Below, in pieces: positions 1 to 64,000 of a stretch of 64,000 nt of DNA (position 1 is the first letter of the stretch; each line of letters opens with the position of its first letter). The position numbers and the translations under genes are program-made. The stretch comes from Gemmatimonadota bacterium (GTDB taxonomy: Bacteria > Gemmatimonadota > Gemmatimonadetes > Gemmatimonadales > Gemmatimonadaceae): the NCBI GenBank assembly GCA_014192065.1, contig BJHH01000006.1:1-64000 (forward strand), read 5' to 3'. The notes beneath the pieces were generated by a model. It saw nothing but the letters and a program-made list of their open reading frames with translations, ran no database searches and had not been told where the DNA came from.

Positions 1-107
1 TGCCGATCTCGTACTCGGGCCGGACCTACGCTGAGGGCAAGAAGATCGGCTGGCGCGACGGTGTCGCTGCGATCTGGCACATCATCAAGTTCAACCTTGC
101 GTCGTGA
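1..107 (+). CDS. Glycosyltransferase family 2, C-terminal fragment
   Basis: Only the last 34 codons are in the window, read in the frame starting at base 3 and ending at the TGA at 105-107. The peptide contains [16 protein letters not shown] followed by [11 protein letters not shown]. This is the usual C-terminal end of family 2 glycosyltransferases of the dolichyl-phosphate mannose synthase/polyprenyl-phosphate sugar transferase type, where a YxGRTYxEGKKIxWxDG stretch precedes a short amphipathic end. Such enzymes move a sugar from an NDP-sugar to a lipid carrier at the cytoplasmic membrane. The donor and acceptor cannot be read from this fragment. The gap of 263 bp to aroC holds nothing I can name. 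Confidence 0.75.
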
Positions 108-370
108 CCAGGGCCAGTAATACGGACGAGCACAGCACACAAACCCTGACCGTCCCGGCCGGACTCTTCGACCGGCTGCAATAGACGGGTAGTGCCTCAC
201 GCCGCACATCGTGGACGAAGGCGAGGTGGTGCGGGGAACGAAAAAGCCGTAACCGTCGAACACGCCCCGGCGCCACCGACCTGTTTCTACCTGATCTATC
301 TTTCGGTGCGGACCCGGCGTTGTGCCTCACCGGTCGGGCCGACAGAGTCAAATTTCCGTTGCTCACGCCC

Positions 371-1570
371 ATGACGCGAATCCGTTTTTCCACTGCAGGT
401 GAATCGCACGGCCCGGCCCTCGTCGCCATCATCGAGGGCATGCCCAGCGGCCTGCCATTGCTGGCCGCTGACGTCGATCGGGAACTCGCGCGGCGCCAGC
501 AAGGGTATGGGCGCGGCCGTCGCATGCAGATCGAGCAGGACGCGATCGAGTTCCTGAGTGGCGTGCGCGCGGGCGAGACCATCGGCTCGCCTGTGGCGAT
601 GCTCGTGCGCAACAAGGACTGGAAGAGTTGGTCGGAGATCATGGATCCCGCGCCGCACGACGCGGACGCCACGGAAGGTCGCAAGCGCCAGCTCACGCGC
701 GTGCGGCCTGGCCATGCCGATCTGTCCGGCCTCTTCAAGTACAACCGCACCGACGCGCGCGACATTCTCGAGCGAGCTTCCGCTCGTGAGACCACAGCGC
801 GGGTGGCCGCCGGTGCCGTCGCACGCCGCCTGCTTGCTGAGTTCGACATCTCGATCGGGTCGCACGTCGTGCACCTGGGCGGGATCGACGCCACGCCGCC
901 GGCGCAGCTCCCGGCTGACCTCAACGCGGCCGCTGACCCCTCGCCGCTCCGCACCCTCGACAAGGCTGCCGAGGCGCAGATGATCGTGCGTATCGACGAG
1001 CTCAAGAAGGATGGCAACACGGCCGGTGGAGTCGCCGAAGTGGTCGTGCGCGGGCTGCCCGTGGGACTCGGCAGCCATGTGAGCTGGGATCGCAAACTCG
1101 ACGGCCGGCTGGCCCGTGCGATCATCTCAATTCCTGCGGTCAAGGCAATGGAGATCGGCGCGGGTTTCGACGCCGCCCGAAAGAGTGGCGCCGAAGTGCA
1201 TGACGAAATCGAACCCGCGCCCGGGTCACCGCGAACCGGCAACGTGCGTCGCCGTACCAATCGTGCGGGCGGACTGGAGGGCGGCATCACCACCGGTGAA
1301 CCGCTCATCCTGCGCATGTCGATGAAGCCGATCTCAACACTGATGAGTCCGCTCGCGACCATCGACGCCCATACGGGTGCACCGGTCGAAGCCGCTGTCG
1401 AACGGTCGGACGTGACGGCGGTGCCGGCGATGGGCGTGATTGCCGAAGCGATGACGGCACTCGTGCTCGCCGATGCATTCGCCGAGAAGTTCGGCGGCGA
1501 CTCGCTCGACGAGATGCGGAGAAATTTCGATGGCTACATCACACAGATCGCGACCCGTTTTAGCCGCTGA
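371..1570 (+). CDS. aroC: Chorismate synthase
   Basis: This gene makes chorismate from 5-enolpyruvylshikimate-3-phosphate, the last step of the shikimate pathway; the enzyme is cytosolic and depends on reduced FMN. The protein has 399 residues, normal for the family. The N-terminal GESHG signature is at residues 10-14, including the conserved His13. FKYNRTDARD with RASARETTARVAAG is the family core, and RSDVTAVPAMGVIAEAM is the C-terminal signature. I chose the ATG at 371; the open frame continues upstream to a TTG at 320, but those 17 residues do not look like the family. It overlaps aroK by 41 bp, so the two are probably translated together. Confidence 0.95.
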   Translation: MTRIRFSTAGESHGPALVAIIEGMPSGLPLLAADVDRELARRQQGYGRGRRMQIEQDAIEFLSGVRAGETIGSPVAMLVRNKDWKSWSEIMDPAPHDADATEGRKRQLTRVRPGHADLSGLFKYNRTDARDILERASARETTARVAAGAVARRLLAEFDISIGSHVVHLGGIDATPPAQLPADLNAAADPSPLRTLDKAAEAQMIVRIDELKKDGNTAGGVAEVVVRGLPVGLGSHVSWDRKLDGRLARAIISIPAVKAMEIGAGFDAARKSGAEVHDEIEPAPGSPRTGNVRRRTNRAGGLEGGITTGEPLILRMSMKPISTLMSPLATIDAHTGAPVEAAVERSDVTAVPAMGVIAEAMTALVLADAFAEKFGGDSLDEMRRNFDGYITQIATRFSR

Positions 1571-2096
1571 CCTCACGGTTCCCAACCTGATCCTCGTTGG
1601 GCTTCCGGGGTCGGGCAAATCAACCGTGGGCCGTGCGCTGGCGAACGCGCTCGGCCGTGATTTTCTCGATTTCGATGTCGAAATCGAACGGCGCCAGGGC
1701 GTTACTGTATCGGAGATTTTCGGCGAGCGGGGCGAGGCCGCGTTTCGAGCGCTCGAAGTCGCCCTGACGCGGGAGCTCAAGGACTCCGCGAATTTGGTCC
1801 TCGCTCCAGGCGGCGGCTGGATCACTAACCCAGGCTGTTTGGAGCTGCTGCGACCGCCTGCACAGGTCATCTACTTGCAGATCGATCCGGCGCGCGCACT
1901 CGAACGGATGGCCGCCGAAGCGGCCAACCGTCCGCTCCTTCGGCACCCGAATCCGCTCCAACAGCTGGAGCGTTTATTGGCCGCCCGCAAGGATTTGTAT
2001 CTTCTTGCAGATCATACACTTAGAGTAGACGCACTAGGCGAAAAAGAGGTCGTTTCTCATATAGTTGCGCTTGCCAGCCGTCCGTTAGGGGACTAG
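1530..2096 (+). CDS. aroK: Shikimate kinase
   Basis: This is a cytosolic kinase that transfers the ATP gamma-phosphate to the 3-OH of shikimate. With the ATG at 1530 the protein has 188 residues, slightly longer than the usual 170-180. The P-loop GLPGSGKST is at residues 24-32. The shikimate-binding DFDVEIERR stretch follows. The glycine-rich APGGGW is the family's GGG shikimate contact, and the RPLL arginine is the lid residue. An in-frame ATG at 1473 exists but would add sequence unrelated to the family and deepen the overlap with aroC. The aroC-aroK pairing supports the assignment. Confidence 0.93.
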   Translation: MATSHRSRPVLAADLTVPNLILVGLPGSGKSTVGRALANALGRDFLDFDVEIERRQGVTVSEIFGERGEAAFRALEVALTRELKDSANLVLAPGGGWITNPGCLELLRPPAQVIYLQIDPARALERMAAEAANRPLLRHPNPLQQLERLLAARKDLYLLADHTLRVDALGEKEVVSHIVALASRPLGD

Positions 2097-2198
2097 GATA
2101 GGCTTTCCGCAGGTCGCCCTACCATAGAGTGACCGACCGGGTATCGTCGGCGTCATAGATGGCGTCGGCGCGTCTCGCCGAGACTCGAGCAACGAGCA

Positions 2199-4799
2199 AT
2201 GGCTACCAAGAAAAAGTCCGCAACCAAAGCCGCAACCAAGTCAGCGAAGGCCAAGGCAGATACGCCCGCAAAGCCGGTCGCGGCGAAGCGCGTCGCGAAA
2301 CCCGCCAAGCCGGTCGTAGCCGTTTTTAAGGCCACCAAGCCCAAGGCCACGCCTAAAGTCGCAGCCAAGTCGCGCGCCAAGGCACCCGTCGTCCTTGCGG
2401 ACATTGTTCCGGTCATTGCCAAGGCGCCTGCCAAGAAATCACGGCGCAAGGTGGTCATCACGCCGAATACCGCCGAGTGGGCGGCGCCGATCAACCTGGG
2501 CAACCGATCGCTGGTCATCGTCGAGTCGCCCGCCAAGGCCAAGACCATCGGCAAGTACCTCGGGTCAGCGTATGCCGTGAAAGCGACGGTCGGCCACGTT
2601 CGCGACCTGCCGACGAAGACGCTGGGAATCGACCTCGAGGATGGCTTTGCGCCCGAGTACGTCACGATTCCTGGAAAAGAAAAGACCGTTGCCGAAATCA
2701 AGCAGGCAGCGCGCGGTGCGAAGGCCGTGTTCATCGCGACCGATCCTGATCGCGAGGGTGAAGCGATCGCGTGGCACGTCTATTCGCAGATCAAGGGCAA
2801 GAACGCGCCGCCGATCAAGCGCGTGCTGTTTCACGAAATCACGAAAGAAGCGGTCATCCGCGCGATCGAGAAGGCCGGTGAGATTGACACCTGCAAAGTC
2901 GACGCCCAACAGGCGCGGCGCGTGCTCGACCGGCTGGTGGGCTACAAGGCGAGCCCGGTCCTCTGGAAGACGGTCAAGAAGGGCCTCTCGGCGGGTCGCG
3001 TGCAAACTGTCGCGCTCCGTCTGCTGGTGGAACGTGAGCGTGATATTCGGGCCTTTAATCCGATCGAGTACTGGTCCATTGTGGCGACACTGATGCACGA
3101 GGGCACGGAATTCACGGCCAAGCTGCACCACGTCGACGGGCTCAAGACCGAGATTTCCACGGCGGCGCAGGCCGACGCGATCGTGCAGGACCTCGCGTCG
3201 AAAAAGACCTTTGACGTCACCGACATCAAACGTCGGGAGCGCCGCAAGAACCCCTCGGAGCCATTCAAGACGAGCACGCTGCAGCAGGAAGCGGCGAAGA
3301 AGCTCGGGTTTGGTTCTAAGCGGACGATGCGGCTCGCCCAGAACCTCTACGAAGGCATCGAGCTCGGAAAAGCAGAAGGTGCCGTCGGCCTGATCACGTA
3401 CATGCGTACCGACTCGACGCGTGTTGCGGCGAGCGCCGTCGAGCAGGCGCGCGAATGGCTCGCCAAGCAGTACTCGCCGGAGTTTCTCGCGAAGACGCCG
3501 ATGTTCTACGGCGCCGCTGGTGACGCCAACGCGCAGGACGCGCACGAAGGGATCCGCCCCACAGACCCGACGCGCGCGCCCGATTCGGTACAGCAGTTCC
3601 TGTCACCTGAGCAGTTCAAGCTCTATCAGTTGATCTGGCAGCGTTTCATGGCGAGCCAGATGGCACCTGCCGTGTTCGATACGACCACGGTCGACTTCGA
3701 CATGCAGCAGCAGCGCCGTTACCTGTTCCGTGCGACCGGGTCGGTCATCAAATTCTCGGGCTTCCTTTCGCTGTACAAAGAGGCGCGCGAAAAGGGCGAG
3801 AGCAAGCCGCTTGAGGACGAGCAGGCTCTGCCGGCCATCGAGCCGGGTGAGCACGCGCCGATCAAGGCGATCACGCCGAATCAGCACTTCACGGAGCCGC
3901 CGCCGCGATTCTCCGAAGCAAGCCTCGTCAAGGAACTGGAACGGCTCGGCATCGGCCGCCCGTCTACGTACGCATCGATCATCTCGACGCTCACCGACCG
4001 GCACTATGCCGAACTCGAACAGCGTCGCTTCTTCCCGACACCGCTTGGTGAATCGGTCGAGAAGGTGATGATCAAGCAGTTCCCGAACGAATTCAATGTC
4101 AACTTCACCGCCGCGATGGAAGGTGAACTCGACAAGGTCGAGGCAGGAAAGCTCGACTGGCAACGCGTACTGAAGGAGTTCTACGGTCCGTTCGCCAAGG
4201 CACTGAGCGACGTGGACTACGAGGCGCTGATCCATGAGGCGCACGATCTGTCCGCGCTGGTGAACGAGAAGTGCCCGATCGACGGTGCCAAGCTCGTGGC
4301 GAAGGGCGGTTTCTTTGGGCCATTCGTGGCCTGCGAACACCATCCCAAGACGTGCACGTATACGCGCCCGGTGAAGGGTGAGCGCGTGCCGCCCGTTCTC
4401 ACGGAACACATCTGTCCGCTGTGCGAAAAGCAGATGGTCATCCGCCGCAGCCGTTCGGGCGAGTTCCTTGGTTGCTCCACCTTCCCGAAGTGTCGCGGCA
4501 CGAGGTCCATGCCCACGGGCGTGAAGTGCCCCAAGGACGGCGGGGACATCGCTGCCCGCCGCTCGAAGAAGCGCGGCAAGGTGTTCTTCGGCTGTGAGAA
4601 CTATCCGAAGTGTGATTTCGTCTGCTGGGACAAGCCGATGTCTGAGCCGTGCCCCGAGTGCGCGAACATTGGCGTCGAGGCCAAGTCAAACCGCACCCGC
4701 GGGAGCTATCGCCGTTGCCTCAAGTGCGCGAACGAGTGGGGCGTCGCAGAGCCAGTCGAACCGGGCTCGGAGCTGGTCGCGGAAGCGACAACGACCTGA
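2199..4799 (+). CDS. topA: DNA topoisomerase I with basic N-terminal tail
   Basis: This is a type IA topoisomerase that relaxes negative supercoils. Residues 101-200 form the Toprim domain (LVIVESPAKAKTIGKYLG at 105-122; acidic TDPDREGE at 181-188). The nucleophile is Tyr401 in YMRTDSTR. The C-terminal third carries Cys-rich zinc-ribbon modules (CPIDG, CPLCEKQM, CPKDG, CPECAN). At 866 residues it is a full-length enzyme. Its first ~90 residues are an odd histone-H1-like tail of Lys-Ala-Pro repeats placed before the Toprim domain. In actinobacterial TopA such basic tails are C-terminal. The ATG at 2199 is supported by an uninterrupted reading frame and lies 102 bp after aroK. Confidence 0.95.
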   Translation: MATKKKSATKAATKSAKAKADTPAKPVAAKRVAKPAKPVVAVFKATKPKATPKVAAKSRAKAPVVLADIVPVIAKAPAKKSRRKVVITPNTAEWAAPINLGNRSLVIVESPAKAKTIGKYLGSAYAVKATVGHVRDLPTKTLGIDLEDGFAPEYVTIPGKEKTVAEIKQAARGAKAVFIATDPDREGEAIAWHVYSQIKGKNAPPIKRVLFHEITKEAVIRAIEKAGEIDTCKVDAQQARRVLDRLVGYKASPVLWKTVKKGLSAGRVQTVALRLLVERERDIRAFNPIEYWSIVATLMHEGTEFTAKLHHVDGLKTEISTAAQADAIVQDLASKKTFDVTDIKRRERRKNPSEPFKTSTLQQEAAKKLGFGSKRTMRLAQNLYEGIELGKAEGAVGLITYMRTDSTRVAASAVEQAREWLAKQYSPEFLAKTPMFYGAAGDANAQDAHEGIRPTDPTRAPDSVQQFLSPEQFKLYQLIWQRFMASQMAPAVFDTTTVDFDMQQQRRYLFRATGSVIKFSGFLSLYKEAREKGESKPLEDEQALPAIEPGEHAPIKAITPNQHFTEPPPRFSEASLVKELERLGIGRPSTYASIISTLTDRHYAELEQRRFFPTPLGESVEKVMIKQFPNEFNVNFTAAMEGELDKVEAGKLDWQRVLKEFYGPFAKALSDVDYEALIHEAHDLSALVNEKCPIDGAKLVAKGGFFGPFVACEHHPKTCTYTRPVKGERVPPVLTEHICPLCEKQMVIRRSRSGEFLGCSTFPKCRGTRSMPTGVKCPKDGGDIAARRSKKRGKVFFGCENYPKCDFVCWDKPMSEPCPECANIGVEAKSNRTRGSYRRCLKCANEWGVAEPVEPGSELVAEATTT

Positions 4800-4820
4800 C
4801 CATACGGCAGTAGGAACGAC

Positions 4821-6098
4821 ATGCATATCTCTTTGCGAATCGCCTTCGCGCTGGCGCTCGCGTGTGCCGTGCCGCCTGCCGCTGCGCAGGCTCGGCTCGC
4901 GCCACCCACGGCCGATAGCGGATTGATCGGTTTCGACGACGACGGGCTCCGGATTCATTCGCCGGATCGCCGCAAGCAGTTGAAGATCCGCGGCTACGTG
5001 TCCGCCGACTTCCGTACCCTGCTCAGCGACACGAGCGACGGAATGACAAACAGCCTCGCGATCAAGCGGTCTCGCGTTTTCCTCGACGCGAACCTCAATC
5101 CGTGGCTGGCGTTCCGGCTGCTGTTTGACGTCGGCCCGTCGTCGGGCACGTCGCCGATGCAGGACGCATTTGTGGATGTCGGGCTGGGTGGCACTTGGTG
5201 GCTGCGTGCCGGCAAGCAGAAGACGCCGGTTGGCCTCGAGCGGTATATGTCGATCTCGGCGCAACTGCTGCCGGATCGTTCGCTGGCCTCCAACCTCAAC
5301 GCCAGTCGCGACGTCGGCGTCCTCCTCACCGGCAGCTTCGCACGTCAGCATCTGGACCTTTCGCTCGGTGTCTTCGACGGCGCACCGGATGGCAGTGGCA
5401 CGCAGGACATCGATCCCAATGACGACAAGGATTTCACCTACCGGCTCTGGTTCAAGCCGGTCAAGCGCAAAGTCGACGGAGTCGAGCAGGGGTTCGGGGT
5501 CGCCTTCAACGGGTCGACCGGGATTGAGCGGAGCCCGGCCCTCGCAGGCGCGCGCCTGCCGAGCTTCAAGACGCCTGCGCAACTCACCTGGTTCAACTAC
5601 GCCGAGGCGGCTGGCGTCCGTGCGACGGGCCGGCACACCCGTAACGGGCTCTTCTCGTATTTCCACGACGGTGCGTTTGGTGCGATGGCCGAGTGGTTCA
5701 GCAATACGCAGGTCGTGTCGCGTGCGGGCAACACGGCAACCGTCGGTACCGGCGGTTGGATGGCCAACGTGCAGTACAGTCTCACGGGCGAGCGGTCGGC
5801 GCAGGAAGGCCTCTTGCCGAAATCAGGATTCGATCCGGCGAAGGGAGGCTGGGGTGCCTGGCAGATTGGCGCGCGCGCGGCTCGCGTCGACATCGCCGAC
5901 GGTGCGTTCCCGACCTTCGCCGATCCGGCGGTGGCGGCGCACGGTGCGCTCGAGATCGGCGTTGGCCTGAACTGGTACATCACACGGCAGACCAAGATCC
6001 AGCTCGCGTACGAGCACACGACCTTTGACGGCGGCGCCAAAGTCGGGAACCGCAAGGCGGAGCGCTACGTATTGCTCCGCTGGCAGGCCTATTTCTAG
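4821..6098 (+). CDS. Outer-membrane porin of the O/P (phosphate-selective) type
   Basis: The product has 425 residues with a signal peptide over about residues 1-23 (hydrophobic core, then AAAQ) and no lipobox. The mature part alternates polar and aromatic residues as in a beta-barrel and ends in an aromatic Phe. It matches the OprO/OprP-like layout: a KIRGYVSADFR first strand, IKRSRVFLDANLNPWLAFRL, and GKQKTPVGLERYMS. The family forms anion or phosphate channels, but substrate cannot be decided here, since no Pho-type gene is adjacent. AGGAA at 4811-4815 lies 5 nt before the ATG. It sits between topA and trmFO and its 3' end overlaps the trmFO reading frame. Confidence 0.82.
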   Translation: MHISLRIAFALALACAVPPAAAQARLAPPTADSGLIGFDDDGLRIHSPDRRKQLKIRGYVSADFRTLLSDTSDGMTNSLAIKRSRVFLDANLNPWLAFRLLFDVGPSSGTSPMQDAFVDVGLGGTWWLRAGKQKTPVGLERYMSISAQLLPDRSLASNLNASRDVGVLLTGSFARQHLDLSLGVFDGAPDGSGTQDIDPNDDKDFTYRLWFKPVKRKVDGVEQGFGVAFNGSTGIERSPALAGARLPSFKTPAQLTWFNYAEAAGVRATGRHTRNGLFSYFHDGAFGAMAEWFSNTQVVSRAGNTATVGTGGWMANVQYSLTGERSAQEGLLPKSGFDPAKGGWGAWQIGARAARVDIADGAFPTFADPAVAAHGALEIGVGLNWYITRQTKIQLAYEHTTFDGGAKVGNRKAERYVLLRWQAYF

Positions 6099-7458
6099 CC
6101 CAATTCATATCGTCGGGGGCGGCCTCGCTGGCTCCGAAGCCGCGTGGCAGCTGGCGGAGCGTGGCCATGACGTTGTGCTGCACGAGATGCGCCCGGTACG
6201 CGGTACGGCGGCGCACAAAACCGATCGGCTCGCCGAACTCGTCTGCTCGAACACGTTCAAGAGCACCGAGGTCACCAACGCACATGGCCTGCTCAAGGCG
6301 GAGATGCGTGAGCTGGGATCGGTCGTGCTCGAGGCGGCTGATGCGGCACGGATTCCGGCTGGCACCGCGCTCGCGGTCGACCGCGATCTTTTTTCCGCCG
6401 GCGTACACGACCGCGTAACATCGCATTCGCGCGTACGCGTCGAACGCGGCGAAGTCACCGACCTGCCGTCGCCGGCAATCATCGCGACGGGTCCGCTGAC
6501 GAGCGACGCATTGGCGGAGCGCATTCGCACGCGCCTCGGCATCGCATCGCTCGCTTTTTACGACGCCATCGCGCCGATCGTCGCCGCTGAGTCGCTCGAC
6601 GAGTCCGTGGTGTTCCGCGCGTCGCGATACGACAAAGAAACGATGGACGGCGAGTCGGACGCGTATGTCAACTGCCCGATGGACCGCCCGCAGTACGAGG
6701 CGTTCATCGCGGCGCTCAGCGAAGCCGACCAGTTCACGGCGCACGAATTCGACAAAGTGCCGTACTTCGACGGCTGCATGCCGGTCGAGGAAATCGCGCG
6801 GCGCGGGCCGGAGTCGCTTCGTTTTGGGCCGATGAAGCCTGTGGGGCTCGAAGATCCACGCACTGGCCGGCGGCCCTATGCCGTGGTGCAGCTGCGCGCG
6901 GAGGACCGCGCCGGGCGGATGCGCAATCTGGTGGGGTTTCAGACGCGGCTCCGGATTCCGGAGCAACAGCGCGTGTTCCGAATGATTCCCGGACTCGAAA
7001 ACGCCGAGTTCCTGCGGTTTGGCTCGATCCATCGCAACGCGTACGTGAACTCGCCCGCGTCGCTCACGCCACATCTCTCGTTGCGCGATGACCCGCAGGT
7101 GCTGTTCGCGGGGCAGGTGACTGGTGTCGAGGGCTACACCGAGAGCACGGCGAGCGGCCTATTGGCGGCGATCAACCTCGACCGAATGCTGCGTGGTGGC
7201 CAACCGGTCGTTCCGCCGCCGACCACGATGCTCGGTGCGCTCTACCGGTACCTGCGCGAGGCCGATCCGAAGCACTTCCAACCGATGAACGCCAACTTCG
7301 GTCTGGTCGACGAACTGGTCGACCCGCCACGCGACAAGGCGAAGAAGAAGGCGCTTTACGCCGAGCGCGCCTTGCGCGACTTGCGGGCCTGGGTCGACGC
7401 GGGCGGGGTGTCGGTTGTGCGCGGTCTGGCTGCACCAACGGGCCACAGATCGGTCTGA
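6025..7458 (+). CDS. trmFO: Methylenetetrahydrofolate-tRNA (uracil-5-)-methyltransferase TrmFO
   Basis: This is a folate- and FAD-dependent enzyme that makes m5U54 in tRNA. The FAD-binding HIVGGGLAGSEAAW opens the conserved region. ELVCSNTFKS and YFDGCMPVEEIARRG carry the family's functional cysteines, and GQVTGVEGYTESTASG is the C-terminal FAD signature. The start is uncertain. Homology begins at about base 6100, right after the porin stop, yet the frame has no ATG or GTG nearby. The only NTG is TTG at 6025, inside the porin gene; ATT codons at 6091 and 6103 are alternatives. I give the TTG. The 3' end overlaps the convergent deoxynucleoside kinase by 103 bp. Confidence 0.93.
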   Translation: MTAAPKSGTARRSATYCSAGRPISSPIHIVGGGLAGSEAAWQLAERGHDVVLHEMRPVRGTAAHKTDRLAELVCSNTFKSTEVTNAHGLLKAEMRELGSVVLEAADAARIPAGTALAVDRDLFSAGVHDRVTSHSRVRVERGEVTDLPSPAIIATGPLTSDALAERIRTRLGIASLAFYDAIAPIVAAESLDESVVFRASRYDKETMDGESDAYVNCPMDRPQYEAFIAALSEADQFTAHEFDKVPYFDGCMPVEEIARRGPESLRFGPMKPVGLEDPRTGRRPYAVVQLRAEDRAGRMRNLVGFQTRLRIPEQQRVFRMIPGLENAEFLRFGSIHRNAYVNSPASLTPHLSLRDDPQVLFAGQVTGVEGYTESTASGLLAAINLDRMLRGGQPVVPPPTTMLGALYRYLREADPKHFQPMNANFGLVDELVDPPRDKAKKKALYAERALRDLRAWVDAGGVSVVRGLAAPTGHRSV

Positions 7459-8090
7459 GGGAGTTCGCCCTCAAGCTGTCGGCGCACCTCCGCCACGATT
7501 CCGTCCACAGCGTTCGGGTCGCCCACCACGTCATACTCGCGCACGTCGAGCCGTAACACCGGGCATTTCTGGAACCCGCCGATCCAGCGCGCGTAGCGGT
7601 CGTGCAGCGACGCGAAGTACGCCGGGTCGGCGTCGCGCTCACCCGGGCGCCCGCGTGTGGCGATGCGTTCGAGAATCGTCTCGAGCGGACCCTCGAGGTA
7701 CAGCATCAGTCGCGGCGGCCGTGCCGCGGGCGCGTGCACTAACTCGGCGTACAGCTGTTCGTACAGCGTCCAGTCGGCCTCGCCCATGTAGCCCTGCTCG
7801 AACAGCCCGCGCGCGAAGATCTCGGCGTCCTCGTACCAGGTACGGTCGAGCACCCAGCTGCCACCCATGGCGAGCATCCGTCGCATCGCCTTGAAGCGGG
7901 TCGCGAGGAAGTGGAGTTGGAGATGCAGGCCGTAACTGCGCATCCCCTGGTCGCCCGAGTAGAACTGGTCGAGCCAAGGGTTATCGCCGTCCACGCTCTC
8001 GAGGGCGAGCTGCAGGCCGAGCCGCTGGGCGAGCGCTTGCGAGATGGTAGTCTTGCCGCACCCGATCATTCCCGCGACGCCGAGGATCAT
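7356..8090 (-). CDS. Deoxynucleoside kinase (dAdo/dGuo kinase type)
   Basis: This is a cytosolic salvage enzyme that phosphorylates deoxynucleosides with ATP. With ATG at 8090 the protein has 244 residues. The P-loop GVAGMIGCGKTT lies at the N-terminus. VLDRTWYEDAEIFA is the (D)R-x-x-x-ED-x-x-x-F signature of bacterial deoxyadenosine/deoxyguanosine kinases. The lid RGRPGERD follows. The frame remains open upstream to 8204, but those residues are Ala/Arg-rich and overlap the divergent recombinase start. GGGA lies just before the chosen start. The last ~34 codons overlap the trmFO 3' end in the opposite strand and look non-conserved (Arg/Thr/Pro-rich). Confidence 0.85.
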   Translation of the reverse strand: MILGVAGMIGCGKTTISQALAQRLGLQLALESVDGDNPWLDQFYSGDQGMRSYGLHLQLHFLATRFKAMRRMLAMGGSWVLDRTWYEDAEIFARGLFEQGYMGEADWTLYEQLYAELVHAPAARPPRLMLYLEGPLETILERIATRGRPGERDADPAYFASLHDRYARWIGGFQKCPVLRLDVREYDVVGDPNAVDGIVAEVRRQLEGELPQTDLWPVGAARPRTTDTPPASTQARKSRKARSA

Positions 8091-8193
8091 TCCCAATTCT
8101 ATCCCTGCGTGGCACCGGCGGCGAGCCGCGGCGCTGCCGCTCTGAGCGGCGGCTCGGGCCAGCCGCGGTGCTGCCGCCGGCGTTATTGTTTGC

Positions 8194-9204
8194 ATGGATG
8201 CCAAGCGACATGTGGTGGACTCACAACTGGCCCCGGCTCACCCGCCGGACGAGCGCCGCCTGGTAACGCCAGACGACCGCGCGGCCTCCCCCGACCTCGT
8301 CGCGGCGTTTCTGGAACATCTCGCGAAGGAGCGGGACGTAGCGCCCAATACCATCAAGGCGTACGCGCGGGACCTCACCGAGTTCGCCGGCTTTCTCGGG
8401 CCCTACTTTGGAGAGGGCGAGTGGGGCTGGGAGAAGGTGGACCGGCTCGCGATGCGCGCCTTCCTCGCGCATATGGCCAAGCGAGGGCTCGCACGTCGCA
8501 GCTCAGCGCGCGCTCTGTCCGCTGTGCGGAGTTTCTATGGCTGGATGCACCGGCAGGACATCGTCGTCGACAATCCGGCACGCAGCGTCGGTTCGCCAAA
8601 GCTGGAACGCCATCTGCCGGGGCATCTCGACCGCCGCCAGGTGGACACACTGTTCAAGGCGCTGCAGACCCGTGCGAGTGAGGGGAAGTTTCCCGATGTG
8701 CGCCACCTCGCGATCCTCGAGTTGTTCTACTCGGCGGGGCTGCGCGTCTCGGAATTACGCGGCATCAACCGTCAGGACCTCGACCTCCTTGCTGGGCTGG
8801 TCAAGGTGCGGGGAAAGGGTCGCAAGGAGCGCATCGTGCCCGTGGGCGACCATGCGCAGCGCGCGCTCCGTGAGTACGAACGCGTGCGCGATCAGCTCTG
8901 CGCCCGCCTCGGGTCGAAGGCCGACCGCACCGCAGTGTTCCTCAGCGCGCAAGGCAAGCGGATCAGCGTCCGTGCCATTCAGCAGGGCGTGACCAAGTGG
9001 CTGGCGCAGGTGGACGAAGGCGCTGGCCTCTCGACGCATTCGCTGCGTCACTCATTTGCGACCCACCTGCTCGACGCCGGCGCGGACCTCAGGGCGGTGC
9101 AGGAACTCTTGGGCCACGCGTCCATCAGCACGACGCAGATCTACACGCACACGAGTGTGGAGCGGCTCAAGCAGGTGTACAAAAAGGCGCACCCGAGAGC
9201 CTAG
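8194..9204 (+). CDS. xerC: Tyrosine recombinase XerC/XerD type
   Basis: This is a site-specific recombinase for chromosome dimer resolution. It has 336 residues, about 35 longer than usual because of an N-terminal extension before the SAM-like core-binding domain (about 33-125). The catalytic set is complete: Arg184 (GLRVSEL), Lys208 (RGKGRKER), His282 and Arg285 (HSLRHSFATH), His308 (LLGHASI) and Tyr317 (IYTHT). Its place next to trmFO and hslVU matches codV/xerC in the Bacillus topA-trmFO-xerC-hslVU cluster and favours a housekeeping Xer over a phage integrase. XerC and XerD cannot be separated by eye; a second xer gene is expected elsewhere. Confidence 0.88.
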   Translation: MDAKRHVVDSQLAPAHPPDERRLVTPDDRAASPDLVAAFLEHLAKERDVAPNTIKAYARDLTEFAGFLGPYFGEGEWGWEKVDRLAMRAFLAHMAKRGLARRSSARALSAVRSFYGWMHRQDIVVDNPARSVGSPKLERHLPGHLDRRQVDTLFKALQTRASEGKFPDVRHLAILELFYSAGLRVSELRGINRQDLDLLAGLVKVRGKGRKERIVPVGDHAQRALREYERVRDQLCARLGSKADRTAVFLSAQGKRISVRAIQQGVTKWLAQVDEGAGLSTHSLRHSFATHLLDAGADLRAVQELLGHASISTTQIYTHTSVERLKQVYKKAHPRA

Positions 9205-9207
9205 GGC

Positions 9208-10182
9208 CTACGGTTCGTCGCGCAGGATCTGCTTGAGTGACGTCATCGAGAGATTGCCGCCGCACATCACGATCGCCACGCGCTGGCCGGCGAGTTTCGG
9301 AGCCAGCGTGCGGAGCCCGGCGAGTCCAGCCGCGCCGGCGCCCTCCGGCACGTTGTGGGTGATGCGGATGAGGTCGCGGACCCCTTCGTACATCGCACCC
9401 TCGGTCACGGTCACGAAATCGGCCAGTCCGGACTTCAGCGCATCGAACGTGAGTTCGTACGCCGACCCTGTCGCGATTCCCTCAGCAAATGTGTCGATCG
9501 GCATCCCCGTGAGCCGTTGGCCGGTGCGCCATGATTCGTACTGCGCTGGAGCCCCTTCGGCGCCCACAGCATAGACCTTCAATTGCGGCGCTCGCTCGGC
9601 CACGACGGTGAGGGCGCCGACGGCCTGCGACCCGCCGCCGAGCGCAATGACGATCGCGTCGATCGACGGTTCCTGCTCGAGTATTTCGAGGGTCATGGTA
9701 CCCGCGCCGGCGATGACGTGCGGATTATTTGTCGAGTGCACCAGCGTCATGCCGCGTTCAGCGCGAATGCGGCCGCAGTGGGCGATCGTTTCCTCGTAGT
9801 TCGCACCGGTCTCGATGAGTTCCGCGCCGAGCGCGCGGATCGACGCGTTCTTTTCCGGGTTATTGCCGACCGGAACGCAGATCGCAACTGGCACGCCGAG
9901 CAGCTTCCCGGCGTACGCGACGCCCTGGCCGTGGTTGCCCGTGCTGGCGCCGATCGCGCCGCGCGCCCGTTCGTCGGCGGTGAGTGCCGTCATTACTGAA
10001 ACACCGTTCCGGATCTTGAAGCTTTGGGTCGGATGGTGGTTTTCATGTTTCACCCAGACGCGGATCCCGTGGCCGACCAGCTCGTTGAGGAGCGGGTACT
10101 CACGCAACGGGGTCGGCGTGAGGAATGGGCTTAGGCGCTCGCGGGCAGCGAGGACGTCGGCATACGAAATCGGATTGGCCAT
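9208..10182 (-). CDS. PLP-dependent threonine/serine dehydratase (fold type II)
   Basis: This cytosolic enzyme converts Thr to 2-oxobutyrate (or Ser to pyruvate) and ammonia. The PLP Lys is Lys56 in QSFKIRNG. STGNHGQG (about 80-87) binds the PLP ring region and GGGSQA (182-187) the phosphate. CGGNLSM is near the C-terminus. At 324 residues it lacks the ACT-like regulatory domain of biosynthetic IlvA, so it resembles catabolic TdcB-type dehydratases or serine racemases. It is transcribed against its neighbours, wedged between xerC and hslV: only 3 bp separate its stop from the xerC stop, and 92 bp separate its start from hslV. Confidence 0.85.
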   Translation of the reverse strand: MANPISYADVLAARERLSPFLTPTPLREYPLLNELVGHGIRVWVKHENHHPTQSFKIRNGVSVMTALTADERARGAIGASTGNHGQGVAYAGKLLGVPVAICVPVGNNPEKNASIRALGAELIETGANYEETIAHCGRIRAERGMTLVHSTNNPHVIAGAGTMTLEILEQEPSIDAIVIALGGGSQAVGALTVVAERAPQLKVYAVGAEGAPAQYESWRTGQRLTGMPIDTFAEGIATGSAYELTFDALKSGLADFVTVTEGAMYEGVRDLIRITHNVPEGAGAAGLAGLRTLAPKLAGQRVAIVMCGGNLSMTSLKQILRDEP

Positions 10183-10274
10183 CTGCGGATCTTGGCCGGC
10201 AGGCGCCTAGCCGTCAACCGCCTCCGAGAGTGAGTGGGAAGCCGTCGACCCCCCGCGGACGTTAGCTTTCGGGC

Positions 10275-10814
10275 ATGCAACAGTTCCACGCCACTACGAT
10301 TCTTTGCGTCCGCCGCGACGGGAAAGTCGCTATCGCGGGCGATGGGCAGGTCACCTTCGGCGAGATCGTCGTCAAGTCGAACGCGGTCAAGGTGCGGCTG
10401 CTGAAGGGCGGGACGGTCGTGGCCGGATTCGCTGGCGCGGTAGCCGACGCATTCACGCTCTTCGACCGGTTTGAGGAAAAACTCGACCGCTTTCCCGACA
10501 ATCTGCCGCGAGCAGCCGTCGAGCTCGCCAAGGAATGGCGGTCCGACCGCGTGCTGCGGCGGCTCGAGGCGCAACTCATTGTCGCCGACTCCACGAATGG
10601 GTTCGTGCTTTCTGGCAGCGGCGAAGTCATCGAGCCAGAAGACGGCGTCATCGCCATCGGTTCGGGCGGGGCCTACGCCCAGGCGGCCGCCCGTGCCCTG
10701 TTGCGCGAGACCCAACTCACGCCGCGCGAGATCGTACAGAAGGCGCTGACCATTGCCGGCGAAATCTGCATTTTCTCGAACACCAACATCACGGTCATCG
10801 AACCCGAACGCTGA
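10275..10814 (+). CDS. hslV: ATP-dependent protease peptidase subunit HslV
   Basis: HslV forms the proteolytic double ring of the HslUV protease in the cytosol. The 179-residue product has the family core [15 protein letters not shown] and the [14 protein letters not shown] stretch near the end. The nucleophile should be Thr7 of the pair TT after MQQFHA, exposed by removing a short propeptide. The ATG at 10275 is the first start and gives this six-residue propeptide. hslU follows 37 bp later in the same direction, so the pair is an operon. Confidence 0.94.
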
Positions 10815-10851
10815 AACACGGGCTTCGGCGCCGTTGTAATTTCCACGACTC

Positions 10852-12312
10852 ATGACCACCAACCGCACCGAACAGGCGCTCGCCCGTCTCGCCGACCTGA
10901 CGCCGAAGAAAATCGTCGCCGAGCTGGACCGGTACATCATCGGTCAGGCCGACGCGAAGAAGGCGGTGGCTATTGCGCTCCGCAACCGGTGGCGCCGCCA
11001 GCGGGCGCCGGAGTCGATCCGCGACGAAATCGCGCCAAACAACATCATCCTCATCGGTCCGACCGGCGTGGGCAAGACGGAGATCGCGCGGCGGCTCGCG
11101 AAGCTGACCGGCGCGCCGTTCATCAAAGTCGAAGCGTCGAAGTTCACCGAAGTCGGCTATGTGGGGCGCGACGTCGAGGGGATGGTGCGCGATCTGGTTG
11201 AGAGCGCCATCGATCTCGTCCGCAACGAACGTGAACAGGAGGTCGAGGATCTCGCCCACGACCGCGTAGACGACCGGTTACTCGACCTGCTGCTTCCGGC
11301 TCCGACCGACCAGAAGCCCGCGCAGGCCGGCGCCGAGCGCGCCGCCACGGAGCGCGTGTTCATCGCCTCGAGCGAAGGGAGTGTCAGCGCCGAGGAGGAC
11401 GCCGAGCAGGACGCCGTGCGCGACCGGCACAAGCGCACACGCGACAAGCTCAAGCAGCTGCTCCTCGATGGGCAGCTTGAGCAGCGTGAGGTCGAAATCG
11501 AAGTCACTCAGCACGCGCCGCAGATGTTGGACATGGGCGGGCAGGGGGGCGCACCAGATTCGATCGCCAGCATCGGCGAGATGCTTTCGGAGCTGATGCC
11601 GAAGCGCAAGAAGCCGCGGACGGTGACCGTTGCCGAAGCGCGGCGGCTGCTGCTCGACGAGGAATACGACAAGCTCATCAACCACGACGACGTCATTTCC
11701 GATGCGATGGAACGCGTCGAAAAACTCGGGATCATCTTCCTCGACGAAATCGACAAGATCGCGGGCGCCAAGGGGGAAATGGGCGGGCCCGACGTGTCAC
11801 GCGAAGGGGTGCAGCGCGACCTCCTGCCGATCGTTGAAGGCTCCAACGTGCCGACCAAGTACGGCATGGTGAAGACCGATCATGTGCTCTTCGTGGCCGC
11901 GGGGGCCTTTCACGTGTCGAAGCCAAGCGACCTCATTCCAGAGTTGCAGGGCCGGTTTCCAATTCGTGTCGAGCTCAAGTCGCTCACCGAAGCCGATTTC
12001 GTCCGGATCATGACGGAGCCGGAGAACGCGCTCACCAAGCAGTACGCCGCGCTTGTCGGCGCCGAGGGCGCGTCGCTCGAATTCACGGACGATGCGATCA
12101 CGGAGATTGCCAAAATGGCCGCGCAGGTCAACCAGAAGATGGAGAACATCGGCGCGCGCCGGCTGCACACCGTGATGACGACGTTGCTTGAGGACGTGAT
12201 GTACGAGCTGCCCGATCGTGGCACCGCGCCGATTAAAGTGGACGCGAAAGTGGTACGCGACCGATTGAAGGCGATTGCCGAAGACGAAGATCTGAGGAAG
12301 TACATCCTGTAG
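10852..12312 (+). CDS. hslU: ATP-dependent protease ATPase subunit HslU
   Basis: This AAA+ unfoldase feeds substrates to HslV. The 486-residue protein has Walker A GPTGVGKTE around residues 69-77, the pore-loop GYVG at 102-105, a charged intermediate domain between about 110 and 250, and Walker B IIFLDEID at 294-301. The C-terminal tail ends LRKYIL; in this family that tail docks into HslV and activates it. The ATG at 10852 follows hslV closely. The I-domain is somewhat Glu/Asp/Arg-rich and long, which is usual outside Proteobacteria. Confidence 0.95.
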   Translation: MTTNRTEQALARLADLTPKKIVAELDRYIIGQADAKKAVAIALRNRWRRQRAPESIRDEIAPNNIILIGPTGVGKTEIARRLAKLTGAPFIKVEASKFTEVGYVGRDVEGMVRDLVESAIDLVRNEREQEVEDLAHDRVDDRLLDLLLPAPTDQKPAQAGAERAATERVFIASSEGSVSAEEDAEQDAVRDRHKRTRDKLKQLLLDGQLEQREVEIEVTQHAPQMLDMGGQGGAPDSIASIGEMLSELMPKRKKPRTVTVAEARRLLLDEEYDKLINHDDVISDAMERVEKLGIIFLDEIDKIAGAKGEMGGPDVSREGVQRDLLPIVEGSNVPTKYGMVKTDHVLFVAAGAFHVSKPSDLIPELQGRFPIRVELKSLTEADFVRIMTEPENALTKQYAALVGAEGASLEFTDDAITEIAKMAAQVNQKMENIGARRLHTVMTTLLEDVMYELPDRGTAPIKVDAKVVRDRLKAIAEDEDLRKYIL

Positions 12313-12360
12313 GACTGCCCGTCATTGCGGGCGAACCGCGTGCCATCTGGAGGACGTGAC

Positions 12361-13632
12361 GTGACCGATCGGCTGTCGACGTTGTCGCAGGGACTGAAGG
12401 GATCTCTGATCCTCCGCATCGGAGCGGAGGTTCGCGATCTGATTGCAGCCGGCCAGCCGGTGTGCAATCTCTCCGTGGGAGATTTTGGACCATCGGAGTT
12501 TCAGGTCCCGTCGGTTCTCGCGAAGGGCGCCATGCGTCAGATCGAGGCAGGGGAGACCTACTATCCGGCCTCGAGCGGCATGCCCGAACTGCGCGGGGCC
12601 GTCGTTGCGTTCTACAAGAAATGGCTGGCGCTCGATATCCCCATCGACGGTGTGCTGATCGTCGCGGGCGGCCGTCCGACCATCTACGGTGCGTATCGTG
12701 CGCTGGTGAACCCAGGCGACCGGGTGGTCTATCCCACGCCGAGCTGGAGCAACGAGTACTACACGCCGATGGTCGGCGCGATCTCGGTCGAAGTGCCCTG
12801 CGGAGTCGAGACGGGGTTCCTGCCAACGGCTGCGGCGCTCGCGCCCGCGCTCAAAGGCGCGCGCCTGCTCGTCCTCAACTCGCCAATGAATCCGGCGGGT
12901 ACGGTGTTCACCGAGGAACAGCTCGGCGGCATTTGCGATGCGGTGCTCGCCGAAAACGCGCGACGCGGAGCGGGGGAGCGTCCGCTCTTTGTGTTGTTCG
13001 ACCAGATGTACTGGATGCTCACGTTCGGTGGCGCGAAGCACTTCACGCCGCCCGGTCTGCGGCCGGCGATGGCGCCGTACACGGTGTTCGTGGATGGCAT
13101 CTCGAAGTCGTTCGCCGCAACGGGTATGCGGGTAGGCTGGGCGGTCGGGCCAGTCGACGTGATCAAGGCGATGGGCGACCTCCTCGGGCACGTTGGTGCG
13201 TGGGCGCCGCGGGCGGAACAGCTCGCCGCGGCCGAGATGCTCGGTGACACGCAGGCAATCCGCGCGTTCCACGAGGCCGTGCTGCCGGCGATCGAGGAGC
13301 GGCTTTCTCTGCTCGCCGAGGGCATCGCCGAACTCAAGCGCGAAGGGTTCCCGGTGGATTCCACACCGCCGCGCGGTGCGATCTACCTCAGCGCGCAGTT
13401 CGCGCTCAACGGGCAGCAGGCGCCGGACGGTACGGTGCTGACGACCAACGAGGAGATCCGCCGCTATTTGCTCCACTCGGCGGGGCTCGCGATGGTACCG
13501 TTCCAAGCATTCGGCGCGCGCGACGAGACCGGGTGGTTCCGGCTCTCCGGCGGCGCGGTGTCGCCGGCAGACATCAGGGCGTTGATGCCGAGGCTGCGGG
13601 CGGCGCTACAGGCGCTGATCAAGAAGCGATAG
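12361..13632 (+). CDS. Class I/II aminotransferase
   Basis: This is a PLP-dependent aminotransferase of fold type I, 423 residues from the GTG at 12361. The GGAGG at 12349-12353 sits 7 nt before this start and decides it over an upstream in-frame TTG at 12325. The substrate loop LSVGDFGPSEF, the TYYPASSGMPELR stretch, NSPMNPAGTV and the PLP Lys249 in GISKSFAATGMRVGW are all present. The family includes aspartate, kynurenine and arogenate aminotransferases; the substrate cannot be read here. argF follows 23 bp downstream, so an amino-acid biosynthetic role fits. Confidence 0.85.
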   Translation: MTDRLSTLSQGLKGSLILRIGAEVRDLIAAGQPVCNLSVGDFGPSEFQVPSVLAKGAMRQIEAGETYYPASSGMPELRGAVVAFYKKWLALDIPIDGVLIVAGGRPTIYGAYRALVNPGDRVVYPTPSWSNEYYTPMVGAISVEVPCGVETGFLPTAAALAPALKGARLLVLNSPMNPAGTVFTEEQLGGICDAVLAENARRGAGERPLFVLFDQMYWMLTFGGAKHFTPPGLRPAMAPYTVFVDGISKSFAATGMRVGWAVGPVDVIKAMGDLLGHVGAWAPRAEQLAAAEMLGDTQAIRAFHEAVLPAIEERLSLLAEGIAELKREGFPVDSTPPRGAIYLSAQFALNGQQAPDGTVLTTNEEIRRYLLHSAGLAMVPFQAFGARDETGWFRLSGGAVSPADIRALMPRLRAALQALIKKR

Positions 13633-13655
13633 CGGACGCTAGATTTGCTTCCCTG

Positions 13656-14576
13656 ATGCGCTCCCACCGCGATTTTCTCACGATCCACGACTTCGCCAAG
13701 CCCGAACTTGACGGGCTCTTCGCGCTCGCCGCAGCGATGAAGTCGGGGCGCTATACCAAGCGCCCGCTCGCGGGAAAGACGCTGGCCATGATCTTTTCCA
13801 AGTCGTCCACGCGCACCCGCGTGTCGTTCGAGGTCGGCGCTTGGCAACTCGGTGCCTACTCGCTCTTTCTTTCGCCGCGCGACCTGCAGCTTGGGCGCGG
13901 CGAGCCGATCGCCGACACGGCGCGCGTCCTGTCGCGGATGTGCGACGGCATCATGATCCGCACCTTCGCGCACGATGAGGTCGACGAGTTCGCGCGTGCC
14001 GCCGATATTCCCGTGATTAACGGGCTGACCGACGCGCACCATCCGTGCCAGATCATGGCCGACCTCCTCACCGTCAACGAGTCGCTCGGGTCGTACGAGG
14101 GCAAACGCATTGCGTGGATCGGCGACGGCAACAACATGGCCAACTCGTGGCTCGACGCGGCCGCACGGCTTGGCTTCGAGCTGCGCCTCGCCTGCCCCGA
14201 GGGCTACGACCCCGATCCGCGCATGCTCGCCCGCGCCCGAGAGCATGGACAGGTCCTGCTCACTCGCGATCCGCTCGAAGCGGCCGACGGGGCGCACGTG
14301 GTGAACACCGATGTGTGGGCGTCCATGGGCCACGAGGAAGAGCAGAAGGTTCGGGAGCTGGCATTTACTGGCTACATCGTGGATGACCGCCTGATGGCGC
14401 GCACGGCCAAGGGGTCGATTTTTCTGCACTGCCTCCCCGCGCATCGTGGCGAGGAAGTTGCCGCGTCGGTGATCGACGGACCCCGGAGCCGCGTCTGGGA
14501 CGAAGCCGAGAACCGGCTGCACATCCAGAAGGCGATTATGGCGGCGTTGATGGGTGGCGAGCCGCTCGTGGCCTGA
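13656..14576 (+). CDS. argF: Ornithine carbamoyltransferase
   Basis: This enzyme makes citrulline from ornithine and carbamoyl phosphate in arginine synthesis. It has 306 residues from ATG 13656. The carbamoyl-phosphate motif SSTRTR is at about residues 47-52, HPCQ at 129-132, and HCLP at 258-261, whose Cys binds ornithine. The STRTR form argues for ornithine rather than acetylornithine or succinylornithine as substrate. The open frame extends upstream to 13533 inside the aminotransferase, but homology starts at MRSHRDFLTIHDF. It lies in line with the aminotransferase before it and the peroxiredoxin after it. Confidence 0.93.
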   Translation: MRSHRDFLTIHDFAKPELDGLFALAAAMKSGRYTKRPLAGKTLAMIFSKSSTRTRVSFEVGAWQLGAYSLFLSPRDLQLGRGEPIADTARVLSRMCDGIMIRTFAHDEVDEFARAADIPVINGLTDAHHPCQIMADLLTVNESLGSYEGKRIAWIGDGNNMANSWLDAAARLGFELRLACPEGYDPDPRMLARAREHGQVLLTRDPLEAADGAHVVNTDVWASMGHEEEQKVRELAFTGYIVDDRLMARTAKGSIFLHCLPAHRGEEVAASVIDGPRSRVWDEAENRLHIQKAIMAALMGGEPLVA

Positions 14577-14602
14577 GCGATCGGCCTGCTCGGTTCGTGC
14601 GA

Positions 14603-15076
14603 ATGACCTCCGTTCTCCGCGTCGGTGCGCTAGCGCCAGACTTCACCGTCACCACCGATACGGGTGAGTCGTTCACACTGAGCGACCTGCGTGGCCGTGT
14701 GCTGGTTCTGTACTTCTACCCCAAGGACAACACCGAAGGCTGCACCGCCGAGGCCTGCGAGTTCCGCGACCTTTTCCCGAAGTTCAAGCGGAACAAGGCC
14801 GTGGTGCTCGGCATCTCACCAGACTCCGCGCGCAAGCACGAAAACTTTCGGAAGAAATACAATCTTCCGTTCACGCTCCTGGCCGACGACGGGCATGTCG
14901 TCGCGGAGCGCTACGGACTCTGGATTGAGAAGCTATTCTGGGGTCGAAAGTACATGGGGGTCGCGCGCACCACGTACATCATCGGACCCGACGGCAGGAT
15001 CAAGATGATCTTTCCCAACGTGGAAATCACAGGACACGCCGAGGCCGTCGCCAGCGTGCTCAAGACGCTTGGCTAA
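14603..15076 (+). CDS. bcp: Thioredoxin-dependent peroxiredoxin, Bcp type
   Basis: This enzyme reduces peroxides in the cytosol. The 157-residue product has the peroxidatic Cys47 and the resolving Cys52 in EGCTAEACEF, the spacing of atypical two-Cys Bcp/PrxQ enzymes. The conserved YFYPKDNT precedes them, and the helix after it continues as usual. I chose ATG 14603; a GTG at 14597 adds two residues and cannot be excluded. It lies 26 bp after argF, so it may share a transcript. No regulatory site (for example for OxyR) is evident. Confidence 0.92.
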   Translation: MTSVLRVGALAPDFTVTTDTGESFTLSDLRGRVLVLYFYPKDNTEGCTAEACEFRDLFPKFKRNKAVVLGISPDSARKHENFRKKYNLPFTLLADDGHVVAERYGLWIEKLFWGRKYMGVARTTYIIGPDGRIKMIFPNVEITGHAEAVASVLKTLG

Positions 15077-15105
15077 CGCCGGCCGATCGCTGCGACGCGA
15101 GCTGT

Positions 15106-15705
15106 CTACATCTTCCCCATGAGCATGATGTGCGCCTTGGGCGTGCCGGGGAACATCACCCACGGGCCTGCCGGATTCGGCTTCACGCTCAGGCCGATGT
15201 CGGTGCCCGTCGAGCCGGGAACGTAGATCACACCGAGCGTGTTCGTGCCGGGCGCCACCTTGAGCGTCTTGGGGTCCCAGACGTCCTTGTTGCCCGTGAT
15301 CGAGTAGAGCGCGCCGGCTCGTGGCATCTTCAGCTTGCCGTCGGCGATCTCTTTGGTGCGAATCGAATCGACGTTCGCCTTGGCACCCATTTTCTCGCGG
15401 ATCTCTCGGCCGCGCGCCATGAAGGGCTCGAGCCCTTCGTGGTAGCAGGCGACATGGAAGTCGGGGCGCGACGGCCATAGGGCGAGGCAGATCATCCCGT
15501 TCGTGCCAGGCCGTAGCACCTCGAGCTTGTCCTTGACCTTGAACCCCATGATCATCGCGCCGTCGCGCATCTCGGCCGGCAACGGAAGCACCGCGGCCGC
15601 GATCTGTTCCGCGGTGGGTGGAAGCGTTCCGGCCTGCGCGCCTACTGCGGCGGAGGTGAACGCGAGGGCAAGAAGCGCGGCGGCTGGAATTAGGGTCGGA
15701 CGCAT
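15106..15705 (-). CDS. Secreted protein of unknown function
   Basis: I do not recognise the family. The 199-residue product starts MRPTLIPAAALLALAF and has a clear signal peptide ending near VGAQA, so it should be periplasmic. The mature part contains a possible single Cys pair (MICLALW and VACYHEG), two Gly/Pro-rich turns and no membrane span. The ATG at 15705 places the hydrophobic segment at the N-terminus; the longer frame to 15747 would bury it. It converges with bcp, with 29 bp between stops, and there is no obvious terminator hairpin there. Confidence 0.6.
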   Translation of the reverse strand: MRPTLIPAAALLALAFTSAAVGAQAGTLPPTAEQIAAAVLPLPAEMRDGAMIMGFKVKDKLEVLRPGTNGMICLALWPSRPDFHVACYHEGLEPFMARGREIREKMGAKANVDSIRTKEIADGKLKMPRAGALYSITGNKDVWDPKTLKVAPGTNTLGVIYVPGSTGTDIGLSVKPNPAGPWVMFPGTPKAHIMLMGKM

Positions 15706-16104
15706 GCGTGGTGAACTCGGTTGTGGGTTGGGCGCAGCGTTCAGCATAGGTGAATGGGATGCGATCGCGCCAGCCAGCGGACTGCTCTGATAAACCTGCC
15801 CGACGGCCTTCGTACGCAGCGATGAGGTGCCGCGCCTGCGCTACTCACCGGCCGACAGCGGATACGCCGCCGCGCACCAGAGATTTCCACACGCAAAGCG
15901 GCCGCGTGATCACTGTTGAGTTGGCGCTGGTGTCAGCTGAGTTTCTGTCTGCTTTGTGAGGCTAAGACCCTACCCAGCACCCCTGCCAGTTCGGCATATT
16001 GCGGCTTCGGGCTGGTGCGAGGCGGCGGTCGCCATTTCCCTCGCGCGTCACCCGTTCCACCTCACTGTTTCGTCCTTCGCCAGCTCCCGTCGCCACTCGC
16101 CAAA
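15706..16104. other. Gene-poor stretch before gcvT
   Basis: These 399 bp lie between the divergent secreted-protein gene and gcvT. Short plus-strand open frames here (from 15750 and 15916) have no recognisable content and run into gcvT. I looked for a glycine riboswitch because gcvT is downstream and found neither the paired aptamer core nor a terminator-like expression platform. It should hold the gcvT promoter and leader, but I cannot point to hexamers with confidence. Confidence 0.4.
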
Positions 16105-17202
16105 ATGACCGATCTCCAGCGCACCCCCCTCTACGACATCCACGTGGCATTGGGCGGCAAGATCGTGCCGTTCGCCGGCTTCGAAATGCCGGTTCAATAC
16201 CCCACCGGCATCACCGCCGAGCACAACGCGGTGCGGCAGAGCTGTGGCCTGTTCGATGTGAGCCACATGGGTGAGTTCATCATCACGGGTCCGCAGGCGG
16301 TGGACTTCGTGAACTCCGTCACCACCAACAACGTCGCGGCGCTCGGAATTGGCCAGGTGCATTACTCCGGCATCCTCAATGATCGCGGGACGTTCGAGGA
16401 CGACTGCCTCGTCTATCGCGCGGCGGATCATGTAATGATGGTCGTGAACGCGTCCAATAAAGACAAGGATTTCGCGCACATCTCCACGCAGGTGTCCAAG
16501 TTTGACTGCAAGCTCGAGGACATCAGCGACGATGTTGCACTGCTCGCGCTGCAGGGACCAAAGGCGCAGGAGATCCTCTCGCGCCACACCGACGTGCCGC
16601 TCGACGACATCAAGTACTACTGGTTCACGCGGGGCACGGTGGGCGGCGTGAAGAACGTGATCGTCGCACGCACCGGCTATACCGGCGAGGACGGCTTCGA
16701 GCTCTACTTCGATCCGGCGCACGCGGCCGACCTGTGGAAGCTCCTCACGAGTCAGGGCGACGTGACGCCGGCCGGGCTCGGCTGCCGCGACTCGCTGCGG
16801 CTCGAGATGGGTATGGCGCTTTACGGCAGTGACATCGACGACACCGTCACGCCGCTGGAGGCCAATTTGCAGTGGTTGGTGAAGATGAAGAAGGGCGAGT
16901 TCACTGGCCGCGCCGCGCTCGAGGCGCAGAAGACCGCTGGAATTCCGAAGAAGCTGGTGGCCTTCACCACGCTCGAGCGCACCTTCCCGCGCCACGGCTA
17001 TCCCGTGTTTGTGAATGGCGAGGCATGCGGCGAAGTGCGCAGCGGCACGATGAGTCCAAGCTGCGGCGGCGGCATCGGTACCGTGTATGTGCCCACCGCG
17101 CACGCCACGGTCGGGAATACGATTGAGATCGACATTCGCGGTAAACGCACCGTCGGAACGATCGTTGAGACGCCGTTCTGGAAGCATGGCACGCACCGCT
17201 AG
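16105..17202 (+). CDS. gcvT: Glycine cleavage system aminomethyltransferase (T protein)
   Basis: The T protein takes the aminomethyl group from lipoyl-H protein and makes methylene-tetrahydrofolate and ammonia. The 365-residue product starts MTDLQRTPLYDIHVALGGK. It has VPFAGFEMPVQYP, the SHMGE loop with the folate-contact region, RTGYTGEDGFELY, and CRDSLRLEMGMALYG, all family blocks. ATG 16105 is chosen because conservation begins there; the frame runs upstream to 15916 without similarity. gcvH and gcvP are not adjacent. The sigma-54 activator gene begins 6 bp after its stop, so the two are probably cotranscribed. Confidence 0.94.
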   Translation: MTDLQRTPLYDIHVALGGKIVPFAGFEMPVQYPTGITAEHNAVRQSCGLFDVSHMGEFIITGPQAVDFVNSVTTNNVAALGIGQVHYSGILNDRGTFEDDCLVYRAADHVMMVVNASNKDKDFAHISTQVSKFDCKLEDISDDVALLALQGPKAQEILSRHTDVPLDDIKYYWFTRGTVGGVKNVIVARTGYTGEDGFELYFDPAHAADLWKLLTSQGDVTPAGLGCRDSLRLEMGMALYGSDIDDTVTPLEANLQWLVKMKKGEFTGRAALEAQKTAGIPKKLVAFTTLERTFPRHGYPVFVNGEACGEVRSGTMSPSCGGGIGTVYVPTAHATVGNTIEIDIRGKRTVGTIVETPFWKHGTHR

Positions 17203-17208
17203 TTCGTC

Positions 17209-18804
17209 GTGGCCGTCGTGAAAGTCCTCATCACCCTCACCGACGTCGAGCCCGCGGTGCGACTCAACGCCCTGCTCGAGAGCGCTGGCGTAAAAACCGC
17301 GATCGTCTCGCCCATGGACGACCTGCCGTCATCGGTGAAGCGCGAGAAGCCCGACGTGATCGTCGTCACGGGGAACCTTCTCGATCCGCCGACGCAGTCG
17401 CTGGTGCGTCAGCAACTCTGGGACGGCGCCGCGGTGCTCGGCCTCGCCGACGTCGGCGATCGCGACCTCGAGGAGCGTCTCCGCTCGGCGGGATTCAGCG
17501 AGGTCGTCACCAAGCCCGTGTCGGCCGAAGAGGTGTTCGCGCGGGTGAAGGCGCTGCTCGACAGGCGCGTGCTCGCCGAGCGCACCGGGTTGTATGGCGA
17601 GAGCGAGGCGGTGCGCGAAGTGCTCGTGAAGATCGAGCAGATCGCACCCGTCACGAGCACGGTGCTCATTGAGGGCGAGAGCGGCACCGGCAAGGAGCTC
17701 GTTGCGCGGTCCATCCACACGCTCAGTCCGCGGCGCGGAAAGCCGTTTATTGCGGTCAACGTGGGCGCGCTGCCCGAAACGCTGCTCGAGAGCGAACTGT
17801 TCGGCCACGAGAAGGGCGCGTTTACGGGGGCGGCGGAACGGCGGTTGGGGCGGTTTGAACTCGCTGACGGTGGTACGCTGTTCCTCGACGAGGTCGGCGA
17901 CATCCCACACTCCACGCAGGTCAAGCTGCTCCGTGTGCTCGAGGAGCGACACGTCACGCGGGTGGGCGGCACGCAGAGCATTCCGATCGATGTGCGCGTG
18001 GTCGCGGCGACGAACAGGCCCCTCAAAGAGGGGGTCGAGCGCGGCGCGTTTCGCAGCGACCTCTACTATCGGCTCAATGTGCTCGCGATGTACCTGCCGC
18101 CGCTCAGGGCACGGCGGAGCGATATCGTGCTGCTCGTGCGGCGATTCGTGCAGGAGTTCAGTCAGCGACATTCGCGCGAGTTCCGCGGCATCACGCCCGA
18201 GGCGATGCAGGCGCTGGTGGACTACTACTGGCCAGGCAACGTGCGGGAGTTGCGCAACCTTGTTGAGAGCATGGTGGTGTTGTCGCACGGCCGGGCAATC
18301 GGACTCGACGACATTCCGAAGCCGATTCGCGATCAGGGACCACAGCGGATGCTTCCCGTGCATGTTGGGCCCGTGTTGCGCGAAGGTGAGCGCGCCAGCG
18401 GTCGTGAGCTTGAGTTTATCGTGCGCTCGCTGGTGGAGCTCAAACTCCAGGTCGAGGAGCTGCGCCGGCGTGTGGACGACGACCGCGACCTGTTGTCGCA
18501 GGTAAGTCAGCTCGGCGCGCAGGCACTTGGCGCGGGCGCCGCCGTTGGGCTGCCGCCGCGCGCCGGCAGCTTGGTGGAGGGAGGCCTCGCCTGGGGGCTC
18601 GAGCCGCCAAGTGCGGTGGCGTCAGCCAACGTGGTGACCGTGGCGCCAGGAATGACCATGGCGCAGATCGAGCGGGCGAGCATTGAAGCCGCGTTGCGTG
18701 AGACGCGCGGCAATCGTCGTAAAGCCGCAGATCTCTTGGACATCGGCGAGCGAACGCTGTACCGGAAACTCAAGGAATACGGGATTCCTGTCGACGCCCA
18801 ATAG
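17209..18804 (+). CDS. Sigma-54 dependent activator with non-phosphorylatable receiver
   Basis: This NtrC-family regulator has 531 residues. The domains are a CheY-like receiver (about 1-120), an AAA+ domain (Walker A GESGTGKE at 156-163, GAFTGA at 203-208, Walker B LFLDEVGD at 224-231), a predicted coiled coil (about 400-440), and a Fis-type HTH at the C-terminus (NRRKAADLLDIGERTLYRKL). GAFTGA shows that it contacts sigma-54. In the receiver the phosphorylation Asp is replaced by Thr54 (PDVIVVTGN), although the partner Lys-Pro (TKP, 101-103) is kept. It is therefore probably a pseudo-receiver that responds to something other than a histidine kinase. The start is GTG 17209, or GTG 17218. Confidence 0.9.
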   Translation: MAVVKVLITLTDVEPAVRLNALLESAGVKTAIVSPMDDLPSSVKREKPDVIVVTGNLLDPPTQSLVRQQLWDGAAVLGLADVGDRDLEERLRSAGFSEVVTKPVSAEEVFARVKALLDRRVLAERTGLYGESEAVREVLVKIEQIAPVTSTVLIEGESGTGKELVARSIHTLSPRRGKPFIAVNVGALPETLLESELFGHEKGAFTGAAERRLGRFELADGGTLFLDEVGDIPHSTQVKLLRVLEERHVTRVGGTQSIPIDVRVVAATNRPLKEGVERGAFRSDLYYRLNVLAMYLPPLRARRSDIVLLVRRFVQEFSQRHSREFRGITPEAMQALVDYYWPGNVRELRNLVESMVVLSHGRAIGLDDIPKPIRDQGPQRMLPVHVGPVLREGERASGRELEFIVRSLVELKLQVEELRRRVDDDRDLLSQVSQLGAQALGAGAAVGLPPRAGSLVEGGLAWGLEPPSAVASANVVTVAPGMTMAQIERASIEAALRETRGNRRKAADLLDIGERTLYRKLKEYGIPVDAQ

Positions 18805-18943
18805 AAGGGCCGTCTGGCAAATGGTGGTACGCGTAAACCGATGATACTCAACGCCTTGCAGTGCTGGCGAAGGGCCAAGGCTAGGCCACGAGTCGAGCGT
18901 TCCTCGGCACTTCGACCCTACACTGGCCTGCGCGTGGCCGCTC

Positions 18944-19231
18944 TTGCTCTGTATCGTGATCCTGTTCACGATGAGTTTGGCGGGCGGTCGAAAGCTCGTC
19001 GCATTGCCTTGGCGGTTGGGAAGCGATGGGTGGCCGCTGATCATCGTGCTGGCGAGCGCATCCTCGTCGGCCCGGGTGCGGGAGTTGATCTTGTGGCCAT
19101 CGATCTTCGCCGACTCGACGGTGGACCTCTTAACGCTCGTCCTGCTGCTGATTTGCTTTGGCGCCCGGATCGTCCACCTGCATTTTCCGGATCGATTCGG
19201 GGTGACCTCGCCGCCGGCGGTCAATCCCTAG
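18944..19231 (+). CDS. Small two-span membrane protein, family unknown
   Basis: This 95-residue frame has codon third positions dominated by G/C like its neighbours, which argues for real coding. It encodes two hydrophobic spans: PLLLCIVILFTMSLAGG (partly before the given start) and LLTLVLLLICFGARIV, with a polar loop between. The start is unsure: TTG 18944 is given, CTG 18923 would complete the first span. I do not recognise the family. It lies between the sigma-54 activator and a strong terminator on the same strand. The opposite-strand frame 18622-19224 has no recognisable content. Confidence 0.45.
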   Translation: MLCIVILFTMSLAGGRKLVALPWRLGSDGWPLIIVLASASSSARVRELILWPSIFADSTVDLLTLVLLLICFGARIVHLHFPDRFGVTSPPAVNP

Positions 19232-19267
19232 TCTGGCACGCACGAGCAGCTGACGCTCCAGAAGACG

Positions 19268-19301
19268 AAAGCCCCGGCCAGTTTTCACTGGCCGGGGCTT
19301 T
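19268..19301. terminator. Bidirectional intrinsic terminator hairpin
   Basis: A perfect 15-bp stem (AAAGCCCCGGCCAGT) with a TTTC loop lies between the plus-strand genes and the convergent moxR gene. The ends AAA/TTT give short U-runs in both directions, so it can stop transcripts from both sides. Confidence 0.85.
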
Positions 19302-19307
19302 CACCTC

Positions 19308-19363
19308 CTACATGGAGCGATCTACATGGAGCGGTCTACATGGAGCGGTCTACATGGAGCGGT

Positions 19364-19368
<5 letters not shown>
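19308..19368. repeat. 14-bp tandem repeat at the moxR 3' end
   Basis: Four copies of the unit CTACATGGAGCGGT (first copy ends GAT) stand in direct tandem at 19308-19363, followed by a partial fifth copy CTACA. The moxR stop codon (19364-19366, minus strand) lies in the partial copy. The unit length is not a multiple of three and the array is outside coding sequence. Confidence 0.9.
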
Positions 19369-20359
<991 letters not shown>

Positions 20360-20424
20360 GCTGTTCCCTCGTACTGGAAAAGGACCGTCAAACCACTGCC
20401 TTGGCGACCGCAGAAGATAACAAA

Positions 20425-20459
20425 AGGGCGCCCCCTCGATAGACCGGGAACGGCGCCCT
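20425..20459 (-). terminator. Hairpin with T-run in the moxR leader
   Basis: On the minus strand AGGGCGCC and GGCGCCCT pair over an ~19-nt loop and are followed directly by TTTTGTTATC. The form is that of an intrinsic terminator, but it lies 66 bp upstream of the moxR start and no minus-strand gene lies between it and the divergent gene at 20608. It may be an attenuator in the moxR leader or a stop for antisense transcripts. Confidence 0.45.
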
Positions 20460-20543
20460 ACCTCTGAGCTTACGCTCCGGGCGGCGGGTTTGTTGGCGGG
20501 ACCATCGCCAGCGCCGTGTCGGGTCACCCAGCTCGCTAGCCGT

Positions 20544-20571
20544 TTGACCCCTGGACGGTGTATCCTACTTA
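20544..20571 (+). promoter_or_regulatory. Putative sigma-70 promoter for the gene at 20608
   Basis: TTGACC (20544-20549) and TACTTA (20566-20571) are 16 bp apart. The predicted start is near 20578 and a GGGGGGGA ribosome-binding stretch follows at 20593-20600. The -10 match is modest. Confidence 0.45.
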
Positions 20572-20607
20572 CAACTCAACACCCATCCCCGTGGGGGGGA
20601 ACCAATC

Positions 20608-21324
20608 ATGCATCGTATTCTCTGTCTCGCTCTTGCTGCTGTTCCAGCGCTCGCGCTCGCCCAGGGCGGCGCGGCGGTCAATCAGGAAACGTCAAACAAG
20701 GTGTCTGGCGGCGGCATCACGCTCGCCGGCTGGGTGGGCGTTGTCGACGCCAATGAAGCGGCCAAGGGGCTCAAGATCACGGATGCCAAGCTCGTCGGCA
20801 TGGGACCGGGGTTCCACGTCACGACCGGCCCGGCTTCGACCTACTGGAACCCGGCGAACCAGGGCACGGGCGACCATATGGTCAAGGCCACGTTCAATGA
20901 AGCCGACTACATGGGGCTGAACGACCACCCCCATCCGTACGGCGTCATGATCGCGGGCAAGAATCTGGACAGTGCCAAGCCTGAGTTCCTCTACTGCACA
21001 GCGTACGGCGATGGTCACTTCATTTTCCGTGGCTTCTCGTCGACGGCTCCGCGCGGCACGTTCCAGATGGACGGACGCGCCGGCACGGTGAATGCCGCGG
21101 TGAACAAGGCCGAGGCGAAGGGCAAGCCGGTCAAGCAGGAAATCGCCATGTGGGTGAAGGGCGACAAGGTCGGCTGCACGATCAACGGCACCGAAGTGGC
21201 GAGCTACGACAAGTCCGCGCTGATCGGCGATGGCAAGCTGACGAGCCTAGACGGCGTGGTGGGTGTCCGGTTCGGGCACAACACAGACGCGCACGTGGCG
21301 GGCTTCACGGTCGGGAAGCCGTAA
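20608..21324 (+). CDS. Secreted jelly-roll-like protein of unknown function
   Basis: The 238-residue product has an N-terminal signal peptide (MHRILCLALAAVPALALAQ) and should be periplasmic or secreted. The mature part is rich in beta-forming stretches such as HPHPYGVMIAG, FLYCTAYGDGHFIFRGF, WVKGDKVGCTINGTEVASYD and GVVGVRFGHNTDAHVAGFTV. This pattern resembles concanavalin-A-like lectin/glucanase (LamG or DUF1080-like) folds that bind carbohydrate; that is a resemblance, not a firm match. Two cysteines may pair. It stands alone with its own promoter-like site, a strong purine-rich ribosome-binding site 8 nt before the ATG and a strong terminator. Confidence 0.65.
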   Translation: MHRILCLALAAVPALALAQGGAAVNQETSNKVSGGGITLAGWVGVVDANEAAKGLKITDAKLVGMGPGFHVTTGPASTYWNPANQGTGDHMVKATFNEADYMGLNDHPHPYGVMIAGKNLDSAKPEFLYCTAYGDGHFIFRGFSSTAPRGTFQMDGRAGTVNAAVNKAEAKGKPVKQEIAMWVKGDKVGCTINGTEVASYDKSALIGDGKLTSLDGVVGVRFGHNTDAHVAGFTVGKP

Positions 21325-21346
21325 CAGGCGTTTCTGCTGGAACAGA

Positions 21347-21384
21347 CGAAGGGCCGGCGAGTGAATCCACTCGCCGGCCCTTCG
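21347..21384 (+). terminator. Intrinsic terminator hairpin
   Basis: A perfect 17-bp stem (CGAAGGGCCGGCGAGTG and complement) closes a 4-nt AATC loop, 22 bp after the stop of the gene at 20608. The T-run is weak, but the stem is very stable. Confidence 0.75.
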
Positions 21385-21769
21385 TGCGTTCGTGCCGATG
21401 CAACGGCGGTAGGCGGTTTACTGGAACCACTGAACGACGCACGGCAAGCGATGCGACTCCGAACTCGAAGGGAGCTTGCACGCTGTCATCACGCGAGTGA
21501 TTCGTATGCGGCGCGGCGATTCCGATAACCAGCTCAGCACAAAACACACACCGCACAATCCGCGTATCACAAATCTTTCGGCGCTGTATTTGCGCCCGAA
21601 TCCGGCTTGTGGGAAATCGACCGTTTCGGTGCCGTTGCGCAACCCGGCGATTCATTGCGAAAATGTCTCAGATTTTTGCTTGCGAAATATTTCACAAGCT
21701 CATAATTTCATCCCTAACAGCGAGTTGAATCAGCGGTCGCATCGGCGAATGGTGGTTTTCGGGAGGTCC
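21385..21769 (+). other. Regulatory region upstream of the ATP synthase Fo operon
   Basis: These 385 bp have no supported gene. The second half (about 21540-21720) is clearly richer in A+T than the rest of the window, as expected of a promoter region. The palindrome and -10-like box listed separately lie in it. An open frame from 21476 runs through into the atpZ-like gene, but its first ~98 residues look like non-coding sequence. Confidence 0.6.
21678..21706 (+). promoter_or_regulatory. 22-bp palindrome next to a -10 box, putative operator
   Basis: The 22-bp sequence at 21678-21699 is symmetric at 20 positions: outer arms GCTTG/CAAGC and a perfect central GAAATATTTC. It ends 1 bp before CATAAT (21701-21706), which can serve as a -10 box with a start near 21713. 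A -35 would overlap the palindrome (TTGCTT 21676 or TTGCGA 21680, spacers 19 or 15 bp). A protein bound here would block RNA polymerase. Confidence 0.55.
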
Positions 21770-22111
21770 GTGGCCGAATCCAAAGAACATGAGTCGAAGC
21801 CGGACCCGGCGGACGTCGAACGGCGCAAGAAAGAGCTGCTCGCAGCCGCTCGCGGGGAGAAGCGGAGTGGTTCGGAAGGGTCGATGGCGGGCTTGGGAAT
21901 CCAGTTCGTCATCACAGTCATGGTCTTCCTGTTTCTGGGACAGTGGCTCGACCGGAGACTGGGCACGACCCCGTGGTTGCTGCTCCTAGGCGTTCTGCTC
22001 GGAGCCGCGCTGGGGATGTGGAACATGGTTCGGGCGGCGAGGCAGGCGGAGAAAGACGAAAGGCGTCAGGCGGGCCTCGGGACGCGTAAGGGACAACTCG
22101 GTGAGGAGTGA
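21770..22111 (+). CDS. AtpZ/AtpI-type small membrane protein of the ATP synthase operon
   Basis: The product has 113 residues from GTG 21770: a charged cytosolic N-terminus (KEHESKPDPADVERRKKELL) followed by two spans (FVITVMVFLFLGQWLDRRL and WLLLLGVLLGAALGMWNM) and a charged end. This is the layout of the ATPase_gene1/AtpZ family, small proteins encoded ahead of atpB that are thought to aid Fo assembly or carry Mg2+/Ca2+. GGGAGG at 21761-21766 is only 3 nt from the GTG; ATG 21749 is an alternative start without a ribosome-binding site. It overlaps nothing and the next gene starts 4 bp later. Confidence 0.72.
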   Translation: MAESKEHESKPDPADVERRKKELLAAARGEKRSGSEGSMAGLGIQFVITVMVFLFLGQWLDRRLGTTPWLLLLGVLLGAALGMWNMVRAARQAEKDERRQAGLGTRKGQLGEE

Positions 22112-22114
22112 GCG

Positions 22115-22477
22115 GTGAGCGTTGGACGGGGATGGTTGGGTTTTTCGATCGTTCTCCTGGTGGTGAATGGAGGGGCAGCTTGGCTGTTGTCGCTCCTCAC
22201 GAAGGACCCGTTGGTGGCGCGCGCAGTCTGGACGAGCGCGGCGGCCGCGGCGGGCGTGCAACTGATCGGCTTTGGTTGCGCCAAGCTGATGATGGGCCGC
22301 GACATGGGATTGTTTGCGGCGTGGGGCGCGGCGATGGGAATACGCTTCCTTTCGCTCGTCGTGTACGCGCTGCTGGTGTTCAAAGTGCTTGGGCTCGTAC
22401 CCGCGCCCGCTCTCGTGAGCTTCGCGGGGTTGCTTCTTCTGACTTCGATCGTGGAACCGCTCTTTCTCAATGCGTGA
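22115..22477 (+). CDS. atpI: ATP synthase subunit I-like membrane protein
   Basis: The 120-residue product is almost wholly hydrophobic with four spans, as in AtpI, which helps c-ring assembly. The GTG at 22115 has GAGGAG at 22103-22108, 6 nt upstream, overlapping the end of the previous gene. The sequence match to AtpI is weak, so the call rests on size, topology and place between the AtpZ-like gene and atpB. Residues LIGFGCAKLMMGRD in the central loop are the only charged patch. Confidence 0.65.
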   Translation: MSVGRGWLGFSIVLLVVNGGAAWLLSLLTKDPLVARAVWTSAAAAAGVQLIGFGCAKLMMGRDMGLFAAWGAAMGIRFLSLVVYALLVFKVLGLVPAPALVSFAGLLLLTSIVEPLFLNA

Positions 22478-22484
22478 TTAAGGC

Positions 22485-23438
22485 ATGACACCGAACCACT
22501 TGCTCAAGACACTGCTGCTCGCCGTTGCCTTCATGGCGCCGGGCACGCTGCACGCGCAGGCGCCCGCCGAAGCGGAAAAGAAGGACTACATCATGCCGCA
22601 CGTGCTAAACGGGCACGAGCTGGCCATTCCGTCGTTCGGTCATGGGCTCGAGCGTGAGATTCACTTGCCGCGCTGGGCGCCGATTCAGATCGGCGGACTG
22701 ACGTTGGACCTCTCGCCATCCAAGCACGTCGTAATGCTCTGGATTTCGGGAGCGCTCTGCCTGCTCGTGATGGTTGCTGCGGCGCGCGGCGCGGCCAAGG
22801 CGCATGCGGCCGGCCGGCCGGCGAAGGGGCTCGCGGGCGCGGTCGAGGCGATGGTCCTCTACCTCCGCAACGACGTGATCCTCCCGAACGTCGGGCACCA
22901 CGGCGAGAAGTACGTCGCCTACTGCCTCTCGGCGTTCTTCATGGTCCTCTTCTGCAACCTGCTCGGCCTCTTCCCGTACATGGCCACGGCCACGGGCAAC
23001 ATTTCCGTGACGGCGACGCTCGCGGTGCTCTCGTTCCTCGTGATCGAGATCGCCGGCATGCGGGCACTGGGGATGGGGTACATCAATACGATCGTCTGGT
23101 GGCCGCGCGACCTGCCCTTCGCCGTGAAGGCGCCGGTCACCTTGATCATGACGCCCGTGGAAATCCTCGGCAAGTTCACGAAGCCCTTCGCGCTCGCGAT
23201 GCGTCTCTTCGCCAACATGACGGCAGGACACATCGCGGTGCTGGCGCTCGTCGGGATGATCTTCACGTTCGCGCAGATGCTGAACTATTCGCCGGCGGCA
23301 TACGGTGCGGCATTGATTCCGGTGGCGCTCTCGACGGCCATCATGGGACTGGAAGTGTTCGTGAGCTTCCTGCAGGCGTTCATTTTCATGCTGCTCACGG
23401 CCGTATTCATCGGACAGATTCGCGAATCGCATCACTAG
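22485..23438 (+). CDS. atpB: ATP synthase Fo subunit a
   Basis: Subunit a forms the proton half-channels next to the c-ring. It has 317 residues. The essential Arg is in PFALAMRLFANMTAGH, and the following span holds the usual GHIAVLALVGMIF. The last spans end FLQAFIFMLLTAVFIGQIRESHH. The N-terminus is unusual: a signal-peptide-like segment (TLLLAVAFMAPGTLHAQA) is followed by about 60 polar residues before the first conserved span. Such extended, exported N-termini are seen in some Bacteroidota/Gemmatimonadota-type subunits a. The ATG at 22485 has AGG 2-4 nt before it. It lies in the Fo operon, 8 bp after the atpI-like gene. Confidence 0.93.
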   Translation: MTPNHLLKTLLLAVAFMAPGTLHAQAPAEAEKKDYIMPHVLNGHELAIPSFGHGLEREIHLPRWAPIQIGGLTLDLSPSKHVVMLWISGALCLLVMVAAARGAAKAHAAGRPAKGLAGAVEAMVLYLRNDVILPNVGHHGEKYVAYCLSAFFMVLFCNLLGLFPYMATATGNISVTATLAVLSFLVIEIAGMRALGMGYINTIVWWPRDLPFAVKAPVTLIMTPVEILGKFTKPFALAMRLFANMTAGHIAVLALVGMIFTFAQMLNYSPAAYGAALIPVALSTAIMGLEVFVSFLQAFIFMLLTAVFIGQIRESHH

Positions 23439-23510
23439 TGGAAGGGCGGTACGGGGGTTGGTGCCTCAACCCTGTTCCGGTAGCCGAGTGAGTGCTCGGT
23501 GATTCCCGTT

Positions 23511-23526
23511 GGACCCCCGGGGGTCC
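23511..23526 (+). promoter_or_regulatory. Perfect 16-bp GC palindrome between atpB and atpE
   Basis: GGACCCCCGGGGGTCC is a perfect palindrome. CCCGT just before it (23505-23509) and ACGGG after it can extend a larger RNA stem. It lies in the 166-bp gap upstream of atpE and may form an mRNA hairpin that shapes c-subunit expression. Confidence 0.55.
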
Positions 23527-23604
23527 GCGAGACGGGAAGCAGGGATCCGGCGAGCCGGTCCTGGCAGAGGAAACGGTGGTAACCTGAACCGATTGGAGTT
23601 TCAA

Positions 23605-23874
23605 ATGATTCCCATGCTTCTGCAGGCAGCGGCGTACACGAAGGACTACACGGCCGCGTGGGCACTGATGGGCGCCGCGATCGGCGCCGGTATCGCCGTG
23701 GTTGGCGCCGGCATCGGTATCGCGGGCGTTGGTGGCAAGGCGGTCGAGGCGATGGCGCGTCAGCCGGAAATGGCGGGCCGCGTCGGCACGCAGGGCCTGA
23801 TCTTCGCCGCACTCGTCGAAGGCGCCGCACTGATCGCGATCGTCGTGGCGTTCCTCGTGGTTGGAAAGTTCTAA
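23605..23874 (+). CDS. atpE: ATP synthase Fo subunit c
   Basis: Subunit c forms the rotor ring. The 89-residue product is a helical hairpin: first helix with GAAIGAGIAVVGAGIGIAGVG, polar loop with the conserved RQP (52-54), second helix with the ion-carrying Glu72 in FAALVEGAALIA. Gly follows Glu72 where sodium-type rings have Ser/Thr, so a proton-driven ring is likely. GGAG at 23595-23598 lies 6 nt before ATG 23605; the upstream extension of the frame to 23509 is not coding. It is flanked on both sides by GC-rich hairpins. Confidence 0.95.
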   Translation: MIPMLLQAAAYTKDYTAAWALMGAAIGAGIAVVGAGIGIAGVGGKAVEAMARQPEMAGRVGTQGLIFAALVEGAALIAIVVAFLVVGKF

Positions 23875-23914
23875 ACCACCGATTGCACCAAGTACACAGA
23901 TAACCCTCCGTCGA

Positions 23915-23939
23915 CCGGCGTCCCCCCGGGGGGCGCCGG
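23915..23939 (+). promoter_or_regulatory. GC-rich hairpin between atpE and atpF
   Basis: CCGGCG-T-CCCCCC at 23915-23927 pairs directly with GGGGGGCGCCGG at 23928-23939, leaving a single bulged T and no free loop beyond the turn. It sits 41 bp after the atpE stop and could protect the 3' end of a processed atpE message. Confidence 0.55.
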
Positions 23940-23968
23940 CGGCGGAGGAATCTCAAACGGAACTCCAG

Positions 23969-24568
23969 ATGCGTTTATTGAAACTGACTATCGCTTCGCT
24001 CGCCGGACTCATTGCGACGGCTGCGCCGCTCTTCTCGCAGGCAGGAGAGCACGCGGCCACCGCGACCGAGGCCGCGAAGCCGGGCCTACTGACCGTCGAT
24101 GGCGGCCTGATGTTCTGGACGCTCATCGTCTTCGCGGCGATCTTCACGATCCTCGCCAAGTACGCCTTTCCGCTCATTCTCGGTGCCGTACAGGCTCGCG
24201 AGGCGGCGCTGACCAAGGCACTCGAAGAGGCCAGGGCCGATCGTGAAGCGGCAGCGAAGCTGCTCGCGGAGCATCAGGCCAAGATCGAGGCCGCCCGTGG
24301 CGAGGCGCAAAAGTTTATCGCCGACGGCCGCGCGACGGCCGAGACGATGAAGTCCACGATGCTCGAGGAGACGCGCAAACAGCAGGCCGAGTTGCTCGAG
24401 CGCGCCAAGCGCGACATTGAGAGCGAAAAGTCTGCGGCCATCGCCGAGCTACGCCGCGAAGCGGTCGGGCTCGCGATTTCGGCAGCCGGCAAGGTCATCG
24501 AGAAGAACCTCGACGACGCGCAGAACCGGAAACTCGTCGAGGGTTTCCTCGCCGGCCTCAAGCAGTAA
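23969..24568 (+). CDS. atpF: ATP synthase Fo subunit b
   Basis: Subunit b is the peripheral stalk. The 199-residue product has one membrane span (MFWTLIVFAAIFTILAKYAF, about 49-68) and then a long Ala/Glu/Lys/Arg coiled coil. Before the span there are about 45 residues with a second hydrophobic, signal-peptide-like segment (IASLAGLIATAAPLFSQA), matching the exported N-terminus of the a subunit. ATG 23969 is chosen; an earlier frame start at 23861 would overlap atpE and read through the hairpin. atpH begins 18 bp after the stop. Confidence 0.92.
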   Translation: MRLLKLTIASLAGLIATAAPLFSQAGEHAATATEAAKPGLLTVDGGLMFWTLIVFAAIFTILAKYAFPLILGAVQAREAALTKALEEARADREAAAKLLAEHQAKIEAARGEAQKFIADGRATAETMKSTMLEETRKQQAELLERAKRDIESEKSAAIAELRREAVGLAISAAGKVIEKNLDDAQNRKLVEGFLAGLKQ

Positions 24569-24586
24569 GGCACCAGGGACACGACG

Positions 24587-25132
24587 ATGCGCGACGAAAC
24601 GATCGCCAAGAACTACGCCGAAGCGCTGCTTGCCCTCGCGAACAAGGCGAATGCCCCTGAAGAGTGGGGTGGCATGATCCACGCGGTCGCCAGCGCGATC
24701 GAGAGCAACATCACGCTGCAGCGCTTTCTCGCGGCGCCGCAGGTGAGCGGGGTGGAGAAGCAGGCGATTCTCGCGAAGGCACTCGAAGGCCAGGTGCCCC
24801 CGCTGTTCATCAAGTTTCTGCAGAAGCTGGTGAGCAATCGCCGCCAGCTGCTCGTCGCGGACATCGCGGCGGCGTACAGCGACCTGCTCGACTCGGCGGC
24901 CGGGCGCGTGCACGCGCGGGTGACCGTCGCGCGTGCGATGAGCGACGCCGATCGTGACGCCCTCGCAGCGCAGCTCACGAAGGTGCTCAAGAAGACCGTT
25001 GTGCCACACGTGACGGTGAACGAGCAGATTCTCGGCGGCGTGGTCGTACGGGTCGGCGACACTGTGATGGACGGCAGCGTCCGTCGCCGGCTCGAGACGG
25101 TGCGCGCAAAAATGCTCGGAGCGACGACGTAA
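24587..25132 (+). CDS. atpH: ATP synthase F1 subunit delta
   Basis: Subunit delta (OSCP) links the b stalk to the alpha/beta head. The 181-residue protein starts MRDETIAKNYAEALLALA, as the family does, and has the C-terminal ILGGVVVRVGDTVMDGSVRRRLE signature. It is the last gene of the operon here: atpA, atpG, atpD and atpC do not follow; a SusC gene with its own promoter comes next. The remaining F1 genes must be elsewhere. Confidence 0.94.
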   Translation: MRDETIAKNYAEALLALANKANAPEEWGGMIHAVASAIESNITLQRFLAAPQVSGVEKQAILAKALEGQVPPLFIKFLQKLVSNRRQLLVADIAAAYSDLLDSAAGRVHARVTVARAMSDADRDALAAQLTKVLKKTVVPHVTVNEQILGGVVVRVGDTVMDGSVRRRLETVRAKMLGATT

Positions 25133-25237
25133 GCATTGTCGTCCAGTCGGGCGGGGCAACCTTCCCGTCCCAGTCGAGCAGGGAACGCACAACGGCCCAA
25201 CGCATCATGGCGCCGGTTGGCGCGTGGCGGCATGGGT

Positions 25238-25266
25238 TTGACACCACGTCGCTGCCGCCGTATGAT
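25238..25266 (+). promoter_or_regulatory. Near-consensus sigma-70 promoter of the SusC-SusD operon
   Basis: TTGACA (25238-25243), a 17-bp spacer and TATGAT (25261-25266) match the sigma-70 consensus at 11 of 12 positions. The expected start is near 25273, giving a leader of about 140 nt before the ATG at 25413. Bacteroidota use a different -7/-33 promoter, so this fits a phylum with canonical sigma-70 recognition. Confidence 0.8.
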
Positions 25267-25412
25267 TTTCACACTGTTACCGACACGTAACATGCCTCGC
25301 ATTTGGCGTCGGGGAGTGCGTCCTTGGCTTTCGCGCCGGGGACTCCGCACGCGCTTCGGCGACCGGGGTCAGTGCTGGGCCGCACGATCACCACCACACG
25401 GTGCAATCCGCG

Positions 25413-28400
25413 ATGAAGAAACGGCTACTCCCATTCCTTGTGGCAGCCCTCGTGCTCGCCACGCAGGCGTTTGCACAGCAGCAGAAGACTGTCACCGGCA
25501 AGGTGAGCAGCGAACAGGGATTCCCGCTGGCCATGGTGCAGATCGGCGTCCGGGGCACGACGGCCGGCACGATGACCAACGCCGACGGCGCCTACTCGCT
25601 TCGTGTCGCCGAGGGGCAGGTCCTCCAGTTCCGGCTGATTGGTAACGCGCCGGAAGACCGCACAGTCGGTGCGGCCAGCGTGATCAACGTTCTGCTCAAG
25701 TCGGTCGCCACGAACCTGAACGCGATGGTGGTGACGGCACTCGGCCAGACGACGACGCGCCGGGCACTCGGTACGTCGCAGCAGAGCGTGGAGGGCGCCG
25801 CCATCGCGCAGACACAGCGGCAGAACTTTGTGAACGCGCTCCAGGGCCGCGTCGCTGGCGTCGAGGTCACGAGCACCTCCGGCGTGCCAGGCGCGTCGTC
25901 GTCGATCACGATTCGCGGTATCAGTTCGATCAGCAGCAGCAACCAGCCGCTCATGATCGTGGACGGGCTGCCGCTCGACAACAAGACGATGAATACCAAC
26001 GTGCTGGCGTCGGACGCGCCGGGTTCCCTCACGGCGTTCAACAATCGCGGTCTCGACTTCACGAATCGCGCCGCCGATCTCAACTCCGAAGACATCGAGT
26101 CGCTGGTGGTCCTTAAGGGACCTGAAGCCGCCGCGCTCTACGGTATCGATGCTGCCAACGGCGCCATCGTCATCACCACGAAGAACGGCAAGGCTGGCAC
26201 GGGCGGGTTTGAGTACAGCAACAACTTCCGTATCGAGTCCACGAACACGCGCCCGGAAGTGCAGCGCACGTACGGGCCCACCTCGGTCACAGGCCTAGCA
26301 CTCAACTCCTTCCAGTACTTTGGCGCGCCGTATGCGGCGGGCACGACGTTTTACGACAATGTGGACGGGTTCTTCCGCACGGCGCTCACGCAGAAGCACA
26401 ACATGGCGTTTAGTGGTGCGGCGTCGGACGGTCTGATCAACTACCGGATCTCCATCTCTGCCGACAAGCAGGCTGGTGTGATCCCCGGCGCCGACCTCAG
26501 TAAGCTCAATGTGTCGGGGCGGTCCGTCGCACAGGTCACCAAGTGGCTGAAGGCAGATCTCTCGATGACCTATGCCAACTCGGACAACAACCAGACGCTC
26601 AAGGGCGGTGCGATTTCGGGTGACGGCGGTCCACTCCTCGGTCTTCTCGTCTGGCCGGCGACCGACGATGCGAAGGCCTGGCTCACGCCAGCCGGCACGC
26701 GCCGGCGATTGACGATTCTCTCGCAGACGGGCGAGATCGACAACCCATACTTCAGCGTCAACAAAAACTCGAACTCGTCCAAAACGTCGCGTCTGATGGT
26801 GAACACGGGCCTGTTGCTGACGCCGTTCTCGTGGGGCGAACTCAAAACGAACGTCGGCGTGGACGGGTACACCAGCCAGGCCATGGTCCTGCGCAATCCC
26901 GAGAGCGCCGTCGGCTACTCGTTCAACGGGGTACTCGACAAGGCCGACGACATCACGCGCAATATCAACATGCAGACGGTGCTCAACTTCAATGGGCACG
27001 CGCTGACGCGTAACATCTCGATCACCGGCTTCGTAGGCCACGCGTTGTCCGACAACAAGTCCACAGTGGATGCGCTGAAGGGCCAGGACTTCCTGGATCC
27101 GAACTTCGTCTCCGTCAACAACACCAACTTGCGCACGAGCCGCACGACGATCACTCAGCGCCGGCTCGTGAGTGCGTTCGGCAGCGTCTCGTTGGCATAC
27201 AAGAGCTTTCTGTACGCCACCGTCACGGGCCGCAATGACTGGACGTCGACGATTCCCAAGGATCAGAACTCGTTCTTCTATCCTTCCATTTCGTCAGCGT
27301 TTGTATTTTCGGACGCATTCCCGAGTATCGGTCGCTTCATGACCGGCAAGGTGCGCGCCGCGTACGCCGAAGTGGGCAAAGACGCCCGGCCCTACGCCTA
27401 TCGCCCGTCGCTCGAGTACAAGACGACGAACTACGGCGGATATGGCTACGGGTTCACCGGGCCGAACCTCAGCCTCAAGCCCGAGTTCATCACGTCATAC
27501 GAACTCGGCACGGAACTCGGCTTCCTCGACAACCGGCTCGGCCTCGACATCACGTATTACAAGAAGCAGACCAAGGACCAGATCGTCAACGACATCCGCG
27601 GCAGCTACGCCACCGGCTACATCCTCTTCAATCTGAATGGCGCCGAGACGCGGAACGAAGGCTATGAAGTCACCCTGACGGGGACGCCGGTCCTGCGGCG
27701 CGACTTCACCTGGGATGTCACGCTGAACTTCACGCAGGCGCGCGGCAAGGTGCTCTCGCTGCCGAATGCGCTGCCGGAATCGTACGTGTCCGATACTTGG
27801 GTCTACGGAAACGTGCGCAATGGCACGATGCCCGGGCTGTCCACGATGTCGCTCACCGGCGCGTTCTACCTCCGGAACAACAACAAGGAACTGCTGATTG
27901 ACCCGACCACTGGGCTTCCGCTGCGCTCGGCCGCGTTCATTAATGGCGGCTACGACCGGCAGCCCGACTTCACGATCGGACTCAACAACACCTTCAAGTA
28001 CCAGCGGTACTCGCTCGACTTCCTCGTGGACATCCGGAAGGGCGGTGACATCCTCAACGCGACCGAGCATTACCTGACCGCCCGGGGACTCGCGATGAGT
28101 ACGCTCGACCGCGAGACGCCTCGCGTGATCAAGGGCGTCGTACGCGACGGCAAGGAGAACTCTGCGACGCCGACGGCCAACACGATCGTCGTCGTTCCGT
28201 CGGTGCAGACGGCCTACTACTCCGGCATGAGCGAAGAACTCTTCATCGAGAAGGACATCAACTGGCTGCGCCTCCGGGACGTCACGCTGCGGTACAACAT
28301 TCCCGACGGCTGGCTCCTCCGCGCCAAGAATGCGAGCGTGTTCGTGACGGCGACGGACCTCTACCTCAAGAGCAACTACACCGGCATGGATCCGATCGTG

Positions 28401-28505
28401 AACGGCAACTCCGCGGCGGTCGGTGGTTCGGGCGGCGCCGGCATCGACTTCGGCAACTTTGCGATGCCGCGCGGCATCAGCTTCGGCCTCAGGATGGGAT
28501 TCTAA
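25413..28505 (+). CDS. SusC/RagA-type TonB-linked outer-membrane protein
   Basis: This is an outer-membrane importer of 1030 residues. The signal peptide is at about 1-22 (MKKRLLPFLVAALVLATQAFA). A carboxypeptidase-regulatory-like domain follows (GKVSSEQGFPLAMVQIGVRGT). Next come a TonB-box-like NAMVVTALGQT and the plug with LQGRVAGVEVTSTSG, SSITIRGISS and LMIVDGLPLDN, then a long beta-barrel ending in RMGF. ATG 25413 starts the signal peptide. SusD follows after 2 bp. The pair takes up oligosaccharides, peptides or similar ligands by the lid mechanism; the ligand is not evident because no hydrolase is in the operon. Confidence 0.92.
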   Translation: MKKRLLPFLVAALVLATQAFAQQQKTVTGKVSSEQGFPLAMVQIGVRGTTAGTMTNADGAYSLRVAEGQVLQFRLIGNAPEDRTVGAASVINVLLKSVATNLNAMVVTALGQTTTRRALGTSQQSVEGAAIAQTQRQNFVNALQGRVAGVEVTSTSGVPGASSSITIRGISSISSSNQPLMIVDGLPLDNKTMNTNVLASDAPGSLTAFNNRGLDFTNRAADLNSEDIESLVVLKGPEAAALYGIDAANGAIVITTKNGKAGTGGFEYSNNFRIESTNTRPEVQRTYGPTSVTGLALNSFQYFGAPYAAGTTFYDNVDGFFRTALTQKHNMAFSGAASDGLINYRISISADKQAGVIPGADLSKLNVSGRSVAQVTKWLKADLSMTYANSDNNQTLKGGAISGDGGPLLGLLVWPATDDAKAWLTPAGTRRRLTILSQTGEIDNPYFSVNKNSNSSKTSRLMVNTGLLLTPFSWGELKTNVGVDGYTSQAMVLRNPESAVGYSFNGVLDKADDITRNINMQTVLNFNGHALTRNISITGFVGHALSDNKSTVDALKGQDFLDPNFVSVNNTNLRTSRTTITQRRLVSAFGSVSLAYKSFLYATVTGRNDWTSTIPKDQNSFFYPSISSAFVFSDAFPSIGRFMTGKVRAAYAEVGKDARPYAYRPSLEYKTTNYGGYGYGFTGPNLSLKPEFITSYELGTELGFLDNRLGLDITYYKKQTKDQIVNDIRGSYATGYILFNLNGAETRNEGYEVTLTGTPVLRRDFTWDVTLNFTQARGKVLSLPNALPESYVSDTWVYGNVRNGTMPGLSTMSLTGAFYLRNNNKELLIDPTTGLPLRSAAFINGGYDRQPDFTIGLNNTFKYQRYSLDFLVDIRKGGDILNATEHYLTARGLAMSTLDRETPRVIKGVVRDGKENSATPTANTIVVVPSVQTAYYSGMSEELFIEKDINWLRLRDVTLRYNIPDGWLLRAKNASVFVTATDLYLKSNYTGMDPIVNGNSAAVGGSGGAGIDFGNFAMPRGISFGLRMGF

Positions 28506-28507
28506 CC

Positions 28508-30079
28508 ATGAAAACACTTCGCGGATTGCTATTCGCCGGCGTGCTGCTGGCGACCCCGAGCTGCAAGGACTTCCTAGCGGTTAACGACAACCCGAACGGA
28601 CCGCAAGTTGTCACGGCGAACCTGTACCTCTCGCCGATGCTCCACTGGATGGTGACAGCACCGCAGTACGACGGCCGGTTCCTCGGCCGCTACTCGCAGG
28701 AGTGGATCCTCGTTGGTACCAGCCCAAGCACCTGGGATCGCATGGGCTATGACCCGGGCAGCGACAACGGCGCCCAGCAGTGGCGCGACGTGTACTGGTC
28801 ACTCGGGCAGAACCTCGTGGACATGATGAACAAGGCTGAGGCCGAGCAGCGTTGGGACCTGCTTGGTGTCGGCTACGTGCTCAAGGCGTGGGGCTGGCAG
28901 GTGATCACGGACATGCACGGCGAAATCATCGTCAAGGAAGCCATCGACCAGTCGAAGTTCAGCTTCAACTACGATACGCAGGAATACACCTACACCGAAA
29001 TCCAGCGCCTGCTCAACAAGGCGATCGAGCTGTTGCAGAAGACCGATGGTGCCGTCGATGCCGCCTACCTCGGCCGGACCGACAAGCTCTACAACGGCGA
29101 CCGCACGAAGTGGCTCAAGCTGGCGTATGGCCTGCTGGCGCTGAACCTGAATCACTATACGAACAAGGCGGCGTACAAGCCAGCGGATGTGCTCGCAGCC
29201 GTGGACAAGTCGTTCGCGAGCAACGCCGACGACGCGCTGTTGGCGTATCAGGGCACGCAGAATGACGACCGCAACTTCTACGGCAACACGCGGAACAACA
29301 TGGCGTCGTACCGGCAGGCCCAGTTCATTGTCCAGCTGATGAATGGGACGCAGACCAACAGCGTGGTCGACCCGCGCATGAGCCGGATGCTCTCGCCGTC
29401 CCCTGACGGCGTGTATCGTGGGCTCGACCCGGCGCTTGGCACTGTCGGGGCGCTCAGTGCGACCCAGCAACCGATGAACCTGTGGGGCTACACTACGTTA
29501 CCTCCGACCGGCTCGGCGACGCGCTACGTGTTCGACGACAAGACCAAGATGCCGCTGATGACCTACGCGCAGCTGCAGTTCATCAAGGCCGAAGCCGCCT
29601 ACAAGGCGGGCGACAAGGCCATGGCACTCACCGCGTACCGCAACGGTGTGTCGACGCACATCGATTTTGTGAATGCGCGCAACAGCGACAATGGTCAGGC
29701 GCCGACCCAGATCAGCGCGACGGAGAAGGCGACCTTCCTCGCGGACGTCAACATCGTGCCAGCGACTGCTGCCGCACTCACGCTGACGCAGATCATGAGC
29801 CAGAAGTACATCGCCCAGTGGGGATGGGGCCACAACGAGATCTGGATGGACCTGCGCCGCTACCACTACACGGATCTGGATCCGTCCGGCGCGAAGCAGG
29901 TGTTCCCGGGCTTTACTCCGCCGTCCACGACGCTCTATCCGGACAACGGCGGCAAGATCGTGCAGCGTGTCCGGCCGCGGTTCAACTCGGAGTACGTCTG
30001 GAATGTCCCGGCGCTCAAGGTCATCGGTGGCGATGCGCTGGACTACCACACGAAGCCCCTCTGGATCACCCAACCGTAA
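28508..30079 (+). CDS. SusD/RagB-type substrate-binding lipoprotein
   Basis: This is a surface lipoprotein that covers the SusC barrel. It has 523 residues with a lipobox ATPSC and Cys at residue 19, followed by KDFLAVNDNPNGP, a typical SusD-like_2 start. The alpha-helical TPR-like core contains WQVITDMHGEIIVKEAI and YTYTEIQRLLNKAIELLQ. The C-terminal region MTYAQLQFIKAEAAYKAGD is a conserved block. The gene starts 2 bp after the SusC stop and 6 bp before the next lipoprotein gene, so all three are one transcript. Confidence 0.9.
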   Translation: MKTLRGLLFAGVLLATPSCKDFLAVNDNPNGPQVVTANLYLSPMLHWMVTAPQYDGRFLGRYSQEWILVGTSPSTWDRMGYDPGSDNGAQQWRDVYWSLGQNLVDMMNKAEAEQRWDLLGVGYVLKAWGWQVITDMHGEIIVKEAIDQSKFSFNYDTQEYTYTEIQRLLNKAIELLQKTDGAVDAAYLGRTDKLYNGDRTKWLKLAYGLLALNLNHYTNKAAYKPADVLAAVDKSFASNADDALLAYQGTQNDDRNFYGNTRNNMASYRQAQFIVQLMNGTQTNSVVDPRMSRMLSPSPDGVYRGLDPALGTVGALSATQQPMNLWGYTTLPPTGSATRYVFDDKTKMPLMTYAQLQFIKAEAAYKAGDKAMALTAYRNGVSTHIDFVNARNSDNGQAPTQISATEKATFLADVNIVPATAAALTLTQIMSQKYIAQWGWGHNEIWMDLRRYHYTDLDPSGAKQVFPGFTPPSTTLYPDNGGKIVQRVRPRFNSEYVWNVPALKVIGGDALDYHTKPLWITQP

Positions 30080-30085
30080 CCGCCC

Positions 30086-30856
30086 ATGACCAACAAGCCT
30101 GTTTTCCTTGCGGTACTGCTCGGCGCGATCGCGTTGTCGGCTTGCGGAGACAATGCGGTGCAGGTCATCACGAAGCCTGCCCCGTCGGCGCGCGTCAAGT
30201 TCTTCAACTTTGGCGTGAACGCGCCGGGCGTGAACTTCTACGCCAACGCGGCGAAGATCACGGCGGTCAGTTCGACGACCGGGATCGAGTCCACGACCGG
30301 AACGATTTATGGTGGTGTGGGAAGCGGTGGGTACTACGCTGGCATCGATCCTGGTCAGTACACATTCACGGGGAAGATCGCGGCGGCCGTAGATAAGGAC
30401 CTAACCGTCTCGACGGTCACCTCGACGATCGCCAGCGGAAAGGCCTACTCGGTTTTCCTGAGCGGCTTTTACGACGCCGCGGGCAAGACGGTGGAAGGAT
30501 TCGTTGTTGAGGACCCGCTGCCCGCCATGGATTACAACGTCGCGTATGTCCGGTTCGTCAACGCGATTTCGAACTCGAACGCGATGACACTCTACGCGAA
30601 GAACACGACCACGCTGGCCGAGGTTCCGCTGGGCGCGGCGGTGGCGTACAAGGGGGCTGGTGCCTTCGTGTCGGTTCCGGTGGCGGTGTACGACCTTGGC
30701 GCGCGGGTAGCCGGCGCGTCGGCCAACACCATCAGCCGGACGGCGGTTTCGTTCGTCGCGGGCCGGGTCTACACGGTTGGCGCACGGGGCGACATCACGA
30801 TTACCTCGACGACGGCCACGAACCGATCGTTCCTGGACAATACGGCGAACCGATAG
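30086..30856 (+). CDS. DUF4397-like lipoprotein
   Basis: The 256-residue product has a signal peptide with lipobox LSAC (Cys at 20). The mature protein has two beta-rich repeats, each starting with a V(R/K)F(F/V)N motif: ARVKFFNFGVNAPGVNFYAN and VAYVRFVNAISNSNAMTLYA. This is the layout of DUF4397 proteins, found at the surface of several bacterial groups; the function is not known. As third gene of the SusC-SusD operon it may be an accessory surface component of the same uptake machine. A terminator follows at 30993. Confidence 0.75.
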   Translation: MTNKPVFLAVLLGAIALSACGDNAVQVITKPAPSARVKFFNFGVNAPGVNFYANAAKITAVSSTTGIESTTGTIYGGVGSGGYYAGIDPGQYTFTGKIAAAVDKDLTVSTVTSTIASGKAYSVFLSGFYDAAGKTVEGFVVEDPLPAMDYNVAYVRFVNAISNSNAMTLYAKNTTTLAEVPLGAAVAYKGAGAFVSVPVAVYDLGARVAGASANTISRTAVSFVAGRVYTVGARGDITITSTTATNRSFLDNTANR

Positions 30857-30940
30857 ACACCGACGCCAACACTGAGAGCCCCCAGAGAGGATTTTGTGGG
30901 GCGGCTGGCGGCGGGGATCGAAGTAGGTCGCTGGTAGAAC

Positions 30941-30990
30941 GCGGGTCTGCGGCGGGTTTTCGCAGGTAGGCGCGGGTTTTCGCGGGTGAA
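30941..30990. repeat. Short GC-rich direct repeats with a distant inverted copy
   Basis: GCGGGTTTTCGC(A/G)GGT occurs at 30952-30967 and 30972-30987 (20-bp period, one mismatch), with a weaker copy at 30941. A related inverted sequence lies at 31041-31064 (TTAAAACCCGTGTAAACCC then GCGG). Together they enclose the terminator at 30993-31029. Confidence 0.55.
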
Positions 30991-30992
30991 CG

Positions 30993-31031
30993 ACGAGGCG
31001 CCCACACCAATGCGGTGTGGGCGCCTCGTTT
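30993..31031. terminator. Bidirectional intrinsic terminator
   Basis: A 16-bp perfect stem (ACGAGGCGCCCACACC and complement) with a 5-nt AATGC loop is followed by TTTGTTGT on the plus strand. It separates the SusC-SusD operon from the convergent yaeQ gene. Confidence 0.88.
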
Positions 31032-31083
31032 GTTGTATCCGTTAAAACCCGTGTAAACCCGCGGCCTATTTCCGTGCGGTCAG

Positions 31084-31623
31084 TCAGCCAATGCTGTGCC
31101 GCTCGACGGCGCCGTTGATGCTCTCGCCACCGATGTCAATGAACAGCTGCCGGTCGGTGACGCTCAGCGTAATGGCCACGCGGCGGTCAAGCTGCTCGAC
31201 CAGCGCCGCCAGCAACTCGCGATCAATCGAGTAGAACGCGATGCGGTCGGAGCGGTGGATCTTCTGACCTTCGTAGCCGCGGAGCAGGGTGCGCGGATCC
31301 TTGTGCGTGTACACCACCACGCGGGCGCAGGCCTTGCTCGCGAAATGCAGTCGCGCCGCGTCGGGACTGCCGATCTCGATCCAGGCCTTGAGCGCGCCAG
31401 TGAGGTCGCGGATGCTCACGGCCGGTTCATCCGGCTCGCTGAGCCCTTTCGAGAACCCGATGCCCTCTTCGTACTCGAGGCAGTATGCGAGGATCCGCGT
31501 GAGAAAATACTCTGGCGTTTCCGACGGATGGCAGGCAGCCTTGAGGTTCAGCTGTTCGTAGACGCCGCGATCGACGTCGTTGAGCGCGATGTCGAATGTG
31601 TAGACGGTGGAGGACAGGGCCAT
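31084..31623 (-). CDS. yaeQ: YaeQ family protein
   Basis: YaeQ proteins have a PD-(D/E)XK nuclease-like fold; their activity is not settled. The 179-residue product begins MALSSTVYTFDIALNDVDRG, and contains ACHPSETPEYFLTRILAYCLEYEEGIGFSKGLS and DEPAVSIRDLTG, all characteristic of the family, plus the nuclease-like AWIEIGSPDAARLHFASK. ATG 31623 matches the family start; the open frame continues to 31683 without similarity. It converges on the SusC operon terminator. Confidence 0.9.
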   Translation of the reverse strand: MALSSTVYTFDIALNDVDRGVYEQLNLKAACHPSETPEYFLTRILAYCLEYEEGIGFSKGLSEPDEPAVSIRDLTGALKAWIEIGSPDAARLHFASKACARVVVYTHKDPRTLLRGYEGQKIHRSDRIAFYSIDRELLAALVEQLDRRVAITLSVTDRQLFIDIGGESINGAVERHSIG

Positions 31624-31790
31624 CGCGAATGCTAACGCCAGCGCACGAGCCCGCCGCCGCGCCTCGAGAAACACCCGGTTCACGCCCTCAGCGGCTGGTC
31701 GCCAACCCTGTGCTCCGGAAGAAGAGTGTCGTCAGGAAATAGGCTTCGGTGGCCGTCGGAAAGGGCCGGTCTCGCCGCTATCTTTCAGGG

Positions 31791-33722
31791 GTGACCCAGC
31801 TTTCGCTTTCTGACGTTTCCATCGAATACGGATCGACCACCATTCTCACCGGAGTGACCTTCACGGTTGCCGCCGGTGAGCGTTGGGGGATCGTTGGCCG
31901 CAATGGCTCCGGCAAGACTTCGCTGTTCAAGGCGATCACCGGTAATGTGAAACCCTCGAAGGGCGCCGTGGCGCGCGATCCGGGCCTCCGGGTGTCGCTC
32001 CTCGACCAGCACCGCGATTTTGGCAATGCCAAGACGGTATGGGACGCCGCGGCGATGCCGTGGGTTGAACTGATCGATCTCGAGCGCTCGTTAGGCGAAC
32101 AGGCGCACGCGATGGCGTCGTACGGGAACGACGTGCCGATGGCCGTGCTCGACAAGTACGGGCACGACATGGAGCGGTTCGCGCACCTCGGCGGCTATAC
32201 CTTCCACGCCCGCGTGGATGCCGTGTTGCAGGGACTGGGGTTCGACGCAGAAGACTCGAAGACGCGCCTCGTGGCGACGCTCTCTGGTGGCGAGCGTGGT
32301 CGCGTCGGTCTCGCGGGTCAGATCGCGGCACCCGCCGACGTCTTGCTGCTCGACGAACCGACGAACCACCTCGATCTCGAAACCACCGAGTGGCTGCAGA
32401 ACTACCTTCGCGAGCTCAATGAGACGGTGCTCGTGATCAGTCACGATCGGGCCTTCCTCGACGAGATCGCCGACCATGTGTTGCACCTCGAGGCCGGTAC
32501 CGGCGTGGCCTATCGCGGCGGCTATTCGAGCTTTGTGCAGCAGCGCACAGAAAACCGGTTGACGTTGGCGCGCCAGCACGCCAAGCAGCAGACGATGATC
32601 GCGAAGGAAGAGGACTATATCCGTCGCAACCTCGCTGGGGTGAACACCTCGCAGGCCAAGGGACGGCGGAAACGACTTGACCGATTGCCGCGACTGACGC
32701 CGCCGCCGGGTTCGGAAGGCGCCATGACGCTGCGCCTCGAGATCGCGGAACGGGGCGGTGACCGGGTGATCGTTGCCGACAAACTCATGGTCGGGTACGA
32801 AGGTCGCACGCTACTCACCGGCTTCAGCGGTACGGCCAATCGTGGCGACACGATCGCATTGGTTGGTCCCAATGGCGCGGGCAAGACGACGCTCATCCGC
32901 ACGCTGATCGGTGAGCGGGAACCTCAGGGCGGCGATCTCAAGATTGGCGGGTCGGTCACGCCGGCCTATTTCCGACAGAACCTCGACCAGCTCCCGCTCG
33001 ACAAGAGCCTCTACGACGTCATCAATGACCAGCGTCCGCTCTGGACGCGCGGCTCGATCCAGAACCACCTTGGCGCCTTCGGCTTCAGTGGCGACGAAGT
33101 GTTTCGCAACACGCGGTCGCTCTCCGGCGGTGAACGCGCGCGGATGGCGCTCGCTCTAATCGTGCTGCAGCGCGCGAACCTGCTCATTCTCGATGAACCG
33201 ACGAACCACCTCGACGTCGAATCGATTGAGGCGCTCGAGGACGCGATCGAGGAATACGAAGGCACCGTCTTGCTCGTGAGCCACGACCGCGCGCTGCTCC
33301 GTGAACTCAGTACGCGCGTCTGGGCATTTGAGAACGGCACGATGCAGGACTTCGGTGGGACCTTTGTCGAGTGGGAGCAGGCGCGGAAAGATGCCGCGTT
33401 CGCGAAACGCGCGGCCGATGCGGTCGCTGCCGACGGCCGCCGCGGCAAGGAAAAAGCCAAGTCGCGCGCGAATGCGGCGCACGAGGCTGGCGATCAGGCG
33501 ACGCGAAAGGCGCGCAAGAAGGAGCAGGAGGGCGCTGAGCGTGCGGTGCAGCAGGCGGAGCGTTCGGTGGCGGATCTCAAGGCGCAGATCGCCGATCCGA
33601 AGCTGTACGACGGCAGCGGGGCGAACGCGAAGCGTGCGGCGGATCTGAGTAAGCAGCTTGCGGCGGCCGAACGCGCGCTCGACGCGGCGATGACGAAGTG
33701 GGAGGCGGTGGACCGGGCGTAG
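31791..33722 (+). CDS. ABC-F family ATPase (translation factor type)
   Basis: ABC-F proteins have two ATPase domains and no membrane part, and act on ribosomes. The 643-residue product has Walker A GRNGSGKTS and GPNGAGKTT, signatures LSGGERGRVGLA and LSGGERARMALA, and two DEPTNHLD Walker B stretches. The linker between domains carries the basic YIRRNLAGVNTSQAKGRRKRL typical of Uup/EttA relatives. The C-terminal ~110 residues are an Ala/Lys/Glu coiled coil (KARKKEQEGAERAVQQAERS), as in Uup. GTG 31791 is chosen at the start of homology; an earlier in-frame GTG at 31749 adds an unrelated tail. Confidence 0.92.
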   Translation: MTQLSLSDVSIEYGSTTILTGVTFTVAAGERWGIVGRNGSGKTSLFKAITGNVKPSKGAVARDPGLRVSLLDQHRDFGNAKTVWDAAAMPWVELIDLERSLGEQAHAMASYGNDVPMAVLDKYGHDMERFAHLGGYTFHARVDAVLQGLGFDAEDSKTRLVATLSGGERGRVGLAGQIAAPADVLLLDEPTNHLDLETTEWLQNYLRELNETVLVISHDRAFLDEIADHVLHLEAGTGVAYRGGYSSFVQQRTENRLTLARQHAKQQTMIAKEEDYIRRNLAGVNTSQAKGRRKRLDRLPRLTPPPGSEGAMTLRLEIAERGGDRVIVADKLMVGYEGRTLLTGFSGTANRGDTIALVGPNGAGKTTLIRTLIGEREPQGGDLKIGGSVTPAYFRQNLDQLPLDKSLYDVINDQRPLWTRGSIQNHLGAFGFSGDEVFRNTRSLSGGERARMALALIVLQRANLLILDEPTNHLDVESIEALEDAIEEYEGTVLLVSHDRALLRELSTRVWAFENGTMQDFGGTFVEWEQARKDAAFAKRAADAVAADGRRGKEKAKSRANAAHEAGDQATRKARKKEQEGAERAVQQAERSVADLKAQIADPKLYDGSGANAKRAADLSKQLAAAERALDAAMTKWEAVDRA

Positions 33723-33758
33723 GCACGAGTGGTGCGCTACGCCCGGCGTGCGCGCCTG

Positions 33759-35123
33759 CTACCGCTGGTTGTACCCGTTTACCGGCCCGCCGTTGAAGAA
33801 CGCCCCCGGCGTCATCACGCCGCCCTGCTTGAAGACCATGCCATTCTTCATCACGAACTGCACGTTGCGGAGCGCATCAATGCTCAGCAGCGGATTGCCT
33901 GGCACGGCAATGAAGTCGGCCCACATCCCGACTTTGATCGGCCCGCGGGTATCCTGTGTTTCGCTCACTTCGTAGCCAACAATGGTCATCGCCTTGAGGA
34001 TGTCGGGCGCAGGAATCCCAGCCGCCTTCCAGGTCTCGATGAACTCGATCGCCACCTCGCCGCGCGTCTTGCCGGGCACGTAATAGTCGGCGTCGGTGGA
34101 GAAGGTGAGTGGGACTTTGTTTTCCCAACCGTTTCGCAGCAGCGCAACGGTGGCCTCATACCGTTGTGGCGTCTGGTGGCCGACGAGTGAAATCGGCGTC
34201 TCAGTTCCGGCACGGAAGATCCGCTTGTTCGCCATCACCTTGTGGATCGAGTCGTTCATGCCGCGGTCGTGCGCGATCGACCAGATGCCGGCGTCCACGG
34301 CGCGGCGCGCACCGTCAACGGTCTGCACGTGGCCCTCGACCTTGAGCCCGGCCTTCGCGGCTTCGCTAATAAACAAGCGAATCTCGTCGGTGGTGTAGCC
34401 CCAGGGTTTGCAGTCCACGCAGATCTTGATCACGCGGGCGCCGAAGAGTGCATTCTGGCGCACCGCCTTGATGATCTCGTCGTGCGTGTCGGCCTCGAGA
34501 TACTCGGGGTAGACGAGCTTCTTGTCGATGGCCATCTCCGGGGTGGGCGAGAACTGCCCGCCAAGTCCGCCGATGATGAGACCGGAAGGAATAATCGTCG
34601 GGCCCGGGAGCCAACCCTGTTCGATCGCTTTGCGGAGCGCGATATCGGCATAGTTACCGTTGTTGCCCATGTCGCGCACGATCGTGAAGCCTGACGCGAG
34701 CATCTGGATGCCATTCGACGCGGCCTGAATGGCACGGAGCGGCGTGTCGTCGAGCACGTAGGTCAGGTAGTAGATGTTGCGCTCGGGAATTTCCTTGTAG
34801 GTGAGCGCGAGGTGGTTGTGCGCGTCCACGAGGCCGGGTACCACGGTGAGCTGTGAGAGGTCGATGACCGTCGCACCGACCGGGATCGCGATATTCGCAC
34901 CGATGGCGGTGAAGCGACCGCCCTGTACGAGGATGATCTGGTTCGTGGCCGTCGTGCCCGTTGCGGGGTCGACGAGCCTTCCCGCGCGAATGGCGGTGAC
35001 TGGCGCTGGCTGTGTGGTGGGAGCGGACTGCGTGCGCGCGACCTGTGGCGTGAGCAGGCTGTGCGCGGCACAGAGCGCGACGACAAGTGCGGAGCCGAGC
35101 ACCTTGGGGCGGGCGATGCGCAT
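33759..35123 (-). CDS. Secreted amidohydrolase (imidazolonepropionase-like)
   Basis: This is a metal-dependent hydrolase with a TIM barrel, exported by a signal peptide (MRIARPKVLGSALVVALCAA to VARTQS). The metal pair is in VDAHNHLAL. KICVDCKPWGYT holds the carboxylated-Lys position region, EGHVQTVDGARRAVDAG the third His, and FSTDADYYVPG the final Asp. The C-terminal beta-sandwich holds KVGMWADFIAVPGNPL. The family hydrolyses cyclic amides, peptides or xenobiotics; the substrate is unknown. I chose ATG 35123; ATG 35132 is three codons earlier and equally possible. It stands alone on the minus strand. Confidence 0.85.
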   Translation of the reverse strand: MRIARPKVLGSALVVALCAAHSLLTPQVARTQSAPTTQPAPVTAIRAGRLVDPATGTTATNQIILVQGGRFTAIGANIAIPVGATVIDLSQLTVVPGLVDAHNHLALTYKEIPERNIYYLTYVLDDTPLRAIQAASNGIQMLASGFTIVRDMGNNGNYADIALRKAIEQGWLPGPTIIPSGLIIGGLGGQFSPTPEMAIDKKLVYPEYLEADTHDEIIKAVRQNALFGARVIKICVDCKPWGYTTDEIRLFISEAAKAGLKVEGHVQTVDGARRAVDAGIWSIAHDRGMNDSIHKVMANKRIFRAGTETPISLVGHQTPQRYEATVALLRNGWENKVPLTFSTDADYYVPGKTRGEVAIEFIETWKAAGIPAPDILKAMTIVGYEVSETQDTRGPIKVGMWADFIAVPGNPLLSIDALRNVQFVMKNGMVFKQGGVMTPGAFFNGGPVNGYNQR

Positions 35124-35377
35124 CTGAATCATCCTGGGCGTAAGTGGTTCTGCAGTGAGGCTGACACTCCACGTTAGCCCAAAGTGGCCCGCGTCGCGAT
35201 CGAACGTCGTTTCGGATGCCGACGGTACTTGGTGACGGCGTTCGCCCCCGGTCCGCGGTCGCTCGGCTTGACCGGTCGCCGGTCGACCGGCATCATCCAC
35301 GTAGTGGAAACTCGATCAGGTTTCCGCTGCGGCTCTGCTGCCGCGCGGCATTCCAACTCTTTTGCGAGGCTCACACC

Positions 35378-35827
35378 ATGCGGTTGTCCGCGGCTATCAA
35401 GCGGCTTGGATTCTGGCTGGCCATGGTTGTGGCGGCCGCTGCTGTACCGGGAGAGGCTGGAGCACAGACCGGCAAGTGGGTGGCAACCATCACGCAGCTC
35501 TCCAATGGTGGCGGCGCAGCCGACATCACGGTCGACCCGCGGAACGACAAGCAGTCGCGCGCCAAGATCACCTTCCGTAACACGAAGCGCGACATGCGGC
35601 TGGCGTGGGACATCGTCGTTGGCAGTTGCCGCGATGAGGGCGTTCCCATCGCACCGCAGGCGGCATTCACCCTCGTGCAGACGCAAATGGACGGCGGCGG
35701 CAGCGTCAGCGCCAATGTGCCAAAGCTCGAGAGCGGCAAGAAGTACTACGTTCGCGTGTTCGATCCACAGTCAGCAGCGACCGACGCCTCAGCCTACGGC
35801 TGCGGCAATCTGAGCGAGCAAAGCTGA
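35378..35827 (+). CDS. Small secreted protein of unknown function
   Basis: The 149-residue product has a signal peptide (MRLSAAIKRLGFWLAMVVAA to EAGAQ). The mature part is beta-rich, with NTKRDMRLAWDIVVGSC, SVSANVPKLESGKKYYVRVFD and a C-terminal CGNL; its two cysteines may form a disulfide. I do not recognise the family; the second half resembles a small Ig-like or DUF-type secreted domain. GAGG at 35366-35369 precedes the ATG by 8 nt. The gene is divergent from the amidohydrolase and ends at a terminator. Confidence 0.65.
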   Translation: MRLSAAIKRLGFWLAMVVAAAAVPGEAGAQTGKWVATITQLSNGGGAADITVDPRNDKQSRAKITFRNTKRDMRLAWDIVVGSCRDEGVPIAPQAAFTLVQTQMDGGGSVSANVPKLESGKKYYVRVFDPQSAATDASAYGCGNLSEQS

Positions 35828-35832
35828 AACGA

Positions 35833-35873
35833 AGCTGCGGGGTGGCACCGGATCCCGGCGCCACCCCGCAGCT
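35833..35873. terminator. Terminator hairpin between convergent genes
   Basis: AGCTGCGGGGTGGC (35833-35846) pairs perfectly with its complement at 35860-35873 around a 13-nt loop that can itself close as CCGG/CCGG. It lies between the plus-strand small secreted gene and the minus-strand SusD gene. The T-run is short, so function as a terminator is likely but not certain. Confidence 0.65.
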
Positions 35874-35895
35874 ATTCAGGTGAAGCGTCTGGTGA

Positions 35896-37485
35896 TCAGG
35901 GCGCGCCGCCGGGCATCCCGACCCCGCCGAAAGTGTAGAATGGCAGGCCCTGCGTGATGAGCTCACGTCCTGAGACTGGCAGCTGGAACGGCGTTCCCTG
36001 CACGAGCTTTCCCCAGCCGCGGGCATCGAACCATGTGACCTCGGCCTGGTACGGGTAGAGTTCGATCCGCTTTTCGTATTGGATCGCATCGAAGAGATCG
36101 CCACAGGTACCGTTCACCTTCTTCGGTACGCAGTCGCGGCCAGCCGGAGGGCCGTTCGCGTCCACCGCCTTCAGGTTGGCTGCGAGGCGCGTGGGGTTGA
36201 TCAGCGCTGCGGCCTCCACGCTCCGCCCCAGCCGCCAGAGTGCTTCGGCGCGGATGAACTTCATCTCGTCGAGTGAGAGCTCGAGCACGAACGCCCGGTT
36301 TCCGGAGTCGGCCGCCGTATTGAGGTAGCGAATGCTGCGGTATGACGACGTGAGATAGGGGCCGTTCGTGGCGCTCCCCATGGTGGTCGTGAGGCGGATG
36401 AAGCGGGTGCCGGTCACGGCGTTGGTCGCCCCATGGATGCGACGGTCCGGCGTGGTGATGGTGAACGCTGTGCGGTCGGAAAGCGGCTGTGAATGCCAGA
36501 GCTGATACTGTCCGGACGTATCGGCCGGCCCGAGTAGCCGGTTGCTGATGCGCACGGTACTCTGCGCGAACGAGTTGTTGATGTACGTCGAGGAGGTTCC
36601 CGCGATCGTCGGGTCGGCCTGATGCCCGAAGTCGCGGGTGATGCCGGAATCCAAGCGCGCCAACACCGCCGCCCAATTCACCGTCGCCCGCTCAGCCGGA
36701 TTCCGCGGCGCGTACACGTCGGCCTTCACGAGGTAGGAGTACGCGATACGGATCAGTTCGTCCCGCGTGATCGCGCGACCGTTGATGAATGTGGCGGGCC
36801 AGGTGAACGCGGTGGTCGCCCGCGCGTCGGCGATGATATTGCGCAACTCCGCTCGCGCTGTTGCCAGTACCACGGCCGAGGGACTGAAGGTGATGCCGCG
36901 GTCGCCCGGCGTCATCGCAGTATCGGCAATGAACGCCTGATCGAAATAGAGCCCGTGCTTAAGCGTATTGATCGCAATGATGAACTTGGCGAAGATCAGC
37001 CGCGACGGCGTGTCGGCGCCGTCGGGAGTCGCGGCGGTGATCGCGCCGAACTTCAGGTTGTTGGCGCGAATACCCTGAAACGACTCGCGCGCGCCGGCGG
37101 ACGATTCGAACGGAGACCAGTACCCGTAGCGCGTGGTGCAGTTCAGGTTGTCCCTGTTGTTGATCGGGATGCGCGGTTCCATCGAGTAGTCGATGTACGA
37201 CACGCTGGTCGTGGTGATCTCGTCGCCCCACACGGCGAACGGAAGTGTCGGGCAGGAACCGCGGTTGACGTCGGTGTAGGCTTTCCACGAACCGATCAGC
37301 GCCGCCTCGGTGTTGGCGGCGTTTGTGAACACCGTGGTGATGCCGAGCCCGTTGGGGTCGGTCACGTTCAAGTCGAGACAGCCGGCGACCCCGCCCAGAA
37401 GGGCGGCGGAAAGCACCGCTCGGCGCATCGTGCGCGTGCGTCGTGCCGCGGACAGTGGGTTGGACGTGCGTGTAATGGATGTCAT
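35896..37485 (-). CDS. SusD/RagB-type lipoprotein (second system)
   Basis: The product has 529 residues and a lipobox GVAGC with Cys at residue 36, followed by LDLNVTDPNGLG. The FTNAANTEAALIGSWKAYTD helix, NTLKHGLYFDQAFIADTA and LSLDEMKFIRAEALWRLGRS blocks match the large SusD-like clade common outside Bacteroidota. Several cysteines (RGSCPTLP, NLNCTTRY, RDCVPKKVNGTCGD) could form surface disulfides. The ATG at 37485 lies 11 bp after the SusC stop. The ligand is unknown; no hydrolase is in the operon. Confidence 0.88.
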   Translation of the reverse strand: MTSITRTSNPLSAARRTRTMRRAVLSAALLGGVAGCLDLNVTDPNGLGITTVFTNAANTEAALIGSWKAYTDVNRGSCPTLPFAVWGDEITTTSVSYIDYSMEPRIPINNRDNLNCTTRYGYWSPFESSAGARESFQGIRANNLKFGAITAATPDGADTPSRLIFAKFIIAINTLKHGLYFDQAFIADTAMTPGDRGITFSPSAVVLATARAELRNIIADARATTAFTWPATFINGRAITRDELIRIAYSYLVKADVYAPRNPAERATVNWAAVLARLDSGITRDFGHQADPTIAGTSSTYINNSFAQSTVRISNRLLGPADTSGQYQLWHSQPLSDRTAFTITTPDRRIHGATNAVTGTRFIRLTTTMGSATNGPYLTSSYRSIRYLNTAADSGNRAFVLELSLDEMKFIRAEALWRLGRSVEAAALINPTRLAANLKAVDANGPPAGRDCVPKKVNGTCGDLFDAIQYEKRIELYPYQAEVTWFDARGWGKLVQGTPFQLPVSGRELITQGLPFYTFGGVGMPGGAP

Positions 37486-37496
37486 GTCGGGATCTC

Positions 37497-40400
37497 TCAG
37501 AACGTGAGCGTAATCACGCTCGTAAAGGTCCGTGTCAGTGGGTACGTGGCATCGTCGAAGCGGACGGTTGGCGAGCCGGCCATCACGTTCAACCCGCTGT
37601 ACCTGGTGAAGGTGGCCAGGTTGCGACCCATGAGGTCGACCTGCATGCGGCCCACGCCAATCTTCGTCAGGAACGGATACTGTTTCGCCTCGAAGGTGTA
37701 GCCCAAGAGGAGCTCGGAGATGGTGACGTGCGCGCCGCTCTCGACAAAGTTTGCTAGGTACAGGTTGTTGTTATTCGACACCGCGTTGTAGTACCGCACT
37801 GACTTCTTGAGTTCGTCAGGCTTGCCGTACTGGTCGACGTTCGGATGGTCGCCGGAGGCGTAAAAGGTCTGGTTGCTGTTGGCGTACACGTTGCCGCCGA
37901 ACTGGCCGGCCGCCTGCACATACAGACGGAAATTCCCGTATCGGAAGTTGTTGTTGAATCCGTACTTAAGGCTTGGATTGCTGTCGCCGATCTTTGCGTA
38001 GGTCAGTTGCCCGTTGGCATCGTATCGCGGAAGCGGCAACCCCCAGCCGTAGCTCACGCCGTCGACGATGACGGTGCTGCCCCACAGGCTCTTGCTGATC
38101 CCGTCCCGCCAGGTGTTGCCGATGCCTACCGGCACGACGAACCCTTCGTCGTTGACGTCGAACTGCGAGAGCGAGTTGATGTGGCGTGCCGGCAGATCCG
38201 CCTTGTCGCGCACAATCTGGTTGCCCCACATCTCAGTCAGTCGAATCCCGTCGCACTTGTGCTGGAGTCCGTCGGCGAAGCAGGTCCGGCCGAATTGGCC
38301 GGTGCTCAGATCGGAGTGGTCGGCGACGAGGAGCATGGTCCACTGCAATCCCCGCGGGTTGGTCAGAATGGCGCCCTGCACGGTGGCCTCGTACACCGTG
38401 CCGCCCAGGCGTGCCGGATTCGTGACCACGACCTGATACCCCGACACGGCGGGCGCCGGGATGTTCACGAACACGTCCTTGCTCGAATTCTTGACGTAGG
38501 TCAGCGACACCGAGAGGCGGGAGTTCCAGGAAAGGTCCAGCCCCAGTTCCGATTCTTGGGTAAAGGTCGGCGTAATGTTGACGTTGCCGAGGCTGCTGCG
38601 GCGGATAGCGCCGCTGCCGTCGGAGGTCATCGCCTCGTACTGGTTCGAGAAGTTTGGGCTCACGCCTGTCACGCCGAAACTGTACCGGAGCTTGAAGTTG
38701 TTGAATGAGGTGAACGGGAACCAGTTCTCCTCGGTAAGCAGCCATGCCACCGAGGCGCGGCCGAATGTGTTCCAGCGGTTCGCGCTCCCGAACAGCGAGT
38801 TGCCCTCGCGGCGCCAGAGGAAGTCTCCGATGTATTTGTCGGCGTAGCTCAGGCCGAGCGTCGTGATGACGCCCATGACGCGGTAATCGGTAATGCTCTG
38901 TGACGAATTCTTGGTTCGCGCCTGCGCCATCGCCTTGAGTCCCTCTGTGGCGAAATCGGTGCCCGTCGTATTGAGGCTGGGGTTGTATTCCCGTCGCGCT
39001 TCGGCGCGTTCGGAAAGGCGCGCGGTCAGGGCACCGAACTGCTTGGTGGCAGTGGCCGTCCCGGTCAGGATGTATCCGTCGGTGATGTTGTTCGCGATAT
39101 ACAGGCTGCCGGTGCTCGGGCTGAGTCCACCTGATGACGTCACCAGCGGCGTTCCGCGCGCCGTGTACGACACCTGGTTGAGATCGCCCCGGTCGTAGTT
39201 GCCGTCGGCCGCCACAGAAAGCCAGCTGAATGGGCGGTAGACGCCATTCACGTTGATCAGCGTGCGAGCCCGGTGCACCACGTTGTCCGCGATGAACTGT
39301 GTGTAAAGCGGGTTCGTGTACAGCGTTACCGAATCGGGGACGATGACATACGGGAACCCAAACTGCGGGAAGGGCGCTTTCGCCCGCAGGTTCACGTCGG
39401 TGTCGATGCGATAGAAGTTGTTGAACGACGGTGCCGACACGTCCTGCACGCCGCGGGTGTGGTTGGCCGAAATGCCCACGCTCAACTTCTCACTGAGCCG
39501 CGAGTCGAGGTTCACGCGAATGGACTGCCGTTTGTATCCCTCATTGTTCTCGAGGACGCCGGGATTGATCGTCCGTGTGTACGCGACGTTGTAGTTGGTC
39601 GCGGCGCTGTTCCCCTGTACGGTGGCCGTCTGCGTGCTGTACGACCCTGGTTGGTAGAACAGGGCGGCCTGGTTGTACGTCGGCGAGGTATACGGTGCGT
39701 CCATGATGCCAAGCGGTTTGAGCGCGCGCTGCTCACGTGGCACGGTCTGTCCGGTGGCGTTCAGCCAGTTCCCCTGCGGATCCTGCATGAACTGGTGGTG
39801 CTGGTTCTTGTCGAGCGTCACTTGGTACTGGTCGATACCGGACTCGCCGCGCAGTTGGAACTGTGTCGAGCCAAGGGCCAGCCCCTTGCCCCGCTTGGTC
39901 GTGATCGCAATGACGCCTGCTGCCGCGCGCGAACCGTACAGCGACGCCGCCGCCGCGCCCTTGATGACCTCAATGCTCTCGATGTCGAGGGATTCGATGT
40001 CCTGCGTGGTGACGGACTGTCCCTGATTGAGAAAGATTCCGTCCACCACGAAGAGCGGTGACGGAACCGCGCCGCCTTCGGTGATGCCGGAAATCGGCGT
40101 GCGCATCACGATATTCACGCCGGAACCCGGTGCGCCACTCGGCCGCGTGATCGCGAGCCCGGCGACCTTGCCGGCGAGCATGCTCGCCGCCGAAGCGGTG
40201 GGCGGCACCGGAAGGTCTTCCAAGGTCAGTTTTTCTACCGTAATCGTCGCCTTGGCTACCGAGGTCTCATCAATCGTCCCGGATACAGTCACCTGGTCCA
40301 AGCGCGTTGCACTGATGTTCATGGCAAAGCTGAGTGTCATCACGCTGTCGGCGACTAAACGCACGTTCTCCACCCGCTGGGGAGCGAACCCCACGCGCTT

Positions 40401-40685
40401 CGCCTCGATGGTGAAAATCCCCGGCGGTGCGCTGACGATCACGAAGCGGCCATCGGCCCCGGTCGTGCCCGTTAGCGGTGTGCCGAGTATGGTGACGTTG
40501 GCCCCGAAGATCGGCGCCTTGCTCGCCAGGTCCGTCACGACGCCGGTGATTCGGGCGCGGCGGGCCGTCGTGGGGGGCGGCGCGGTTGCTACCTGCGCTT
40601 GCAGCGTGGTCGCCGAAGCAGCGGCGACCACAACCAGCGCGGTGACCACCGCTCGGACCTGGGGAAGGACAAGCGCGCGAAGCAT
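37497..40685 (-). CDS. SusC/RagA-type TonB-linked outer-membrane protein (second system)
   Basis: The product has 1062 residues from ATG 40685. The signal peptide is at about 1-31. A carboxypeptidase-regulatory domain follows (GVVTDLASKAPIFGANVTILGT), then a TonB-box-like LDQVTVSGT and a plug with MLAGKVAGLAITRPSG, SPLFVVDGIFLNQG and IESIEVIKGAAAASLYGSRA, then a barrel ending in TSVITLTF. The frame is open upstream to 40778, but the signal peptide sets the start. It is followed by its SusD partner and is divergent from the plug-only protein at 40829, with 143 bp between starts. Confidence 0.9.
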   Translation of the reverse strand: MLRALVLPQVRAVVTALVVVAAASATTLQAQVATAPPPTTARRARITGVVTDLASKAPIFGANVTILGTPLTGTTGADGRFVIVSAPPGIFTIEAKRVGFAPQRVENVRLVADSVMTLSFAMNISATRLDQVTVSGTIDETSVAKATITVEKLTLEDLPVPPTASAASMLAGKVAGLAITRPSGAPGSGVNIVMRTPISGITEGGAVPSPLFVVDGIFLNQGQSVTTQDIESLDIESIEVIKGAAAASLYGSRAAAGVIAITTKRGKGLALGSTQFQLRGESGIDQYQVTLDKNQHHQFMQDPQGNWLNATGQTVPREQRALKPLGIMDAPYTSPTYNQAALFYQPGSYSTQTATVQGNSAATNYNVAYTRTINPGVLENNEGYKRQSIRVNLDSRLSEKLSVGISANHTRGVQDVSAPSFNNFYRIDTDVNLRAKAPFPQFGFPYVIVPDSVTLYTNPLYTQFIADNVVHRARTLINVNGVYRPFSWLSVAADGNYDRGDLNQVSYTARGTPLVTSSGGLSPSTGSLYIANNITDGYILTGTATATKQFGALTARLSERAEARREYNPSLNTTGTDFATEGLKAMAQARTKNSSQSITDYRVMGVITTLGLSYADKYIGDFLWRREGNSLFGSANRWNTFGRASVAWLLTEENWFPFTSFNNFKLRYSFGVTGVSPNFSNQYEAMTSDGSGAIRRSSLGNVNITPTFTQESELGLDLSWNSRLSVSLTYVKNSSKDVFVNIPAPAVSGYQVVVTNPARLGGTVYEATVQGAILTNPRGLQWTMLLVADHSDLSTGQFGRTCFADGLQHKCDGIRLTEMWGNQIVRDKADLPARHINSLSQFDVNDEGFVVPVGIGNTWRDGISKSLWGSTVIVDGVSYGWGLPLPRYDANGQLTYAKIGDSNPSLKYGFNNNFRYGNFRLYVQAAGQFGGNVYANSNQTFYASGDHPNVDQYGKPDELKKSVRYYNAVSNNNNLYLANFVESGAHVTISELLLGYTFEAKQYPFLTKIGVGRMQVDLMGRNLATFTRYSGLNVMAGSPTVRFDDATYPLTRTFTSVITLTF

Positions 40686-40828
40686 AACAGTGGGGGTTGC
40701 GGGGATGCTTCGGTACGTCGGGGATTTTCGGTCCAGATAGCATGCCTGCATCAGGTCCCGGCCGCCAGAGGGGGCCACCTCTGCCAGCCCGTTGTCAGTT
40801 GGTCCGGCATGAGGCCAGATTATTCGCT

Positions 40829-41635
40829 ATGCGCGATCTTCTTCCTTCACGCGGTCGCCGGCTGGCGGCGCTGTTGGCTGCATCTGCCATCCTCGGTACC
40901 TCGGCGCGTGCACAAGTCGCGGCACGCCCGGGCGCGGACAGCACGAAGCGCGCCACGACCCTGCTCGTCGGTACGGTCGTCGATGTCGTCGGGCGCCCAA
41001 TCGGTGCGGCCGAGGTCTATATCGCCGGGACGGGCCGCACGGCTCGAACGGATGCGCGCGGCGTCTGGAGGATTCCCGACCCTCCGCCGGGCCCGCGCGT
41101 CGTGGTCGCGCGGCTCGTCGGATTCATCCCGTATGTGCGTGAGGTGCTCGTCGGCGGCGCCACCAACGATACGGTGTCGCTCCTGCTCCGCCGCCTTCCG
41201 ACCACACTGACGCCCGTCCAGATCACCGCGCGTGTGGCGATGGTCACGAGTTCGGCAGACATCATCGCCGATCGGCTCATGCAGATGCGGGTCGGAACCG
41301 GCCGCCTCTTCACGCGTGAGCAAATCCTCGTGCAGCGGCCGTATTCGATCGCCGAACTCGTGTTTGGCGTGCCGGGGGTGGCCATACGTCGCGGACAGGG
41401 GGAGATCGTCGCCACCACCACGCGGGCCGGGGTGGGCGTCATGAACGTCGAGGGACAACTGTGTCAGCTACAGTTCTTCCTCGATAATACCGCGATAGAC
41501 AACGAAAGCGTCGCGGCGCTCGATCCACTGACCTTTCGCAGCGTCGAGGTCTATCCACAGGTGGTGCAGCTCACGGGGCTGGCCATGCGACCGGATCGCT
41601 GCGGCGCCATCGTTATCAATTCGATTCGGCGGTAG
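40829..41635 (+). CDS. Exported carboxypeptidase-regulatory/plug protein without barrel
   Basis: The 268-residue product has a signal peptide (1-29, ending SARAQ), a carboxypeptidase-regulatory-like beta-sandwich (about 47-120: VGTVVDVVGRPIGAAEVYIAG) and a TonB-receptor plug-like end (about 165-268: YSIAELVFGVPGVAIRRGQG, FFLDNTAIDNESVAALDPL, SVEVYP). It stops where a beta-barrel would begin, with CGAIVIN just before the C-terminus. No frameshift or downstream barrel is seen, so the short form looks genuine. Two cysteines (CQLQFFLD and CGAIVIN) may pair. It is divergent from the second SusC. Its role is unknown; partner binding at the outer membrane is a guess. Confidence 0.75.
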   Translation: MRDLLPSRGRRLAALLAASAILGTSARAQVAARPGADSTKRATTLLVGTVVDVVGRPIGAAEVYIAGTGRTARTDARGVWRIPDPPPGPRVVVARLVGFIPYVREVLVGGATNDTVSLLLRRLPTTLTPVQITARVAMVTSSADIIADRLMQMRVGTGRLFTREQILVQRPYSIAELVFGVPGVAIRRGQGEIVATTTRAGVGVMNVEGQLCQLQFFLDNTAIDNESVAALDPLTFRSVEVYPQVVQLTGLAMRPDRCGAIVINSIRR

Positions 41636-41661
41636 CCGCGCCCTCGGTGAGTAGGGCGACG

Positions 41662-41684
41662 CGTCACATGACGAAATTGTGACG
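41662..41684. promoter_or_regulatory. Inverted repeat upstream of the multi-domain protein
   Basis: CGTCACA and TGTGACG stand 9 bp apart, 39 bp before the ATG at 41723. It could be an operator or a weak hairpin after the preceding gene; there is no T-run. Confidence 0.35.
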
Positions 41685-41722
41685 TCTTCAGCGAGCCGGT
41701 TTGGGCACGTCCATACATTTGA

Positions 41723-44197
41723 ATGATGATTCCGGACGCTCTCCGTGCGCTCATCAAATCCGTCGCGACCATGGTCGCGGTGGTCGCCGCATGCGCGTCG
41801 GTTGCGCAAGCGCAATTCCCGCTTCGCGTGCGGGTCGTGGACGCGGAGACGCAGCGGCCATTGGGCGGAGCGCTCGTCTCCGTCGCTACCGGCCCGGCCC
41901 TGACCATCGCGGCGCCGGCCGTGCTCGCGTCTGGAGACGGCACCGCGCTCCTTCGGGTGCCGGCCATCGGCGCGTATCGCATCCTCGTTCGCCGCATCGG
42001 CTACGCACCCTTCACCTCCGACATGGTGCGTGTGACCGGCACGATGAGTGTCGCGATCACGATTGCCGTGCCGGCGACCCGCATTGCCCTCGCGACGGTG
42101 CGCGTGACTGCCAAGCGCGAGTGCGATGCCGACGGCCTGAGCACCTCGTCCGAGGCCGCGCCCGTTTGGGAAGAAGTGCGCAAGGCGCTCGAAACGAGCA
42201 TCCTGTCGCGCGGCACCTCGTTCATCGTGACGTCGGGCGTGAGCACGCGGCGCACACTTGGCGAGGACGGCAGGTTCATCGGTGAGGACACGACCGCCAA
42301 GGGCACGGCCGGTGCGCGCCCGTTTCAGGCTGTCGATCCCCTCGTGCTCGAACAGGGTGGCTATGTCCAGGGCGGGTACCGTACATCGATGACACTGTAT
42401 GCCCCCGATGAGCAGGTGTTGCTCTCGGAGGGATTCCGCCGGCTGCACTGCCTGTCGATGGCGGGGGCGATGCGCCGAAGCGGCGATACGACCCTGATCG
42501 GGCTGGTCTTCGAGCCGCGCACGAACAATCAGCTCTCGGATATTCAGGGCACCATCTGGGTAGACAGTGCGACGAGCGAACTGCGCAGGCTCGAATACGG
42601 CTACATCCGCGCGCCGCTTCCGTTCCCGGTGCCATCGCTCGGTGGGTACGTGGACTTTCGCCGGCACCGGACCGGCGCTTGGTATGTCTCGACCTGGCAG
42701 ATTCGCATGCCGCGCTGGCGGACGACCAATATGAACCCGAGTGGCGTGGCCCTCGCGGGCTTCGTCGAAGTCGGGGGCGCGGTGAGCGTGCTGCACGAAC
42801 GCACGGCGCTGTCCACCAACCTCGTGCGTACGGTGACGGGGAGTCTGTTCGATTCGCTCAGCGGGCGCGACATGCCGGGCGCCGTCGTGCGCATTCCCGA
42901 GCTTGGGCGCGAGACGACGACCGATTTTCTCGGGCGGTTCCGGTTCGACAGCGTGACCGTTGGCGTTTGGGACGTCGTGGCCGACTATGCGCCGTTGGCG
43001 GCGCATGACATCGTGCGTGTACAAAGCGTGGCAGATATCGTCGAGGCGCAACGGGTGGAGATCGCGCTCGCCGTCCCGTCGCTCCGCAGCCTGTGGACGA
43101 ACGCATGCCAGGGACGGCCCGTTCCCGAGGGGAGCGGCGGGTTTGTCGCCGGTGTGGTGCGCGATGCGAGCGGCTCCCCGATGTCAGGCGCGGCGGTTGA
43201 ATTCACCTGGAAGCTGCCGCCGGGTGATTCGACGATTCAGTGGCGGCTCAGCGCGGATTCGGCGGGTCGATACCTCGCGTGCGTTGGCGCTGGTGCCGGC
43301 GTGACGGTCCGCGCGATGCGTGACTCGCTGTCGTCGGTGCCCGTGACCTTCTCGTTCGTGCCGGCGCGCGTGGCGGCACGCGACGTCGTGCTGGCGACCG
43401 ACGAGGAAGCCGAAGCCATCCGGGTGGATTCGGCGCGCATGGTCGACGCAGGTGGACGCGGCGCTGGCGCGACGGTGGATGGTACCGTGCGCGATCCGGG
43501 CGGCCGAGGAATTGCGACCGCCCGCGTGCGAGTACTCGACGTTCTCGGTGAGGCACGTGTCGGTGGAAACGGAGGCTTCGCATTCCACGGCGTGCCCCCC
43601 GGACAGCATGTCGTGTCGATCGAGGCCATCGGGTATGAACGCGCCCGCCGCGTCGTACGCGTGGGCGCGGGAGACTCCGCGCACATCGACGTCCGGCTGG
43701 GGCGCCTCGCGACGCTGAGGACCGTGACCGTCGCCGAGCGTGAACGCGTGCACGCGTTGCGCCAGGAAATCGACTCGCGCGTCTTGGCGGGACATGGTTA
43801 TGTCAGCGACTCTACGAAGCTCATGAAATATTCCGCGATTTGGGGTGCGTTCAACGTGCCTAATGCGCGGGTCCGCAATGTCGGCTCGTCGTTCACCGTC
43901 GAAGTGTCGCGCGTGTCGATGGGCCGCGGATTCCAGGGCATCCGCTGGTGCACGCCGCAGGTGTACCTCGACGACGCCCGTGCAGACTTCGACAAGCTGT
44001 CGAGCTATCCGCGCGAGGAGATCGCGCTCCTCGAGTTCTACTCACGGATCGCGAACGCGCCGCTTCGCTACACGGGCTCGGGTACAGGCATCTCGTCAGG
44101 CGTGAGCGATGGTACCTGTGGCGCCGTGTTGGTGTGGACGAAGAACTTCATGCGTGCGGCCGACATGATGGGCAAGGCGCTGCCCAGAAAGCCGTGA
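41723..44197 (+). CDS. Large exported protein with four carboxypeptidase-regulatory-like domains and plug-like end
   Basis: This 824-residue protein starts with a signal peptide (to about residue 30, VAQAQ). Carboxypeptidase-regulatory-like sandwiches are at about 31-120, 370-450, 473-555 and 584-662. An unassigned, beta-rich region (about 130-345, with LVFEPR and IWVDSATSELRRLEY) separates the first two and resembles domains of hypothetical exported Bacteroidota proteins. The end (about 740-806) has RWCTPQVYLDD, LLEFYS and CGAVLVWTK. This is the same order and spacing of Cys, FLD/YLD, VE/LEF and CGA as the plug-like end of the gene at 40829. No transmembrane barrel follows. Its role is unknown; it may be a surface or periplasmic scaffold. 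Confidence 0.7.
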   Translation: MMIPDALRALIKSVATMVAVVAACASVAQAQFPLRVRVVDAETQRPLGGALVSVATGPALTIAAPAVLASGDGTALLRVPAIGAYRILVRRIGYAPFTSDMVRVTGTMSVAITIAVPATRIALATVRVTAKRECDADGLSTSSEAAPVWEEVRKALETSILSRGTSFIVTSGVSTRRTLGEDGRFIGEDTTAKGTAGARPFQAVDPLVLEQGGYVQGGYRTSMTLYAPDEQVLLSEGFRRLHCLSMAGAMRRSGDTTLIGLVFEPRTNNQLSDIQGTIWVDSATSELRRLEYGYIRAPLPFPVPSLGGYVDFRRHRTGAWYVSTWQIRMPRWRTTNMNPSGVALAGFVEVGGAVSVLHERTALSTNLVRTVTGSLFDSLSGRDMPGAVVRIPELGRETTTDFLGRFRFDSVTVGVWDVVADYAPLAAHDIVRVQSVADIVEAQRVEIALAVPSLRSLWTNACQGRPVPEGSGGFVAGVVRDASGSPMSGAAVEFTWKLPPGDSTIQWRLSADSAGRYLACVGAGAGVTVRAMRDSLSSVPVTFSFVPARVAARDVVLATDEEAEAIRVDSARMVDAGGRGAGATVDGTVRDPGGRGIATARVRVLDVLGEARVGGNGGFAFHGVPPGQHVVSIEAIGYERARRVVRVGAGDSAHIDVRLGRLATLRTVTVAERERVHALRQEIDSRVLAGHGYVSDSTKLMKYSAIWGAFNVPNARVRNVGSSFTVEVSRVSMGRGFQGIRWCTPQVYLDDARADFDKLSSYPREEIALLEFYSRIANAPLRYTGSGTGISSGVSDGTCGAVLVWTKNFMRAADMMGKALPRKP

Positions 44198-44253
44198 GCC
44201 GGATCCTGCGCGCAGGCCTTTTGCGAGGGTGTCCCGCCAGACACAATTAGCAG

Positions 44254-44829
44254 ATGGCAGACAACCCCGTCGACCGACGCCGCTTCTTCGAGCAAGGGTT
44301 CAAGCGCGTCTTCGGCAAGGCCGTTGAGGTGATTGAGCACAAGGTGGCGCCGGGCCGATACGTTCGGCCGCCTGGAGCGCTGCCCGAAGCGGCCTTTCTT
44401 GGGGCGTGCACCCGTTGTGGCGAATGCATGACCGCTTGCCCGGTGCACGCGCTGCTGCCGCTGGGCTCAGAGACCGGGTTCGCCTCCGGTACGCCGGTGC
44501 TGAGGCCTGACGTGAACGCCTGCGTGATGTGCCTCGACATGCCCTGCGCGTCGCACTGCCCGACCGACGCCCTCGCCGTCCCAGATGACAATTGGCGTCG
44601 CGTCAAGCTGGCGCGTATCACGATCGATACGGGGAGCTGCCTCCCGTACCACGACACCGAGTGCGGGGTCTGCGCGCAGGTCTGCCCGGTGGGGTACGAT
44701 GCGCTGCACCTGGACGAGATGGGCCGCCCCGTGCTCGGCGACGCCTGCACCGGTTGCGGGATCTGTATCATTGCATGTGTGACGGCACCGAAGAGTCTTT
44801 CGGCATCTCCAGTGGGGAGTTATTCGTGA
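44254..44829 (+). CDS. 4Fe-4S protein with four clusters (NapG/MauM-like)
   Basis: The 191-residue product has four cysteine sets for 4Fe-4S clusters: C52/55/58/62, C90/93/98/102, C129/137/140/144 and C165/168/171/175. This arrangement, including the wide third set, is that of NapG/MauM-type electron-transfer proteins. Its N-terminus has a twin-arginine-like DRRRFFEQGF but no hydrophobic segment behind it, so export is doubtful. The frame overlaps the cupin start by 4 bp. No nap, mau or nos gene is adjacent, so the partner is unknown. Confidence 0.82.
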   Translation: MADNPVDRRRFFEQGFKRVFGKAVEVIEHKVAPGRYVRPPGALPEAAFLGACTRCGECMTACPVHALLPLGSETGFASGTPVLRPDVNACVMCLDMPCASHCPTDALAVPDDNWRRVKLARITIDTGSCLPYHDTECGVCAQVCPVGYDALHLDEMGRPVLGDACTGCGICIIACVTAPKSLSASPVGSYS

Positions 44830-45200
44830 GCGGACGCGTCGACGTGAAGATCGTACCGAAGCCCTGGGGCCACGAAGTGATCTGGGCGAGCAATGCCCTG
44901 TATGTGGGCAAGGTGCTCCATATCACCGCGGGTCATTCGCTGTCGGTGCAATACCACCACATGAAGGATGAAACCATCCACCTGCTCTCTGGGCAGATGA
45001 TCTATCGCGTGCAAGGCGAAGGCGACGCGCTCGTAGACATGAAGCTCAGGGCGGGCGAAAGCTTCCGGAACAAGCCGGGCACCATCCATCAGATGGAAGC
45101 GATCACGGACTGCCAGGTACTCGAAGCGAGCACCCCCCACCTCGACGACGTGGTACGCCTCAACGACCGCTACGGCCGCGAGGGCACGAGCGCCCCATGA
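44826..45200 (+). CDS. Cupin (phosphomannose isomerase type II C-terminal-like)
   Basis: The 124-residue product is a single cupin barrel: KPWGHEVIWASN, the metal-binding SLSVQYHHMKDETIHLL and the second motif RNKPGTIHQME. The KPWGxE and YHxxxxE pattern matches type II mannose-6-phosphate isomerase and the C-terminal domain of mannose-1-phosphate guanylyltransferases. GTG 44826 has GGGGAG 6 nt upstream and overlaps the previous stop (GTGA). The nucleotidyltransferase gene follows 28 bp later, so a joint role in sugar-phosphate isomerisation and NDP-sugar synthesis is plausible. Confidence 0.8.
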   Translation: MSGRVDVKIVPKPWGHEVIWASNALYVGKVLHITAGHSLSVQYHHMKDETIHLLSGQMIYRVQGEGDALVDMKLRAGESFRNKPGTIHQMEAITDCQVLEASTPHLDDVVRLNDRYGREGTSAP

Positions 45201-45228
45201 TTGGCCATGCGCGCAGAGGGTCCGCTCG

Positions 45229-46227
45229 ATGAAGGTGATCATCCCGCTGGCCGGCAAGGGCACGCGCCTCCGCCCGCACACGCACACCGTGCCCAAGCCG
45301 ATGCTCAAGGTGGCTGGCAAGCCGGTGATGGACTACGTGCTCGACGACGTTCGCAAACTCGGCGGTGTGGACCAGATCATCTACATCACCGGCCACCTCA
45401 AAGCGGCCGTCGAGCGGCACGTGCGCGAGCAGTTCGCCGACATGCCGGCGACCTTCATCGAGCAGGTCGTCCAGGATGGCACCGCGGGTGCGGTGGCGCT
45501 CGCCAAATCGCAGGTGGACCAGCCGGTGCTGATCATCTTCGTGGACACGATCTTCGACACCGATCTCTCGGTGATCAAGACGTCCACGGACGACGGAATC
45601 ATCTGGACCAAGGAAGTCGAAGACTACCAACGGTTCGGCGTGGTGGTGACTGACGCCAACGGCCACATGACGAAGATCATCGAGAAGCCCAGTACGCCCA
45701 TCTCGAAACGTGCGAATATCGGGCTCTATTACATCAGGAACTGGAAGCTGCTGTTTGCGGGCATCGACCACGTGCTCACGCAGCCGAAAAACAAAGGCGA
45801 GTACTATCTCACCGACGCGTTCCAGTACATGATCGACCATGGGGCCAAGCTCAAGGTGATCGACGTGGACGGATGGTTCGACGCGGGCAAGCTCGACACG
45901 TTGCTCGAGACCAACCACGAAATGCTGCGGCGGCGTGAACCGCAGGCCACGCCGGTCGCGCTGGCCGACAGCGGAAATACGATCATCCAGCCGGTGTACA
46001 TCGAGGACGGCGCGCTGATCGAGCGGTCAACGATCGGGCCAAACGTGACGATCGGGCCGGGCGCGGTGATTCACGACTCGACGGTGAGCCATGCCGTCAT
46101 CGGCACGGCGACGACGATTACGAAGAGCCGGCTCATGATGTCGCTGATTGGCGACCACGCGGTGATCGAAGGGGTGGAGGGGAGCGTGTCAGTTGGCGAT
46201 CACGGCGAAGTGCACGGCACGTTGTAG
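45229..46227 (+). CDS. NDP-sugar pyrophosphorylase with left-handed beta-helix end
   Basis: This enzyme makes an NDP-sugar from NTP and sugar-1-phosphate. The 332-residue product has LAGKGTRLRP at 7-16 and KPMLKVAGKP, which bind the nucleotide, a metal Asp in FVDTIFD, and IIEKPSTPIS with the substrate Lys. The last ~80 residues hold hexapeptide-like repeats (IERSTIGPNVTIGPGAVIHD) of a left-handed beta-helix. The sequence is of the glucose-1-phosphate thymidylyltransferase/archaeal-like GlmU or mannose-1-phosphate type; base and sugar cannot be fixed by eye. It follows the cupin. Confidence 0.85.
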   Translation: MKVIIPLAGKGTRLRPHTHTVPKPMLKVAGKPVMDYVLDDVRKLGGVDQIIYITGHLKAAVERHVREQFADMPATFIEQVVQDGTAGAVALAKSQVDQPVLIIFVDTIFDTDLSVIKTSTDDGIIWTKEVEDYQRFGVVVTDANGHMTKIIEKPSTPISKRANIGLYYIRNWKLLFAGIDHVLTQPKNKGEYYLTDAFQYMIDHGAKLKVIDVDGWFDAGKLDTLLETNHEMLRRREPQATPVALADSGNTIIQPVYIEDGALIERSTIGPNVTIGPGAVIHDSTVSHAVIGTATTITKSRLMMSLIGDHAVIEGVEGSVSVGDHGEVHGTL

Positions 46228-46264
46228 GAATGCGCGGAGTACAAGACTCAACGGAGATCACACA

Positions 46265-46363
46265 ATGACGAATACGATGAGAATATTGTGCAGTGCGTTC
46301 GCCGAGCCCTGTCTGAAGGCCGGAATGAAGGGAATGCAGATGGACAGGCCCAAGAAGCCCTAA
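46265..46363 (+). CDS. Possible 32-codon leader peptide
   Basis: A short frame starts at ATG 46265 with GGAG 8 nt upstream and ends 35 bp before the GH109-like gene. It encodes MTNTMRILCSAFAEPC and then KAGMKGMQMDRPKKP. Nothing identifies its function. It may be a translated upstream frame that affects the next gene, or chance. Confidence 0.25.
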   Translation: MTNTMRILCSAFAEPCLKAGMKGMQMDRPKKP

Positions 46364-46398
46364 TCGCGAACCCCACCCGCCGAACGACCGGAGTCACG

Positions 46399-47799
46399 AT
46401 GTCAGACCACGAACGCTCTGCAGGTCTCAGTCGCCGCGACCTCCTCAAGGGCGCGGCCCTCGCCGGTGCCGGCCTCGCGGCGAGCGGCGCCTTCACACCG
46501 GCGATCGCTGAACACATTACGGCAGCCACGCATCCGGACCTCGCGCCGCCGGCACCGGCGGCGCGCGCCACGATGAAAGGTGTGCGGTTCGAGCGCCGCG
46601 ACGCGGTCCGCTTCGGCATCGTCGGCACCGGACTGCGTGGTCGGTCGGTGCTCTCGGAGCTGCTCGCGATCGAAGGCGTGCAGATCGTTGCTGTCTGTGA
46701 CACGGTGGCCGAGAAGACGGCTCGAGCCGTGAAGATGTGCACCGATCGCGGCCAGCCTGCGCCGGCCGTCTACACGGACGGCGATCATGGCTTCGAAGCA
46801 CTCGTCGCGCGTGACGACATCGACTTCGTATACACCGCCACGCCTTGGGAATGGCATGTGCCCGTGCTGCTCGCGGCCCTCAAGAGCGGCAAACACTGCG
46901 GCAGCGAATGCCCCATCGGCACGACCCTCAAGGACCTCTGGGCCTTGGTGGACGCGAGTGAAAAGGCGCGTCGCCACTGCCTCCATCTCGAGAACTGCAA
47001 CTACGGTGAGACGGAAATGTTGGTGAACCGTCTCGTCCACGAGGGCGTGTTTGGTGAAATCCTGCACGCCGAAGCGGCGTACCTGCACGACCTGCGGAAG
47101 ATCCTGTTCGAGGACCGCGACGAAGGGCTGTGGCGCCGCGCCTGGCACACACGGTCGAACTCGAATCTCTATCCGACGCACGGACTGGGCCCAGTGTCGG
47201 GGTATCTCGACATCAACGCCGGCGACCGGTATGACTACCTCGTGTCCGTGGGCGGGCCGCACCGCGGTCTCGAACTGCACCGCGAGGCGACGGTGGCGGA
47301 CCATGCAAACCCGAAGTGGCAGGAGCAGTACGTCACCGGCGACCACAACACGTCGATCCTACGCACCGTCAAGGGTAAGACGGTGATGCTGCAGCATGAC
47401 GTCTCGAATCCTCGTCCCTACACACGCCACAATCGCGTGCAGGGCACGAAGGGCGCCTTCGAGGACTATCCGCCGCGCATCTATGTCGAAGGGCAGGCGG
47501 GCGGCGAGCGGTGGGGCGCCATCGACGAATGGAAGGCGAAGTTCACGCATCCGCTCTGGGCCGAGAATGGTGAGCGCGCCCGCAAGAACGGTGGCCACGG
47601 CGGCATGGATTTCATCATGGCCTACCGGCTCGTGCAAACGCTTCGCGAGGGGTTGGTGCCGGACTCCGACGTGTACGACGCGGCCACCTGGAGTGCACCG
47701 CTGCCCTTGTCGGAAATGTCCGTGGCGAAGGGTTCGGCGCCGATGAAGTTTCCGGACTTCACGCGCGGGGCCTTTGCTGCGGTGGGCGCGACGGGCTAG
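46399..47799 (+). CDS. Tat-exported Gfo/Idh/MocA-family protein, GH109-like
   Basis: The 466-residue product has a twin-arginine signal (SRRDLLKG, then LAGAGLAASGAF) and a Rossmann NAD-binding motif GIVGTGLRGRS at 73-83. The later block NLYPTHGLGPVSGYLDINAGDRYDY closely resembles GH109 alpha-N-acetylgalactosaminidases, which cleave the sugar by a redox mechanism with tightly bound NAD+. LENCNYGETEM and FTHPLWAENGERAR also fit. ATG 46399 starts the Tat signal; the longer frame to 46288 has no similarity. It would act in the periplasm on GalNAc-type or related glycosides. The product may be the substrate for the symporter and kinase downstream. Confidence 0.78.
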   Translation: MSDHERSAGLSRRDLLKGAALAGAGLAASGAFTPAIAEHITAATHPDLAPPAPAARATMKGVRFERRDAVRFGIVGTGLRGRSVLSELLAIEGVQIVAVCDTVAEKTARAVKMCTDRGQPAPAVYTDGDHGFEALVARDDIDFVYTATPWEWHVPVLLAALKSGKHCGSECPIGTTLKDLWALVDASEKARRHCLHLENCNYGETEMLVNRLVHEGVFGEILHAEAAYLHDLRKILFEDRDEGLWRRAWHTRSNSNLYPTHGLGPVSGYLDINAGDRYDYLVSVGGPHRGLELHREATVADHANPKWQEQYVTGDHNTSILRTVKGKTVMLQHDVSNPRPYTRHNRVQGTKGAFEDYPPRIYVEGQAGGERWGAIDEWKAKFTHPLWAENGERARKNGGHGGMDFIMAYRLVQTLREGLVPDSDVYDAATWSAPLPLSEMSVAKGSAPMKFPDFTRGAFAAVGATG

Positions 47800-47805
47800 T
47801 GCCGT

Positions 47806-47857
47806 GGAACCGCGGAGATTCGCGAAGAACGGGGCGGAGAATCGCGAAGACTACAAC
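47806..47857 (+). repeat. Left inverted repeat of the GxxExxY unit
   Basis: This 52-bp imperfect arm contains two internal direct copies, GCGGAGATTCGCGAAG at 47812-47827 and GCGGAGAATCGCGAAG at 47834-47849 (one mismatch, 22-bp period). The gene's TAG (minus strand, 47851-47853) lies in its inner end. Confidence 0.65.
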
Positions 47858-48258
47858 GGCGTTTCTTTGGAACTGCGGATCAGGCGGCGGAAGGTGGCGC
47901 GAGGGCCGAAGTTGATCAGCAGGCCGAGCTCGAGCCGGGACGCCTTGAGATAGTTGAGTAGCTGCGCTTCGTGCACCGCCGTCAAGAACTCGGCGACTTT
48001 GCACCCGACGATGACGGTTCGTGCCACCACGAGATCTGCCCGGTATTCACCTACGATCCCGCCCTTTTCCCTGATCCGAAATGGCACGTTGGTGGCGACG
48101 GCGAGGCGCCGAGTCCGAAGTTCCGCGACCAAGGCATGCTGATACGCGGCCTTCAGAAAACCGTGCCCGAGCGTTGTATGCACGCTGAAGAACGCCCCGA
48201 GTATTTCGTGACTCAGTTTGCCGTGCAAGAGCCTGACGTGGTGCGCTGTTGTTCCCAT
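47851..48258 (-). CDS. GxxExxY-family protein, degenerate nuclease-like
   Basis: The 135-residue product follows the GxxExxY family plan: KLSHEILGAFFSVHTTLGHGFLKAAY, then FRIREKGGIVGEYRADLVV, VIVGCKV, HEAQLLNYLKASRLELGLLINFG. The family is predicted to have a PD-(D/E)XK-like nuclease fold, with unknown cellular role. Here the name-giving Glu is Lys (GFLKAAY), and the catalytic E-x-K that is usually VELKA reads VGCKV, so the acidic residue is lost while the Lys and the preceding Asp are kept. A nuclease activity is therefore doubtful. ATG 48258 starts at the family start; the open frame runs on to 48330 through the right repeat. Confidence 0.75.
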   Translation of the reverse strand: MGTTAHHVRLLHGKLSHEILGAFFSVHTTLGHGFLKAAYQHALVAELRTRRLAVATNVPFRIREKGGIVGEYRADLVVARTVIVGCKVAEFLTAVHEAQLLNYLKASRLELGLLINFGPRATFRRLIRSSKETPL

Positions 48259-48261
48259 GGA

Positions 48262-48313
48262 GTTGTAGTTCTCGGCGACGCTCGCGTTGGTCTCAGCGAA
48301 TCTCCGCGGTTCC
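48262..48313 (-). repeat. Right inverted repeat of the GxxExxY unit
   Basis: This is the inverted partner of the arm at 47806-47857: outer 18 bp identical, inner ACTACAAC identical, the 26 bp between diverged. It ends 4 bp before the GxxExxY ATG, so it also holds the gene's leader. Confidence 0.65.
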
Positions 48314-48391
48314 CCACACCCCACCGTCACCGTTTCGACGCCAGCCCAAGCATTCCGACGCTAAGTTTCACGCGACTCCAACCAGGCCCCC

Positions 48392-50170
48392 ATGCAATTC
48401 ACGACGCTGGACTGGGTGATCATCAGCACGAGCATTGTCATCTCGTTCCTCCCGGCGCTTTTCTTCTGGAAACGGGCCGGGTCGAGCACCACCGAGTTTT
48501 TCACGAGCGGCCGAGCGGCCCCCTGGTGGCTCGTCGGCGTGTCGATGGTCGCGACGACCTTCAGTACCGACACGCCGAACCTCGTGACCAACCTCGTGCG
48601 CGAGCGTGGCGTCTCGTCCAACTGGGTCTGGTGGAGCTTTCTGCTGACCGGGATGATGACGGTGTTCTTCTACGCCAGGCTCTGGCGCCGGTCGGGAGTG
48701 CTCACCGATCTCGAGTTCTACGAAATCCGGTATTCCGGCAAGGCCGCGCGCGCGCTCCGCGGATTCCGTGCCGTCTACCTTGGCCTCTTTTTCAACTGCG
48801 TCATCATGGCCACGGTGAACCTCGCCGCCGCCAAGATCGCCAACATCGTCCTCGGCTGGCCGATGGAGCGCACGCTGTTGGTCTGTGGTGTGATGACGAT
48901 TGTCTTCGCCTCCGTCTCGGGACTCTGGGGCGTGCTCGTCACCGACTCGCTCCAGTTCCTCATCACGATGTCGGGCACCTTCTTCGTCGCGTTCTACGCG
49001 CTACAGCAGCCCGAAGTGGGCGGACTCGCGGGGTTGTTCGCCAAGGTGCCGCCGTCGTCGCTGAACCTGCTCCCCGACTTCGGCGATTGGTCGGTGGCGC
49101 TCGCCGCGTTCATCATCCCCATCACGGTGCAATGGTGGAGTGTCTGGTACCCTGGGGCAGAGCCCGGTGGCGGGAGCTATATCGCCCAGCGGATGCTCGC
49201 CTCACGATCCGAGCGCGATGCGGTCACAGGCACGCTGCTGTTCAACATCATGCACTATGCGCTGCGGCCCTGGCCCTGGATCATCGTCGCGCTCGCCAGC
49301 ATGCTGATCTACCCCAATCTTTCCGATATCGGCGCGGCGTTCCCCTATGTCGACCCGTCGCTCATTGGCCACGACATGGCGTATCCGGCAATGATGAAGT
49401 TCTTGCCGGCCGGTGCACTCGGATTCGTCGTCGCCGGAGTGCTCGCCGCGTATCGCTCGACAATCGAGACGCACCTCAATTGGGGCACGTCGTACCTCGT
49501 GCACGATCTCTACCGGCAGTTCCTCAAGCCAGGGAAGACAGAAAAGCACTATGTACTCGTCGGGCGGCTCACGACGGCCGGCTTGATGATCATTGCGGCG
49601 CTGATGACCTACGCCCTTGGCACGGCGAAAGAGGCATTTGACCTCATTCTCTCGATCGGCGCGGGTACCGGCCTCATCTACCTGCTGCGTTGGTTCTGGT
49701 GGCGCGTCAGCGCGTGGAGTGAGATCTCGGCGATGATCGGCTCGTTCGTCGTGGCCATCGGGTTCTTCATCGCGAAGAAGAACGGCGTGCAGGTGGCGGA
49801 CCACGTCTCGCTCATCGCCACCGTGGCCGCAACCACCGCGATCTGGGTGACGGTCACCTTCCTCGGCCCGCAGACCGATCGCGCGACGCTGGTGAGTTTC
49901 TTCAAGCTTGTGAAGCCAGCCGGTCCGGGGTGGAAGAGTGTGCAGGCCGAGGCCGGTGTCGGCGCGAGTGCCGAATCTCCGGCGCAGGCGCTGATGGGAT
50001 GGATGCTCGGTTGTGCCTTCGTCTACTCGGCGCTCTTCGGGACCGGGAGCCTGCTCTATGGGAAGATGCCGCAGTTCTATGCCTGGCTTGTCGTGTTCGT
50101 GCTGAGCGGTCTTGGTATGTGGAAGGTGTTGCGCGGATTCTGGCGCGGGACGGAGCCCGGGTCGGGATGA
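48392..50170 (+). CDS. Sodium:solute symporter (SSF family)
   Basis: This is an inner-membrane transporter of 592 residues with about 13-15 hydrophobic spans. The N-terminal FTSGRAAPWWLVGVSMVATTFSTDTP stretch, with its GR..PWW and the unwound-helix ATTFS, is the SSF signature that shapes the sodium site. LEFYEIRYSGKAARALRGFR is also typical. SSF members carry sugars, nucleosides, amino acids or carboxylates with sodium. Its neighbours here, a GH109-like enzyme upstream and a nucleotidyltransferase and galactokinase-like kinase downstream, favour a sugar. The ATG at 48392 lies 78 bp after the inverted-repeat unit. Confidence 0.88.
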   Translation: MQFTTLDWVIISTSIVISFLPALFFWKRAGSSTTEFFTSGRAAPWWLVGVSMVATTFSTDTPNLVTNLVRERGVSSNWVWWSFLLTGMMTVFFYARLWRRSGVLTDLEFYEIRYSGKAARALRGFRAVYLGLFFNCVIMATVNLAAAKIANIVLGWPMERTLLVCGVMTIVFASVSGLWGVLVTDSLQFLITMSGTFFVAFYALQQPEVGGLAGLFAKVPPSSLNLLPDFGDWSVALAAFIIPITVQWWSVWYPGAEPGGGSYIAQRMLASRSERDAVTGTLLFNIMHYALRPWPWIIVALASMLIYPNLSDIGAAFPYVDPSLIGHDMAYPAMMKFLPAGALGFVVAGVLAAYRSTIETHLNWGTSYLVHDLYRQFLKPGKTEKHYVLVGRLTTAGLMIIAALMTYALGTAKEAFDLILSIGAGTGLIYLLRWFWWRVSAWSEISAMIGSFVVAIGFFIAKKNGVQVADHVSLIATVAATTAIWVTVTFLGPQTDRATLVSFFKLVKPAGPGWKSVQAEAGVGASAESPAQALMGWMLGCAFVYSALFGTGSLLYGKMPQFYAWLVVFVLSGLGMWKVLRGFWRGTEPGSG

Positions 50171-50207
50171 GCACGGGCGCGTCGTCGTGAGGGGAAGTGG
50201 GCGTCGG

Positions 50208-51020
50208 TTGCCCACGACACAGGCCGTCATCCTGGCGCGTGGCCTTGGCACGCGAATGCGCCGGAGCGACGGCACCACGCTCGACGATCTTCAGCGCGCC
50301 GCCGCCGATGTCGGCGCGAAGGGGATGATGCCCGTCGGGCGACCCTTTCTCGAATACGTCGTGTCTGCGCTGGCCGATGCCGGGATCACAGAGGTGGTGA
50401 TCGTCGTCGGGCCTGAGCCGGGCGCGGCCCGCGAACATTTCGGTCGTGCCGCACCGCCGGTGCGAACGACGGTGCGGTTCGCCGTTCAGGAGTTGCCGCG
50501 CGGAACGGCGGATGCCGTGCATGCGGCGCGTGACGCTGTGCGCGACGCGCCCTTTCTCGTGTTGAATGCGGACAACTACTATCAGCCGTCGTCACTGCGT
50601 GCGGCCGCTGGTATTGGCGGTGACGGGCTCGTGGCGTTCGAGGCGAACGCGCTGGTCAGCGAGTCGGGGATCGAACCGGAACGCGTCATGCGGTACGCCT
50701 TGCTCGACATCGCTGATGACGACACGCTGCTCGCCATTCGAGAGAAACCGGCGGCCGATGACCGGCTCGCGCAACGGCCCGAACGCTGGGTGTCGATGAA
50801 CCTTTGGTCATTCACCCCGTCGATCTTCGATGCGTGCGAGCGCGTGTGGCCCTCGCCTCGCGGAGAACTCGAGCTCCACGATGCGGTCTCGATCGGCATG
50901 CGCGTGCTCGGCACGACCTTTCGTGTGCTGCGTGAGCGCGCCGGCGTGCTCGATCTGTCGCACCGCGCAGATATTGGGATCGTGACGCAGCGGCTCGCGG
51001 GCGTGGTGCCACGCACGTGA
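50208..51020 (+). CDS. Sugar nucleotidyltransferase
   Basis: The 270-residue product has the nucleotide-binding AVILARGLGTRMR at its start, KGMMPVGRPFLEYV, the metal-binding LVLNADNYY and VSMNLWSFTPSIFD. This is the NTP_transferase fold that joins a sugar-1-phosphate to an NTP. In the first motif Ala replaces the more usual Gly before the Arg. The start is uncertain: TTG 50208, with AGGGGA about 11 nt upstream, or GTG 50187. It ends in a GTGA overlap with the kinase gene, so its translation is coupled to it. This favours a kinase and pyrophosphorylase acting in succession on one sugar. Confidence 0.8.
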   Translation: MPTTQAVILARGLGTRMRRSDGTTLDDLQRAAADVGAKGMMPVGRPFLEYVVSALADAGITEVVIVVGPEPGAAREHFGRAAPPVRTTVRFAVQELPRGTADAVHAARDAVRDAPFLVLNADNYYQPSSLRAAAGIGGDGLVAFEANALVSESGIEPERVMRYALLDIADDDTLLAIREKPAADDRLAQRPERWVSMNLWSFTPSIFDACERVWPSPRGELELHDAVSIGMRVLGTTFRVLRERAGVLDLSHRADIGIVTQRLAGVVPRT

Positions 51021-52249
51021 CACGGCGCTATGTGGTGCCCGGTCGCGTTGAGCTGGTCGGTAAGCACGTGGACTACGGCGGTGGCCGGTCGCTGACCTGC
51101 GCGGTCGAGTTCGCGATGCGCGCCACGGCCAACCCGCTCAAGGAACGGGTGCTACGCGTGCGGCAGCGCGGTTCGCGCGACGTGGTGGAAGTACCGCTCT
51201 CGTCGGCTGCAGCGCCCACCCGATCGCGCTGGAGCATGTATGTCGCCGCCGTCGCACGCCGCATCGGTCGGGACTTTCCGCACGCGACTGGCGGCGTGGA
51301 CGTGCGCCTGTCGAGCACGCTGCCGCCGGCGGCCGGGCTCTCGAGTTCTACCGCGCTCACGATTGCGCTCGCTCGCGCCGTGGTGGACGCCACGGGGCTC
51401 ACGAGCAATGCCGTTTTCGCCGAATACGCGGGCAGCCCGATTACCTTCGCCGAATATGTCGCGGCCATCGAGACGGGGGCGCCGCACGGGCCGTTTCCAG
51501 GCGATGACGGTGTCGGCGTGCGCGGAGGCGCGCAGGACCATGTGGCCATCATGTGCGCGCGTGAAGGAATGGTCGGTCAGTTTGCGTACATCCCTGCAGG
51601 CGAGGAGGGCTGGGCACCATGGCCGGGCGACCACATGCTCGCTATCGGCGTCAGCGGCGTGCGCGCGTCGAAGACGGGGAATGCGCAGACGGCGTACAAT
51701 CGCGCCGCGGATGCGGTGCGCTGGATGGTGCGGCAGTGGAACGGTGTGACGTATCGCGATGATCCCACGCTCGCGGCGGCGCTCGCCAGCGGGTCCGATG
51801 CGCGCCGCCGTCTCGAGCAAATTGCTGAGGAGGCGAGTGGAGCGCCGGTCGGTGCGGAGTATCTGGTCAAACGACTCGCCCAGTTCTGCGAAGAGTGCGA
51901 CGTGATTGTGCCTGGCGTCGCCGACGCGCTGCGCGCGCGAGACCTCGCCACGGTGGGCGCGCTCGTGGATCGGTCGCAGGCGCTCGCTGAGCAGGCGCTC
52001 GAGAATCAGGTACCCGAAACGATTTCGCTGGCGCGCATCGCCCGTGAGCAGGGCGCGGCGGCGGCCTCGGCCTTTGGCGCAGGGTTCGGAGGCGCCGTCT
52101 GGGCGATGGTCGCGCGCGACGGAGCCGATGAGTTCATCGAGCGTTGGAAGACTGCGTTCGGCGGAGCGCATCCGGATCGTGCTGCGCGCGCGCGGTTTCT
52201 GCTGACGATGCCTGGGGCGCCGGCAGGGTCTGGGGGTTCGCGTGGCTGA
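51017..52249 (+). CDS. GHMP kinase, galactokinase-like with altered sugar signature
   Basis: The 410-residue product has all GHMP blocks: motif 1 PGRVELVGKHVDYGGG (8-23), the ATP loop LPPAAGLSSSTAL (102-114) and motif 3 AFGAGFGGAVWA. Catalytic Arg10 and Asp174 (GAQDH) align with galactokinase. But galactokinases read GR-x-N-x-x-GEH-x-DY, while this one has Glu12 for Asn and Lys16 for Glu, the residue that contacts the sugar. A substrate other than plain galactose is therefore likely. GTG 51017 overlaps the nucleotidyltransferase stop (GTGA), and the MFS gene starts 8 bp before its end. Confidence 0.82.
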   Translation: MTRRYVVPGRVELVGKHVDYGGGRSLTCAVEFAMRATANPLKERVLRVRQRGSRDVVEVPLSSAAAPTRSRWSMYVAAVARRIGRDFPHATGGVDVRLSSTLPPAAGLSSSTALTIALARAVVDATGLTSNAVFAEYAGSPITFAEYVAAIETGAPHGPFPGDDGVGVRGGAQDHVAIMCAREGMVGQFAYIPAGEEGWAPWPGDHMLAIGVSGVRASKTGNAQTAYNRAADAVRWMVRQWNGVTYRDDPTLAAALASGSDARRRLEQIAEEASGAPVGAEYLVKRLAQFCEECDVIVPGVADALRARDLATVGALVDRSQALAEQALENQVPETISLARIAREQGAAAASAFGAGFGGAVWAMVARDGADEFIERWKTAFGGAHPDRAARARFLLTMPGAPAGSGGSRG

Positions 52250-53495
52250 CCGCGGCAAGTCGACCACGCCACTTCCGCGCAACGTGAAGGCGCTCAGCGC
52301 GGTGAGTCTGCTCACCGATGCGTCGAGCGAGATGATCACCCCGCTCCTCCCGCTCTTCCTCACCGGAGTGCTTGGCGCGAGCGCAACGACGCTGGGCGCG
52401 ATCGAAGGGATCGCGGAGACCGTGGCCTCGATGCTGAAACTCGCCAGCGGCTGGTGGAGCGACCGGGTGAAGCGGCGAAAACCGCTCGTGCTCGCCGGAT
52501 ATGGCATCGCCTCGGCCGTACGGCCGCTGATCGCGTTCGCGGCGTACCCGTGGCATGTGCTCGTGGTGCGCGTCGCGGACCGAGTCGGGAAGGGAATCCG
52601 CTCGTCCCCACGGGACGCGTTGATCGCGGACGCGACGCCCGCCAAGGATCGGGGGCGCGCCTTTGGGTTCCATCGCGCGGCCGACAACTTCGGCGCCGTG
52701 CTGGGGCCGTTGGCAGCCTGGTTCATGCTTGAGCAGGGGAAGCTCGAGCTTCGCACCGTATTTCTGTGGGCCTCGGTGCCGGCGCTGCTCTCAGTCGTGG
52801 TCCTCTTCGTCTTTGTGCGCGAGGCCGGACCGCGCTCGGATCTTGGCACGATAGCGGCGCCCTCGCCGGCAACCTCAGCGGCGCCTTCGCCGCCGGCCAC
52901 ATTGGCGACGGGCTCACCGCAGACCGCGACCGAACCGCTTGGCGCCACCTTTTGGCGCTACCTCGCCGTTGTCGGCGTCTTTACGCTCGGCTGTTCGACC
53001 GATGCATTCCTGCTGCTTCGCGCATCGCAGATCGGGGTCGCGGCCGGATGGATTCCGGTGCTCTGGGCGGTGCACAATTTTGTGAGGGCGCTGTCGAGCA
53101 CGCCGGGTGGCCAGCTCTCGGATCGTCTTGGTCGCCGGCCGCTAATCCTTGCGGGCTGGGCCGTATATGCCGCGACCTACCTCTGCTTCGGGTTGGCGAG
53201 CGAGGCATGGCACGCCTGGGTGCTGCTCGCGGCCTACGGGCTCTATTTCGGCCTAGCCGAAGGTGCCGAAAAGGCGCTCGTCGCCGATCTCGTTCCGGCC
53301 GCACGGCGCGGGGCGGCGTTCGGCTGGTTCAACTTCGTCGTCGGCGTGAGCGCGCTGCCGGCTTCGCTCTTTTTTGGGTTTATCTGGGACCGCGTGGGTC
53401 CGGTTGCAGCATTTGGGATGGGCGCGTCACTGGCTGGTGCCGCCACGGTCGGACTGCTGCTCTTCGTCCCGCGCCCGGTCGCACCGAGCCGTTAG
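52242..53495 (+). CDS. MFS transporter
   Basis: This is a 417-residue inner-membrane protein with 12 spans in two halves, split by a long Ala/Ser/Pro/Thr-rich loop (about 200-228). The signature between spans 2 and 3, WWSDRVKRRKP, is present, with SDRLGRRPLILAGW its second-half copy. RVADRVGKGIRSSPRDALIADATP marks the relative of the multidrug/sugar efflux group. GTG 52242 overlaps the kinase stop by 8 bp, so it belongs to the same operon as the symporter, the nucleotidyltransferase and the kinase. Its stop overlaps the convergent ybdD stop in a TTAG. Confidence 0.85.
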   Translation: MADRGKSTTPLPRNVKALSAVSLLTDASSEMITPLLPLFLTGVLGASATTLGAIEGIAETVASMLKLASGWWSDRVKRRKPLVLAGYGIASAVRPLIAFAAYPWHVLVVRVADRVGKGIRSSPRDALIADATPAKDRGRAFGFHRAADNFGAVLGPLAAWFMLEQGKLELRTVFLWASVPALLSVVVLFVFVREAGPRSDLGTIAAPSPATSAAPSPPATLATGSPQTATEPLGATFWRYLAVVGVFTLGCSTDAFLLLRASQIGVAAGWIPVLWAVHNFVRALSSTPGGQLSDRLGRRPLILAGWAVYAATYLCFGLASEAWHAWVLLAAYGLYFGLAEGAEKALVADLVPAARRGAAFGWFNFVVGVSALPASLFFGFIWDRVGPVAAFGMGASLAGAATVGLLLFVPRPVAPSR

Positions 53496-53797
53496 CAACA
53501 GCGCTGGCCTGGCTTCGAGTATTTCGCCGTCATCCGTTCCTCGGCGAAGTCGCGTTCACTGAGCGGCGCTTCGCTCGGATGGCGCACCGCCATATGCCGC
53601 ACATACGTGTCGTAGTCCGGCACGCCGATGATGCGGCGCACAACAGGCACGATCCGCGCTATTGTGCGTGCGAGCCATCCGCCCTGAGGCGCTGCTCCCT
53701 GCGCTGCTCCCTGCGCTGCTCCCTGCGCTGCTCCCTGCGCCGCCGCCGGAGCGGCGGCGCAGGGAGCGATCTGTGAGACGATTCCAGTGTGGCGCAT
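53492..53797 (-). CDS. YbdD/YjiX family protein with repeat-bearing N-terminal extension
   Basis: YbdD/YjiX proteins (about 65 residues) are encoded next to cstA/btsT and are needed for full uptake. The C-terminal 60 residues fit: RRIIGVPDYDTYVRHMAVRHP, LSERDFAEERMTAKY and the terminal RCC. The given ATG at 53797 yields 101 residues, with an extra ~38 that contain four AAQG copies encoded by a 12-bp tandem repeat and a strong hairpin. The true start may be downstream, but the frame offers only GTG codons near IVPVV. The start lies 27 bp after the cstA stop. Confidence 0.72.
   Translation of the reverse strand: MRHTGIVSQIAPCAAAPAAAQGAAQGAAQGAAQGAAPQGGWLARTIARIVPVVRRIIGVPDYDTYVRHMAVRHPSEAPLSERDFAEERMTAKYSKPGQRCC
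53690..53737. repeat. 12-bp tandem repeat within ybdD
   Basis: Four exact copies of GCGCTGCTCCCT stand in tandem (53690-53737). On the minus strand they encode repeated Gln-Gly-Ala-Ala and keep the frame. Confidence 0.9.
53731..53768. repeat. 17-bp perfect hairpin within ybdD
   Basis: GCTCCCTGCGCCGCCGC (53731-53747) pairs perfectly with its complement at 53752-53768 around a CGGA loop. It overlaps the last 12-bp repeat copy. In the minus-strand message it lies just inside ybdD and could slow RNA polymerase or ribosomes between cstA and ybdD. Confidence 0.8.
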
Positions 53798-53823
53798 GGA
53801 CAGTGTGTCGGCGAGTCGGTCGG

Positions 53824-55896
53824 TTACGGGATTGGCGCCAGCGCACTGCGCGGCGTGAACGGCACTTCGGTGCTGACCGCCGGCTTGCGCCCGCTCAGCA
53901 CAGCATACCACTCGCGGATCGAGCAGGTGAGAATGACGATGACGGCCAAGAGGAAAAAGGCCGCGACCGCGGCGTCGAGCCGGTCGTTGAAGATCATACG
54001 ACTCGCGTTGGCCGCGTTGGCGACACCGGGCGGCAGCGCGCCCTTGTCGAGAAACTCCTGCACCCAGCGTGCGTGCGACAGGAACCCGAGTTTGGGGTTC
54101 GCGGAGAACAGCTTCTGGTAGCCCGCCGTCATCGTGATGATCGTGAGCCAGCTGAGCGGCAGGAGCGTGATGAAGGCGTACTTCTGCTTTTTCATCTTGA
54201 TGATGACCGTCGTGCCGACGCAGAGTGCGATCGCGGCGAGCAGTTGGTTCGAAATGCCGAAGAGCGGCCAGAGCGTGTTCACGCCGCCGAGCGGATCGGT
54301 CACACCCTGATAGAGGAAGTAGCCCCAGCAGAGCACGACAATGGCACTCGCGAGCACCGATGCCGGATACCATGAGACACGACCGAATGGCGCCCAGACA
54401 TGCTTGCCGAGATCCTGCAGCATAAAGCGGCCGACCCGCGTGCCGGCGTCGAGCGTCGTGAGGATGAACAGCGCCTCGAACATAATCGCGAAGTGGTACC
54501 AGATCGCCATCGCGCCGGGGCCGCCGAGCACGTTCGAGAAGATGTGGGCCATGCCGACGGCGAGTGACGGCGCGCCGCCGGTGCGCGAGAGTAGCGACGA
54601 TTCCTGTACGCTGTTGGCCATCTCCTGGAGGCGCTCCGGAGTAATGACGAAGCCCCAGCTGCTGACGGCCGCGGACGCGCTCTGCACGGTCGTTCCGATC
54701 AGTCCAGCGGGCGCGTTGATGGCGAAATAGGCGCCGGGCTCGAGGATGCAGGCCGCGATCAGCGCGAGTACGGCGACCAGCGATTCGGTGAGCATCGATC
54801 CGTAGCCAATGAATCGTGCATCCACTTCGTTGGCGAGCAGTTTTGGCGTCGTGCCGGAACTAATCAGCGCGTGGAAGCCCGAGATCGCTCCGCACGCAAT
54901 AGTGATGAAGACGAACGGGAAGACCTTCCCCGCGAAGACTGGGCCATCACCGGTGGTGAAGAAACTCGTTGTCGACGGCATCTGCAGCGTCGGAAGCATG
55001 ATGAAGATGCCAATGGCGAGCGCAAACACCACGCCGATCTTCACAAACGCCGACAGGTAGTCGCGCGGCGCGAGCAGCAACCAGACGGGCAGCACCGAGG
55101 CCGCGAACCCGTAGGCCATGATCCAGAGTGCGAGCTGCGGACCGGTGAGCGTAAAAGTCGGCGCGAGCGCCGGGTTCTCCGCCACCCATTTACCGGCGAA
55201 GAGGGCGAACACGAGCATTCCGAGGCCAAGGAGCGTCGTCTCCAGCACCTTGCCGGGCCGCACGAATCGCATGTAGAGACCCATGATCATCGCGATCGGT
55301 ACGGTCAGCGCGAGCGTCACCGTGCCCCACGGGCTCGACTTGAGCGCGTTGGTGACGACGAGCGCGAGCACCGAGATCAGGATGATCATGATGCCGAACA
55401 CCGCCACGAGGGCGGTGAACCCGGCCACAGTGCCGATCTCCTCCTTGGCCATCTCTCCAAGCGACTTGCCGTTGCGGCGGGTCGAAGCGCAGAGGATCAG
55501 GCAGTCCTGCACCGCGCCGCCGAGCGCCACGCCGACCACGATCCAGAGGAATCCGGGCAGGTAGCCGAACTGCGCCGCCAGCGTGGGGCCGATGAGTGGG
55601 CCGGGGCCGGCGATCGCCGCGAAATGGTGCCCGAACACGATCCACTTGTTCGTCGGCACGAAATCGCGGCCGTCTGAGAGCCGCTCCGCGGGAGTCGACC
55701 GCGCCGGATCGAGTGCGAAGATCTTCGCCGCGATGATCTTGCTGTAGAACCGGTAGGCGATCAGGTAGATGCAGACCGCCGCGGTGACGAGCCACCCAGC
55801 GTTGATGGTCTCGCCGCGCTGCACGGCGATGTAACCGAGGGCCGACGCGCCGAGGACGGCGATGGCGGACCAGATGAGTTTCTGGAGAGTGGGCAT
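53824..55896 (-). CDS. cstA: Carbon starvation protein CstA (pyruvate/peptide transporter)
   Basis: CstA/BtsT proteins take up pyruvate or peptides across the inner membrane with protons. The 690-residue product has about 16-18 spans. The family blocks FVPTNKWIVFGHHFAAIAGPGPLIGP, GGAVQDCLILCASTRRNGKSLGEMAKEEIG and GVNTLWPLFGISNQLLAAIAL are present. ATG 55896 starts MPTLQKLIW; an in-frame start at 55932 adds 12 residues. The following ybdD gene is its usual partner. It is divergent from the isocitrate dehydrogenase gene with 199 bp between them, a plausible place for carbon-status control, though I see no clear operator. Confidence 0.93.
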   Translation of the reverse strand: MPTLQKLIWSAIAVLGASALGYIAVQRGETINAGWLVTAAVCIYLIAYRFYSKIIAAKIFALDPARSTPAERLSDGRDFVPTNKWIVFGHHFAAIAGPGPLIGPTLAAQFGYLPGFLWIVVGVALGGAVQDCLILCASTRRNGKSLGEMAKEEIGTVAGFTALVAVFGIMIILISVLALVVTNALKSSPWGTVTLALTVPIAMIMGLYMRFVRPGKVLETTLLGLGMLVFALFAGKWVAENPALAPTFTLTGPQLALWIMAYGFAASVLPVWLLLAPRDYLSAFVKIGVVFALAIGIFIMLPTLQMPSTTSFFTTGDGPVFAGKVFPFVFITIACGAISGFHALISSGTTPKLLANEVDARFIGYGSMLTESLVAVLALIAACILEPGAYFAINAPAGLIGTTVQSASAAVSSWGFVITPERLQEMANSVQESSLLSRTGGAPSLAVGMAHIFSNVLGGPGAMAIWYHFAIMFEALFILTTLDAGTRVGRFMLQDLGKHVWAPFGRVSWYPASVLASAIVVLCWGYFLYQGVTDPLGGVNTLWPLFGISNQLLAAIALCVGTTVIIKMKKQKYAFITLLPLSWLTIITMTAGYQKLFSANPKLGFLSHARWVQEFLDKGALPPGVANAANASRMIFNDRLDAAVAAFFLLAVIVILTCSIREWYAVLSGRKPAVSTEVPFTPRSALAPIP

Positions 55897-56095
55897 CGAA
55901 AGAAAATGCCCGTCATACCCACTCCGTCGCAACCTGTGCCTCGGTCACCCCCCGCAGGACGATTAGCTTTCACGGGTGATCCGATCCCCGAAAGCAGAGT
56001 GTTTTCCCGCCAGCCAGGCGAATCGGCCGGCAATCTTGGTCGTGGTCGCGCTCGCTCTCGTCGCGCCCCGATAAGACTCTTTCCTTCGATTCACG

Positions 56096-57109
56096 ATGAC
56101 GATTCATGCAACGCTGATCCCCGGTGACGGAATCGGCCCCGACATTACCGACGCAACCACGCGGCTCCTCGAGGCGGCTGGTGCAGAGATCACCTGGGAC
56201 CGACAGTTGGCCGGAATGGCCGCCGTGGCCGCGGCTGGCGACCCGATGCCCGACGTCACACTCGAGTCCATCAAGCGCACGAAACTCGCCCTGAAGGGGC
56301 CGCTCGAGACACCGGTCGGGACGGGCTTCCGGTCGGTCAACGTGGCGCTGCGCAAGACCTTCGATCTCTATGCGAACGTGCGGCCCGCCAAGTCGGTCGT
56401 GCCCGGCCTCCGGTTCAAGGACGTGGACATCATCCTCGTCCGCGAGAACACCGAAGGGCTCTATATCGGCATCGAGAACTACGTCCGGATCGGCGACGAC
56501 GATCGCGCGGCGGCGCAGTCGATCGCGGTGGTTACGCGGTACGGGGCCGAGCGGATTCACCGATACGCATTCGACCTAGCCGTGCGGCTCGGGCGCCAGA
56601 AGGTCACGCTCGTCCACAAGGCAAATATCCTCAAGTATTCGCAGGGATTGTTCCTCGACGTCGGGCGCGAGATCGCCAAAGAGTACACCGGCAAGGTCGA
56701 GGTCGAGGAGCGCATCGTGGATGCCTGCGCGATGGAACTCGTGACCAAGCCCGAGCGCTACGACGTGATCGTCACGACCAATCTGTTCGGCGACATCCTC
56801 TCGGACCTGACGTCGGGGCTCGTGGGTGGACTTGGCCTGACGCCCGGCGCGAACATCGGCAGGAATGCGGCGATTTTCGAGGCCGTGCATGGCACGGCCC
56901 CCGACATCGCCGGCAAGGGGGTGGCCAACCCGACCGCGGTGATGCTCGCGGCCTGCCAGATGCTCGACCACGTGGGTAAGCCGGAGTTGGCGACGCGTAT
57001 TCAACAGGCCATCGAGGCCACGCTTCGTGAACAGCAGACGGTCACGCGCGACATTGGTGGTACCGCCAACACCGCGGCGTTTACCGACGCTGTGATTGCC
57101 AAACTCTGA
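56096..57109 (+). CDS. NAD-dependent isocitrate dehydrogenase type
   Basis: This beta-decarboxylating dehydrogenase makes 2-oxoglutarate in the TCA cycle. It has 337 residues. LIPGDGIGPDIT starts the nucleotide fold. ALKGPLETPVGTGFRSVNVALRK holds the substrate Ser/Asn and Arg residues in the form typical of NAD-isocitrate dehydrogenases (TGFRSVNVALR), not the 3-isopropylmalate form. VRENTEGLYIGIEN, the catalytic Lys in HKANILK and NLFGDILSDL also fit. HGTAPDIAGKGVANPTA is the cofactor loop. Homoisocitrate dehydrogenase is the main alternative. The metallophosphoesterase gene starts 20 bp later. Confidence 0.88.
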   Translation: MTIHATLIPGDGIGPDITDATTRLLEAAGAEITWDRQLAGMAAVAAAGDPMPDVTLESIKRTKLALKGPLETPVGTGFRSVNVALRKTFDLYANVRPAKSVVPGLRFKDVDIILVRENTEGLYIGIENYVRIGDDDRAAAQSIAVVTRYGAERIHRYAFDLAVRLGRQKVTLVHKANILKYSQGLFLDVGREIAKEYTGKVEVEERIVDACAMELVTKPERYDVIVTTNLFGDILSDLTSGLVGGLGLTPGANIGRNAAIFEAVHGTAPDIAGKGVANPTAVMLAACQMLDHVGKPELATRIQQAIEATLREQQTVTRDIGGTANTAAFTDAVIAKL

Positions 57110-57128
57110 CGCTGCGGAGATCTGCTCG

Positions 57129-57956
57129 ATGCGCATCCTCCACGTCTCGGACCTGCACTTCGGGAGGAGTAGTATTCCCGCGCAGGTCACGGCGCTGGAG
57201 GGGTTTATGGCGCGCGAGACGCTCGACGCGATCGTGATTTCTGGCGATCTCTCGCAGCGCACGCGCCGGCACGAGTTCGCGAGCGCGAGCGCCTTCGTGC
57301 GGCGTTGCGAGGAGCGCGCGCCGACCCTCGTGGTGCCTGGAAATCACGATTGTGCCTGGTGGGGCGCCGTCTTCGGTATCGGTGATTCTGGCGCGATGTT
57401 CTCGCGCTATCGCGAGTTGATCCATTCGGAACTTCAGCCGGTCATCCAGATTCCCGGCGCGACCATCGTGGGCATCAACTCGGCGCACGGTATCCAGTCG
57501 TACACGCTGACCATGCGGCCACGCGACCTCTCGGTCGTGGGCGCGGTGCTCCCGCACCAGTGGGAGCGAGCACGCATTGCGTTCTCGCTCGCGCCTGAGA
57601 GCGACCTCAAAGTGCTCGTCGTGCATCACAATATTCTGCGGGGCAAGCGCTCCAATCGCTGGGGCCTTGCGACCCGTGCGTTGGGTGTCGTGGACGCCGC
57701 GTCCACCGGTGCCGACGTGGTCTGCTGCGGCCACGACCACGAGGAACGTGTCGAGGAGGTCGAGTCGACGCAGCGGAGGTTGGTTGTGTCCACCGCGGGC
57801 ACACTGACCAACCGCGTGCGTGGCGGCAGGCCCGGCTCGTGGAACCTCATCGAACGCGAGCCTGACCGGCTGTCTGTGTCGCTGTTCGAGTGGAACGAGT
57901 TGAGACGTGATTTCGGGCGTGCGCGCGTGTCGACTTGGGCGAGGCCGGCGGTCTGA
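57129..57956 (+). CDS. Calcineurin-like metallophosphoesterase
   Basis: The 275-residue product carries the two-metal site: Asp8 and His10 (SDLHFG), Asp40 (GDLSQR), Asn72 and His73 (GNHD), HHN and GHDH. This is the DUF-type cyclic-nucleotide phosphodiesterase/Icc clade. The substrate is unknown. ATG 57129 matches the family start MRILHVSDLH; an upstream in-frame start at 57096 overlaps the dehydrogenase gene. The SprT-like gene begins 3 bp after the stop, so they are cotranscribed. Confidence 0.88.
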   Translation: MRILHVSDLHFGRSSIPAQVTALEGFMARETLDAIVISGDLSQRTRRHEFASASAFVRRCEERAPTLVVPGNHDCAWWGAVFGIGDSGAMFSRYRELIHSELQPVIQIPGATIVGINSAHGIQSYTLTMRPRDLSVVGAVLPHQWERARIAFSLAPESDLKVLVVHHNILRGKRSNRWGLATRALGVVDAASTGADVVCCGHDHEERVEEVESTQRRLVVSTAGTLTNRVRGGRPGSWNLIEREPDRLSVSLFEWNELRRDFGRARVSTWARPAV

Positions 57957-57958
57957 CC

Positions 57959-58642
57959 ATGCCGAGGGACGGCGCACCGCCGTCCGCCGCCGCGTCGGTG
58001 TCACTGCTCGAGCAGTTGCGCGCCCTCGGGCTTCGCTGGGTCGAGGAGCTGCGGCTTACGCGAAACCGCCGCACGATGGTCAGCATTCGCGGCCGGACGC
58101 TTCGTCTGCACCACGCCTATGTGCAAGCCCCGCTGGTGGTGCATCGGGCGGTGGTCGCGTTCGTGATGGCGCGTGGCAGTGCGCGCCACGCCGCGCGACG
58201 CGACATCGTGGAGTGGGCGGCGCAGATCCCGCCGGATGACCGTCCGTTCCGCTCCGAACGCACGCATCCGGACGACCTCTCGCTCAGTGAGCACTTCGCC
58301 CTCTGCCATGGCCGGCTCAACGCGATACAGTTTGGTGGCTCACTCGGTCCCGTCGCGGTGCGCGTGTCACGCCGGATGAAAACCCGCCTCGGTCATTTTT
58401 CGCCACGGCGCGGGGAAGTGAAGCCGGAGATCGCGATCTCCGCGCGCCACGTGCGGCACCACGGCATGGCCGATGCGGAACTCACGCTTCTGCACGAGAT
58501 GGTGCACCAGTGGCAGCACGAATCCGGTCTGCCGCTCGGCCACGGACCCGCGTTTAGGGACAAGGCGCGTGAGGTCGGGATTCCACCGCGGGCGACCCGG
58601 AAGGTCGACTCACGTCTCGAGGCGGCTGGTCGCTACTGTTAA
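57959..58642 (+). CDS. SprT-like zinc metalloprotein
   Basis: The 227-residue product has the HExxH zinc motif at His179-Glu180-His183 (LLHEMVHQW) with a later His195 in GHGPAF, the SprT layout. The N-terminal part (1-140) is basic with no recognised domain. SprT relatives (Spartan in eukaryotes) cleave DNA-bound proteins, but the bacterial function is not established. The C-terminal zinc-ribbon of eukaryotic relatives is absent. ATG 57959 is 3 bp after the previous stop; a TTG at 57935 is an alternative. Confidence 0.8.
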   Translation: MPRDGAPPSAAASVSLLEQLRALGLRWVEELRLTRNRRTMVSIRGRTLRLHHAYVQAPLVVHRAVVAFVMARGSARHAARRDIVEWAAQIPPDDRPFRSERTHPDDLSLSEHFALCHGRLNAIQFGGSLGPVAVRVSRRMKTRLGHFSPRRGEVKPEIAISARHVRHHGMADAELTLLHEMVHQWQHESGLPLGHGPAFRDKAREVGIPPRATRKVDSRLEAAGRYC

Positions 58643-58646
58643 GCAC

Positions 58647-59876
58647 ATGTCGACCCCAGCCAACGACGCATTCCTCGCATCGCCGGAGCTCAAGCCCCGC
58701 GACGGCGACCTGTTCAACATCGATGCCGCGCTGACCGAAGAAGAGCGCGCGGTCCGCGATTCCGTTCGCCGCTTCGTGGACGAGCGCGTGCTACCGATCA
58801 TCGGCCACTGCTACGTCGAGGGAAAGTTCCCGATGGAGCTCGTTCCAGAAATGGGCGAGCTCGGTGTCTTCGGCGCGAACTTGCCGGAAGAGTACGGCTG
58901 CGCTGGGCTGAACAACGTCAGCTACGGGCTCATTATGCAGGAGCTCGAGCGCGGCGACTCCGGCGTGCGCTCGTTCGCGAGTGTGCAGGGCGCGCTCGTG
59001 ATGTACCCCATCTTCGCGTTCGGCTCGGAAGAGCAGAAGCGGCACTGGCTCCCGAAAATGGCCAAGGGCACTGCGATCGGGTGCTTCGGGCTCACCGAGC
59101 CTGACTACGGGTCGAACCCGGCTGGCATGATCACGCGGGCGCGCAAGCAGGCAGACGGCTCGTGGATCCTGAATGGTGCCAAGATGTGGATCACCAACGG
59201 GACGAATGCGGTGGTGGCTGTCGTGTGGGCCAAGACCGAGGACCACGATGCCGACGGCACGAGCATCCGCGGCTTCCTCGTTCCCACCGACTCGAAGGGG
59301 TTCACGGCCAAGGACCAGAAGGGCAAGCTGTCGCTCCGCGCGAGTGACACGAGCGAACTGGTGTTCAGCGACGTGCATCTTTCCGCCGACGCGATCCTCC
59401 CCAAGTCGGGCGGGCTGAAGAGTCCGCTCCTCTGCCTGACACAGGCGCGCTACGGCATTGCGTGGGGAGCGACCGGTGCGGCGATGGCCTGCTACGAAGA
59501 GGCGCTCGCCTATGCCAAGACGCGCGTCATGTTCGACAAGCCGATCGGCGGATTCCAGATCCAGCAGGTGCGGCTCGCCGACATGATCACCGAGATCGTC
59601 AAGGCCCAGCTCGTCTCACTGCACTTGGGACGGATGAAGGACGCTGGGACGTTTACGCCCCAGCAGGTGTCGCTCGCCAAGCGAAATAACGTGAACATCG
59701 CCACCGATATCGCCCGCGAGGCGCGCCGCCTGCTCGGCGCGAACGGTATTCTCGCCGAGTATGCCAGTATGCGGCACATGGCAAACCTGGAGAGCGTCTA
59801 CACGTACGAGGGAACGCACGACATTCACTCGCTGGTGCTTGGCATGGCCGTCACGGGCATGAACGCCTTTAAATAG
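58647..59876 (+). CDS. Acyl-CoA dehydrogenase, glutaryl-CoA dehydrogenase-like
   Basis: This FAD enzyme oxidises an acyl-CoA and passes electrons to ETF. It has 409 residues from ATG 58647. GCFGLTEPDYGSNP and MWITNGTNA are the flavin/acyl sites. The catalytic Glu388 lies in TYEGTHDIHSLVLG, the spacing of glutaryl-CoA dehydrogenases, whose YEGTHDIH.LI.G...TG.NAF end it shares. Glutaryl-CoA dehydrogenase also decarboxylates to crotonyl-CoA in lysine and tryptophan breakdown. The frame is open upstream to 58473 inside the SprT gene. etfB-etfA lie nearby downstream across the SDR gene. Confidence 0.88.
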   Translation: MSTPANDAFLASPELKPRDGDLFNIDAALTEEERAVRDSVRRFVDERVLPIIGHCYVEGKFPMELVPEMGELGVFGANLPEEYGCAGLNNVSYGLIMQELERGDSGVRSFASVQGALVMYPIFAFGSEEQKRHWLPKMAKGTAIGCFGLTEPDYGSNPAGMITRARKQADGSWILNGAKMWITNGTNAVVAVVWAKTEDHDADGTSIRGFLVPTDSKGFTAKDQKGKLSLRASDTSELVFSDVHLSADAILPKSGGLKSPLLCLTQARYGIAWGATGAAMACYEEALAYAKTRVMFDKPIGGFQIQQVRLADMITEIVKAQLVSLHLGRMKDAGTFTPQQVSLAKRNNVNIATDIAREARRLLGANGILAEYASMRHMANLESVYTYEGTHDIHSLVLGMAVTGMNAFK

Positions 59877-59901
59877 GGCGGTACACCGCACCGCGGAACG
59901 A

Positions 59902-60708
59902 CTACGTTCTGGCCTTCCCGTACTTCGCCCTGAACGGCCGTAGGATCCACGCGGGCATGAACCGGAGCATCAGCACGACCAGTTTGTACCGCCTGGTCGG
60001 GACGCACACGACCGGCCCCTTCGCCGCGAGTTGTGCCAGTGAATCGTCCACGACGCGGTCGGCGGAGAGCCAAAGGATGCGCGGGATTTTGGACTTGTCG
60101 ATCCCGGCGCGGTCGTGGAATTCGGTGCGCGTGAAACCCGGGCAGAGCGCTTGAATCTGTACGCCGGTGCCCTCGAGTTCGAGGCCGAGTCCCTCGCAGA
60201 ACACCCGCTCCCACGCCTTGGTGGCACAATAGTTCACGTTGCCCATCGAGTAGGTGAACGACGCGACCGACGAGACGATGATGATCTGTCCCCGGCCGCG
60301 TTCGATCATCCCGGGCAGAGCGGCGCGGGTGTGCAGCATCGGCGCCATGACATGTAGTTCCAGCATTGTCGCCTGCTCGGCGAACGGCCGGTTGACGAGG
60401 CGACCCTTGGTGCCGAAGCCGGCGCTGTGCACGAGCACGGACAGTCGTGGTTCCTGAGTGATGCGGTCGGCGACTCGGCGCATACCATCGTCGCGGGAGA
60501 GGTCGGCCGCGAGGGCCTCGGCGTTGATGCCGTATTGCAACGCGAGCTCGTCGGCGACCGTGCCCAATCGTGTGGCGTCGCGCGCGACAAGGATCAGATC
60601 GTGTCCGCTGGCGGCGAGCCGCTGCGCGAATACCCGGCCGATGCCAGCGGTCGCTCCGGCAACCAAGGCGACGAGGCGCACGGATCCGGAATCAGCAGGT
60701 GCAGACAC
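59902..60708 (-). CDS. Short-chain dehydrogenase/reductase
   Basis: This NAD(P)-dependent oxidoreductase has 268 residues from GTG 60708. AGATAGIGRVFA is the cofactor motif (TGxxxGIG), and the catalytic triad is the Ser in VSSVASF with YCATK (Tyr and Lys). The C-terminal half resembles SDR family members with an extended membrane-associated tail (LVVLMLRFMPAWILRPFRAKYG), which may be a lipid-active group. GGAG lies 9 nt upstream of GTG 60708; ATG 60756 is an alternative without a ribosome-binding site. It converges with the acyl-CoA dehydrogenase and is divergent from etfB. Confidence 0.82.
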   Translation of the reverse strand: MSAPADSGSVRLVALVAGATAGIGRVFAQRLAASGHDLILVARDATRLGTVADELALQYGINAEALAADLSRDDGMRRVADRITQEPRLSVLVHSAGFGTKGRLVNRPFAEQATMLELHVMAPMLHTRAALPGMIERGRGQIIIVSSVASFTYSMGNVNYCATKAWERVFCEGLGLELEGTGVQIQALCPGFTRTEFHDRAGIDKSKIPRILWLSADRVVDDSLAQLAAKGPVVCVPTRRYKLVVLMLRFMPAWILRPFRAKYGKART

Positions 60709-60856
60709 GGGACGACGCTCCGGAGGGGTTTCTGTACGATAAGCGTGTGCAGGCATAAAGGAAAACGGGCCAAGGAGTTTCTGGTCGCGCGACGCTGTCG
60801 TCGTCTGCTGCCCGACACTAACTTTTGTGCCTGAACTCCAACACGGAATTTCCGCG

Positions 60857-61609
60857 GTGAAGATCGCCGTTTGCATCAAGCGAGTGCCCGACCAGGACGT
60901 GCGGTTCAAGATCGCCGTTGGTGGCAAGTCCGTTGACGAAACGGGCCTCAAGTTCGACATGAGCGATTTCGATGGCTACGCTGTCGAGGTCGCGATCCAG
61001 CTCACCGAAAAGGCTGCGGCCGGCGAAGTGACGGTCGTGTCGGTGGGCCCCGATGCCGTCCAGGAGACTCTGCGTAAGGCGCTCTCGATGGGCGCCCACC
61101 GCGCAGTACAGCTCAAGCTCGACACGCCAGTGCACGATGGAGCTGCCATCGCGGCGGCCCTCGCCGCGGAACTCCAGGATGGCGGCTACGATCTCGTGCT
61201 CACCGGCCGCATGGCGGTCGACACGCAAAACCGATCAGTCGGTGCGCATCTCGCCGAACGCCTCGGACGTCCGTACATCGGAGCGATCAGCAAACTCGAA
61301 GTGGACGGCGGCACGGTGAAGGCGCGGCGTGAACTCGAAGGCGCGTACGAGCTGGTCGAATGTGCATTGCCGGCGGTGCTCTCGATCGACGAAGGAATCG
61401 CCCGTGCGCGGTACCCTTCACTGAAGGGGATCATGGCCGCGAAAAAGAAGCCGATGGATGTGCGGCCGGCGCAGATCGGCGCGCAGCATTACGTCCTCGA
61501 TCTGCTCGCCTTGCCCCCCGAACGGGCCGCGGGTCGAATCATTGGTGAGGGGCCGGGCGCCGTGCCCGAACTCGTCCGTCTCCTCAAGGAAGAGGCGAAA
61601 GTCCTGTGA
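60857..61609 (+). CDS. etfB: Electron transfer flavoprotein subunit beta
   Basis: This is the small subunit of the soluble ETF that collects electrons from acyl-CoA dehydrogenases. It has 250 residues from GTG 60857. KIAVCIKRVPDQD, FDMSDFDGYAVEVAIQL, VLTGRMAVDTQNRSVG and PYIGAISKLEVDGG match the family. The C-terminal PAQIG and LALPP fit too. An in-frame start 30 bp earlier (60827) adds residues unlike the family. The stop overlaps etfA (GTGA), so the two are translated together. Confidence 0.93.
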   Translation: MKIAVCIKRVPDQDVRFKIAVGGKSVDETGLKFDMSDFDGYAVEVAIQLTEKAAAGEVTVVSVGPDAVQETLRKALSMGAHRAVQLKLDTPVHDGAAIAAALAAELQDGGYDLVLTGRMAVDTQNRSVGAHLAERLGRPYIGAISKLEVDGGTVKARRELEGAYELVECALPAVLSIDEGIARARYPSLKGIMAAKKKPMDVRPAQIGAQHYVLDLLALPPERAAGRIIGEGPGAVPELVRLLKEEAKVL

Positions 61610-62592
61610 GCAACGGAACCAACGTCCTCGCGTTCGCCGAATCGCGATTGGGCAATATTCGGCGTGCATCGCTTGAGACGGTCACGGCCGCCCGCCGGGT
61701 TGCCGACCAGACGGGTGGACAGGTGCACGCGCTGATCGCGGGCGCCCCTGGCATCGCGGTTCACGCCGCCAAGCTTGCCGCCCACGGAGCGGACGTCGTG
61801 CTCGTGATCGAGCACGACGGGTTCACCCACTACAACCCCGAGGCGCTGGCGGCAACGCTCGCCGCCCGCATCGCTACCGGGTATCGGGCAGCCTTCTTTG
61901 CCGCCAGCGCGCAGGGGCACGACCTCGTCGCGCGCACGGCGGCCACGCTCGGCGTTTCGTATGCCTCCGACGTGACGGAGTTCGTGGTCGACGGGAATAC
62001 GGTCACCGTGAAACATCCCGGCTACACGAACAAGGTCATCCAGGCGTTCTCGCTCACGGCCACTCCGGCGATCATTTCACTGCGTGCCGGTGCCGTGCTA
62101 CCGATGGAAAATGCCAAGGCGGGCGCTGTCGAGGCGATCACCAGCGCCATCGATCCGGCGTCGGCGCGCGTGAAGGTGACGGCCACTGAGCCGTCGGGTG
62201 GCGCGAAGCTCGACTTAGGCGAAGCGCCCGTGATCATCAGCGGCGGCCGCGGCCTCAAGGAAGCCGCGAACTTCTTCCTGGTGGAGGATCTCGCGGCGGC
62301 GTTCGGCAACGCGGCCGTCGGTGCCACACGCGCGGTGACCGACGACGGATGGCGACCGCACTCAGACCAGATCGGCCAGACCGGGCGGCTTGTGAGCCCA
62401 GACCTGTACGTGGCATGTGGCATCTCTGGTGCGATCCAGCATCTTGCCGGCATGCGCACGGCCAAGACCATTGTGGCGATCAACAAGGACCGCGAAGCAC
62501 CGATCTTCAAAGTGGCCGACTACGGAATTGTTGGCGACGTGCTCCAGATATTGCCGGTACTGACCGAAGCCGTGAAGCAGGCCAAGGGCTAG
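61606..62592 (+). CDS. etfA: Electron transfer flavoprotein subunit alpha
   Basis: This is the FAD-carrying large subunit. It has 328 residues. The C-terminal domain has ISGGRGLKEAANF, the GATRAVTDDGWRPHSDQIGQTGRLVSP FAD-binding block and VACGISGAIQHLAGM. GTG 61606 overlaps the etfB stop. Two hairpins follow the stop, the second of terminator form. The membrane Fe-S gene starts 88 bp later and may be partly uncoupled from it. Confidence 0.94.
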   Translation: MSNGTNVLAFAESRLGNIRRASLETVTAARRVADQTGGQVHALIAGAPGIAVHAAKLAAHGADVVLVIEHDGFTHYNPEALAATLAARIATGYRAAFFAASAQGHDLVARTAATLGVSYASDVTEFVVDGNTVTVKHPGYTNKVIQAFSLTATPAIISLRAGAVLPMENAKAGAVEAITSAIDPASARVKVTATEPSGGAKLDLGEAPVIISGGRGLKEAANFFLVEDLAAAFGNAAVGATRAVTDDGWRPHSDQIGQTGRLVSPDLYVACGISGAIQHLAGMRTAKTIVAINKDREAPIFKVADYGIVGDVLQILPVLTEAVKQAKG

Positions 62593-62597
62593 CTCAA

Positions 62598-62625
62598 CCC
62601 GAATCGCGCGCCGGCGCGATTCGGG
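62598..62625 (+). terminator. Hairpin after etfA
   Basis: CCCGAATCGCGC and its complement enclose a GCCG loop: 12 bp perfect, 5 bp after the etfA stop. It lacks a T-run but abuts the terminator at 62627. Confidence 0.6.
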
Positions 62626-62626
62626 G

Positions 62627-62648
62627 AATCCGGACCATCCGGATTTTT
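62627..62648 (+). terminator. Intrinsic terminator after etfA
   Basis: AATCCGG pairs with CCGGATT around ACCAT and is followed by TTT. The stem is short; with the preceding hairpin it could reduce read-through into the downstream Fe-S gene. Confidence 0.6.
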
Positions 62649-62679
62649 CCGATTCAACCGATAGGGTCGAGACACCAGC

Positions 62680-64000
62680 TTGACGCTCGTCAACGTTGTC
62701 TTTGCGCTGATAGTGGTCGCCGCGTTCGGGCTCTTTGCCTGGAACGTGCAGCGTCTCGTCCTCACACTCCGGCTGGGGCGCCTCGACGATTCTCGGGCGA
62801 ATGCGCCCATCGCGCGACTCTCGAACCTGCTGCAGATCGGAATCTTCCAACGGAAGATCTTCCGCGACTCCGTGGCCGGGCCGATGCACGCCGCGATTTT
62901 TTGGGGTTTCTGCGTGCTGACGGCCGGGACGGTTGAGTTCCTTGTCGCCGGAGTGTTCCGTGGGTTCTCGTATGAGACGTTCGTGCCGTACGGGCTCTTC
63001 CGGTTCTACACGATCAACCAGGACGTGTGGGGCGCGCTGGTGCTTGGCGCGGTCGGCATGGCGCTTACTCGGCGGCTGACGAAACGCGTGAAGCGGCTGA
63101 TGGGCGCCGAGACGCACCCAAACGACCCGCTCCTGATCCTGTCGTGGATCGCTGCGCTGATGGCGACGATGTTCGCGGACGAAGCGTTGGCGATGGTCGC
63201 GCATCCCGAATTTGCAGTGCCGACGCTTCGGCCAATCTCGTACCTGCTGTCGCGCCTGCTCGTCGCCGTACCGGCCGAGGCGGCGGCGAATGCCGAACTC
63301 CTGATCTGGTTCGCGCACGCGGGACTGGTGCTCGGGTTTCTCAATTACCTGCCGTATTCCAAACACCTGCACGTCGTCGTGTCGCTGCCCAACGTACTGC
63401 TCTCCAACACGAGCGGTCCCGGCAAGATCGGCGTGATGTCCCCGATGGATCTCGAGGGCGACGTCGAAGTGTTTGGGGCGAAGGACGTCGACCAGCTCTC
63501 GTGGAAGTCGTTGCTCGACGGCTTTGCCTGCACCGAATGCGGACGCTGCACGAGTGTCTGTCCGGCGCACATCACCGGCAAGCTGCTCAGTCCACGTAAG
63601 ATCATGATCAATGTTCGCGAGCGGGCGGATGAGCTCGCGGCGATCCACGGTGTTGGACTGCTTGGCCGCGCGCGCGCTACCGGACTCGGCGGACTCGCGG
63701 TTCAGGGCGCCGAGCTGGCGACGGGCGTGGTCGACGCCCAGCCGCGCTCGCTCCTCGACACCTTCATTACGGAAGAGGAGCTTTGGGCGTGCACGTCGTG
63801 CCGCGCGTGTGTGCACGAATGTCCAGTCTCGATTGACCAGCTTTCGGTCATCAATGAGATGCGCCGCAACCTCGTGCTCAGCGAGTCGCGATTCCCCGAA
63901 GAGATCATGCCCGCATTCGAGTCGATGGAACAACGGGGATCGCCCTGGGCGTTCGATCCGTCGGACCGTGCGAAGTGGGCGGACGGGTTGGATATCCCGA
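62680..64000 (+). CDS. Membrane iron-sulfur oxidoreductase, ETF:menaquinone oxidoreductase type, 3' end cut
   Basis: 440 codons lie in the window; the gene runs off the end. The start is TTG 62680 (after a stop in frame at 62662); no ATG lies near. About five hydrophobic spans (about 1-250) resemble a NarI-type b-heme or quinone domain, with VVFALIVVAAFGLFAWNVQRL first. Then come two 4Fe-4S motifs, C284/287/290/294 (CTECGRCTSVCP) and C371/374/377/381 (CTSCRACVHECP). CCG domains should follow beyond the edge. Members of this family downstream of etfBA serve as ETF:(methyl)menaquinone oxidoreductase, passing beta-oxidation electrons to the quinone pool. Confidence 0.82.
   Translation, partial: MTLVNVVFALIVVAAFGLFAWNVQRLVLTLRLGRLDDSRANAPIARLSNLLQIGIFQRKIFRDSVAGPMHAAIFWGFCVLTAGTVEFLVAGVFRGFSYETFVPYGLFRFYTINQDVWGALVLGAVGMALTRRLTKRVKRLMGAETHPNDPLLILSWIAALMATMFADEALAMVAHPEFAVPTLRPISYLLSRLLVAVPAEAAANAELLIWFAHAGLVLGFLNYLPYSKHLHVVVSLPNVLLSNTSGPGKIGVMSPMDLEGDVEVFGAKDVDQLSWKSLLDGFACTECGRCTSVCPAHITGKLLSPRKIMINVRERADELAAIHGVGLLGRARATGLGGLAVQGAELATGVVDAQPRSLLDTFITEEELWACTSCRACVHECPVSIDQLSVINEMRRNLVLSESRFPEEIMPAFESMEQRGSPWAFDPSDRAKWADGLDIP

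Follow-up and report, generated by a model that had tools for sequence, protein, structure and literature searches.

As described in PMC3116915, REPIN/RAYT systems consist of a single-copy gene for an IS200-like Y1 tyrosine transposase and of its own repeat, which is dispersed as hairpins (REP doublets), while the mechanism by which REPINs spread is still called unresolved there. MITEs are short, gene-less, and intergenic, carry terminal inverted repeats, and match a gene-bearing element, all of which applies to the elements described below as well. GxxExxY proteins are common, and we know of no role assigned to them. Here we describe how a locus encoding such a protein, located in a stretch of 64,000 nucleotides of Gemmatimonadota DNA (the window), compares with these systems.

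In the original prediction, the locus was seen as a possible mobile cassette enclosed by 52-bp inverted repeats. The outermost 18 bp, GGAACCGCGGAGATTCGC at 47806-47823, indeed have a perfect inverted copy at 48296-48313, and the imperfect inverted repeat between the arms covers 23 nt at 91%; over their full 52 bp, the arms are identical at 36/52 positions. Of the claimed repeat there stood an outer block of 18-23 bp and a common inner ACTACAAC, while the middle between them turned out to be diverged. Three matches to the 18-mer (≤3 mismatches) were found in the window, vs 0.28 expected. The direct repeat with a 22-bp period reported for the left arm was confirmed, measuring 17 nt at 94% with starts at 47812 and 47834, and so was the placement of the gene, whose stop codon (47851-47853) falls within the left arm and whose ATG lies four bases inside the right arm. 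Folded as RNA, the window unit scored weakly (z -2.0).

Table 1. Features of the GxxExxY locus in the window
Feature	Coordinates	Strand	Remarks
Upstream flank marker, putative GH109-like ORF (name from the original prediction)	46288..47799	+	
Left arm	47806..47857	+	7-8-bp units CGCGGAGA/CGCGAAGA/GCGGAGA/CGCGAAGA at 10-12 bp spacing, then ACTACAAC; also found elsewhere in the genome
Direct repeat, 17 nt, 22-bp period	47812..47850	+	Inside left arm
GxxExxY (PDDEXK_3) gene	47851..48258	-	135 aa from ATG 48258; stop in left arm
Residue 85, E of the ExK catalytic motif, changed to G	48004..48006	-	GGG; GAG in G008 and G004
Residue 36, E of the GxxExxY motif, changed to K	48151..48153	-	AAG; GAG in the G008 orthologue
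Right arm	48262..48313	-	Inverted copy of left arm; outer 23 nt 91%, inner GTTGTAGT
Downstream flank marker, putative symporter-like ORF (name from the original prediction)	48392..50170	+	

The window protein matched both models of the GxxExxY/PDDEXK_3 family, with 115.5 bits for Pfam PDDEXK_3 (PF13366) and 119.3 bits for NCBIfam GxxExxY (TIGR04256), far over the curated cut-off in both cases, but it differs from the family in that two key, near-invariant Glu residues are missing. The motif residues read K-D-G-K in the window copy vs E-D-E-K in all other rows of two alignments (17 and 53 proteins), and E36K and E85G are each a single transition away from the codon of the orthologue in the relative G008. 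Judged from its sequence, the window copy is a degenerate member of the family by descent, in which the conserved motif is broken, and it is probably catalytically dead. The ratio of nonsynonymous to synonymous branch changes was 20:21 for the window copy vs 8:33 for that of G008, which points to weakened constraint on the former. The window element, with a nuclease devoid of two key Glu residues and with few copies in the genome, mostly single ones, looks like a relic. Two GxxExxY copies of another genome (G047:C1:1139750 and G047:C5:540855) are truncated or contain an in-frame stop, so decay is not limited to the window genome.

A structure model of the GxxExxY protein was confident (mean pLDDT, 94.8), and the nearest solved folds were Cas4 (4ic1, Z 10.1) and then, more weakly, Hjc resolvases and lambda-type exonucleases. 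The protein is therefore predicted to be a Cas4/Hjc-like PD-(D/E)XK nuclease. It resembles the archaeal Hjc Holliday junction resolvases and the Cas4 nucleases in its predicted fold and in the D-ExK layout of the active site but differs from them in sequence: no sequence relative of GxxExxY was detectable among solved structures, and the link to Hjc is one of fold similarity only.

With a 521-bp query, a single full copy of the unit was found in the window genome (G000). Further copies of its arms form an inverted pair with no gene between them (C5:156083-156253) and two tandem units (C1:524121-524172) and lie singly on C13 and C4 of the same genome. A loose 18-bp pattern (3 mismatches) gave 63 matches, compared with 4 when the pattern was reversed; chance probably accounts for many of the weakest ones. 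A second GxxExxY gene, on C9 (L010, about 1630-2210), lies between inverted tandem CACGGGT units unlike the window arms; its reading frame extends well beyond the family domain. A search of the genome and its relatives with the arms had been proposed together with the cassette, and the arms were found both elsewhere in G000 and in two relatives; the label "REP-like" given to them was apt. The further suggestion that the 508-bp unit moves or is copied as a whole was contradicted by its single full copy, by the quite different arms of the second gene, and by the fact that only gene-less palindromes are multicopy. A full unit present once and gene-less palindromes present many times make up a pattern of the RAYT/REPIN type, not that of a multicopy cassette. 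The cassette idea is thus partly supported overall, the association of repeat and gene being real and the copying of the whole unit not.

In the relatives G004 and G008, arms of the window type flank palindromes of roughly 160-290 bp that contain no gene, such as GGAACCGCGGAGATCCGC..CTACAAC, a center, and GTAGTCTCCGCG..CCGCGGTTCC. The gene-less palindromes of G008 carry an inner TTGGGGGAACTGC. In the G004 copy that bears the gene, this motif overlaps the gene's 3' end, and the gene-bearing copy of G008 shows a less exact form of the same arrangement. The arm sequence ACCGCGGAGATTCGCNGAGA (≤2 mismatches) gave 8 matches in G000, 14 in G004, and 28 in G008, no more than one in any of the remaining 38 genomes, and none with a reversed-pattern control; these three are exactly the genomes, of 41, that hold the orthologous gene. 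That G000 has fewer of these dispersed arms than either G004 or G008 agrees with a dying element.

Sixteen arms of GxxExxY genes were compared with the 41 genomes, with at most 12 candidates scored per genome, so the counts are lower bounds. The arm of G020 (C21) was found in at least 23 places, that of G018 in at least 12, that of G004 (C67) in at least 9, and that of G016 (C15) in at least 5, in each case all in its own genome. The arm of G022 had at least 11 places at home and at least 3 elsewhere, that of G008 (C2) at least 12 at home and at least 2 in G013, and that of G017 (C484) at least 13 at home and at least 3-4 in G016. At the threshold used, about half of the arms tested showed no clear dispersal. 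Those that are dispersed have their matches almost only in their own genome, and the hairpin families are particular to one genome or clade and matched to the resident GxxExxY gene. The examples retrieved were gene-less palindromes of about 140-300 bp, and hairpin folding of the G008 and G017 elements and of one whole G020 element gave z values of -9 to -11. Only 11 of 40 gene-less elements from five genomes were located in long open frames, vs 505 of 588 random places. Array-like matches in genomes with no detected gene occurred in G013 and in six Lysobacteraceae, for which gene detection at the DNA level is insensitive.

Comparison of the orthologous interval between the GH109-like and symporter genes, suggested in the original prediction as a search for empty sites, did reveal such sites in other relatives: the spacer was short and clean in at least five of them (G003, G016, G014, G017, and G005). 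In G004 and G008 this site is occupied by the orthologous GxxExxY gene, in G001 by a divergent family member with other arms, and in G002 and G011 by other palindromes. Those of the last two genomes (L082 of G002, about 1805-1905, and L084 of G011, about 2160-2320, reverse; CCGCAGG..CCTGCGG and CCACGGATTTCGCGGATGACCGCGGAT..) are unrelated. This intergenic site seems to be a favored landing place. When the flanking genes were used to build a tree, the genomes with an occupied site did not form one clade (G000 grouped with G008, and G004 with G001), which implies either independent insertions at one favored site or losses. Neither a target-site duplication nor exact element ends were obtained at the window site, the flanks of which, at 75-85% identity, are too diverged. 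In G004 and G001, simple tandem runs (GTCGCGGTTTCC, GTTGTTCCT, AACTAC) were seen within or next to the elements or the GxxExxY gene (L090, L093, L079), as if arms or centers grew by slippage.

Over the cut-off, 35 GxxExxY domains were found in 15 of 41 relatives, and at least 540 relatives of the family were confirmed among the matches listed, over many phyla. Close flanking inverted repeats (score ≥26) were present at 18 of 30 Gemmatimonadota loci vs 7% of control placements, and at a score of ≥36 at 16 of the 30 vs 0/300. The controls were positional placements in the same loci; an earlier null built from mismatched flanks had been contaminated by shared repeat families. A cross-phylum sample of 80 loci (76 usable) gave flanking inverted repeats at 44/76 loci vs 4.1% of 760 control placements, and at a strict threshold at 27/76 vs 0/760, while about 40% of GxxExxY loci had no inverted repeat over the threshold. 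Every copy has a private arm sequence, and what the arms share is a grammar of short units recurring about every 10 bp (e.g., CGCGGAGA, CGCGGAAA, CGCAGACC, CGCAGGTT, and CACGGAT; often CRCGGAT). In one of the Anaerolineae (G050; L336, L338, L342, L349, L350), two facing CRCGGAT arrays with hardly any spacer between them make up very compact palindromes, about 55-65 bp long. The family looks chromosomal, with GxxExxY in 8 of 72,556 plasmid records and no relative found in viral contigs. The latter result, together with the absence of any PHROGs match, led us to reject a phage origin; assignment to a defense system was likewise rejected, the PADLOC matches being Cas4-like and weak.

In Luteimonas, the CRCGGAT-unit array pattern gave 96, 129, and 142 matches in three species, neighboring units yielding overlapping matches, vs 0 in the control, and each genome has one GxxExxY gene. 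These elements are about 100-350 bp long and form near-perfect hairpins (z -11 to -14), and their units begin 9-10 bp apart, close to one helical turn, as would be expected if a protein bound them on one face. Six sites compared held an element in each of the three species, with arm sequences that differ, and no empty orthologous site of a gene-less element was found among the six. The sites thus appear to be old and their contents rewritten or replaced, a pattern that suits the rewriting of old sites as much as recent transposition. In G042, the left and right arms of one element matched each other better than arms of different elements (P < 5e-5); G020 and G008 showed no such effect, and within-element matching was therefore dropped as a general rule. 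Nested elements, with one array pair inside another and an inner second type ending in ATCTGGCYGAGGC, were seen in G042 (L268, L272, L273, L283), as was a further palindrome, about GTAGGAGCAGCTACAGCTGCGAC, at the center of several elements (L275, L276, L277, L282).

Y1/RAYT, the REP transposase, was absent from 8 of 12 genomes (G000, G004, G008, G016, G017, G018, G022, and the Luteimonas genome G041) and present in G020, G042, G043, and G050; given its absence from the eight, it cannot be the general mover and was ruled out as such. In the sample checked for genes lying between array pairs (G050 and Luteimonas), no recurrent gene other than GxxExxY was found. We favor, with confidence somewhat above even, the reading that GxxExxY genes are single-copy protein partners of short hairpin-repeat families, with arrays dispersed mostly between genes and with spread driven by the nuclease. 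The sequences show the arms, their pairing and genome-specific dispersal, a potential to form hairpins, patchy occupancy, and a conserved active site. Weighing against this reading are the loci at which no inverted repeat was detected, the arms that were not clearly dispersed, the array-like matches in genomes with no detected gene, and the fact that neither a target-site duplication nor an exact boundary was found. Binding, cutting, copying by repair, and the nuclease as the mover are what we infer, and an association of gene and repeat is no proof of moving. In the mechanism we propose, the Cas4/Hjc-like PD-(D/E)XK protein would bind the arrays of its own unit and would then cut the array, or a hairpin or cruciform extruded from it; repair of the break might copy or rewrite the element elsewhere, so that hairpins would multiply while continuing to match the gene.

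A host-side nuclease that processes or repairs hairpins, trimming or limiting palindromes, with the arrays as its substrates and not its offspring, would suit the predicted fold, which resembles those of Cas4, lambda-exonuclease, and Hjc-type repair nucleases, and would suit a chromosomal family that is rare on plasmids and without relatives in viral contigs. A housekeeping role fits poorly, however, with the patchiness of the gene among the relatives, with its presence or absence at the same site, and with the private arm type of each copy, and we consider this explanation unlikely. The hairpins also have MITE-like traits, namely, terminal inverted repeats, intergenic position, and gene-less copies, and our check for absent transposases covered Y1 only; they might be ordinary MITE-like elements that another transposase or recombinase mobilizes in trans, with GxxExxY as a passenger of one copy. 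Against a passenger argues the fact that unrelated arm families of many phyla enclose one and the same gene family, with no second recurrent gene in the sample checked; so does the way in which arms follow the resident gene genome by genome. The elements differ from MITEs in that the palindrome takes up nearly their whole length, and they may differ further in that the gene-bearing ones seen encode GxxExxY only and in that no target-site duplication was found at the diverged window site or among the six Luteimonas sites. Such passive carriage strikes us as quite improbable.

The classical cassette that moves whole would agree with the patchy occupancy of the flanked site across the tree of its neighbors but not with a full unit that occurs once in the genome, with the different arms of different GxxExxY genes within one genome, or with the finding that G004 and G008 have the orthologue at this very site, and its probability is very low. 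The location of the stop codon in one arm and of the start beside the other is what an expression signal might show, and the arms could then serve the gene as terminators or regulatory structures, their likeness to other intergenic repeats being incidental; their recurrence as gene-less hairpins, with as many as some 140 array matches in one genome vs 0 in the control, largely refutes this and leaves it hardly any probability.

The nuclease-partner reading places the GxxExxY system beside REPIN/RAYT. As the latter is described in PMC3116915, both have a repeat-flanked single-copy gene, hairpin-forming inverted pairs that are dispersed and mostly extragenic, and a repeat type particular to each gene and genome. 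They differ in the partner enzyme, which is a predicted PD-(D/E)XK nuclease and not an HUH/Y1 transposase, and in the arms, which consist of tandem units of ~10 bp and which enclose the gene. In our analysis the system is best read as REPIN-like but built on a nuclease, and not as RAYT, the defining enzyme of which is not the partner here and is absent from 8 of the 12 genomes. The broader proposal of a widespread transposase-free mobile DNA, in which a GxxExxY nuclease spreads and homogenizes its own genome-specific hairpins and which evolved independently of RAYT/REPIN, is tentative, and our confidence in it falls a little short of even. A full-text literature search, which covered few subscription papers and no bioRxiv preprints, found GxxExxY mentioned in two papers, once in each, and no description of repeats with the family; an earlier description may exist.

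The link to hairpins gives the GxxExxY family its first testable function and offers an explanation for a class of palindromes found between genes where RAYTs are lacking, as well as a second, independent case to set beside REPINs. Luteimonas, in which a single gene accompanies about a hundred array matches, provides a cultured system in which this function can be tested. A little-studied protein family may thus be the partner, and perhaps the mover, of a class of very small mobile DNAs that do without any known transposase.
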